A stretch of DNA of 32,497 bases. It comes from Gammaproteobacteria bacterium. GTDB lineage: Bacteria > Pseudomonadota > Gammaproteobacteria > Pseudomonadales > Azotimanducaceae. The position numbers and the translations under genes were made by a program. The stretch is taken from NCBI GenBank assembly GCA_018656865.1, contig JABHYO010000097.1, positions 1 to 32,497 of the forward strand, read 5' to 3'. Below are positions 1 to 32,497 of this stretch, piece after piece. Under the pieces are notes generated by a model. It made no database searches and had not been told where the DNA came from. It was given only the letters and a program-made list of their open reading frames with translations. Every line of letters begins with the position of its first letter. The stretch's first letter is position 1.

Positions 1-201
1 CCGGGGCTGTAACAGTGGAGACCATTTGGTCTCGAACAGAAACTCAGTCAGTGGAACTTCCTGCAGAAATTCCCAGGTCTCGACTGCAAGGACAGCGATT
101 ACCGCCGCCGTTGTCACGGTCGATATGGCCGCACACAAGAAAAAGACCACCTGGAGGCAGTTCTCCAAATAGCGTGGTCGTGCTGGTCTCATCGCGGTCA
201 T
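1..201 (-). CDS. pstC: Phosphate ABC transporter permease PstC (5' part only)
   Basis: N-terminal 67 codons of an inner-membrane permease that runs off the left edge. The translated stretch has a short basic cytoplasmic head, a hydrophobic segment at about residues 15-40 (VVFFLCAAIS followed by TAAVIAVLAV), then a periplasmic stretch with VPLTEFLFETKWSPL. The order of first membrane helix, then 'eFl..t.WsPl', is characteristic of PstC N-termini. It directly follows pstS, as in pst operons. The ATG at 201-199 overlaps the pstS stop in an ATGA arrangement, suggesting translational coupling; an in-frame ATG at 192-190 is the alternative start. PstC pairs with PstA to form the channel of the high-affinity phosphate importer. 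Family assignment rests on this fragment and on context. Confidence 0.8.
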   Translation of the reverse strand, partial: MTAMRPARPRYLENCLQVVFFLCAAISTVTTAAVIAVLAVETWEFLQEVPLTEFLFETKWSPLLQPR

Positions 202-1187
202 CTGCCCGTCAGCTTTTTAACGGTCGGATTTTCACCATAGGCAGTCCCCGAGGTTCGGTTGGCAATCCGCTGCCTGACACCTGTATAGACACTCTCCGGC
301 AACGCTACATACCCCACTTCCTGTGAGAGCGCACCGGCCTGCTCGATGTAGAATTCGACGAACCTGGCAACCGCCGGATCATCAAGAGATGCCGGATTCA
401 CGTAAATGAAAATGGGTCTGGAAAGTGGAGCATAGGTACCGTTGTTGATGGTCTCGATAGATGGTGCAATCGCACCGCCAGCCCCATCTATCGGCACGAT
501 TTTCAGCTTGTCCCTGTTTTCAACATAGTAGGCAAAGCCGAAATAGCCGAGAGAGTATCGGTCCCCTGAGATTCCCTGTACCAGAACGTTATCATCTTCA
601 CTGGCAGTGAAGTCCGCTCGCGAGGCCTGCTCTTCACCGTTTATCGCTTTGGTAAAGTAGTCAAAGGTCCCTGAATCCGTTCCGGGACCATACAATCGGA
701 TTTCTTTGGCCGGCCAACCCTCTCTTACATCTGCCCAGGTTTTCACTGTCGAGCCTGGCTGCCAGATGGCATTGAGTTCTGCGACCGTCAGATAATCAAC
801 CCAGTCATTTTTCAAATTGACTATGACTGATAGGCCGTCATACGCGACAGGAATTTCGATATAGTCTATTCCCGCAGCAACCGCCTTTTCCTGCTCACTG
901 GGCTTAATGGATCGTGAAGCATCGTTGATATCCGTTTCACCGGCGAGGAACTTTTTAAAACCGCCGCCGGTTCCGGAAACGCCAACCGTCACCCGGATAC
1001 GGGGTTCAATCGTGCTGAACTCCTCTGCCACGGCCTCGCTGATTGGGAATACGGTACTGGAACCGTCCAGACGGACCTTACCGGACAATCCGCCAATTTC
1101 CTCATTCTTCCCGGTATCAGTTTCGGTCCCGGACCCACATCCAATCAGGATGAAACAGCAGGCCACTGCCAGCAAAAATATTTTCAT
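198..1187 (-). CDS. pstS: Phosphate-binding lipoprotein PstS (PstS-family periplasmic binding protein)
   Basis: Substrate-binding component of the Pst ABC phosphate importer. From the ATG at 1187 the product is 329 aa. It opens with a lipoprotein signal ([20 protein letters not shown]) whose lipobox Cys would anchor it in a membrane. The mature part starts with '[18 protein letters not shown]' and continues with '[24 protein letters not shown]', the anion-binding signature of the PstS/SphX group, and '[12 protein letters not shown]' in the second lobe. This start is chosen because AAGGAGG lies 6-7 nt upstream and the signal peptide begins there; an upstream in-frame ATG at 1244 would add 19 hydrophilic residues in front of it. 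pstC follows with a 4-nt overlap. Regulation by PhoB is expected for the family, but I see only degenerate Pho-box-like sequence upstream. Confidence 0.93.
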
Positions 1188-1383
1188 GTCAGCCCTCCTT
1201 CGAGCATGCAACTTTGAATGGCTCGCATTAGAAGGGGTAATCATTAAGATTTATTAAAGAGAAGTTTAAGTTCTCTGACACGGTCAGATCACGTGATTTA
1301 ATAACGGCTTAACTGAATCTTTACATTCATTCTCTAACTTACCGTTTCATTGCCCACCGGGCTTACAAAAACTCAGGAATATC
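1188..1383. promoter_or_regulatory. Divergent pstS/porin regulatory region with tandem dyads
   Basis: This 196-nt spacer separates the divergent pstS and porin genes and should carry both promoters. It contains a perfect inverted repeat TCTGAC-acg-GTCAGA (1274-1288). Immediately next to it, sharing the A at 1288, is the perfect palindrome ATCACGTGAT (1288-1297). A third dyad, GCCC-acc-GGGC (1352-1362), lies just upstream of the porin ribosome-binding site. The stretch 1314-1354 has weak 11-nt-periodic matches to a Pho box (CATTCAT is the best, 5 of 7 to CTGTCAT). The dyads are visible; their role as operators is inference. Confidence 0.45.
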
Positions 1384-2601
1384 ATGAATAAACTGCTAAT
1401 TCTCTTTTCGATACTGTCCTTCTCCCTGCCTGGACTAGCCGCTCAGACAGGAGGCGATCTGACACAAATCAGGCAGGAACTTTTGTCCCTCTTAAAACGG
1501 GTCGAAAGCCTTGAAGCTGAAAACGTTTCCCTGCGCGAGCAGGTTCAGGTGAACGCTACGAAGGTGGAGACCACAGGCACCAGATCAAAAAGCAGCTGGA
1601 CCGACACGCTCAAAGTCAGCGGCGACCTTCGAGCCCGATATGAGAGCTTCGATGTCGAAAACAAGGATGACCGGGAGAGAAGCCGGGTTCGGGCCAGGGT
1701 AGCCATCAAGGCGAAGCCCACGGACAATACCGAGGTCGCTATCGGTCTTGCTTCCGGCGGCGATGATCCAAATTCTACGAACCAGACCCTGGGCGGCGGT
1801 GCTTCGACCAAGGATGTAAGGCTCGACCTCGCTTACTTCAAATGGCAGGCAAAGCCGGGTCTTACCCTGACCGGCGGCAAGATGAAAAATCCGTGGTTTG
1901 AACCCGGCGGCAACCACCTCATATGGGATGGGGACCTCAGACCTGAAGGCCTCGCACTGACCTACCGTAGCGACAGTCTCTTTCTCAATAGCGCTCTGCA
2001 CTATCTGGAAAGCGATACCAAGAAAAACAATGCGCGATTAGCCTACGGTCTCCAAACCGGCTACGACGGCAAGATCGCAGCGGGTCATCTCACCGTCGGC
2101 GTCAGCTATTTCAAGGTCGGCGCCGAAGGTAGAGCACCGTGGTACAACGACGACTTTTACGGCAATTCCTCAACCTGCATCGGCACGGACTGCAGCTATG
2201 CAAATGACTTTGAGGAGGTCGAACTCTTTGCCCAAATAAAAACCAGTGTCCTTGAGCAGCCGCTTACCCTCTTTGCCGACTATGTTCAGAATCAGGATGC
2301 TTCCCGGCTGGATACCGCCTGGGCAGCCGGATTCAAATTAGGCAAAGCCAGTGCACCCGACACCTGGGAAATTGGCTATATCTACCAGGATGTGGAAGCC
2401 GACTCAATTTTCGGGTTCTGGAACGATTCCGATTTCGGCGGCGGTGATACCGATTCCAAAGGACACATCCTCAAAGGTGCCTGGGCCATCAACAAAAAGT
2501 GGAAAGTCGGCTTCACATACTTCGACAACGTGACAAATGTCGATCTGGGGTCTGAAGAAGACTACGACCGTCTCCAGGTGGACTGGGCCTACAAGTTTTA
2601 A
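1384..2601 (+). CDS. Putative outer-membrane porin with N-terminal coiled coil
   Basis: A 405-aa outer-membrane beta-barrel protein of the 'putative porin' type. Residues 1-20 are a signal peptide ending in LAAQ. Residues about 23-60 form a heptad-rich segment (LTQIRQELLSLLKRVESLEAEN) typical of periplasmic trimerisation coiled coils. From 'DTLKVSGDLRARYESF' onward the sequence alternates as amphipathic strands and ends in a C-terminal phenylalanine (VDWAYKF), the BAM recognition signature. The ATG has AGGA 5 nt upstream. It is divergent from pstS, so it could be a phosphate- or anion-favouring porin, but it does not look like the classical OprP/OprO family and substrate is unknown. Two cysteines (C..TDC) about 8 residues apart could form a disulfide in an external loop. 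Confidence 0.8.
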   Translation: MNKLLILFSILSFSLPGLAAQTGGDLTQIRQELLSLLKRVESLEAENVSLREQVQVNATKVETTGTRSKSSWTDTLKVSGDLRARYESFDVENKDDRERSRVRARVAIKAKPTDNTEVAIGLASGGDDPNSTNQTLGGGASTKDVRLDLAYFKWQAKPGLTLTGGKMKNPWFEPGGNHLIWDGDLRPEGLALTYRSDSLFLNSALHYLESDTKKNNARLAYGLQTGYDGKIAAGHLTVGVSYFKVGAEGRAPWYNDDFYGNSSTCIGTDCSYANDFEEVELFAQIKTSVLEQPLTLFADYVQNQDASRLDTAWAAGFKLGKASAPDTWEIGYIYQDVEADSIFGFWNDSDFGGGDTDSKGHILKGAWAINKKWKVGFTYFDNVTNVDLGSEEDYDRLQVDWAYKF

Positions 2602-2613
2602 TTTGGATTTCTT

Positions 2614-3132
2614 CTAGGTCTCTTCGATCTCTATATCAACACCCAAATTGTGGGAGATCTCGTCCAGCCGCTCTGAGAGCGCAACGAGATCCTCCCCACC
2701 ACCGCAGGCCACCACCGCCCTGCCATGAAACATTGGATCACCTGTCATGGCAGCTCTGGAGATGTCTGTTTCCAGATCGAGGACATTGAGTTGCCGGGCT
2801 ACCAACTCACCCGACACTTCACGGACAATTCCTGGGCGATCAAGCCCCAACATTGTTACGACAATGGTTTTTTGGGCAGGTTGGCCGTCCGAATCTCCTT
2901 TTTCGACAACGACTGTAAGATCACTGAGTTTGTCCAGGTCCGACTTCAGTAACTCCAGCTGACCTGCATCGCCTTCAACATGGATGATCCCGGCAAACTT
3001 CCCGCCCAACCGACTCATTCTGGAACCAAGCCAGTTACACGCCTGATCATTGACACATCGGGAAATCTGTTCAACCACACCCGGGCGGTCTGGGCCAATG
3101 ATGGTAAAAACGAGAGATTGCAGCACGATCAT
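2614..3132 (-). CDS. GcvR-like tandem ACT-domain regulator
   Basis: A 172-aa cytoplasmic protein made of two ACT domains: residues about 4-75 (LVFTIIGPDRPGVVEQISRC) and about 85-165 (TIVVTMLGLDRPGIVREVSG). The 'GxDRPGIV' motif at the first loop of each domain is the amino-acid-binding signature of this superfamily. The two-ACT layout and length match glycine cleavage system transcriptional repressor (GcvR)-type proteins, which act by protein-protein contact rather than by binding DNA. ATG at 3132 is used because the first ACT strand begins right after it; a GTG two codons downstream would be better spaced from an AGGA. No gcv gene is visible nearby, so the regulated target cannot be read from context. 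It converges with the porin gene, leaving only 12 nt. Confidence 0.78.
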   Translation of the reverse strand: MIVLQSLVFTIIGPDRPGVVEQISRCVNDQACNWLGSRMSRLGGKFAGIIHVEGDAGQLELLKSDLDKLSDLTVVVEKGDSDGQPAQKTIVVTMLGLDRPGIVREVSGELVARQLNVLDLETDISRAAMTGDPMFHGRAVVACGGGEDLVALSERLDEISHNLGVDIEIEET

Positions 3133-3155
3133 TCCTGTTGTTGATTGGACAGGAA
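3132..3155. promoter_or_regulatory. Operator-like dyad between the gcvR-like and kinase genes
   Basis: Perfect 7-nt inverted arms TTCCTGT (3132-3138) and ACAGGAA (3149-3155) are separated by 10 nt in the 64-nt divergent spacer. One arm overlaps the ribosome-binding site and start of the ACT gene. The geometry suits a dimeric repressor site. No clear sigma70 promoter was recognised on either strand here. Confidence 0.3.
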
Positions 3156-3196
3156 CAAGGTTAAAGTATCTGTCGAGGATCGAACAGAGAGAGCAT

Positions 3197-3748
3197 ATGC
3201 ATCTTATATTTCTCCACGGTGTTCCCGGAGTAGGCAAAAGGACAATTGCAAAGCAGCTCGCCCAGGAGTTGGGCTTTGCATTTCTGGATTTTCAGAACCT
3301 GACCCAACTGCTTGGCCCTGTGTTCGGATACAGTTCCGAGACATTTGGTGAGCTGAGAAATGCGTCCTACAAACAGATCCTTGAATCTGCGATGCAATTG
3401 CCCGATGACGGGTTAATAGCCTCCTTCACCTACGATCAGCACATCGATCTGGGTCACTACGCCACCTTTGTGGAATCAGCCAGGGCCAGCGAAGGCATCG
3501 GTCTTTTTCTTGGATTGACCTGCGACGACGAGGAGCTAAAGGGTCGGGTAGATGCCCCGGACAGGCACTCCGCCAAGATTTCAGATCTGCAGCTCATGGA
3601 AGACGATTTCGGTAACTCTCAGCTTGATATGCCGGATCTGCCAGGACCGTCCATTACCATCAACACCACCGGCGAGACTCCGGAACACACCGTACACAAC
3701 ATCATGGCGATGCTGCCGGACGGGATGAAGAGCAATATTAGCTTTTGA
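3197..3748 (+). CDS. Small P-loop nucleotide kinase-like protein
   Basis: A 183-aa protein starting with a nucleotide-binding P-loop: MHLIFLHGVPGVGKRTIAKQ. The glycine-rich loop GVPGVGK (residues 8-14) is followed by Arg-Thr instead of the usual Ser/Thr directly after Lys, a variant seen in some AAA_33/shikimate-kinase-like P-loop phosphotransferases. A following 'GFAFLDFQNLT' resembles the substrate-binding segment of small-molecule kinases. The ATG at 3197 is chosen because it places the P-loop at the N-terminus and has a GAGAGAG purine stretch upstream. The substrate cannot be read from sequence. The gene is divergent from the ACT-domain gene and stands alone before tonB. Confidence 0.6.
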   Translation: MHLIFLHGVPGVGKRTIAKQLAQELGFAFLDFQNLTQLLGPVFGYSSETFGELRNASYKQILESAMQLPDDGLIASFTYDQHIDLGHYATFVESARASEGIGLFLGLTCDDEELKGRVDAPDRHSAKISDLQLMEDDFGNSQLDMPDLPGPSITINTTGETPEHTVHNIMAMLPDGMKSNISF

Positions 3749-3825
3749 CCAGATTCCTTTAGTTTCACTGCTGCTCAAAATGGGTGTAGGCTTTAGCTGT
3801 TAGTCACTTCGGGCGGGCATGGGCG

Positions 3826-4491
3826 ATGGATACATTGAATATTCATCCCTCCATAAAAGTTTTTTCTGTTGCCTCGGCAGCATTGGTTGCCACGTGCCTT
3901 TGTTTTTATCTCATGTTTCTGCTTATCGCCAATGAGATGACCGCCTCAATCGAGGTCGAAACCAAACCCTCCATAAACCCTGATCTGCGTGAACACGAGC
4001 CCGAGAAACCAGTAGCGACACGCCAGAGACCTCAGAAAGTGATGCCAATAGAGCCTCCCCCCGACCCAAATGCTATCCCAACTAATCGGACTTCCTGGGT
4101 TGAAATGGAAGCGGAAAAGCCAACTTTTGGCAGCATTGCGGATCTGCTTGGGCCCAGTGACATTCAGCTACAACTTGAAGCACCTCATTCGGACCTTATG
4201 CCAATGTACGTGGTACAACCGGTGTACCCTCTGAGCGCAGCCATGCGCGAGATCGAGGGCTTTGTCATCGTTGAATTTTCTGTCAGGGAAAATGGTACCG
4301 TCGTTAACCCCATGGTGGTCCAGTCGGAACCGAAAGTGGTGTTCGACGAGGCTGCACTTCATGCCGTTACACGTTTCAAGTTCAAACCAAGGGAAGTTGG
4401 CGGAGAAACTGTAAGCGTAGAGAAGGTACAACTGAAGTTCTCTTTCAATCTCGACTCGCTCTATGAGATCCCGGAGGAATATCAGAGATGA
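3826..4491 (+). CDS. TonB-family energy transducer (TonB2-like)
   Basis: A 221-aa periplasm-spanning protein. A short cytoplasmic head is followed by one hydrophobic anchor (about residues 12-35), then a Pro/Glu-rich linker (EPEKPVATRQRP, MPIEPPPDP), then a TonB C-terminal domain at about residues 125-215. The domain shows the conserved pattern 'QPVYPLSAAMREIEGFVIVEFSV', 'GTV', 'FDEAALHAVTRFKFKP'. Such proteins couple the inner-membrane proton motive force, via ExbB-ExbD, to outer-membrane receptors. The stop codon overlaps the next gene's start (ATGA), so the pair is probably co-translated. tonB followed by a TPR gene is the tail end of the tonB2 operon of marine gammaproteobacteria, but no exbB/exbD lies next to it here. 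Confidence 0.85.
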   Translation: MDTLNIHPSIKVFSVASAALVATCLCFYLMFLLIANEMTASIEVETKPSINPDLREHEPEKPVATRQRPQKVMPIEPPPDPNAIPTNRTSWVEMEAEKPTFGSIADLLGPSDIQLQLEAPHSDLMPMYVVQPVYPLSAAMREIEGFVIVEFSVRENGTVVNPMVVQSEPKVVFDEAALHAVTRFKFKPREVGGETVSVEKVQLKFSFNLDSLYEIPEEYQR

Positions 4492-5066
4492 AATATCTAT
4501 TGTTTGTGTTTGGCATGATCATAGCCGCTGAAGTTCCGGCGCAGAATATAACCACTTTCGGCTCGGACAACTCGACCCGTTGCTACCAGGAAAGCAATTC
4601 ACCGTTTTCAGATTACGGTCTTCGATACTGTACGGATGCGATTCGAAACGATGACCTGGTACTGAGAGATCTGGCTGCAACTCACACCAACCGAGGCATC
4701 ATCTATGCTGCCAACGGCAGGCTGGACGAAGCCATGGAAGATCACAATCAGGCCTTACTGCTCTCACCCAAGATGGGAAAAATCTATGTCAATCGAGGCA
4801 ATGTCTTTCACCAAACCCATGAATACGAACAGGCACTGGCCGACTACGACAAGGCCATTGAACTCGACAATGTGAAACTGGATATCGTTTATTACAACAA
4901 GTCACTGACACTCATCCGGATGAAACGCTGGGACGATGCCCGCACAGCCCTTGAGACAGCCCTTGAGGTCAATCCAGAATCATCCAGGGTAAAGCGCAAA
5001 CTGGCCCAATTCGATCTGCCGATAGAAGAACCCGCGCCTGCTGTAGTTACGCCGGATGACGATTAG
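4488..5066 (+). CDS. Periplasmic TPR-repeat protein (TonB2-associated type)
   Basis: A 192-aa exported protein. Residues 1-19 form a signal peptide (MKYLLFVFGMIIAAEVPAQ). At least three tetratricopeptide repeats occupy about residues 65-175, with the typical W/N-x2-G-x2-Y-A/x and 'ALxxxPxxxxxxxNRGN' spacing (THTNRGIIYAANGRLDEAME; IYVNRGNVFHQTHEYEQALA; VYYNKSLTLIRMKRWDDART). Two cysteines precede the repeats and could form a disulfide. It overlaps the upstream tonB by 4 nt. TPR proteins in this position assist TonB2-type transport complexes in vibrios; that role is inferred from the neighbour, not from a specific motif. It converges with phoH 9 nt downstream. Confidence 0.75.
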   Translation: MKYLLFVFGMIIAAEVPAQNITTFGSDNSTRCYQESNSPFSDYGLRYCTDAIRNDDLVLRDLAATHTNRGIIYAANGRLDEAMEDHNQALLLSPKMGKIYVNRGNVFHQTHEYEQALADYDKAIELDNVKLDIVYYNKSLTLIRMKRWDDARTALETALEVNPESSRVKRKLAQFDLPIEEPAPAVVTPDDD

Positions 5067-5075
5067 CAGACAGAC

Positions 5076-5858
5076 TTATTCTTCATACCTGTCAATTACT
5101 GCCCTGACCAGACCGCTACGAACAATGTCTTCCCGATCAAATTCGTGAATAAAGACACTGTGAACGCCCTTGAGCCTCTCCGTCGCATCTTCAAGACCAT
5201 TTCTACCCCTGATATCACTCTGCCTTATATCGCCATTAACGACAACTTTGCTGCCTTCCCCAATGCGAGTCAGAAACATTTTCATCTGTGCAACGGACGT
5301 ATTCTGAGCCTCATCGAGAATGACGAAAGTATCCCCACAAAAAGTCTTTCCTCGCATAAATGCCAAAGGTGCGGCGACAATTCTGCCATGTCTTAAATTG
5401 TATTCAACAGTCCCCTTGCCGAGACGTTCGATCAATATGTCCCTGAAGGGATCGATGTAAACGCTGAACTTTTCATCCAGATCACCCGGCAGGTGGCCTA
5501 ACTGCTCACCAGCTTCGACAGCAGGACGCGTCAGGATAATCCTTTCGATCCGGCCGTTTGCCAAAGCCTCTGCAGCCATTGCAGTTGCACAATAGCTTTT
5601 GCCCGTACCCGCAGGTCCAATGCCAAAAGTCAGGCAATGACTCTTGATCCCGCAAAGGTATTTTTTCTGGGCTTTGGTTTTCGCTTCGAGTGGCTGATGC
5701 ACTCGCGTCGGAGAGTATGCTGTTTCAAGGCATGGGTTATTAGGGCGCAACGTATAGATATCTGCACCCCCGAGTTGTTCCTGTTTGTGCTGCTTAGATT
5801 TCCTCCCTTCTGGCTTTCTTCGATTTGCAATAAGACGTGCGCGGTTTCGTTTCGCCAT
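5076..5858 (-). CDS. phoH: PhoH-family ATPase
   Basis: A 260-aa P-loop ATPase with E. coli PhoH-like organisation. It has a basic N-terminus rich in Arg/Lys (MAKRNRARLIANRRKPEGRK), Walker A GPAGTGKS (81-88), Walker B 'FVILDEAQN' (D182-E183), and the PhoH signature stretches 'RPAVEAGEQLGHLPGDLDEK' and 'AQMKMFLTRIGEG'. PhoH proteins are RNA-associated ATPases; in E. coli phoH is phosphate-starvation inducible. The start at 5858 matches family N-termini but has no clear Shine-Dalgarno. A longer in-frame reading back to a GTG at 5954 adds 32 residues, and a perfect AAGGAGG (complement of 5911-5917) sits inside that extension without a usable start codon downstream. The true start is therefore uncertain. 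Confidence 0.85.
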   Translation of the reverse strand: MAKRNRARLIANRRKPEGRKSKQHKQEQLGGADIYTLRPNNPCLETAYSPTRVHQPLEAKTKAQKKYLCGIKSHCLTFGIGPAGTGKSYCATAMAAEALANGRIERIILTRPAVEAGEQLGHLPGDLDEKFSVYIDPFRDILIERLGKGTVEYNLRHGRIVAAPLAFMRGKTFCGDTFVILDEAQNTSVAQMKMFLTRIGEGSKVVVNGDIRQSDIRGRNGLEDATERLKGVHSVFIHEFDREDIVRSGLVRAVIDRYEE

Positions 5859-5981
5859 ATGTAAAGATACCCGAATCGTTTGTTGTATTTTGTTCGCTAG
5901 TGATGATCGGCCTCCTTGAAATCTGGTGAATGAAAGTTCGGAGGAAACCTGCACTCAGGCATCCCTAATAAAATCATAGCC

Positions 5982-6022
5982 AAAAAAAAATAAATCACAA
6001 CCATTTTGGGGTCAGGTTGTGA
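5982..6022 (-). terminator. Rho-independent terminator after the Kef-type antiporter gene
   Basis: Perfect 8-nt inverted arms TCACAACC (5995-6002) and GGTTGTGA (6015-6022) with a 12-nt loop. Read on the minus strand the stem is followed by TTTATTTTTTTTT (nine consecutive T at 5990-5982). It lies 28 nt past the antiporter stop codon. The loop contains the TGGGGTCA motif that also occurs at the rnhB 3' end. Confidence 0.7.
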
Positions 6023-6050
6023 ATACAATTTGATACGACTAAGATAAACC

Positions 6051-7616
6051 CTAGTTGCTTAATCCCAGCTGATCGACAACATGTTCAGCGAACCCGTGGC
6101 CTGCTTCACCAAAGAGATTGAATGTGATGCAGCCAAGTGACTTCAGTTCCTCCAATTCGTCGGGGAACCGGGAGACTACGGCAATATTTCCGGCAAACCT
6201 GAGTTCCTTCGCCAACTCCACTGCAGTCAGATTTTCTACGTGGTTGGTTAAGCTGATCAGCACCAGTTTCCTGTCCTTCAGTCCCGAGTGCGCCCAGAAA
6301 TCATAGTCGCTTGCATCGCCGTGAACACAATTGAAGCCAAGGTTTCGATGTGCCAAAACCTTCTGCAGATTTTCTTCGACACCCACAATCCCGTCACCAT
6401 AGATTTCACGCAATCGCTCATAGGCTCCCTTACCGACTCTGCCCATACCCAATACCACGATGTCAGCATCACCGAGATCAGACGGCACCTCCGCTGTAAT
6501 TCGGGAATCACGCTCCGTCTTCTGCAGAATCGGTCCATATCTTGAATAAAGCTGATGGACGCGGGTATTGAGCGGAGTCGCCAGGAAAAAGGATATTGTC
6601 ACCGCCAGCGCAATCGTCGTCAGCCATTCAGGCGACAGGACACCATCACTGACAGCAAAAGCAGCCACAACCAGCCCGAATTCGCTATAACTGAACAGGG
6701 CTGAACTCGCCAGCAGAGAAGTTCTCGCGCGCAGCCGGAAGGCAACGAAAAGCAAGTAGTAGATCAGGGGCCGAATAAAAATCAGTACCCCAAGTGTAAG
6801 TGCCACCAGCCACATATGTCCCGTCGGCAATCCATAAAAACCGATCTGCAGAAAGAAACCGATAAGGAAGAGATCCTTAAGGCCGATCATGTGACGATAG
6901 AGTTCCTTGGTCTGCGGTGCATTAGAAAGAGCAAGACCCAGGAATAGCGCGCCCAGCCCTCCTTTCAGATTGAAAGCCTCAAACAACTCAGCACTACCAA
7001 GCGCAACCCCAAAACCAAAAAGAGTGACCAGTTCGCCATGTCGTCCCACCCGTAACAACCAGAGTAGAAACGGCCTCAGAAGCAGCAGCAGAGGCAGAGC
7101 AAGGGCCCACAGAGACGGCAGATGATCTCCACTGAGTACCAGATAGATAACGGCCAGAATATCCTGAATGACCAGAATACCGACGGCTAACTGCGCGTGA
7201 AACGCAGCCGACTCACCACGATCTTCGAAGATCTTGACAGCGAAAACAGTACTGGAAAAAGACAACGCGAACGCGAGCGTCCAGACTGACACGGAATCCT
7301 GCAATGCCAGGATCGGAAACAGAATGCCTGAAAAAAGGATAACGACAGCGGTCAATGGGACGGCAATCGCCATTTGCAGTCCAGCAACACCCCAAACCTG
7401 AGGCATCAGAATTTCCCGAATATTCAACTTCAGACCGATAGTAAAAAGCAGGAGCAGCAACCCGATGTCAGCAATGGCAGAAATCAGACCTATATCACCA
7501 AGGTCCAGCGCGTGGGCAACAAATCCAGCCAGCAGATAACCTGGCATTGGCGGATAACCAAATCGCTTGAAAGCGAGTCCGGCAATAAACGCCAGAAGGA
7601 TAACGATGGGTTCCAA
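6051..7616 (-). CDS. Kef-type cation/proton antiporter (CPA2) with C-terminal TrkA-N domain
   Basis: A 521-aa inner-membrane protein. Residues 1 to about 365 hold roughly 12 hydrophobic segments of a Na+/H+ exchanger fold (e.g. IADIGLLLLLFTIGLKL, FALSFSSTVFAVKIFEDRGE, which matches the conserved 'SST..v.k.l.e' helix of KefB/KefC). Residues about 388-510 are a Rossmann TrkA-N domain beginning DIVVLGMGRVGKGAYERL, which binds NAD(H) and gates transport in this family. There is no further TrkA-C module. The likely role is K+ (or Na+) efflux coupled to H+ uptake, in cytoplasmic pH or electrophile-stress defence. The start is TTG: it places the first helix at residue 3, and the next Met (residue 24) would cut that helix. 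Confidence 0.85.
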   Translation of the reverse strand: MEPIVILLAFIAGLAFKRFGYPPMPGYLLAGFVAHALDLGDIGLISAIADIGLLLLLFTIGLKLNIREILMPQVWGVAGLQMAIAVPLTAVVILFSGILFPILALQDSVSVWTLAFALSFSSTVFAVKIFEDRGESAAFHAQLAVGILVIQDILAVIYLVLSGDHLPSLWALALPLLLLLRPFLLWLLRVGRHGELVTLFGFGVALGSAELFEAFNLKGGLGALFLGLALSNAPQTKELYRHMIGLKDLFLIGFFLQIGFYGLPTGHMWLVALTLGVLIFIRPLIYYLLFVAFRLRARTSLLASSALFSYSEFGLVVAAFAVSDGVLSPEWLTTIALAVTISFFLATPLNTRVHQLYSRYGPILQKTERDSRITAEVPSDLGDADIVVLGMGRVGKGAYERLREIYGDGIVGVEENLQKVLAHRNLGFNCVHGDASDYDFWAHSGLKDRKLVLISLTNHVENLTAVELAKELRFAGNIAVVSRFPDELEELKSLGCITFNLFGEAGHGFAEHVVDQLGLSN

Positions 7617-7643
7617 GATGATTACACCTGATTTCCGACTCAG

Positions 7644-7802
7644 TCAGCCTCGATTCCTGTTGCGAAGATCACAGCCATCTCCGCATCGAGTGCTATGTCC
7701 TCCATAGTAATCGGCATCGCTGCAGATGGAAGCTAATTCGTTGTAGAACCAGCACTCAAAGCCCTGAAACCACACGAAACCGGCAAAAGCCCGGGCAATC
7801 AT
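7644..7802 (-). CDS. Possible small Cys-rich membrane/secreted protein
   Basis: A 52-codon reading frame in the spacer between the antiporter and the aminopeptidase gene. It starts with a hydrophobic stretch (MIARAFAGFVWFQGFECWFY) and ends with a hydrophilic tail carrying four Cys in 'SICSDADYYGGHSTRCGDGC'. An upstream in-frame TTG would add a few hydrophobic residues. A GACGG lies 2 nt before the ATG, which is close. The ORF ends 27 nt before the antiporter start on the same strand, so it could be cotranscribed. No family is recognised. Codon usage is compatible with a gene, but the length is short and chance cannot be excluded. Confidence 0.3.
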   Translation of the reverse strand: MIARAFAGFVWFQGFECWFYNELASICSDADYYGGHSTRCGDGCDLRNRNRG

Positions 7803-7849
7803 AACCGTCAAAAGCAGGATTTCGACAACTTCAGATGAGAGGATTTCGA

Positions 7850-7855
7850 TATAAT
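7850..7855 (+). promoter_or_regulatory. -10 element of the aminopeptidase gene
   Basis: A perfect TATAAT. The start point would fall near 7862, only about 8-20 nt before the candidate start codons. No convincing -35 hexamer is present at 16-18 nt spacing, so confidence is moderate. Confidence 0.45.
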
Positions 7856-7869
7856 GCGACTTTCTCAGC

Positions 7870-9660
7870 GTGATGAAACCCATGTCAGAGACCATTGAAC
7901 AGCGACTTGACCTGATCCGAAACGAGATGGCCAAATCCAACATCGACGCCTATTTGGTCCCACGGGCGGATGAATTCCTGGGTGAGTACGTACCGCCGCA
8001 AAACGAAAGGCTGAAATGGATCAGTGGCTTTTCCGGTTCCGCCGGAGTGGCTGTCATCCTGAAGTCTTCCGCTGCCATCTTTGTCGACGGGCGATATACG
8101 ATACAGGTTCGACAGCAGGTTCCGCACAAGCTGTTTGAGTTTTACCACTATATCGATGAACCACCGATTAAGTGGCTCACGGACAACCTGCCTGGGGAAT
8201 CGACAATCGGTTTTGACAGTCGCATGGCGACCTATTCCTGGTATGAGGACAGCTCAAAAACTCTGGCAAAGAAAAAAATCAGCCTGATAGAGATCAAAGA
8301 CAACCCTATCGACAAGCATTGGCAGAACAGACCCATACCCGACTTTTCGCCTGCGATGCTACTGGCGGAAACCTATACAGGGGAACATAGCAGCAGCAAG
8401 AGGAAGCGCATAGGCAGGGAAGTAGACAAGCTTGGTGCCGACTGCGCATTGATCACACAACTGGATTCCATTGCCTGGCTGCTAAATATCCGGGGCGTAG
8501 ATGTGCCGAGGTTGCCGGTTCTGCTCTCGTTTGCAACCCTGTCAAAGGCGGGTGAAATGGTGATTTATACTGATCCAAGAAAACTGCCCAACGACTTTCT
8601 GGCTCATGTCGACGATGGTGTCACCGTACGGGAAATGGATGAACTCACCGCAGCACTAACAGAGCTCGGTGACGACAGGGCAAAAGTACTGGCTGATCCA
8701 GCTACGGCCAATGCCTGGTGTCAGCTCAGATGCAAGGAAGCGGGAGCAGAACTCATTGCCGGCACAGACCCGGTCCTTATCCCGAAAGCCCAGAAAAATG
8801 AAACAGAGCTAAACGGAATGCGAAACTGCCATATCCGTGATGGCTCGGCCGTTTCACGATATCTCGCCTGGATCGATCGAGAAGTTGAGGCCGGGCGCCT
8901 CTACGACGAGGGTGAACTCTCCGACAAGCTCGAATCCTTTCGGAGGGAGCTGGACGACATTCACGACCTTTCCTTCGACACCATTTCTGCGGCTGGAGTA
9001 AACGGCGCGCTCTGCCACTACAACCACATGAACGGTATTCCAGCGATGCTTGAGATGAACAATCTCTACCTCGTGGACTCGGGGGGCCAGTATCTGGACG
9101 GAACAACCGACATCACCCGTACAGTCGTCATCGGCAGACCAACAGATGAACACCAACGGATGTTCACCCTGGTATTAAAAGGGCATATCGCACTGGCTCG
9201 GGCCATATTCCCCAAAGGCACTTCGGGAATCCAACTGGACATCCTGGCACGACAGTATCTCTGGCAGGCAGGCTTCGACTACGACCACGGTACAGGCCAT
9301 GGGGTTGGAACATTTCTCAGTGTACACGAGGGACCTCAGCGGATCGGCAAATCCGGACCTCAGCAGGAACTGCTCCCGGGAATGGTTATCTCGAACGAAC
9401 CCGGCTACTACCAGGAGAACTGTTTTGGTATTCGCTGCGAAAACCTCATCGTCGTTCGAGAATGTGACAACGACATGCTGTCCTTTGAGACCATCACTTT
9501 TGCACCCTTCGATACTCGACTTGTGGATACTTCACTGATGACACCGGAGGAGATCACATGGTTGAACGATTATCACGATGAGGTCAGCGCTAAACTAGGC
9601 CCAATGCTGAACGAAGATGATCTCGACTGGCTTGAAAACGCCACGAGGACAGTGGTTTAA
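7870..9660 (+). CDS. Xaa-Pro aminopeptidase (M24B, long three-domain type)
   Basis: A 596-aa cytoplasmic metallopeptidase that removes an N-terminal residue preceding proline. Two creatinase-like N-terminal domains (about 10-140 and 165-320; 'DAYLVPRADEFLGEYVPPQNER', 'WISGFSGSAG') precede the pita-bread catalytic domain (about 330-560). All five metal ligands are visible: D403 in VDSGG, D414 in TTDITRT, H477 in HGTGHGVG, E510 in NEPGYY and E524 in RCENL. The length matches eukaryote-like aminopeptidase P (about 600 aa) rather than E. coli PepP (about 440). Start choice is uncertain: GTG 7870, ATG 7873 and ATG 7882 are all in frame, none with a Shine-Dalgarno. The last begins at the family-typical MSETIEQRL. 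Confidence 0.92.
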   Translation: MMKPMSETIEQRLDLIRNEMAKSNIDAYLVPRADEFLGEYVPPQNERLKWISGFSGSAGVAVILKSSAAIFVDGRYTIQVRQQVPHKLFEFYHYIDEPPIKWLTDNLPGESTIGFDSRMATYSWYEDSSKTLAKKKISLIEIKDNPIDKHWQNRPIPDFSPAMLLAETYTGEHSSSKRKRIGREVDKLGADCALITQLDSIAWLLNIRGVDVPRLPVLLSFATLSKAGEMVIYTDPRKLPNDFLAHVDDGVTVREMDELTAALTELGDDRAKVLADPATANAWCQLRCKEAGAELIAGTDPVLIPKAQKNETELNGMRNCHIRDGSAVSRYLAWIDREVEAGRLYDEGELSDKLESFRRELDDIHDLSFDTISAAGVNGALCHYNHMNGIPAMLEMNNLYLVDSGGQYLDGTTDITRTVVIGRPTDEHQRMFTLVLKGHIALARAIFPKGTSGIQLDILARQYLWQAGFDYDHGTGHGVGTFLSVHEGPQRIGKSGPQQELLPGMVISNEPGYYQENCFGIRCENLIVVRECDNDMLSFETITFAPFDTRLVDTSLMTPEEITWLNDYHDEVSAKLGPMLNEDDLDWLENATRTVV

Positions 9661-9765
9661 AGACTTACGATTTTGTCATCACCTCAAACAGTCTTCCTGG
9701 ACTTCCCTATAACTCCACCCGGCACTGACGTATCATGCCGATGTGTTGAGTAGTTGAGAAATCTC

Positions 9766-10635
9766 GTGAAAGAAGTCGCAGGGAAGACAGCATTCATAAC
9801 CGGCGGCGCAAGTGGTCTTGGTCTCGCCATGGCGCGCTCGTTTACAGGTGCCGGCATGAAAGTCGCCATCGCAGATATCGATGACGATGCGCTGAAAGCT
9901 GCCGCTGATGAATTCGCCGAATCGAATGCCGATGTCATCACTATCAAATTAGATGTCACTGACAGAGATGCTCTGGAGGATGCCGCCCGGCAGACAGAAG
10001 AAGCTTTCGACAAGGTGCACCTGGTCTGTAACAACGCAGGAGTGGCCATCAGCGCCAACGTAAGGGATCACAGCTACGCTGACTGGGACTGGGTTATGGG
10101 CGTCAACCTCGATGGCGTAATCAACGGCGTACAGGTATTTACTCCCCGCCTCCTCTCTCACGGTGAGGGTGGACACATCGTCAACACCGCATCTATGGCA
10201 GGCCATGTTGCAACCCAGGGGATGAGCATCTACAACACCACCAAGTATGCTGTCGTCGGCCTTTCAGAAAGTATTTTGCAGGATCTGGCTCATTTTGATA
10301 TCGGCGTTTCAGTACTCTGCCCGGGTTTCGTTGCCACAGGAATCTATACCTCCGAAAGAAATCGGCCAACAACCTTCGGGGGCTCAGAGATCTCGGCATT
10401 TGACCCGGTCAAAGACGAATACAGGCCCGATGAAGAAAAGCAATTATTACAGCGAAGTCTCGACGCCATGCTCGATCCTGCCATGATTGGTGACATGGTA
10501 TTACACGCGGTCCAGAATGATGAGTTTTACATCTTTTCTCATCCTGAATTCAAAGAAGGCGTCCAGGAACGGGCACGCACGATAAGCAATGCTTTCGATC
10601 GCTGGGCAGCCTATCGGGCTAACTACGACAGTTGA
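9766..10635 (+). CDS. Short-chain dehydrogenase/reductase (classical SDR)
   Basis: A 289-aa NAD(P)-dependent oxidoreductase. Visible motifs are the cofactor loop TGGASGLG (12-19), an Asp after the second strand (ADIDD, about residue 37) that favours NAD over NADP, NNAG (89-92), catalytic Ser in NTASMAG (about 143), and YNTTK (Tyr156, Lys160), followed by 'LCPGFVATGIY'. The GTG at 9766 is preferred because it begins MKEVAGKTAFITGG, as in close family members; an in-frame TTG at 9754 is possible. The C-terminus (about 215-289) is longer than in minimal SDRs and ends with 'RWAAYRANYD', seen in enzymes acting on bulky hydrophobic alcohols. The substrate is unknown. The next gene starts 5 nt downstream, suggesting one transcript. 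Confidence 0.85.
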   Translation: MKEVAGKTAFITGGASGLGLAMARSFTGAGMKVAIADIDDDALKAAADEFAESNADVITIKLDVTDRDALEDAARQTEEAFDKVHLVCNNAGVAISANVRDHSYADWDWVMGVNLDGVINGVQVFTPRLLSHGEGGHIVNTASMAGHVATQGMSIYNTTKYAVVGLSESILQDLAHFDIGVSVLCPGFVATGIYTSERNRPTTFGGSEISAFDPVKDEYRPDEEKQLLQRSLDAMLDPAMIGDMVLHAVQNDEFYIFSHPEFKEGVQERARTISNAFDRWAAYRANYDS

Positions 10636-10640
10636 ATGCC

Positions 10641-11210
10641 ATGAGCCAGGAACCCGAAATCTACCTCGATATGGATGGCGTTTGCGTCGACTTCATCGGT
10701 GCGGCCATGTCCGCCCAGGGCTATGACCCCGATGACTACCTTCGCCAATGGAAGCAAGACCACGCCGGCTCGTTGTTTCCGGAACCGTTGATGAACAAGA
10801 CGCCAATCGAGTTCTTCACCCATAAAAACCTGCAGACAAAGGGTTTTTGGGCCAATCTAGTGCCCTACCCCTGGTTTGATCAGTTGTTTGCTGAACTGGA
10901 TAGACTCGGTCATGTCCTCTTCCTGACGGCTCCGACTGGAGCGCCCGGATGTGTATCAGGCAAGCAAGAATGGTTGATAGATCAATTCGGCAATGATTTC
11001 CACGACTTCATCTTCACGCGTCACAAGAATCGCCTGGCCCACCCCAATGCCTATCTGGTCGACGATATGCCCTTCAACATAAAGCCGTTCAACCAGCGAA
11101 ATGGCATAGGTATTCTATTCCCCCAGATCTGGAACGAGCTTTCCCATATTGAGGATCGCGTGGCACATGTTGTCGATGAACTGGAGCGCGCGATTGCAAA
11201 GAGCGACTAA
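10641..11210 (+). CDS. HAD-superfamily 5'(3')-deoxyribonucleotidase-like phosphatase
   Basis: A 189-aa haloacid-dehalogenase-fold hydrolase. Motif I is DMDGVCVDF (nucleophile Asp and general acid Asp near residue 10). Motif II is the Thr in LFLTAPTGAP, motif III the Lys in RHKNRLAHP, and motif IV the Asp pair in AYLVDDMP. The layout matches the NT5C family, which dephosphorylates (deoxy)ribonucleoside 5'-monophosphates. The ATG at 10641 is chosen because it begins MSQEPEIYLDMDG with the nucleophile strand at the N-terminus. No Shine-Dalgarno is evident, and the start lies 5 nt after the SDR stop, so translation may be coupled to it. The exact nucleotide substrate cannot be read. Confidence 0.75.
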   Translation: MSQEPEIYLDMDGVCVDFIGAAMSAQGYDPDDYLRQWKQDHAGSLFPEPLMNKTPIEFFTHKNLQTKGFWANLVPYPWFDQLFAELDRLGHVLFLTAPTGAPGCVSGKQEWLIDQFGNDFHDFIFTRHKNRLAHPNAYLVDDMPFNIKPFNQRNGIGILFPQIWNELSHIEDRVAHVVDELERAIAKSD

Positions 11211-11260
11211 TTTGCACCGCAATTGACCTGAGACAGACATTTTTTTGCTTCGTACGGCAC

Positions 11261-11266
11261 TATAAT
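11261..11266 (+). promoter_or_regulatory. -10 element of the Na/Pi symporter gene
   Basis: A perfect TATAAT, 26 nt before the start codon, giving a leader of about 20 nt. The -35 position holds only a T-rich stretch. No Pho box was recognised. Confidence 0.4.
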
Positions 11267-11292
11267 TTTTATCGCGAGTGGATAATTAGCCA

Positions 11293-12897
11293 ATGGAAGT
11301 CTTTGCCGTCATAACCGCAGCGGTGACAGCCGTTATCCTTTTTGTTTTTGGGCTGGATCACTTTTCTGCAGAGATACAGAAGATCTCGGGGGAACGCTTT
11401 CGCCGGTTTCTCGGTCGCACCACAAAAATACCCGTCATAGGTGTTCTACTGGGCGCACTTATTACAGCCGTAATTCAGTCGAGCTCGGCAACTTCCGTCA
11501 TTACCATCAGTCTTGTCAATGCCGGCGTCCTTTCCTTCAAGAACAGCGTTGCCATCATTTTCGGATCCAACATCGGAACAACCGTTACGGCACAACTGGT
11601 TGCGTTCAAGCTGACCAACTTTGCACCCTGGCTGATCATTCTTGGATTCATTCTGTCCTTGATGCAGAACCGGCTTTCGATATTCGGGAAATCGATTTTC
11701 TATTTTGGCTTTGTCTTCTTCACGCTGAATCTGATCTCCGATTCTCTCTCTCCGCTGCAGCAAAACGAGGCATTTCTCAACTTACTGCTTGAACCGCAGT
11801 CACCCATGATCGCCATTCTGGTGGGCTGCGTTTTCACGGCTATTATCCAGTCGAGTTCTGTGACAACCGCTCTTGCGATTGTTTTTACCCAGCAGGGTCT
11901 ACTGGGTCTGGAAAACGCCATCCCGCTCATCATGGGAGCCAATATCGGCACGACAGCCACAGCTCTTATCGCAGTTTTCAACATGGATCTCGCCGCGAAG
12001 AAAACAGCCTTTTCCCACTTTCTCTTCAATGTCGGCGGGGTCGTCGTGTTTGCGCCGGTCATCCTGCTCTTCATCGACAGGATTACCTCAATTGAGATGG
12101 ATCCGGAAATCGTCCTGGCTGGCGTTCACCTGGTATTCAACCTCGCCACTTCCCTGCTGTTCATTGTTTTTATCAATCCGTTCACGCGGTTCGTCGACAT
12201 GGTACTTGGTGAAGGTAAGGGCGAGTTCGAAAGAGTCGGATTGCCTTCATTTAACGCTGATGCCGAATTCGAAGAAATTCGAGCCGAGATAAACGAAAAC
12301 CTCGGCACACTGCTTGAGTTTCTGCAGGAAAACTACAACCTTGTCACGCTGAGCATTGAGACCAATTATCGCGGCATATATGAAACTTCCGCCAAGCGGA
12401 TCGAGTACGTCGAGTTTCTCAAGAACGAATATATGGGATATTTCTCGAAGGTGATTGGTATAACCACCTGTGAAGATGAGTCAAAGGTCATGCTCTCTTT
12501 GATAACGAGGTTCGACTATCTTTTTCAGATCCACGATTCAATTGATGACCTTTTCGCCACCAAGCGGGTCATGAATGCGAATTTCATCGAATTGAAAAGC
12601 GACATTCTGCTGCTGATCCGAGAGCTGGCCGGCCAGACGCTGGCGCTGTTCGATGAAATTCACAAGTCGATTTCCGGCGTCAGCGAAACCAATATTTCAG
12701 CGACAGCAAGAGATCTTCAACGCCTGCTGGACCGGGTCAATCGCGACATGCTTCGGCTACTGGCCGAGCCAGGCAGGCGCGATGCCGGTTCGTTAACCAA
12801 TATCGTCACCTACTCCATCCGCCTGAAGGACAAGCTGGTCAACTTCGCTCATATTGAGGCAGCACACACCTCAAGCAGTGCTGCCAGCAAAACTTAA
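11293..12897 (+). CDS. Na+/phosphate symporter with C-terminal PhoU-like domain
   Basis: A 534-aa inner-membrane transporter of the NptA/YjbB (PNaS) family. Two inverted-repeat halves carry the family signature QSSSAT (from Q62) and QSSSVTT (from Q186), each followed by a GSNIGTT / GANIGTT motif. About eight hydrophobic segments cover residues 1-305. Residues about 330-520 are hydrophilic, helical and PhoU-like (FEEIRAEINENLGTLLEFLQ, repeated LL.E...). It moves inorganic phosphate with Na+; in E. coli YjbB mainly exports phosphate, so direction is not certain. It fits the phosphate theme set by pstS/pstC and phoH. yhhN follows after 25 nt on the same strand. Confidence 0.88.
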   Translation: MEVFAVITAAVTAVILFVFGLDHFSAEIQKISGERFRRFLGRTTKIPVIGVLLGALITAVIQSSSATSVITISLVNAGVLSFKNSVAIIFGSNIGTTVTAQLVAFKLTNFAPWLIILGFILSLMQNRLSIFGKSIFYFGFVFFTLNLISDSLSPLQQNEAFLNLLLEPQSPMIAILVGCVFTAIIQSSSVTTALAIVFTQQGLLGLENAIPLIMGANIGTTATALIAVFNMDLAAKKTAFSHFLFNVGGVVVFAPVILLFIDRITSIEMDPEIVLAGVHLVFNLATSLLFIVFINPFTRFVDMVLGEGKGEFERVGLPSFNADAEFEEIRAEINENLGTLLEFLQENYNLVTLSIETNYRGIYETSAKRIEYVEFLKNEYMGYFSKVIGITTCEDESKVMLSLITRFDYLFQIHDSIDDLFATKRVMNANFIELKSDILLLIRELAGQTLALFDEIHKSISGVSETNISATARDLQRLLDRVNRDMLRLLAEPGRRDAGSLTNIVTYSIRLKDKLVNFAHIEAAHTSSSAASKT

Positions 12898-12922
12898 ACT
12901 CGAACTTGGATTGAATGAGCCA

Positions 12923-13594
12923 ATGTTGATCTATTCCCTCTTCCTGCTCTCTTTCCTGTTGCTAATCGCACTTCTTCTTTCTGTACGCGCTGAGATGCTC
13001 GATGATTCCGGAAAGAGCATCATCAAGGTCTGGGCGACCAAACCTGCACTGTCCCTTATGTTCATCGCCGTTGCACTCATGCATGCAACACCCTGGTCTG
13101 CTTATTCGCTTTTGCTGTTGGCTGGTCTTTGTCTGTGCTTTCTGGGTGATGTATTCCTGATACCAAACAACGCCAGGTGCTTCATGCTTGGGCTGATATC
13201 GTTCCTCGCAGGGCACCTGTTTTATATCGCTGCGTTCGCCGTGCTTTTTACGCCTGACCAGACACTTTTTCTGGCGGTGTTGGTATTGATCGGTATAGAC
13301 ACCATCGTTGCAATCTGGCTGAAAGATCGCCTTCAAGACATGCGAAACCCGGTCTACGTTTACATGGCCGCTATATCGGTCATGGTTCTTGCAGCCTGTG
13401 GCGTATTCGCCAACGATAATCTCGCGAGCGCTGGGAAATGGCTTGTTCTACTGGGCGCGATCAGCTTCTATATCTCAGATCTCTTTGTCGTCAGGCAGAA
13501 ATTCGTCAGCAGTTCCGTCTTTAACCCGATGATGGGACTACCGCTCTACTATGGCGGTCAATTCGCACTGGCCCTGTCACTAGGTCACCTCTAG
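12923..13594 (+). CDS. YhhN/TMEM86-family membrane protein
   Basis: A 223-aa integral membrane protein with about eight hydrophobic helices and very short loops. The conserved acidic positions of the family are visible in 'LCLCFLGDVFLI', 'LVLIGIDTIVA' and 'ISFYISDLFVVRQKF'. Eukaryotic TMEM86 members of this family are lysoplasmalogenases (vinyl-ether lysophospholipid hydrolases); the bacterial role is poorly defined. The ATG at 12923 is used because the first helix starts right after it; the frame is open further upstream into the Na/Pi gene. It converges with the racemase gene 11 nt downstream. Confidence 0.75.
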   Translation: MLIYSLFLLSFLLLIALLLSVRAEMLDDSGKSIIKVWATKPALSLMFIAVALMHATPWSAYSLLLLAGLCLCFLGDVFLIPNNARCFMLGLISFLAGHLFYIAAFAVLFTPDQTLFLAVLVLIGIDTIVAIWLKDRLQDMRNPVYVYMAAISVMVLAACGVFANDNLASAGKWLVLLGAISFYISDLFVVRQKFVSSSVFNPMMGLPLYYGGQFALALSLGHL

Positions 13595-13605
13595 GGTCGA
13601 TTGAA

Positions 13606-14748
13606 TCAGACCTGAACGACGGCGCCCGATGACATCAGGGCATCAATCTCGTCAGCGCTGAAGCCAGCTGCCTGCAGAATAGTTTTCGATTCCGCACCCG
13701 GGGCTCCACTGGCGGCGGGTAGTTCGGCTTCCGTTCGACTGAACCTGGGCGCAGGACCGGCCTGATAAATACCATCCTGCTCAACAAAGGTGTTCCTGGC
13801 GACGTTATGGGGATGAACCCGTGCCTCATCAAAATTCAGGACCGGCGCGTAACAAATATCTGTACCCAGCATAATCTCATCCCACTCATCCCGGGTTTTT
13901 GTCCGGAAAATGGTCGCCATTTGTTGTTTCAATGCTGGCCAGTCATCCTGGGACATCTGCGCCGGCAGTTCACCTGTCTTGCCGAGCCCCGACTTTTCCA
14001 GCAGCAATGCATAAAACTGCGGCTCCATGGAGCCAACCGAAATCCATTTGCCGTCACTGGTCTCATAGGTGTCGTAATAATGGGCGCCCCCATCGAGAAT
14101 ATTCGTACCCCGATCGAACGACCAGTCACCCCGATTCATGATCCCAAAGATGGCATTCATCAGAACTGCCGATCCATCGGTCATGGCTGCATCAATGACC
14201 TGACCTCTGCCACTCTGATTCCGTTCGTGCAGCGCCGCGACTATGCCAAATGCCAGGAACATACCACCCCCGCCAAAATCACCGACAAGGTTCAGCGGCG
14301 GCACTGGCTTTTCCCCCGATGTACCAATCGCATGAAGCGCACCGGAAAGCGAAATGTAGTTAATGTCATGGCCTGCGACATGCGCCATGGTACCCGTCTG
14401 ACCCCAGCCGGTCATACGGCCATAAATCAGCTTTGGATTTCTTTCGAGGCACACATCGGGTCCCAGCCCCAGCCTTTCAGTTACACCGGGACGAAAGCCT
14501 TCAACCAGGACATCGGCATCCTCGATCAGTTTCAGGGTCGCTTCCACGCCATCCGGGTTCTTGAGATCAACGGCAATGCTCTTTCGCCCCCTAGCGAGAA
14601 CATCTGAAGGATTCGCCGGTTTGCCCGCAGAGGCCGATCTGTCAATGCGAACGATTTCCGCCCCCATATCCGCCAGCATCATGCCACAGAAAGGTCCAGG
14701 TCCAATGCTCTGCAACTCAACAACCTTAATGTCGTTTAGTGGTCCCAT
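13606..14748 (-). CDS. Alpha-methylacyl-CoA racemase-like CaiB/BaiF protein
   Basis: A 380-aa family III CoA-transferase-fold enzyme. It opens with '[27 protein letters not shown]', the AMACR N-terminal signature. H127 (VAGHDINY), D157 (LVGDFGGGG) and E242 (SMEPQF) line up one residue off from the His126/Asp156/Glu241 catalytic set of mycobacterial MCR, which favours racemase over CoA-transferase activity. The expected role is interconverting R/S 2-methylacyl-CoA so branched lipids or sterol side chains can enter beta-oxidation. The ATG at 14748 is preferred: AAAGGAG sits 7 nt upstream, while the ATG two codons earlier is too close to it. No other acyl-CoA gene is adjacent. Confidence 0.87.
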
Positions 14749-14903
14749 GTTCATACTCCTTTACATAACCAATCTAATCTACAGGAGCGACGGAAAGACC
14801 GCTACCAATACCCAGGGGGGGGGGGATCTGAATCCGTTCTTCTCTCCATTGAACACTCAGATCTTGGTAGAATTCCTGCCTCTGGATTTATGAGCAGTCC
14901 TCC
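14749..14903. promoter_or_regulatory. Divergent racemase/asnS spacer with an 11-G homopolymer
   Basis: This spacer holds the racemase ribosome-binding site at one end and an uninterrupted run of 11 G at 14815-14825. A -10-like TAGAAT occurs at 14868-14873, about 30 nt before the asnS start, with no well-spaced -35. No tRNA-like leader, T-box or clear terminator was found. Confidence 0.35.
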
Positions 14904-16298
14904 ATGACAACTATCGCAGTCGATCAATTGCTTAATGGCGCAATTCCTATCCACACCGCTGTCACAGTGGAAGGCTGGGTTAGAAGCAAAAGAGATTCGA
15001 AGGCCGGCATCAGCTTTATCGCTGTTCACGATGGCAGCCATTTCGACCCTATTCAGGCGGTTGTGCCAAGTGACCTGGACAACTACGAAGATGAAATTTT
15101 GCATATCACCACGGGATGCGCCGTTCGCATTACCGGCGAACTGGTCGAATCCGAAGGTAAAGGGCAACAATACGAAATTCAGGCAACGCAGGTAGCCGTT
15201 GTTGGCTGGGTCGATGACCCTGAATCCTACCCCATCGCAAAAAAACGCCACACTTTCGAATATCTTCGATCCGTCGCTCACCTCAGACCCCGAACGAATA
15301 CTTTTGGCGCCATTACCCGCGTCAGGACGACATTGGCGAATGCCATCCACAACTACTTTTTCGAGAGAGGCTTCCACTGGATAAACACACCGCTAATAAC
15401 CGCAAGCGACTGCGAGGGTGCCGGTGAACTTTTTCGGGTCAGCACACTCGATCTGATGAATCTCCCGGTTACCAACGGCGAAATTGACTTTCAGAACGAC
15501 TTCTTCGGCGCAGAGTCCTTTCTAACGGTGTCAGGGCAACTCAATGTTGAGGCTTACTGTCTTGCCATGACCAAGGTGTACACCTTCGGACCGACATTCA
15601 GGGCAGAAGATTCGCACACCTCACGACATCTGGCGGAATTTTGGATGGTAGAACCGGAAATTGCATTTGCAGACCTAAACGACAATGCGGACCTGGCTGA
15701 AGACCTCCTGACAAATGTGCTCGGTCGCGTACTCGATGAGAGAGGGAATGACATAGCTTTCTTCCAGCAGCGAATCGATGACACGGTCATTGATCGAATG
15801 AGGTCTATTGTTGACAACAACTTCGAGCGAATGGAATACAGTGAAGCAATTCGTATCCTGAAAAACAGCGGCGAAAAATTCGAATTTCCTGTCGAGTGGG
15901 GTTTGGATCTTCAGTCCGAACACGAACGCTACCTAACTGAAAAGCATGTAGGGCGCCCTCTTGTCGTCATGAACTACCCAGCGAAAATTAAAGCCTTCTA
16001 CATGCGCCTCAACGAGGACGAGAAGACCGTCGCTGCCATGGATGTGCTGGCACCCGGTATCGGCGAGATTGTCGGCGGCAGCCAGCGGGAAGAGCGACTC
16101 GATGTACTCGACGCCCGTATGCAGGATGACACCATGAAAGAAGAACTCTGGTGGTATCGTGACCTAAGACGCTACGGCACCGTGCCACACGCCGGTTTCG
16201 GCCTCGGGTTCGAAAGGTTACTTACCTATATTACGGGTATGGAAAATATCAGGGATTGTATTCCGTTTCCGAGAACGCCCGGCAGTGCGCCTTTTTGA
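14904..16298 (+). CDS. asnS: Asparaginyl-tRNA synthetase
   Basis: A 464-aa class IIb aminoacyl-tRNA synthetase, the usual length for bacterial AsnRS. The N-terminal OB-fold anticodon-binding domain (about 1-110) has '[26 protein letters not shown]'. The catalytic domain follows with motif 2 '[21 protein letters not shown]' (from about residue 232; broken here into [12 protein letters not shown] and AEFWMVEPE) and motif 3 '[15 protein letters not shown]' (about 430-445). '[25 protein letters not shown]' distinguishes AsnRS from AspRS. It charges tRNA-Asn directly, so the organism need not rely on the amidotransferase route. No Shine-Dalgarno precedes the ATG; a stop-free in-frame alternative was not seen. 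Confidence 0.96.
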
Positions 16299-16366
16299 GG
16301 TTCATGTTTGACCTACGAGACCCCTCGGCTTCGATGAGGGAGACGCTGCGGACAAAAAACTGGTAA

Positions 16367-16389
16367 AAACCGTCAGACTTTTCCGGTTT
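16367..16389. terminator. Weak hairpin between convergent asnS and MBL-hydrolase genes
   Basis: Inverted arms AAACCG (16367-16372) and CGGTTT (16384-16389) with an 11-nt spacer. On the minus strand the stem runs into TTACC and then a T6 tract. The stem is short and AT-rich, so it is only a possible terminator for the hydrolase gene. Confidence 0.3.
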
Positions 16390-16397
16390 GCAGTCGG

Positions 16398-17081
16398 TCA
16401 GCCACCCATCAGCGTCTTCCAGGTTTCCAGATCGTTGATACGCATATAGGTATTGATCTTTTTTGCTTCAGCCATGGTTGCATGGGGAACTGAAGAGTAG
16501 TTATGACCGGGTAGCAGCAGCGTTTCGTCAGGTAGCGCAGCCAGCTTCTGAATGCTGTGATACATGTCTTCGGTATCGGAACCTGGCAGATCGACCCGGC
16601 CACAACCATCGACGAAGAGTGTGTCACCGGAAACGAGGGTCTCCTTTACCCTGAAACATTGTGACCCTGGTGTATGTCCAGGCGTATGAAGAAACTCCAC
16701 TTCGACATCCCCCAATTTGAGCCGGTCCCCGGAGTCCACCCTGGTCATATCGGAATCGGAAATTCCGGTCACTTTTTTTAACCCATCGGCTTCCAGTTTA
16801 TGGGTGTAGACCTTTACTGGGTTCAGCTCAAGCAACTCTGCAACCCCGGCAACCGTGTTCTGTCCAAAACTGCCACCACAGTGGTCGGGGTGGTAGTGCG
16901 TAACCAATGCGGCGGTGAGCTTATAGTCACGCTCGTTGATCAGATCGAGTAGAGCCTGAACATCCCAGGCCGGATCGACCACAGCCACCTCCCTTGTCAA
17001 TTTCGAGCCGACCAGGTAGGCAAAGTTCTGCATCGGTCCGATCTGAACCTGCTCGATGATGAGTTCTTCGTGTAGTGTCAC
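16398..17081 (-). CDS. Metallo-beta-lactamase-fold hydrolase, glyoxalase II-like
   Basis: A 227-aa MBL-fold protein. The dinuclear metal site is complete: THYHPDH (H62, H64, D66, H67), H136 in HTPGHTPGS, D153 in SGDTLF and H193 in LPGHNY. The 'GDTLFVDGCGRVDLPGSD' segment is typical of hydroxyacylglutathione hydrolase-like and persulfide-dioxygenase-like members, so thioester (glutathione) hydrolysis or persulfide oxidation are both possible. It lacks a long C-terminal glutathione-binding domain. The start is GTG, with AGGGG about 8 nt upstream in good register. It is convergent to asnS and divergent from the response regulator. Confidence 0.82.
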   Translation of the reverse strand: MTLHEELIIEQVQIGPMQNFAYLVGSKLTREVAVVDPAWDVQALLDLINERDYKLTAALVTHYHPDHCGGSFGQNTVAGVAELLELNPVKVYTHKLEADGLKKVTGISDSDMTRVDSGDRLKLGDVEVEFLHTPGHTPGSQCFRVKETLVSGDTLFVDGCGRVDLPGSDTEDMYHSIQKLAALPDETLLLPGHNYSSVPHATMAEAKKINTYMRINDLETWKTLMGG

Positions 17082-17213
17082 TTGGCTTCCCCTGATTCTT
17101 GAGAATTCAGCTTAGTCCACTGCTGCTATTACGGCAATCTCGACCATGATCCGAGTGTCATCGACGAAAACCAAACCCAATCTATCTCATAACTACATGT
17201 CTGATACCGGACT

Positions 17214-17241
17214 TTGGAAGATATGCAAATTGAGCTATTAT
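17214..17241 (+). promoter_or_regulatory. Candidate sigma70 promoter of the response-regulator gene
   Basis: TTGGAA (17214-17219) and TATTAT (17236-17241) are separated by 16 nt. They match consensus at 4 and 5 of 6 positions. The start point would be near 17248, about 23 nt before the chosen ATG, which supports the shorter protein start. Confidence 0.4.
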
Positions 17242-17270
17242 TCTTCGCAACCAACTACAGTACTATCGGT

Positions 17271-17741
17271 ATGGAAGACCGAACAAAGCCCTTGATCCTT
17301 GTCGTTGACGATCAGGCAACCATCATCAGGATCATGTCCAGAATTCTGCGCCCGACCTACGAAGTCTGTGTCGCAACCAACGGACGAAAAGCCCTGGATG
17401 TGGCCAGGGAACAGCTGCCTGATCTTATCCTGCTCGACAATATGATGCCTGAAATGACCGGCATAGAAACCTGCATGGCCCTGAAAGATATGCCGGAAAC
17501 CGCCGATATCCCAGTTATTTTCGTGACTTCCATGGACGACAGGCACAACGAACAGATGGGCTTCAAGGCAGGCGCTGTTGACTACATGATCAAGCCGCCG
17601 TCTCAGGAACTGGTGCACGCAAGGATCAGTGTTCACCTGAAGAACCAGCGGCAACGTATCTTTCTAGGTCAGCTTGCAGACGGGGAGATCACCGACGTCG
17701 ATCTTATCCAGCAGGGTGCTCGGCACCTGCTCAACATCTAG
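17271..17741 (+). CDS. Single-domain CheY-like response regulator
   Basis: A 156-aa receiver protein. The acidic pair is in [10 protein letters not shown] (D13-D14), the phospho-acceptor Asp in [13 protein letters not shown], the switch Thr in IFVTSMDD and the Lys in YMIKPPS. After the receiver (about 8-125) comes only a short helical tail ([20 protein letters not shown]), so there is no DNA-binding or enzymatic output domain. It may work through protein contact or pass phosphate on. Receivers of this kind are often found as the first domain of PatA or HD-GYP/GGDEF proteins. No histidine kinase is adjacent. The ATG at 17271 starts [14 protein letters not shown]; the frame extends upstream but would include the presumed promoter. 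Its stop interlocks with that of convergent rnhB. Confidence 0.85.
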
Positions 17742-18343
17742 GTAGCGATGGGGTCGGACCCCAGTTTTCGTGACCCCAAGCTTTGGCGGCAGGGCGCAAA
17801 TGACATTCGATGAATTGGCGATGGTCCGTATTGACGTAACGCTTCAAGGTGAGCGGCTGTTGGATAACCCTTGTGTTGCGCAAGGCCGTATTCAGGATAT
17901 CGCTCATCGAGCTCGACCATCTCAGCGTCTCGGGCCACCTTGGCGATGATGGATGCCGCTTTTATGGCGTCGTATTTTGCATCTCCCTTGATCAACCACT
18001 CAGCCTGTACCGGAAGATCGGGTATCCGATTACCATCAACCAGGACAAAGTCCGGCAGAACATCTAGTCCGGCGACGGCCCGCTGCATTGCCAGCATGCT
18101 GGCCTGAAGGATGTTGATTTCATCTATTTCAGCCACCTCGGCCCGGGCAATGCAAAAACAAACCGCCTTCTCGCGAATTTCAATATCGAGCTGATCACGG
18201 CGTTTCGCCGACAGACTTTTCGAATCACGTAAGCCCTTAATCGCTACGAACGGATTGAGTATCACGGCGGCTGCCATCACCGCACCTGCAAGCGGCCCAC
18301 GACCCACTTCGTCAACACCTGCGACATATTCACGCCGATACAT
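17738..18343 (-). CDS. rnhB: Ribonuclease HII
   Basis: A 201-aa nuclease that cuts RNA in RNA-DNA hybrids and removes misincorporated ribonucleotides. Catalytic acids are visible: D11-E12 in [10 protein letters not shown]103 in LVDGN and D121 in IKGDAK, followed by the family stretch '[14 protein letters not shown]'. It lies right after lpxB, as in the conserved lpxB-rnhB-dnaE arrangement, but dnaE does not follow. The last 13 codons ([13 protein letters not shown]) derive from a palindromic TGGGGTC element rather than from family-conserved sequence; the conserved core ends at '[11 protein letters not shown]'. Total length is still normal, so activity should be intact. Confidence 0.95.
17749..17778. 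repeat. TGGGGTC palindromic (REP-like) element, doubling as a terminator
   Basis: Perfect 7-nt arms TGGGGTC (17749-17755) and GACCCCA (17757-17763) surround one G. A further copy of the half-site, TGACCCCA (17771-17778), follows after GTTTTCG. On the plus strand the strong stem followed by GTTTTC is positioned 8 nt past the response-regulator stop and can act as its terminator. On the minus strand it is translated as the end of rnhB. Palindromes of this form recur as dispersed repeats in some proteobacteria; here only one full copy is visible, with a half-site at about 6005-6014. Confidence 0.6.
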
Positions 18344-19522
18344 CTAGTGAACTTCTACGTCTACACCGCAGTGCCTAAGCACAACCGCCGCAGCTTCTCG
18401 ACCCGGTTCAGCGCCTTTTCTTAGCATCCGATGAATCCGATCAAATTCACTGACCAGTTTTTCCACATTTTCTGCTTCAAGAAGTATTTTGACAGCCTGG
18501 GCCAACTGCTCTGGATTGGCATCGTCTTGAATCAATTCTGGTACCAGTGATTGACCGGCAAGAATATTCGGCAACGCAAACCAGTTTGTTTTGATCAATC
18601 TTGAAACGATAGCGTAGGTCATCGGCCCCAGGCGATAGGACATCACCATTGGTTTTTTAAGTAACATGGCCTCCAGGGTAGCCGTACCTGAATTGACCAG
18701 GACGACATCGGCTGCTGTCATCACCTGTCTCGATTCACCTTCAATCAGTTGTACCCTTGAGCCAAGCTCCTGATAGGTCGCCAGCATCTCTCTGAGCTGC
18801 TCAAGACGCCTGGCATTTGACGCGGGAATAACGAAACGGTCGACCCTGCCTCCCAGAAGCCTGGCAGTGTCGAGAAAGTCACGACCTGTCATCCTAACTT
18901 CGCTTTTGCGGCTACCGGGTAGAATCGCAACAACCTTCTCGTTGGCTTCGATACCCAGTTCACTTCTAGCGGCTACTTTGGCGCTCTCGCCCTCATCCAC
19001 ATCTATCTCATCAGCCTTGGGGTGGCCGACAAAGGCAACCGGAATTCCGTTTTTTTCATAGATCTCTGTCTCGAAGGGATAGAGGGTCATCATCAAATCA
19101 ACATTGCGCTTAATCTTGTTGATCCGACCCTGCCGCCACGCCCAGACAGTTGGAGAGACATATTGAATAGTTTTAATTCCTCGACGTTTGAGCATCCCCG
19201 CCAGCAGAAGATTGAAAAAATTGAAGTCTATCCCGACGAAGCAATCTGCACGGCTCGCGAGAATACGATCACGCACCATGAACAGCAGCTTCAACAGTTC
19301 AGGTAGGCGGAGGAGCGGGTCGACAAACCCATTGACAGAAAGCCGTTCAATATCAGCATCAGAGGTAAATCCCTCAGCTATCATGGCAGGTCCGCCAATG
19401 CCGACAAACCCGGTCCCGGGAGCGAGGATTCCTATCTGACGGACCAGAGCGGCACCGAGGTTATCACCAGAAGCCTCTCCCGCCACCATGGCTATTGTCA
19501 TGGCGCGGTCGGCAGTTGGCAT
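18344..19522 (-). CDS. lpxB: Lipid-A-disaccharide synthase
   Basis: A 392-aa glycosyltransferase (GT19) that condenses UDP-2,3-diacylglucosamine with lipid X to form the lipid A disaccharide at the inner membrane. Hallmarks are 'AMVAGEASGDNLGAALVRQI' at the N-terminus, 'FVGIGGPAMIAEGF', 'CFVGIDFNFFNLLLAGML', 'QYVSPTVWAWRQGRI' and 'ILPGSRKSEV'. Length matches the family. The ATG at 19522 lies 3 nt after the fabZ stop; an internal ATG at 19501 is the alternative. rnhB starts immediately after the lpxB stop. The usual upstream neighbour lpxA is absent. Confidence 0.96.
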   Translation of the reverse strand: MPTADRAMTIAMVAGEASGDNLGAALVRQIGILAPGTGFVGIGGPAMIAEGFTSDADIERLSVNGFVDPLLRLPELLKLLFMVRDRILASRADCFVGIDFNFFNLLLAGMLKRRGIKTIQYVSPTVWAWRQGRINKIKRNVDLMMTLYPFETEIYEKNGIPVAFVGHPKADEIDVDEGESAKVAARSELGIEANEKVVAILPGSRKSEVRMTGRDFLDTARLLGGRVDRFVIPASNARRLEQLREMLATYQELGSRVQLIEGESRQVMTAADVVLVNSGTATLEAMLLKKPMVMSYRLGPMTYAIVSRLIKTNWFALPNILAGQSLVPELIQDDANPEQLAQAVKILLEAENVEKLVSEFDRIHRMLRKGAEPGREAAAVVLRHCGVDVEVH

Positions 19523-19525
19523 TAG

Positions 19526-19966
19526 TTACTCGCTGACCTTCTGTTCTGCGCAGGTGAGCAACGATGAGCAAACCAGGTTGTCTTCGACATAAGCCTTGCC
19601 TGATGCTTTCATCCAATGCTTGCGCATGTTGAGGATTTCTACTTCGAGTCTGATCTGATCACCCGGGATAACCGAGCGCTTGAACTTGGTCTTGTCCGTG
19701 CCAGCGAGATAATAGATGAAACCATCGTCCAGAGTTCGATCACGACTGCGAAAAGCCAGAATACCTGATGCCTGAGCCAATGCTTCGACAATTAAAACGC
19801 CGGGAAATACCGGCGTCTCAGGAAAGTGACCCGTAAACATCGGCTCATTAATCGTGACATTTTTGATACAGACAATTCTCTTGTCAGCTTCAAACTCTAT
19901 TACCCTGTCCACCAACAGAAATGGATAACGATGTGGTAGGTAATTTTTTATTTCTGTAACTTCCAT
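19526..19966 (-). CDS. fabZ: 3-hydroxyacyl-ACP dehydratase FabZ
   Basis: A 146-aa hot-dog-fold dehydratase of fatty-acid elongation. The catalytic His47 is in TGHFPETPVFPGV and Glu61 in IVEALAQASG; 'LPHRYPFLLVDRV' is the N-terminal signature. It competes with the LpxA reaction for 3-hydroxyacyl-ACP, which is why it normally sits between lpxD and lpxA. Here it follows lpxD by 12 nt and leads straight into lpxB. Confidence 0.96.
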   Translation of the reverse strand: MEVTEIKNYLPHRYPFLLVDRVIEFEADKRIVCIKNVTINEPMFTGHFPETPVFPGVLIVEALAQASGILAFRSRDRTLDDGFIYYLAGTDKTKFKRSVIPGDQIRLEVEILNMRKHWMKASGKAYVEDNLVCSSLLTCAEQKVSE

Positions 19967-19978
19967 ACTGCGTCCAGG

Positions 19979-20989
19979 CTAACGATCCGATTCCAGGCGT
20001 CTTAGACGTTTCAACATGTCATCCAGTTTACGGAACCCGACGACACTACGCTTCCAATCAGTACCTCGCATTAATCCGGTACCCGATGAATAACGCCCTT
20101 TTTCCAGGATTGACTGACTCACCAGCGTCATGGCGGTGATCTCAACCTGGTCTGTTATTTCTATATTATCAACGATTCCAACCGCACCACCAATGAGACA
20201 GTAGCTTCCGATCTTTGTACTACCGGCAATCGCCGTACACCCCGATATCACCGTATGATGATCAATCCGTGTTCCGTGACCGATTTGCACCTGATTGTCG
20301 AGCTTACAGCCATCACCAATCGTCGTATCGTTAAGAGCACCTCGGTCGACGGTCGTGCCTGCGCCAATCTCAACATGCTTACCAATCTGAACGCCATACA
20401 CTTGCGGAATTTTAATGTAGTCACCGCTGTCGCTGTCGAACTCAAAGCCGAATCCGTCTGCACCAATCACGACATTGCTGTGAACAAGGCAACCTTCACC
20501 GATAGAGCATCCATGATAAACAACCACGTGTGGCATCAACCTGGTGCCTGCTCCAATGGCTACACCTTCGCCAACAAAGCCACCGGCACCAATTTCTGCG
20601 CCGTCACCTATCACGGCTCCAGGTTCGATAACTGCCTGCGGCCCTATCACGACACTCTTGCCAAGTTGGGCCTGATCGCTCACCACAGCTGACACATCAA
20701 CGTAGGGTGTGGCTACCGGGGTCGGATCAAACATCGCTGCAATCTGAGCCCACGCCAAGCGCGGATTCCCGGAAATCAGGACAGGTCTGGTGGTAAGAGA
20801 CGCATCTTCCTTTCGCAGGACGATTGCCGCGGCTTGTGTTGACTCAACGAGGCTGCGATATCTGCCACTAAAGAGAAATGAGATTTGATTGGGACCGGCA
20901 TCCTGCAGTCCAGCGATGCCTTGAATATCTACGTCGACATCGCCCCTGAATTCAAGTCGAAATTTTTCGGCTATCTCACTGAGTTTCAA
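19979..20989 (-). CDS. lpxD: UDP-3-O-(3-hydroxyacyl)glucosamine N-acyltransferase
   Basis: A 336-aa hexapeptide-repeat acyltransferase, third enzyme of lipid A synthesis. Residues 1-100 form the LpxD-specific uridine-binding domain. Residues about 105-300 are left-handed beta-helix repeats ([IV]G-x4 periodicity: AVIGDGAEIGAGGFVGEGVA, VEIGAGTTVDRGAL). H238 in VQIGHGTRID is the catalytic base (E. coli His239). 'ADGFGFEFD' is the acyl/UDP pocket. The C-terminal helices (SVVGFRKLDDMLKRLRRLE) are typical of LpxD, not LpxA, so this gene does not replace the missing lpxA. It follows skp after 6 nt. Confidence 0.97.
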   Translation of the reverse strand: MKLSEIAEKFRLEFRGDVDVDIQGIAGLQDAGPNQISFLFSGRYRSLVESTQAAAIVLRKEDASLTTRPVLISGNPRLAWAQIAAMFDPTPVATPYVDVSAVVSDQAQLGKSVVIGPQAVIEPGAVIGDGAEIGAGGFVGEGVAIGAGTRLMPHVVVYHGCSIGEGCLVHSNVVIGADGFGFEFDSDSGDYIKIPQVYGVQIGKHVEIGAGTTVDRGALNDTTIGDGCKLDNQVQIGHGTRIDHHTVISGCTAIAGSTKIGSYCLIGGAVGIVDNIEITDQVEITAMTLVSQSILEKGRYSSGTGLMRGTDWKRSVVGFRKLDDMLKRLRRLESDR

Positions 20990-20995
20990 CCGACA

Positions 20996-21514
20996 CTACT
21001 TTTCAAGCGCATTCATTTTTTCGGTAATCTTGGCGGTCACATCGTACAATTCATGCCGATAGTGCACGCTCTGCCTGGGTAGAATCAGGTCGTATTTTTC
21101 ACTCAGCACCAAAGCTTCGACAGCTTCCTGGTAACGGGAGGTCAGTGACTGAATCAACCGGTCAGTACTCTCCAGTTTGATCCGCTGAACATTCTCGACG
21201 AGCTGTGACATCTGCCCCCGCTGAACGGAAATATCCTGAAGGAGTTTCTGAAACTCCTGATCACTCATTAGTTCAGTATCTTTCTTAAGTTTCTCAAGCA
21301 GAACCGTGACTTCTTTTTGCATCTCCTTCAGCTGTTCTTCCTGTTCAATGAAGGCACCATTGATCTGATCCATGCCTTTTTGGCCTAATTCGGATTGAAG
21401 AATAGCTCTCTGAGCGTCGGCGACACCAATTTTCGCCTCAGCAAAGGCAGATGATGACGACACGGCCATGATGATACTGGCCAGAATAGCCAAAATGCCT
21501 TTTTTGTAGTGCAC
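20996..21514 (-). CDS. skp: Periplasmic chaperone Skp (OmpH)
   Basis: A 172-aa exported chaperone that holds unfolded outer-membrane proteins on their way to BamA. It has a signal peptide (about 1-25, ending AFAEA) and 'KIGVADAQRAILQSELGQKG', the conserved start of the mature trimerisation strand. Long charged helices follow for the tentacles (about 55-120), and a closing strand (YDLILPRQSVHY). The start is GTG: AAGGAG lies 6 nt upstream, which fixes it. It follows bamA by 145 nt and precedes lpxD. Confidence 0.93.
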   Translation of the reverse strand: MHYKKGILAILASIIMAVSSSSAFAEAKIGVADAQRAILQSELGQKGMDQINGAFIEQEEQLKEMQKEVTVLLEKLKKDTELMSDQEFQKLLQDISVQRGQMSQLVENVQRIKLESTDRLIQSLTSRYQEAVEALVLSEKYDLILPRQSVHYRHELYDVTAKITEKMNALEK

Positions 21515-21574
21515 GATGTTCTCCTTGGGATTTATATTTTTGTAGTGACTTTTAGCCTGAGAATGGCGGGATTT

Positions 21575-21602
21575 CGCAACGGTTGCGGATGTTTACACAT
21601 CC
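21575..21602. repeat. Two adjacent hairpins in the bamA-skp spacer
   Basis: CGCAAC-g-GTTGCG (21575-21587) directly abuts GGATGT-ttac-ACATCC (21587-21602), sharing one G. Both arms of each are perfect. A smaller dyad (GGCAA-ctt-TTGCC on the minus strand) lies closer to bamA. None is followed by a T tract, so these look like mRNA-processing or stability hairpins, or binding sites, rather than terminators. Confidence 0.45.
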
Positions 21603-21659
21603 ATAGCGCGGATTCAATGTCTATTAGCCCCGCTGCTCCGGCAAAAGTTGCCCGCCACG

Positions 21660-24008
21660 CTAGAATGTTTTACCCAGCTCAAACTGGAAGGCTTCTGATT
21701 CGTCGCCATCCTTTTCGTTGATGGGGAACGAAAGTGAAAAACTGATCGGCGCAAAACCGGTAATCCAGGTCACCGCGAGACCCGCACTATAGCGAAGCTC
21801 ACCTTCATCCAGGTCCAGGCAGACAACACTGACGGCCGCGCAATTGGTATTGAAGACATTTCCCGCATCGACAAAGAACACCGACCGCATCTGGCTCTGC
21901 TCCTCGATAAACGGTAGTGGGAACAGAATTTCGGCACTGAACTCAATCAGTACGTTTCCGCCTATCGGATCCGGTTCTCTGAACTGGTCCTGCGGCGATG
22001 GTGTCGACCTGGGCCCAAGCGTATTGCTCTCATACCCTCTTACTGACCCCATACCTCCTGAAAAGAAATGTTTGTAGAAAGGGAAAGTTTCGGTACTACC
22101 ATAGGCCTCACCATAACCGAGGTCAGTCCTAAGCCGCATTACTAGTGGCCCAAAGAGCGGATAGAATATCTGGCCATTGTAGTTGATACGGAAAAATTCA
22201 AGTTCACTGCCAGGGATCGTCATTTCAAACGACAATGACTGAGAACGACCGGCTGTCGGCATAAGCCCGCGATTGAGAGCAGACATGCTGTAGGTCGCCG
22301 TGAGCGACAGCAGGTCGAACTGATCACCCTCCTTATCGATAAATGCTGAAATTTCCTGAGCGGGTATTACTCCTTCCTGGATCCTTGTGCTTTCATAGCC
22401 AAAGCTGAAACCGATACGTGATACTTCCGAGATGGGATATCCAAAGTTCACGCTGGCGCCATAGGAATCAGTAGAAAAGCTCGCAATATTGAACTCTTCA
22501 AAGTCACTTTTGCGGAAAAATACCGAATAACCCCGACTCACTCCATCGACGGTGTAGTACGGATCGAAGAACGAGAAGCTAAGTGCTTCCTGGAAGTCGC
22601 TGCGATTGACACCGATATTGATACTGTTGCCCGTACCGAAAACATTTGACTCCTGATAGGAAAGCCCGAGGATCAGACCAGTGTCCTCTGCGAATCCGAC
22701 GGTCGCGGATATAGATCCTGACGGCTGTTCTTCGACCGTATAGTTCACATCAATCTGGTCTTCTGTACCCGTCACAGTCGGTGTTTCGACATTAACTTCC
22801 TTGAAAAAACCAAGACGCTGCAGTCTGATTTTCGACCCTTCGATCATGGCAGTCGATGCCCAACCCCCTTCCAGCTGACGCATCTCACGTCTCAGAACTT
22901 CATCCTGAGTCACGGTATTACCCTGGAAGCTAACCCGACGAACATAGGCGCGCTGGCCTGCATCGAGAAAGTACTTAATTGTTACCGTTTCACCGCTTTC
23001 GTCGATGACCGGTTCACCTGTAGCACTGGCAAAGGTATAGCCTGAATTACCGAGAGCATTTTCGATTCGCTCTTCCGAAGCCGTCATGTACTCACGGGAG
23101 AAAATCTGCCCCTCCCGCGTAAGCAGCAGCGCCCGTATGTTCTCCTCCGGGATATCCCGCAGCTCACCAGCCACTTCTACACCGGACACCGTAAACTGAT
23201 CACCTTCAGTAATATTAAAAGTGATGTAGACATCTTCCATGTTCGGTGCAATGGAAACTTGTGTGGAATCCACGCGAAAGTTCAGATAGCCGCGATCAAG
23301 ATAGTAGGATTCAATGGCTTCAATATCTCCCTGGAGTTTTTCTCGGGAATATTGATCGTCTTTGGTATAGAAAGAAAAAAGACTCGGCAGCTTGAGCTCG
23401 AGCATTTCTGTCAGGGTTTCGTCGTCAAAAACCTTGTTTCCGATGACATTAATATGCCTTATACCTGATACATTTCCCTCAAAGACATCGACATTTATCG
23501 CAACCCGGTTTCTCGGAAGATCCTCAACCGTGGTTTCAATCCGGGCATCGTAACGTCCCTGAGAAACATACTGGCTCTCCAGATCAGACGCGATGTGTTC
23601 CAGGGTTACTTTCTTGAAAATCTGCCCTTCAGACAAGCCTGAGCCCTCGAGTCCTTCAAGCAGTGCTTCGGTTTTGATTGCCTTATTGCCTTCGAACTCA
23701 ATGGAATCAATGGTTGGACGCTCCTTGACCACAACCACCAGCACATTGCCGTCACGACCGACCTGCACATCGTCAAAATTTGACGTCTTGAAAAGCGATT
23801 TCGCTATCGTTCTGATTTCAACAACGCCAATGTCATCACCAACATTGTAGGGAATGGCACCAAATACTGTGCCAGCTGAAATTCGCTGGAGGCCTTCAAC
23901 ACGGATGTCGGAGATCACGAAAGCGAAGGCAGAGCCCCCATATGCTATAGCCAGAAGCAATACGGCGGGCCGCAGGAAATCTTTGATTGTTGTTATGAGA
24001 TATACCAC
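21660..24008 (-). CDS. bamA: Outer-membrane protein assembly factor BamA
   Basis: A 782-aa Omp85 protein, core of the BAM complex that inserts beta-barrels. A signal peptide (to about residue 29, GSAFAF) is followed by five POTRA domains (about 30-420; first 'VISDIRVEGLQRISAGTVF'). A 16-strand barrel follows, carrying the L6 motif VRGY in GGMGSVRGYESNTLGPR. The chain ends in aromatic Phe (FELGKTF). E. coli BamA is 810 aa. The start is GTG at 24008 with GAG about 9-11 nt upstream. It lies 24 nt after rseP and upstream of skp, the canonical order. Confidence 0.96.
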   Translation of the reverse strand: MVYLITTIKDFLRPAVLLLAIAYGGSAFAFVISDIRVEGLQRISAGTVFGAIPYNVGDDIGVVEIRTIAKSLFKTSNFDDVQVGRDGNVLVVVVKERPTIDSIEFEGNKAIKTEALLEGLEGSGLSEGQIFKKVTLEHIASDLESQYVSQGRYDARIETTVEDLPRNRVAINVDVFEGNVSGIRHINVIGNKVFDDETLTEMLELKLPSLFSFYTKDDQYSREKLQGDIEAIESYYLDRGYLNFRVDSTQVSIAPNMEDVYITFNITEGDQFTVSGVEVAGELRDIPEENIRALLLTREGQIFSREYMTASEERIENALGNSGYTFASATGEPVIDESGETVTIKYFLDAGQRAYVRRVSFQGNTVTQDEVLRREMRQLEGGWASTAMIEGSKIRLQRLGFFKEVNVETPTVTGTEDQIDVNYTVEEQPSGSISATVGFAEDTGLILGLSYQESNVFGTGNSINIGVNRSDFQEALSFSFFDPYYTVDGVSRGYSVFFRKSDFEEFNIASFSTDSYGASVNFGYPISEVSRIGFSFGYESTRIQEGVIPAQEISAFIDKEGDQFDLLSLTATYSMSALNRGLMPTAGRSQSLSFEMTIPGSELEFFRINYNGQIFYPLFGPLVMRLRTDLGYGEAYGSTETFPFYKHFFSGGMGSVRGYESNTLGPRSTPSPQDQFREPDPIGGNVLIEFSAEILFPLPFIEEQSQMRSVFFVDAGNVFNTNCAAVSVVCLDLDEGELRYSAGLAVTWITGFAPISFSLSFPINEKDGDESEAFQFELGKTF

Positions 24009-24032
24009 TACTTATTCTCTACTAATGAGGTC

Positions 24033-25472
24033 CTACAATCGGGTGAGGTCGTTGTAGAACGCCAGGATCATAATGCTGAAAATCAGGAACATACCCATCT
24101 GCAGACCCCACATCTGAACTCTTTCTGGTACGGGTCGACCGGCGACAAGCTCAATAAAGTAATAGAGCAGGTGCCCGCCATCAAGTACCGGTATCGGCAG
24201 CAAATTGATCACACCCAGCGAAATACTCAACAATGCGATAAAGCCGACGAAGCTTTCAAGACCATTTTCCGCAGTCGCATTCGCCACCTGAGCGATTGTA
24301 ATCGGTCCGCTTAGATTCTTGGGTGAAATCGCGCCAACGATCATCTTCTTGATAGACGCCAATGTAAAGGCAGTTAGCTCCCAAGTCTTATTCAAAGCCG
24401 GAATCCATGCAGAATAGAAAGGATAAGTCGTTTCACGCTGCATCTCTTCAGGATAAGCTACTGACCTGACGGAAGCACCAATAAAACCAATCTGTTTACC
24501 ATTCCGCTCCACGGCTGCCGGTGTCACTGAGACACTCTCTTCTTTATGCGCTCTTAAGACAGTCAAATGCAGCGTCCGTTCAGGACTTCGCTGAATCATT
24601 TCAACCAGGTGTGGCCAGTCTCTCACCTTCTCTCCATCGAGGCTGAGCACCTTGTCATCCACCTCTAACCCGGCAGCGACGGCGCGACCGTCATCATTCA
24701 GGCCTCCAATCACAGCAGGTACATCCGGCATAAAAAGATGCAAACCCAGATCCCGGGACGGGGAGGGTTCATCCTGGTCTGACAGCCAGTCAGTAACCGG
24801 GATTGTGTAGTCCGAATAGGCATCGTAGCCTTCGGCTTCTTTCACGGTAAACACAATGTCACCCGTCTCACCGAGCCGACCAAAGAGACGCATGTTTACC
24901 TCGGACCAGGTTCGGGTAGCAACACGATCAACGGCGGTGATCTCCTGACCTGCCTTGAGACCGGCCTGCCCCGCTCGCGATTCAGCCTCGATCTCACCAA
25001 GAAGCGGGACTAGCCCCGTCACTCCCGTGACGAAGAGCACCCAATAGGCAGCAATGGCCAGCAAAAAATTAGCTAAAGGGCCGGCTGAAACAATCGCAAT
25101 CCTCTGCCATACGGATTTACGGTTAAAGGCAAGATGCAACTGATCGTCAGCAACGAACCCTTCCCTCTCATCCAGCATCTTGACATACCCACCCAGTGGT
25201 ATGGCGGCGACAGAAAACTCCGTACCCTCCAGCGGTTCATTGCTGCGTGATAATACCGGTATCGGGGAACCCTCATCGTCCAGAAGTGGGCCACCGCCTA
25301 CTTCGGGCGCCTTGCCCCGCTTTGTATAGATAGCTTTGCCGAAACCAACGCTGAAACGAATAACGTGGACATTACATAGCCGTGCCACCCAATAGTGGCC
25401 GAACTCATGAATTGTCACCAGGATAGAAATGGTGACGATCAGTGCAGCAACTGTCTGAATAAACTCAATCAT
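24033..25472 (-). CDS. rseP: Site-2 intramembrane metalloprotease RseP
   Basis: A 479-aa inner-membrane zinc protease that cleaves the anti-sigma factor RseA to release sigma-E and clears signal-peptide remnants. The HEFGH zinc motif (H22, E23, H26) lies in the first helix and 'PVLDGGHLLYYFIEL' supplies the third ligand near the C-terminus. Two PDZ domains lie between (about 135-215 and 225-310; GLKAGQEITAVD, GLEVDDKVLSLDG). It is about 30 aa longer than E. coli RseP (450 aa), mostly because of an inserted stretch at about residues 52-82 (GKAPEVGGGPLLDDEGSPIP) between the first helix and 'IPLGGYVKMLDE'. No good Shine-Dalgarno is visible. It precedes bamA by 24 nt. Confidence 0.96.
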   Translation of the reverse strand: MIEFIQTVAALIVTISILVTIHEFGHYWVARLCNVHVIRFSVGFGKAIYTKRGKAPEVGGGPLLDDEGSPIPVLSRSNEPLEGTEFSVAAIPLGGYVKMLDEREGFVADDQLHLAFNRKSVWQRIAIVSAGPLANFLLAIAAYWVLFVTGVTGLVPLLGEIEAESRAGQAGLKAGQEITAVDRVATRTWSEVNMRLFGRLGETGDIVFTVKEAEGYDAYSDYTIPVTDWLSDQDEPSPSRDLGLHLFMPDVPAVIGGLNDDGRAVAAGLEVDDKVLSLDGEKVRDWPHLVEMIQRSPERTLHLTVLRAHKEESVSVTPAAVERNGKQIGFIGASVRSVAYPEEMQRETTYPFYSAWIPALNKTWELTAFTLASIKKMIVGAISPKNLSGPITIAQVANATAENGLESFVGFIALLSISLGVINLLPIPVLDGGHLLYYFIELVAGRPVPERVQMWGLQMGMFLIFSIMILAFYNDLTRL

Positions 25473-25538
25473 GGCGGTCTATTGTATTGTCTCCGCGCCC
25501 TGATGTCTGTCTGCTCCACAGAAAACTGCTTGCCTTTC

Positions 25539-25595
25539 GCCACTTCACTTCGCTGCAGTGGCTTTCGGCTGCAGTTTCGGCTTCGCCGAAACTGC
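25539..25595. repeat. Palindromic spacer between cdsA and rseP
   Basis: A perfect 11-nt-arm hairpin GCAGTTTCGGC-ttc-GCCGAAACTGC (25571-25595) reaches into the cdsA stop codon. A second dyad GCCACT/AGTGGC (25539-25544, 25557-25562) follows. No T tract is present on the minus strand, so it is a poor terminator. In relatives with the Pseudomonas order, dxr (ispC) would occupy this spacer. Confidence 0.6.
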
Positions 25596-26404
25596 TAGAT
25601 CCAGTCAACGGAGAGTAGATACAGGGCAAATACCGGGCTCGCGGACAATAAACTGTCAATTCGATCCAGAAATCCTCCGTGACCTGGCAGGAGATTACTG
25701 GAGTCCTTAATATCACGGTGACGCTTGAACATGCTGATAGTCAGATCTCCAAGAACAGATACCATACCGATTCCAATGGTCGTCACCAGCAGGATCACGC
25801 CTCCAACAGAACCGAGTTGCGGTCTGCCAAACCAGGTGGACATCAACGCAGCGATCACCAACACGACAATCAGCCCGCCAAAGAAGCCTTCCCAGGTCTT
25901 TCCAGGACTAACCCTGGGCGCGAGTTTATGTCTGCCAAGTTTTTTGCCGGTGAAGTAGGCGCCAATATCCGCACCCCAGATCAGGAAAAGGAGCAGGCAG
26001 ATAAAGTAGCTGCTGTGCTCGAGCAGTTTTAACTGGCTCAGGGCTACCCAACCAGGAACCAGCGCTAAAAAGCCAATAAACATGACAACCACTTTGCTGC
26101 CCCAGGCTCTATCCAGCTTCGGGTACATGACAACCATGACCAACGCGGCGAGCCACCAGATCAGGCTCCCCGCAAGCACCCAATCAGCAGGTAGAAAGCT
26201 CACTCCAAAAATGGATATGCCAACGAAAGTGGCATAAACGAATCTGAAAAAAGAGGTGAGGCCAGCTAAGTTACCCCACTCCCAGCCGCAGACAATCAGG
26301 ACTGCTGCGACAAAGAGAGAGAATTCAAATGGAGGCAGGAGGAAAACACAGGCAAGAGCGATCGGTGCAATGATGAGCGCCGTGATGATTCTCTGCCGTA
26401 GCAC
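25595..26404 (-). CDS. cdsA: Phosphatidate cytidylyltransferase
   Basis: A 269-aa integral membrane enzyme making CDP-diacylglycerol from CTP and phosphatidic acid. About eight hydrophobic helices are visible. The family signature near the C-terminus is present: 'SVLGDLTISMFKRHRDIKDSSNLLPGHGGFLDRIDSL', split here as SVLGDLTISMFKRHRDIK and DSSNLLPGHGGFLDRIDSL, with the metal-binding Asp residues of GDL and DRID. The GTG at 26404 is preferred (begins MLRQRIITALIIAP, with AGG 7 nt upstream); a TTG at 26410 is an alternative. It is usually preceded by uppS, which is absent here. Confidence 0.94.
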   Translation of the reverse strand: MLRQRIITALIIAPIALACVFLLPPFEFSLFVAAVLIVCGWEWGNLAGLTSFFRFVYATFVGISIFGVSFLPADWVLAGSLIWWLAALVMVVMYPKLDRAWGSKVVVMFIGFLALVPGWVALSQLKLLEHSSYFICLLLFLIWGADIGAYFTGKKLGRHKLAPRVSPGKTWEGFFGGLIVVLVIAALMSTWFGRPQLGSVGGVILLVTTIGIGMVSVLGDLTISMFKRHRDIKDSSNLLPGHGGFLDRIDSLLSASPVFALYLLSVDWI

Positions 26405-26410
26405 TAGCAA

Positions 26411-26574
26411 CCTGGAGATCGCGCAGCGATCGAAGGTTGCGTCGGCAGCAATTGAGATTTTGTGTTATCCCGACACAAAATCATCATATTGCGAGAGATA
26501 GAGCCTGGAGATCGCGCAGCGATCGAAGGTTGCGCAAAGATCGAAGGTTGCGCAGAGATCGAAGGCCGCACCCT
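26411..26574. repeat. Direct- and inverted-repeat array between frr and cdsA
   Basis: Two exact 31-nt direct repeats (26411-26441 and 26504-26534; each starts CCTGGAGATCGC and ends GAAGGTTGCG) lie 93 nt apart. Each contains the dyad GATCGC-gca-GCGATC. Overlapping the second copy, three tandem 18-nt units beginning GATCGAAGG run from 26521 to 26574, the last reaching the frr stop codon. Between the long repeats is a perfect 10-nt-arm hairpin GATTTTGTGT-tatcccg-ACACAAAATC (26456-26482). Almost the whole spacer is therefore repeat sequence. It contains no gene; uppS is expected here. Confidence 0.8.
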
Positions 26575-27130
26575 AGATCTCCATCAAATCAGATTCTTTA
26601 GCCTGCAGTGCCGATTCGATCTGTTTGATTTTCGCATCGGTCAGTGCCTGAATCATTTCCTCGCCTTTGCGCTCCTCGTCTTCGGTGATCTCCTTTTCCT
26701 TCAGGAACTCCTTCAGATCGCTGTTGGCATCACGGCGAATGTTGCGAACGGCAACCCGCGCGTTTTCAGCCTCTGTCTTGGCGATCTTCGTCAAATCACG
26801 CCGGTTCTCTTCCGTCAACGGCGGCATTGGCAGGCGAATATTGTCGGACGAGGTGGAGGGGTTGAGTCCGAGATTCGATTTCAGAATTGCTCTTTCGACT
26901 TCGGGAATCAGTGGTTTTTCCCAGGGTGAAATTAGCAGGGTCCGACCATCCTCTACTGTTATATTGGCAACCTGATTGATCGGCGTGGGTGTACCGTAGT
27001 AATCGACAGTAACATTGTCGAGCAGACTGGGATGCGCCCTACCGGTTCGGATTTTCGCAAAGGCAGCATCGAGGGACGTCAACGTCTTGTTCATCCGCTC
27101 TTCAGCGTCCTGCTTAATATCTTCAATCAT
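26573..27130 (-). CDS. frr: Ribosome recycling factor
   Basis: A 185-aa protein (same length as E. coli RRF) that splits post-termination ribosomes with EF-G. The tRNA-like three-helix domain is evident: '[31 protein letters not shown]' at the start (given in two parts: [12 protein letters not shown] and [19 protein letters not shown]), then '[14 protein letters not shown]', and '[20 protein letters not shown]' and '[13 protein letters not shown]' near the C-terminal half. It overlaps the pyrH end by 8 nt, with GGGG in the pyrH tail serving as ribosome-binding site. Confidence 0.97.
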
Positions 27131-27878
27131 TTTTCAACCCCGGTTCCTGCTCCGCACTGACTATCATCGTACCTTCCTCAACCCCAACAACAGCATTACG
27201 CAGGGCACCGCTCTGCTCCATGGCAAATACCCGCAAGGGCATATCATGGTCCCTGGCAAGGCATATGGCGGTCAGGTCCATGACTCCGAGCTGCTTAGCG
27301 AGCACCTCATCATAGGTCAAACGGTCATATTTTGTCGCATCGGGATTTACCATCGGATCAGCGGTGTAGACACCATCGACCTTGGTCGCCTTAAGAACGA
27401 TATCCGCGTCGATTTCTATTCCCCGAAGGCAGGCTGCCGAATCCGTCGTAAAAAACGGGTTTCCGGTACCCGCAGAAAAGATGACCACATTGCCTTTCTC
27501 AAGATGCCTGATGGCAATGCGGCGGTCATAGTGTTCGACAACACCACTCATGGGGATTGATGACATCACTACGGTATGGATGTTGGCGCGCTCGAGGGCA
27601 TCGCGCATGGCAAGTGCGTTCATCACGGTTGCCAGCATACCCATGTGATCGCCCGTAACCCTGTCGAGTCCAGCTGCGTTCAGGGCGGCGCCACGAAAAA
27701 GATTACCACCGCCGATAACCAGACCGACCTGGACACCAATGCCGACCAGCTGGCCAATTTCAAGTGCGGTACGGTCTAGTACCCTGGGATCAATGCCCAC
27801 GCCTTCAACACCTAGCGCTTCTCCTGACAGTTTAAGCAGGATTCGCTGATACTTGGGTGTCGCTTTCGTGTGCGGCAT
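27123..27878 (-). CDS. pyrH: Uridylate kinase
   Basis: A 251-aa amino-acid-kinase-fold enzyme converting UMP to UDP. Signature parts are '[12 protein letters not shown]', '[13 protein letters not shown]', '[19 protein letters not shown]', and '[20 protein letters not shown]', with '[13 protein letters not shown]' in the ATP site. The N-terminus [10 protein letters not shown] precedes the first strand; AGGAACAAGAGTCA before the ATG serves as a loose ribosome-binding site. It lies between tsf and frr in the canonical order. Confidence 0.97.
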
Positions 27879-28016
27879 TGACTCTTGTTCCTAACTGAAC
27901 CCCATTGGTGAAATTAACACTGCGGTGCTAATTGCCTGACAACCTATTGGTCTTAAACCCAAACCTTGGGAATATTGCACCAATTTATCTTGAGAAAAGC
28001 CATAGTCGGATGGAGT
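27879..28016 (-). promoter_or_regulatory. Structured tsf-pyrH spacer
   Basis: A 138-nt spacer with nested complementarity: outer arms ATTGGT/ACCAAT enclose a perfect CCCAA-acc-TTGGG. Nearer pyrH is an imperfect hairpin (about 27912-27932, ATTAACAC...GTGCTAAT). No T tract follows either. It could attenuate or set the expression step between tsf and pyrH; no promoter was recognised. Confidence 0.3.
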
Positions 28017-28865
28017 CTAGCTACCAAGTTGCTTCTGCACCTCGGCAGCGAAGTCATCTTCTTCCTTCTCGATTCCCTCACCAACCTCGAGCCGAACGAA
28101 TCGACCGATGCTTGCGCCTTCCTTCTTCAGCAATGCACCAACTTTGGTATCACCGTCCTTGACGAAGGGCTGTTCCAGCAGACTGATTTCAGACAAATAC
28201 TTCCTGATACGACCATCGATCATCTTCTCGATGATTTCAGGTGGTTTGCCGGATTCCTGAGCCTGTGCTGTGTAAATATCCCGCTCCTTTTCAACCAGGT
28301 CTGCGGGGGCATCATCCGGGCTGACAACCGCTGGATTCATCGCGGCGATGTGCATGGCAATGTCTTTACCAAGCTCCTCGCTGCCGCCTTCCATAGACAG
28401 GAGCACACCGATCTTACCGTTGGTATGAATGTATTTAACGATCCTGCCTTCATCCTGAAAAACTTCAGCGCGCCTGACCGAGATATTCTCACCGATCTTC
28501 TGCACCAGTGCTTCCCGGGTCGATTCCAGATCCAGAGCCTGGATATCGCTGGAACCAGAGTCGAACACCTTCTCAGTCACATCATTGACGAAGGCGAGGA
28601 AGCTTTCATCTTTCGCTGCAAAATCAGTCTCACAATTAATCTCAACGACAACGCCTTTGCCATCTTCAATCTTACTGCCGAGCACACCATCAGCCGCAAT
28701 TCTTCCTGCCTTTTTCGCTGCCTTCATTCCGCTGGACTTACGCAGGATCTCGATTGCGCCATCGATATCGCCGTCGGCTTCAACCAGTGCCTTCTTGCAA
28801 TCCATCATGCCCAGGCCGGTTCTTTCCCTGAGCTCCTTAACCATAGATGCTGATACAGCAGCCAT
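28017..28865 (-). CDS. tsf: Translation elongation factor Ts
   Basis: A 282-aa nucleotide-exchange factor for EF-Tu. The N-terminal UBA-like domain 'MVKELRERTGLGMMDCKKAL' and the core motif 'NCETDFAAKDESFLAFVND' are conserved; the second dimerisation-type repeat follows ('ISLLEQPFVKD'). Length matches E. coli (283). AGAGGA precedes the ATG. It is cotranscribed with rpsB across a 43-nt spacer that holds a strong hairpin. Confidence 0.97.
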   Translation of the reverse strand: MAAVSASMVKELRERTGLGMMDCKKALVEADGDIDGAIEILRKSSGMKAAKKAGRIAADGVLGSKIEDGKGVVVEINCETDFAAKDESFLAFVNDVTEKVFDSGSSDIQALDLESTREALVQKIGENISVRRAEVFQDEGRIVKYIHTNGKIGVLLSMEGGSEELGKDIAMHIAAMNPAVVSPDDAPADLVEKERDIYTAQAQESGKPPEIIEKMIDGRIRKYLSEISLLEQPFVKDGDTKVGALLKKEGASIGRFVRLEVGEGIEKEEDDFAAEVQKQLGS

Positions 28866-28886
28866 TACTAAATCCTCTAAAATATT

Positions 28887-28903
28887 GGGGGCTTATCGCC
28901 CCC
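28887..28903 (-). terminator. Hairpin between rpsB and tsf (partial terminator/attenuator)
   Basis: A strong stem GGGGGC-ttatc-GCCCCC, followed on the minus strand by AATATTTTA rather than a clean T tract. It sits 5 nt past the rpsB stop and is likely to lower tsf transcription relative to rpsB, or to protect the rpsB mRNA end. Confidence 0.6.
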
Positions 28904-28908
28904 GAAAA

Positions 28909-29799
28909 TCATTCAGCTACGCTGGGCGTCTCACCTGTGGTTTCTTTTTCGACTGCTTCCTCAGACACACCAGCATCTTCCGCTGCTGGTGCTTCGGCGG
29001 CAGGTTCTTCAACCGCTGTTGTCTCTTCTGCAGCAGGTGCCGCCGCTTCGTCTTGCGGCGCTTCTACCGGTTCTTCGGTCACTTCCACGAATTCGTTCGC
29101 AGCGACATCGCCCTGCGCCTCGGCCTTACCGGCGAGGGCAGCGTCGGCAATTGCTGAAACAAACAGGCGAATAGAACGAATGGCGTCATCGTTACCAGGA
29201 ATGACGATGTCAATACCTTCAGGATTACTGTTCGTGTCAACGATACCAATTACCGGAATTTTTAACTTGCGAGCCTCTGTTACCGCAATGTCCTCGTGAT
29301 CAACATCGACCACAAAGATTACGTCTGGAAGACCGCCCATGTCCTTGATTCCGCCGAGACTGGATTCGAGCTTGTCGAGAATGCGCTGACGGGATAGCGC
29401 CTCTTTTTTAGTCAGCTTCTCGAATGTGCCGTCATTTCTCTGTGACTCAAGATCCCGAAGTCGTCGAATCGACTGCCGAATCGTTTTGTAGTTTGTGAGC
29501 ATACCGCCAAGCCAGCGCTTGTCGACATAGGGCATACCACAACGCTCGGCATTCTCCTGTATCACCTTACTGGCGCTACGCTTTGTACCGACAAACAGGA
29601 TCTTGTTCCTTTTTGCCACGACGCCGTGAACATAGTCCAGCGCCTCTTCCAGAGCCGGAACGGTTCTTTCAAGGTTAATGATATGAATGTTGTTTCTGGC
29701 CCCGAAAATGAATGGATTCATTTTGGGATTCCAGTACCTGGTCTGATGACCGAAATGCGCGCCTGCCTCAAGCAGATCCCGCATGGATACGCTAGACAT
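28909..29799 (-). CDS. rpsB: 30S ribosomal protein S2 with acidic C-terminal tail
   Basis: A 296-aa S2 protein. The conserved body (1 to about 235) includes '[20 protein letters not shown]', '[20 protein letters not shown]', '[20 protein letters not shown]' and '[20 protein letters not shown]'. Residues about 238-296 are a low-complexity Glu/Ala/Pro tail ([20 protein letters not shown]); E. coli S2 has 241 aa and lacks it. Such tails occur in several marine gammaproteobacteria and are probably disordered and dispensable for assembly. GGAG lies 6 nt before the ATG. Confidence 0.97.
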
Positions 29800-29976
29800 A
29801 ATTTCTCCGAATTGATTTGGGTTACGCCTCCATACACCCCATGACCCAACCTACTGCCATTTCTGGCTAAGGCACCCGAATCATGTGTCGGTATATGTGA
29901 GTATTTTTTCTGGGAAGATCCCCTCTCCCCGATTATCGGAGCTAGGCTCCGTCCGTGCTGCAGTCCCCCCGCAGCG
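29800..29976 (-). promoter_or_regulatory. rpsB 5' leader, probable S2 autoregulatory element
   Basis: The leader between the predicted start point (about 29976) and the rpsB ATG is about 177 nt. Close to the start codon it has a hairpin with arms TTGGGT (29817-29822) and ACCCAA (29844-29849). On the mRNA its 3' side reads GGAGGCGTAACCC, a segment I recall as conserved in gammaproteobacterial rpsB leaders bound by S2. S2 feedback on rpsB-tsf is known in E. coli; presence of the same element here is inferred from position and this motif. Confidence 0.5.
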
Positions 29977-29982
29977 CGGCGC

Positions 29983-30011
29983 TTTATACCATAAATAGAG
30001 GTGCAGTCCAA
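29983..30011 (-). promoter_or_regulatory. rpsB-tsf promoter
   Basis: On the minus strand TTGGAC (30011-30006) and TATAAA (29988-29983) are separated by exactly 17 nt, with TG one base upstream of the -10 (extended -10). The start region reads GCGCCGCGC, a GC-rich discriminator typical of stringently controlled ribosomal-protein promoters. Confidence 0.75.
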
Positions 30012-30022
30012 GGCACCTGGAC

Positions 30023-30028
30023 TATAAT
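30023..30028 (+). promoter_or_regulatory. -10 element of the small secreted-protein gene
   Basis: A perfect TATAAT ending 6 nt before the ATG at 30035, so transcription would begin at or next to the start codon (leaderless mRNA). It lies within a nested dyad (AGGTGC...GCACCT 29999-30018 and GTCCA...TGGAC 30006-30022) that overlaps the -35 of the divergent rpsB promoter. Confidence 0.45.
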
Positions 30029-30034
30029 GAACCG

Positions 30035-30391
30035 ATGAACAGGCAACTAACCGGGTGTTTCGGTTTGTTGTTTGCGATAAGCATCGCAATTGCCGCACCG
30101 CCTGCGTCAGACGAAATTGGCCAGCACGAACTTGGGACCGTTGGTAATCCCGTGCGCGCAATCGGCACAGAGGGTGGACGGGAATACATCGAGAGCCTGG
30201 ATTGTGACAATGGTGCAATCCCGGAATACAGAAGGGACGTCACGACCGTGGTCGGCCCCTATGGCAACAGTCTGGAGAAGTACGTCATGCGCTGTGAGGC
30301 CGATACCGTGCTCATGGTGGACATATTCGTCGACCCAAACCACGAAGAAACTATCACCACACCGGTGGCAGGATTCACCTCCTGGCTATAG
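30035..30391 (+). CDS. Small secreted protein of unknown function
   Basis: A 118-aa exported protein. Residues 1-20 are a signal peptide (MNRQLTGCFGLLFAISIAIA, cleavage near AAPPA). The mature part is about 97 aa, acidic, with two cysteines (LDCDNG and MRCEAD) that could form a disulfide. It contains 'EIGQHELGTVGNPVRAIGTE', 'EYRRDVTTVVGPYGN' and 'DIFVDPNHEE'. No family is recognised. It ends 17 nt from the converging phosphomannomutase gene and is divergent from rpsB. No Shine-Dalgarno precedes the ATG. Confidence 0.7.
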   Translation: MNRQLTGCFGLLFAISIAIAAPPASDEIGQHELGTVGNPVRAIGTEGGREYIESLDCDNGAIPEYRRDVTTVVGPYGNSLEKYVMRCEADTVLMVDIFVDPNHEETITTPVAGFTSWL

Positions 30392-30408
30392 TGATTGGTA
30401 TAATCGGA

Positions 30409-31803
30409 CTATTGGATTTGAAAATGCTCTAGCCAGTTTTCGTCATCTGAACGAAAGGATTCCAGATTGCCAATTACCTCTTCCCCGGCTTCCAGCAGAT
30501 CCTCTGGCTTGCCACGGGATTCGAAGTTCAATCGAACGACAGGTTCGGTCTTCGACCGCCTGACAGAAAAACGCCAGCCTCCCGGCATGGTGTAAGCAAG
30601 GCCGTCAAATCGATCCGTCTCAAGTGCCTGAGCACCATAGACCTGATCGAGCGTTGCAAAGGCAACATCCACATCATCAAGGTTCACACTGATTTCGGCT
30701 GTGCTGCATATCGCCTGCCTCCTCGCGCTAATAAGTTCGTGGATCGGGGTGTCACTTTCCTTCAGAAGCTTCAGCACGGTTAACCAGGCAAACATGCCAG
30801 AATCGCAACCGAAGAATTCACCAAAATAGTGATGTGCTGAGAGTTCGCCGCCATAGATAGCGTCTGTTTCGCGCATTTTCTGCTTCATGAAGGCATGCCC
30901 GGTTGCTGCCACCATGGGCTTACCCCCACACCTCTGAACAACTTCCATTGTGTTCCAGCAAAGCTTATTGTCAAAGACGATGGTGCCACCGGGCCGCCTC
31001 TCAAGAAAATGTTCCATCAATAGGCCAAGGAGATAGTAGGTCGGAATCAGATCCCCACGGCTATCGAAACAAACGCAGCGATCACAATCACCATCCCAGG
31101 CAACACCCAGACTGAAAGAATCACCCTGCATAAGCATTTTCATCTCCGCGACAAGCAGGGGGTTTGTCGGGTCTGCGCCCTGTTCCGGGATAGGCCCTGG
31201 CCCCTCTCTGAACCAGGTCACCGGCAGTTGAAATTCACTGGCTATAATCCCTGCCATGGTTGAGGCAGTACCATTTAGACCATTGAGTGCAATTTGACCC
31301 GCCTGCAGCGATTCGGGAGGGAAGTGAAGTCGTAGAAATTCCAGGTATCGTCCGTGCAGATCTTCTATGACGATCGATCCTTTGGAGACAGGATGTCTGT
31401 AGCCTTCCTGGATTCGATTTCTAATATCATCGAGTCCATTTATCTGAGTAATGGCTTCACCACCGCTCAACACACATTTCAATCCATTGTAGCGGGCTGG
31501 ATTGTGGCTGGCAGTTACAACGATGGCAGCGTTGATCCCCGGCAGTCCTGAAGCAAAGTATCCCAGCTCGGTCGGGCAAAGCCCCATATCGACGACTTCG
31601 ATACCGACTGACACAAGCGACTCATTCAGAGCTGCCTGGAGCGATTCGCTGGAATCGCGCATATCCCTGCCTGTCGCGACCCGACCCGTCAGCCCAAACT
31701 GGCCGACAAAAGCCTGGGCAAATGCCATAACAAAGTCTTCGTTGATTTCCTCTGGATAGAGACCTCGAATATCACCCAGTCGGAAGGCAGAGAGTCCTGT
31801 CAT
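30409..31803 (-). CDS. Phosphomannomutase/phosphoglucomutase (alpha-D-phosphohexomutase)
   Basis: A 464-aa cytosolic enzyme interconverting hexose 1- and 6-phosphates for polysaccharide, LPS or nucleotide-sugar synthesis. All four family loops are visible: phosphoserine loop TASHNP (Ser99), metal loop DGDCDR (237-242), sugar-binding GGELSAHH (318-325) and phosphate-binding RSKTEPVVRL near the C-terminus. The length and loop 3 (GGE.SaH) match AlgC/ManB enzymes; which sugar is preferred cannot be read. The ATG has only a weak GAG upstream. A TATACT (plus 31830-31835 read on minus) 27 nt upstream may be its -10. Confidence 0.9.
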   Translation of the reverse strand: MTGLSAFRLGDIRGLYPEEINEDFVMAFAQAFVGQFGLTGRVATGRDMRDSSESLQAALNESLVSVGIEVVDMGLCPTELGYFASGLPGINAAIVVTASHNPARYNGLKCVLSGGEAITQINGLDDIRNRIQEGYRHPVSKGSIVIEDLHGRYLEFLRLHFPPESLQAGQIALNGLNGTASTMAGIIASEFQLPVTWFREGPGPIPEQGADPTNPLLVAEMKMLMQGDSFSLGVAWDGDCDRCVCFDSRGDLIPTYYLLGLLMEHFLERRPGGTIVFDNKLCWNTMEVVQRCGGKPMVAATGHAFMKQKMRETDAIYGGELSAHHYFGEFFGCDSGMFAWLTVLKLLKESDTPIHELISARRQAICSTAEISVNLDDVDVAFATLDQVYGAQALETDRFDGLAYTMPGGWRFSVRRSKTEPVVRLNFESRGKPEDLLEAGEEVIGNLESFRSDDENWLEHFQIQ

Positions 31804-31829
31804 GCAAATACTGTCGCTCGATTTCGATG

Positions 31830-31854
31830 AGTATAGCTCTGATTCTGGTATAGT
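31830..31854. promoter_or_regulatory. Divergent -10 elements of the phosphohexomutase and map genes
   Basis: In the 80-nt spacer, TATACT on the minus strand (31835-31830) faces the mutase gene and TGG-TATAGT (extended -10, 31849-31854) faces map. They are only 13 nt apart, so polymerase binding to one may hinder the other. -35 hexamers are poor on both strands. Confidence 0.4.
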
Positions 31855-31883
31855 TTCGCCCTTGTTTTGCCCGTACCCTGACG

Positions 31884-32497
31884 ATGGCTATAGAAATCAA
31901 AGACGAAGTCGCGATAGCAAAAATGCGAGCAGTTGGCGCACTCGCGGCTGCGCAACTGGAGATGATTGCAGAATATATCAAACCGGGTATTTCCACCGGG
32001 GAGCTCGATCGAATTTGCCATGAATTTACGATTAACGAGCAGCAAGCCATCCCTGCACCGCTAAACTATCGTGGCTTTCCGAAATCGATCTGTACTTCGG
32101 TTAACCATGTTGTCTGTCACGGCATTCCCAGCGACGACAAGACCCTTAAAGAAGGCGATATCGTCAATATCGACGTCACACTAATTAAAGACGGTTACCA
32201 CGGCGATACCAGCAAGACCTATATTGTCGGCAAAGGTGGCGTACTCGCAAAACGCCTCACCAGCATCTGCCACGAATGTCTTTATCTGGGCATAAAAGCA
32301 GTAAAGCCCGGCGGCCATCTGGGAGATATCGGGAATGCCATCCAGACACACGCCGAGAAGAACCGGTTTTCGGTGGTACGCGAATATTGCGGTCACGGAA
32401 TCGGCAAAGTTTTTCACGATGAACCCCAGGTTCTGCACTACGGCAGCAAAGGTACGGGACCTAAACTCGAACCCGGGATGATCTTTACGATCGAGCC
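31884..32497 (+). CDS. map: Type I methionine aminopeptidase (3' end beyond the window)
   Basis: The first 204 codons of the enzyme that removes N-terminal Met from nascent proteins. The translation begins MAIEIKDEVAIAKMRAVGAL. It contains 'NYRGFPKSICTSVNHVVCHG' (substrate-pocket His), then 'NIDVTLIKDGYHGDTSKTY' with the first two metal Asp residues, and 'EYCGHGIGKVFHDEPQVLHY' with the metal His. It ends at 'GMIFTIE', where the next metal Glu lies at the window edge. The usual total is about 255-265 aa, so about 50-60 residues are missing. The ATG at 31884 has no clear Shine-Dalgarno. In E. coli map is the divergent neighbour of rpsB. Confidence 0.95.
   Translation, partial: MAIEIKDEVAIAKMRAVGALAAAQLEMIAEYIKPGISTGELDRICHEFTINEQQAIPAPLNYRGFPKSICTSVNHVVCHGIPSDDKTLKEGDIVNIDVTLIKDGYHGDTSKTYIVGKGGVLAKRLTSICHECLYLGIKAVKPGGHLGDIGNAIQTHAEKNRFSVVREYCGHGIGKVFHDEPQVLHYGSKGTGPKLEPGMIFTIE

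What the first reader, a model, noticed from the sequence alone, without database searches (positions are those of the whole stretch)
19520..19530. lpxA is missing from between fabZ and lpxB, with a seamless 3-nt junction
In gammaproteobacteria lpxD-fabZ-lpxA-lpxB-rnhB is one of the most conserved gene strings. Here the fabZ TAA and the lpxB ATG are separated by three bases, and both proteins are full length. LpxA performs the first committed step of lipid A synthesis, yet lpxD and lpxB are intact. Either lpxA has moved, another acyltransferase replaces it, or the first step of lipid A is altered in this lineage. The neat junction argues against a simple broken assembly.
Basis: partly seen in the sequence, partly recalled or inferred. 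Interest (0 to 1): 0.75.

Follow-up and report, generated by a model that had tools for sequence, protein, structure and literature searches.

The report
Foreign LpxA replaced the native gene
In this group of uncultured bacteria the gene for the first step of endotoxin (lipid A) synthesis is gone from its usual place, and its job appears to have been taken over by a gene acquired from a very distant bacterial group related to Lentisphaerales, sitting elsewhere in the genome.

Summary
In detail: fabZ and lpxB abut (3 nt) and lpxA is absent from the operon. But the genome has lpxA: a full-length LpxA on another contig (C176:5029-5844), divergent from fabB-fabA, the site used in the genus. It is not the native gene moved. 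In an 83-row LpxA tree it joins LpxAs of a Lentisphaerales MAG and its class (100/100), inside a group of that phylum, while operon-encoded LpxAs of the same order, three sister genera included, form a separate clade; forcing them together is rejected (p-AU 1e-38). LpxC, LpxD, FabZ, LpxB and RnhB are native. In the two Lentisphaerales-class loci read, lpxA follows lpxC and fabZ. In 46 genomes of this group fabZ and lpxB have no intact lpxA between them; in 42 of these the foreign-type LpxA was found elsewhere. One (G055) keeps a truncated native-like remnant in the old slot. On the operon backbone the foreign-type genomes are not one clade (p-AU 1.5e-4), so native lpxA was most simply lost more than once. 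Best explanation: xenologous displacement. Activity, acyl-chain preference and number of transfers are untested. Nine paper searches found no description of it.

The parts
19523..19525 (-). three-base junction between the fabZ stop codon and the lpxB start codon; the ancestral slot of lpxA
19526..19966 (-). fabZ, native, full length
   Evidence: TIGR01750 192.3 bits; backbone tree
18344..19522 (-). lpxB, native, full length
   Evidence: TIGR00215 335.3 bits; LpxB tree groups it with the sister genera
19979..20989 (-). lpxD, native
   Evidence: TIGR01853 325.5 bits; backbone tree
17738..18343 (-). rnhB, native
   Evidence: NF000596 288.1 bits; backbone tree
20996..21514 (-). skp-like chaperone gene, upstream neighbour
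   Evidence: NF008047 42.8 bits, under its cut-off of 237
21660..24008 (-). bamA, upstream neighbour
   Evidence: TIGR03303 824.6 bits

Best explanation
Xenologous displacement. An ancestor in this Pseudomonadales-like group acquired an lpxA from a donor related to Lentisphaerales; in the window's lineage it sits divergently upstream of fabA, with a promoter-like sequence of its own. With the foreign enzyme making UDP-3-O-acyl-GlcNAc, the native lpxA became dispensable and was deleted from lpxD-fabZ-lpxA-lpxB-rnhB, leaving fabZ and lpxB abutting. Shown: the junction, the single LpxA over cut-off elsewhere in the genome, its position in the LpxA tree, the native origin of LpxC, LpxD, FabZ, LpxB and RnhB, repeated absence of native lpxA, and a truncated LpxA-like remnant in the old slot of one relative. 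Inferred: direction of transfer, enzymatic equivalence, and that acquisition preceded loss.
For: LpxA at G000:C176:5029-5844, TIGR01852 297 bits against a cut-off of 231. Tree: 19 relocated-type LpxAs (100/99) plus 6 rows of the Lentisphaerales MAG's class and one Chromatiales MAG row form a 100/100 clade inside a group (99/93) of rows from that phylum; 15 canonical LpxAs of the order form a 95/92 clade that includes three genera of the same family. Holding the 19 and the 15 together is rejected, p-AU 1e-38. Best identities to the window genome's LpxA in that class: 57, 55, 54, 53, 52, 49% (118 genomes); none above 42% in 273 other Gammaproteobacteria or above 46% in 298 other genomes of the phylum (some genomes are in both sets), among the rows listed best first. 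In the 2 such loci read, lpxA follows lpxC and a double fabZ frame. LpxC of the relocated-type genomes is gammaproteobacterial (100/100 split). Truncated LpxA-like frame between fabZ and lpxB in G055. H125, H122, H144, G143, Q73, D74, K76, N198, R204 equivalents kept in 19 of 19.
Against: Activity is not tested. Direction rests on nesting and on the lpxC-fabZ-lpxA setting, not on a dated event; the tree was rooted at its midpoint. One acquisition followed by losses is not told apart from later transfers within the order (p-AU 0.118 and 0.22). In the remnant about 66-75 N-terminal residues align; it scores higher with the canonical profile (70.9 bits) than with the foreign one (52.5), but its best curated families are close together (LpxA 69.5 bits, an LpxD model 66.7), and its best BLAST hits are canonical LpxAs of other gammaproteobacteria with a relocated-type row not far behind. 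Five of 17 genus genomes showed no LpxA over the cut-off, four of them 57-71% complete but one (G001) rated 95% complete with 9% contamination.
Confidence: 0.87

Rival explanations
1. Plain relocation: the native lpxA moved next to fabA and then diverged fast.
For: It occupies one fixed site in the genus: fabA divergent in 11 of 12 genus genomes with an LpxA over cut-off (the twelfth contig starts at lpxA). Rearrangements of lpxA or lpxB occur elsewhere in the order (G033, G037).
Against: Tree position and AU test. His at position 137 occurs only in the relocated-type rows, the six class rows and the Chromatiales row among those compared; Asn at 126 is fixed in the same rows and otherwise seen in 2 of 18 other rows of that phylum. 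49-57% identity to six rows of the Lentisphaerales MAG's class against 31-40% to canonical LpxAs of the order.
Confidence: 0.04
2. Hidden paralogy: an ancient second LpxA was inherited vertically and lost in the other lineages.
For: Some genomes carry a second LpxA over the cut-off (G024, G033, G038).
Against: None of 273 other gammaproteobacterial genomes has this type above 42% identity among the listed rows; the second copies of G024 and G038 form a separate branch; paralogy would need very many losses and would not explain the nesting.
Confidence: 0.06
3. Reverse transfer: the gammaproteobacterial lineage gave its LpxA to the Lentisphaerales group.
For: The two groups are sisters in the tree.
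Against: The joint clade is nested inside a wider group from the Lentisphaerales MAG's phylum (99/93), and in the two loci read there the gene lies in an lpxC-fabZ-lpxA cluster.
Confidence: 0.04
4. Assembly or binning artefact.
For: Fragmented assembly (221 contigs).
Against: Same junction in 12 of 12 readable genus genomes and 4 others of the family and no intact lpxA in 30 further genomes; both loci on one contig in G013; fabA and mostly fabB of the same type lie beside lpxA in 41 of 57 loci.
Confidence: 0.01

Closest known systems
Canonical gammaproteobacterial bamA-skp-lpxD-fabZ-lpxA-lpxB-rnhB order
   Same: All members but lpxA, same order, native by backbone tree
   Different: lpxA is absent and fabZ abuts lpxB
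LpxA of a Lentisphaerales MAG and its class, in lpxC-fabZ/fabZ-lpxA clusters
   Same: Closest relatives found of the fabA-linked LpxA (49-57% identity); share Asn at position 126 and His at 137 of E. coli numbering
   Different: Here the gene stands alone upstream of fabA in a gammaproteobacterium
E. coli LpxA (PDB 1LXA and others)
   Same: Same family, catalytic His125 and substrate residues kept
   Different: Asp126, described as the dyad partner of His125 (PMC6286764, passages), is Asn in 19 of 19; Arg205 is Ala or Val in 19 of 19
UDP-GlcNAc3N-selective LpxA with GnnA/GnnB (recalled; two papers seen as listings)
   Same: Also an LpxA variant
   Different: No GnnB-like partner seen: the one strong DegT-family hit in the window's genome lies in an O-antigen-like cluster (gene names there recalled)

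Membership tests
LpxA (TIGR01852) | Full-length match above the curated cut-off | tested here: met
   297.4-297.7 bits, cut-off 231.05; below the cut-off the profile also rings in genomes without LpxA (14 of 14 controls ring, 4 over the cut-off)
LpxA (TIGR01852) | Catalytic His125 with H122, H144, oxyanion G143 | tested here: met
   19 of 19 rows of this type
LpxA (TIGR01852) | UDP-GlcNAc-pocket residues Q73, D74, K76, N198, R204 | tested here: met
   19 of 19
LpxA (TIGR01852) | Asp126 beside His125 (a feature of E. coli LpxA, not a curated criterion of the family) | tested here: not met
   Asn in 19 of 19 and in 6 of 6 rows of the Lentisphaerales MAG's class; the 18 other rows of that phylum have 11 Asp, 4 Glu, 2 Asn, 1 Gly. 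I do not treat it as defining
LpxA (TIGR01852) | Acyl transfer to the 3-OH of UDP-GlcNAc | not testable with these tools
   no assay
Xenologous gene displacement | Resident gene of a different lineage from the ancestral one | tested here: met
Xenologous gene displacement | Rest of the operon and pathway inherited vertically | tested here: met
   LpxB tree (its root was weak), LpxD-FabZ-LpxB-RnhB tree, LpxC tree; later pathway enzymes were not tested
Xenologous gene displacement | Native gene lost, ideally with a remnant | tested here: met
   46 genomes without an intact lpxA in the slot; remnant in G055
Simple relocation of native lpxA | Relocated gene groups with native orthologues | tested here: not met
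   p-AU 1e-38
UDP-GlcNAc3N pathway (GnnA/GnnB) | GnnB-type aminotransferase beside a GnnA-type dehydrogenase | tested here: inconclusive
   five PF01041 hits, one strong, and that one in an O-antigen-like cluster (names recalled); no GnnB reference was compared, and the assembly is about 94% complete

The most novel reading that the evidence does not exclude
LpxA is a swappable part in this group. A Lentisphaerales-type LpxA displaced the native enzyme more than once, possibly spreading between members, while in the three sister genera that kept the operon copy the native LpxA has a rebuilt sugar pocket (D74A, K76A or V, H160P or L, Arg at 163). The ancestor may have changed the substrate or acyl specificity of the first lipid A step, and two lineages solved the consequence differently: by remodelling or by importing a foreign enzyme.
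Probability: 0.2. Interest if true: 0.75.

Novelty: new variant of a known kind. Interest (0 to 1): 0.52.

Why it matters
LpxA catalyses the first lipid A step, is described as essential and as an antibiotic target (abstract of PMC6408518 as listed), and its operon is among the most conserved in Gammaproteobacteria (general knowledge). Replacement of this enzyme from another phylum, with a remnant of the old gene still in place in one relative and remodelled native copies in sister genera, gives a natural experiment on how an essential membrane-lipid enzyme can be exchanged and whether lipid A acyl chains change when it is.

Tried and rejected
UDP-GlcNAc3N hypothesis: searched DegT aminotransferases in the window's genome and in 8 relatives. 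The window's one strong hit is in an O-antigen-like cluster. Of the three genomes with a remodelled native LpxA, G021 and G022 have no strong hit, whereas G020 has (neighbourhood not examined). No general case for this pathway, but no GnnB reference was compared.

Acyl-chain ruler: position 173 is Gly in 18 of 19 relocated-type rows and mixed in canonical rows of the order (Ala, Met, Gly, Thr); position 191 is Pro in nearly all of both. This suggests but does not settle chain length.

Donor in Proteobacteria: searched 273 other Gammaproteobacteria and 298 other genomes of the phylum, sets that overlap in part; nothing above 46% among the listed rows. The first tree (77 rows) had few rows of the Lentisphaerales MAG's phylum and placed the group loosely near alphaproteobacterial LpxAs; adding such rows changed that. 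From to I left out the E. coli row, L012, L185, L186 and several class and phylum rows, and used 20 of the available relocated-type rows (19 plus the Chromatiales row L132).

Single versus repeated acquisition: holding all fabA-linked LpxAs, or all others, as one clade was not rejected (p-AU 0.118, 0.22), so I claim no number of transfers. The LpxA tree used 38 of 42 available fabA-linked rows (L081, L094, L101, L115 left out as near-duplicates), all 15 others and 7 outgroup rows; L077 (contig edge) was not used. In the backbone tree (quick method) 41 relocated-type rows were used; L058, L059, L060, L063, L066 and L067 were left out (near-duplicates, genomes without a detected LpxA, and L067, the same genome as L331), as was L052.

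Remnants in the other long fabZ-lpxB gaps (G054, G058, G059, G060, G043, G049, G044, G046, G018): no native-LpxA profile match at a meaningful score; the G054 gap holds a GrpB-family frame. Shorter gaps were searched by tblastn only.

Literature: nine searches (three of them returned no paper) listed no paper on an LpxA displacement in this group. Passages were seen in PMC3087551, PMC6286764 and PMC7072397; all other papers were seen as search listings only.

Full report
What is in the window. On the minus strand lie bamA, a skp-like gene, lpxD, fabZ, lpxB and rnhB. FabZ ends and LpxB starts three bases apart, both full length. The only LpxA-profile match listed in the window is LpxD.

Where lpxA is. 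The same genome (G000, 3.71 Mb, 221 contigs, 93.9% complete, 1.9% contamination) encodes one LpxA over the family cut-off, at C176:5029-5844 (297 bits). It stands divergent from fabA (4244-4801, minus) and fabB (3021-4235, minus), followed by a HAD-type hydrolase frame (6051 to the contig end), with a response regulator and a histidine kinase beyond fabB (fabB named by recall from its sequence and position). In the genus, 12 of 17 genomes have an LpxA over the cut-off; 11 of these 12 show fabA divergent from lpxA and the twelfth contig begins at lpxA. The five without are G001 (95% complete, 9% contamination), G003, G009, G010 and G012 (57-71% complete).

The junction in relatives. LpxB was found in 32 of 38 genomes and 30 loci were read. 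In 12 of them lpxA lies between fabZ and lpxB, in 16 the two genes stand side by side without it, and two (L041, L052) are other rearrangements. The 16 comprise 12 in the genus (the window included) and 4 in other genera of the family. Three genera of the same family (g5, g6, g7) keep the canonical order; one (g4) has neither gene. A second set of 31 genomes, reached through LpxAs of the relocated type, was read at the same place: none has an intact lpxA there. One of these is the same assembly as G023 of the first set, so 46 genomes in all; in 42 of them the relocated-type LpxA was seen elsewhere in the genome, and in four of the first set (G001, G003, G009, G012) no LpxA over the cut-off was found. 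In G013 both loci are on one 2.46-Mb contig, about 1.08 Mb apart.

It is a different LpxA. Canonical LpxAs of the order are 31-40% identical to the fabA-linked LpxA, whereas FabZ and LpxB of the same loci are 43-58% identical to the window's (a divergent LpxB of G033, 37%, apart). No other gammaproteobacterial genome of 273 exceeds 42%, and none of 298 other genomes of the phylum exceeds 46%, among the listed rows; the two sets overlap in part. A pattern-based scan of named genomes kept the best 80 of 406 relatives: 57 loci in gammaproteobacterial or proteobacterial MAGs at 57-82%, a Lentisphaerales MAG at 58%, a Chromatiales MAG at 55%, then 46% and below. Record titles among the 57 include K189A clade, OM182 clade and Pseudomonadales. 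In the class of the Lentisphaerales MAG (118 genomes, unnamed apart from that MAG) the best rows are 57, 55, 54, 53, 52 and 49% identical. Below I call these six rows Lentisphaeria, a name of mine taken from that one title; its phylum group also contains a MAG titled Verrucomicrobia.

Tree. With 83 rows the 19 relocated-type LpxAs form one clade (100/99), joined with the six Lentisphaeria rows and the Chromatiales row at 100/100, inside a group of rows from that phylum (99/93). The 15 canonical LpxAs of the order, the three sister genera included, form their own clade (95/92) among gammaproteobacterial LpxAs. Forcing the 19 together with the 15 costs 171.5 log-likelihood units, p-AU 1e-38. In the two Lentisphaeria loci that I read, lpxA follows lpxC and a double fabZ frame, comparable to the clusters with lpxC and fabZ described in PMC3087551 (passages).

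The rest of the early pathway is native. LpxB (weak root), a joint LpxD-FabZ-LpxB-RnhB alignment and LpxC place these genomes with their relatives in the order; LpxC separates from the Lentisphaeria LpxCs at 100/100. Later enzymes were not tested.

Repeated loss and a remnant. On the joint tree (quick method) the group splits into clade I (29 relocated-type genomes, the window included) and clade II (12 relocated-type genomes interleaved with the three genera that keep the operon copy). One clade for all 41 is rejected, p-AU 1.5e-4, so loss of native lpxA more than once is the simplest reading. Of the 15 lpxA loci without fabA, 12 have the same flanking families, named on one locus as PhyH and Gfo/Idh-aldo/keto reductase (in one of the 12 a small extra frame intervenes); L108, L117 and L122 differ or end early. 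In G055 the fabZ-lpxB interval holds a 136-codon open frame (L318:2952-3359) whose first part matches LpxA residues 2-67 and whose tail weakly matches 159-189 (3.6 bits), without the catalytic middle; it scores 70.9 bits with a profile of canonical LpxAs and 52.5 with the foreign type, and among curated families 69.5 bits for LpxA and 66.7 for an LpxD model. From this and its place I read it as native lpxA decaying after the foreign gene took over. Whether the foreign gene came once, coexisting with the native one and followed by several losses, or later moved within the group, is not settled.

How it works. Catalytic and substrate residues of LpxA are kept in 19 of 19 rows (H125, H122, H144, G143, Q73, D74, K76, N198, R204 in E. 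coli numbering). Two states mark the foreign type: Asn for Asp126 and His for Asn137, in 19 of 19, 6 of 6 Lentisphaeria and the Chromatiales row; Asn126 also occurs in 2 of 18 other rows of that phylum. The most likely function is therefore the ordinary first step, UDP-GlcNAc 3-O-acylation. In the intergenic region a -10-like box facing fabA is present in 14 of 14 loci examined; the 8-mer around it occurs in 24 of 31 intergenic regions against at most 6 in shuffles. A promoter-like TTGACA-N16-TGTAAT stands upstream of lpxA (L033:4914-4941), and its pattern occurs in 7 of the 14, without a chance control. So lpxA may have its own promoter next to the gene of another enzyme that uses 3-hydroxyacyl-ACP; regulation is not tested.

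Sister genera. The operon LpxAs of g5, g6 and g7 have Ala at D74, Ala or Val at K76, Pro or Leu at H160 and Arg at C163, while keeping H125. Pro at Q73, also seen there, occurs in 4 of 12 other canonical rows of the order too, and K76 varies in 5 of 10 alphaproteobacterial rows. They score over the family cut-off, and in each of those genomes no other LpxA over it was listed. Their substrate is an open question.

Verdict. A real and well-supported case of xenologous displacement of a core-pathway gene, rather than a missing gene or a simple relocation. The kind of event is known; this instance was not found in nine paper searches.

Noticed in passing
L015, L021, L028 (genera g5, g7, g6; canonical operon LpxA): The native LpxA of the three sister genera has lost the D74, K76 and H160 equivalents and has Arg in place of Cys163, yet scores over the LpxA cut-off and is the only LpxA over it listed in those genomes.
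   Followed up: partly
G019 (same family) and G032 (same order): No LpxB match; G019 has no LpxA-profile match at all and G032 only weak ones, so even the usual cross-match of LpxD is missing, in genomes rated 92% and 100% complete; possible loss of lipid A. LpxD itself was not searched.
   Followed up: no
L185:4372-5142 (G038) and L186:1860-2630 (G024): A second LpxA of 257 aa on a separate branch, over the cut-off; none of the window's or C176's genes was found beside it.
   Followed up: partly
L357 (G017), L358 (G021), L359 (G049), L349 (G022), L351 (G023): A second LpxC subfamily (100/100), beside the usual LpxC in three genomes and as the only LpxC found in G022 and G023, of 20 genomes searched.
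   Followed up: partly
L041 and L188 (G037); L052, L187 and L190 (G033): Other families of the order also have lpxA or lpxB outside the operon: G037 has fabZ and lpxB side by side with a partial LpxA at a contig end; G033 has two LpxAs and a divergent lpxB beside one of them.
   Followed up: partly
L317, fabZ-lpxB interval (G054): The old lpxA slot holds a GrpB-family open frame.
   Followed up: partly
L132:487-1287 (Chromatiales MAG): An LpxA of the Lentisphaerales-like type (55% identity) in another gammaproteobacterial MAG, possibly an independent acquisition.
   Followed up: partly
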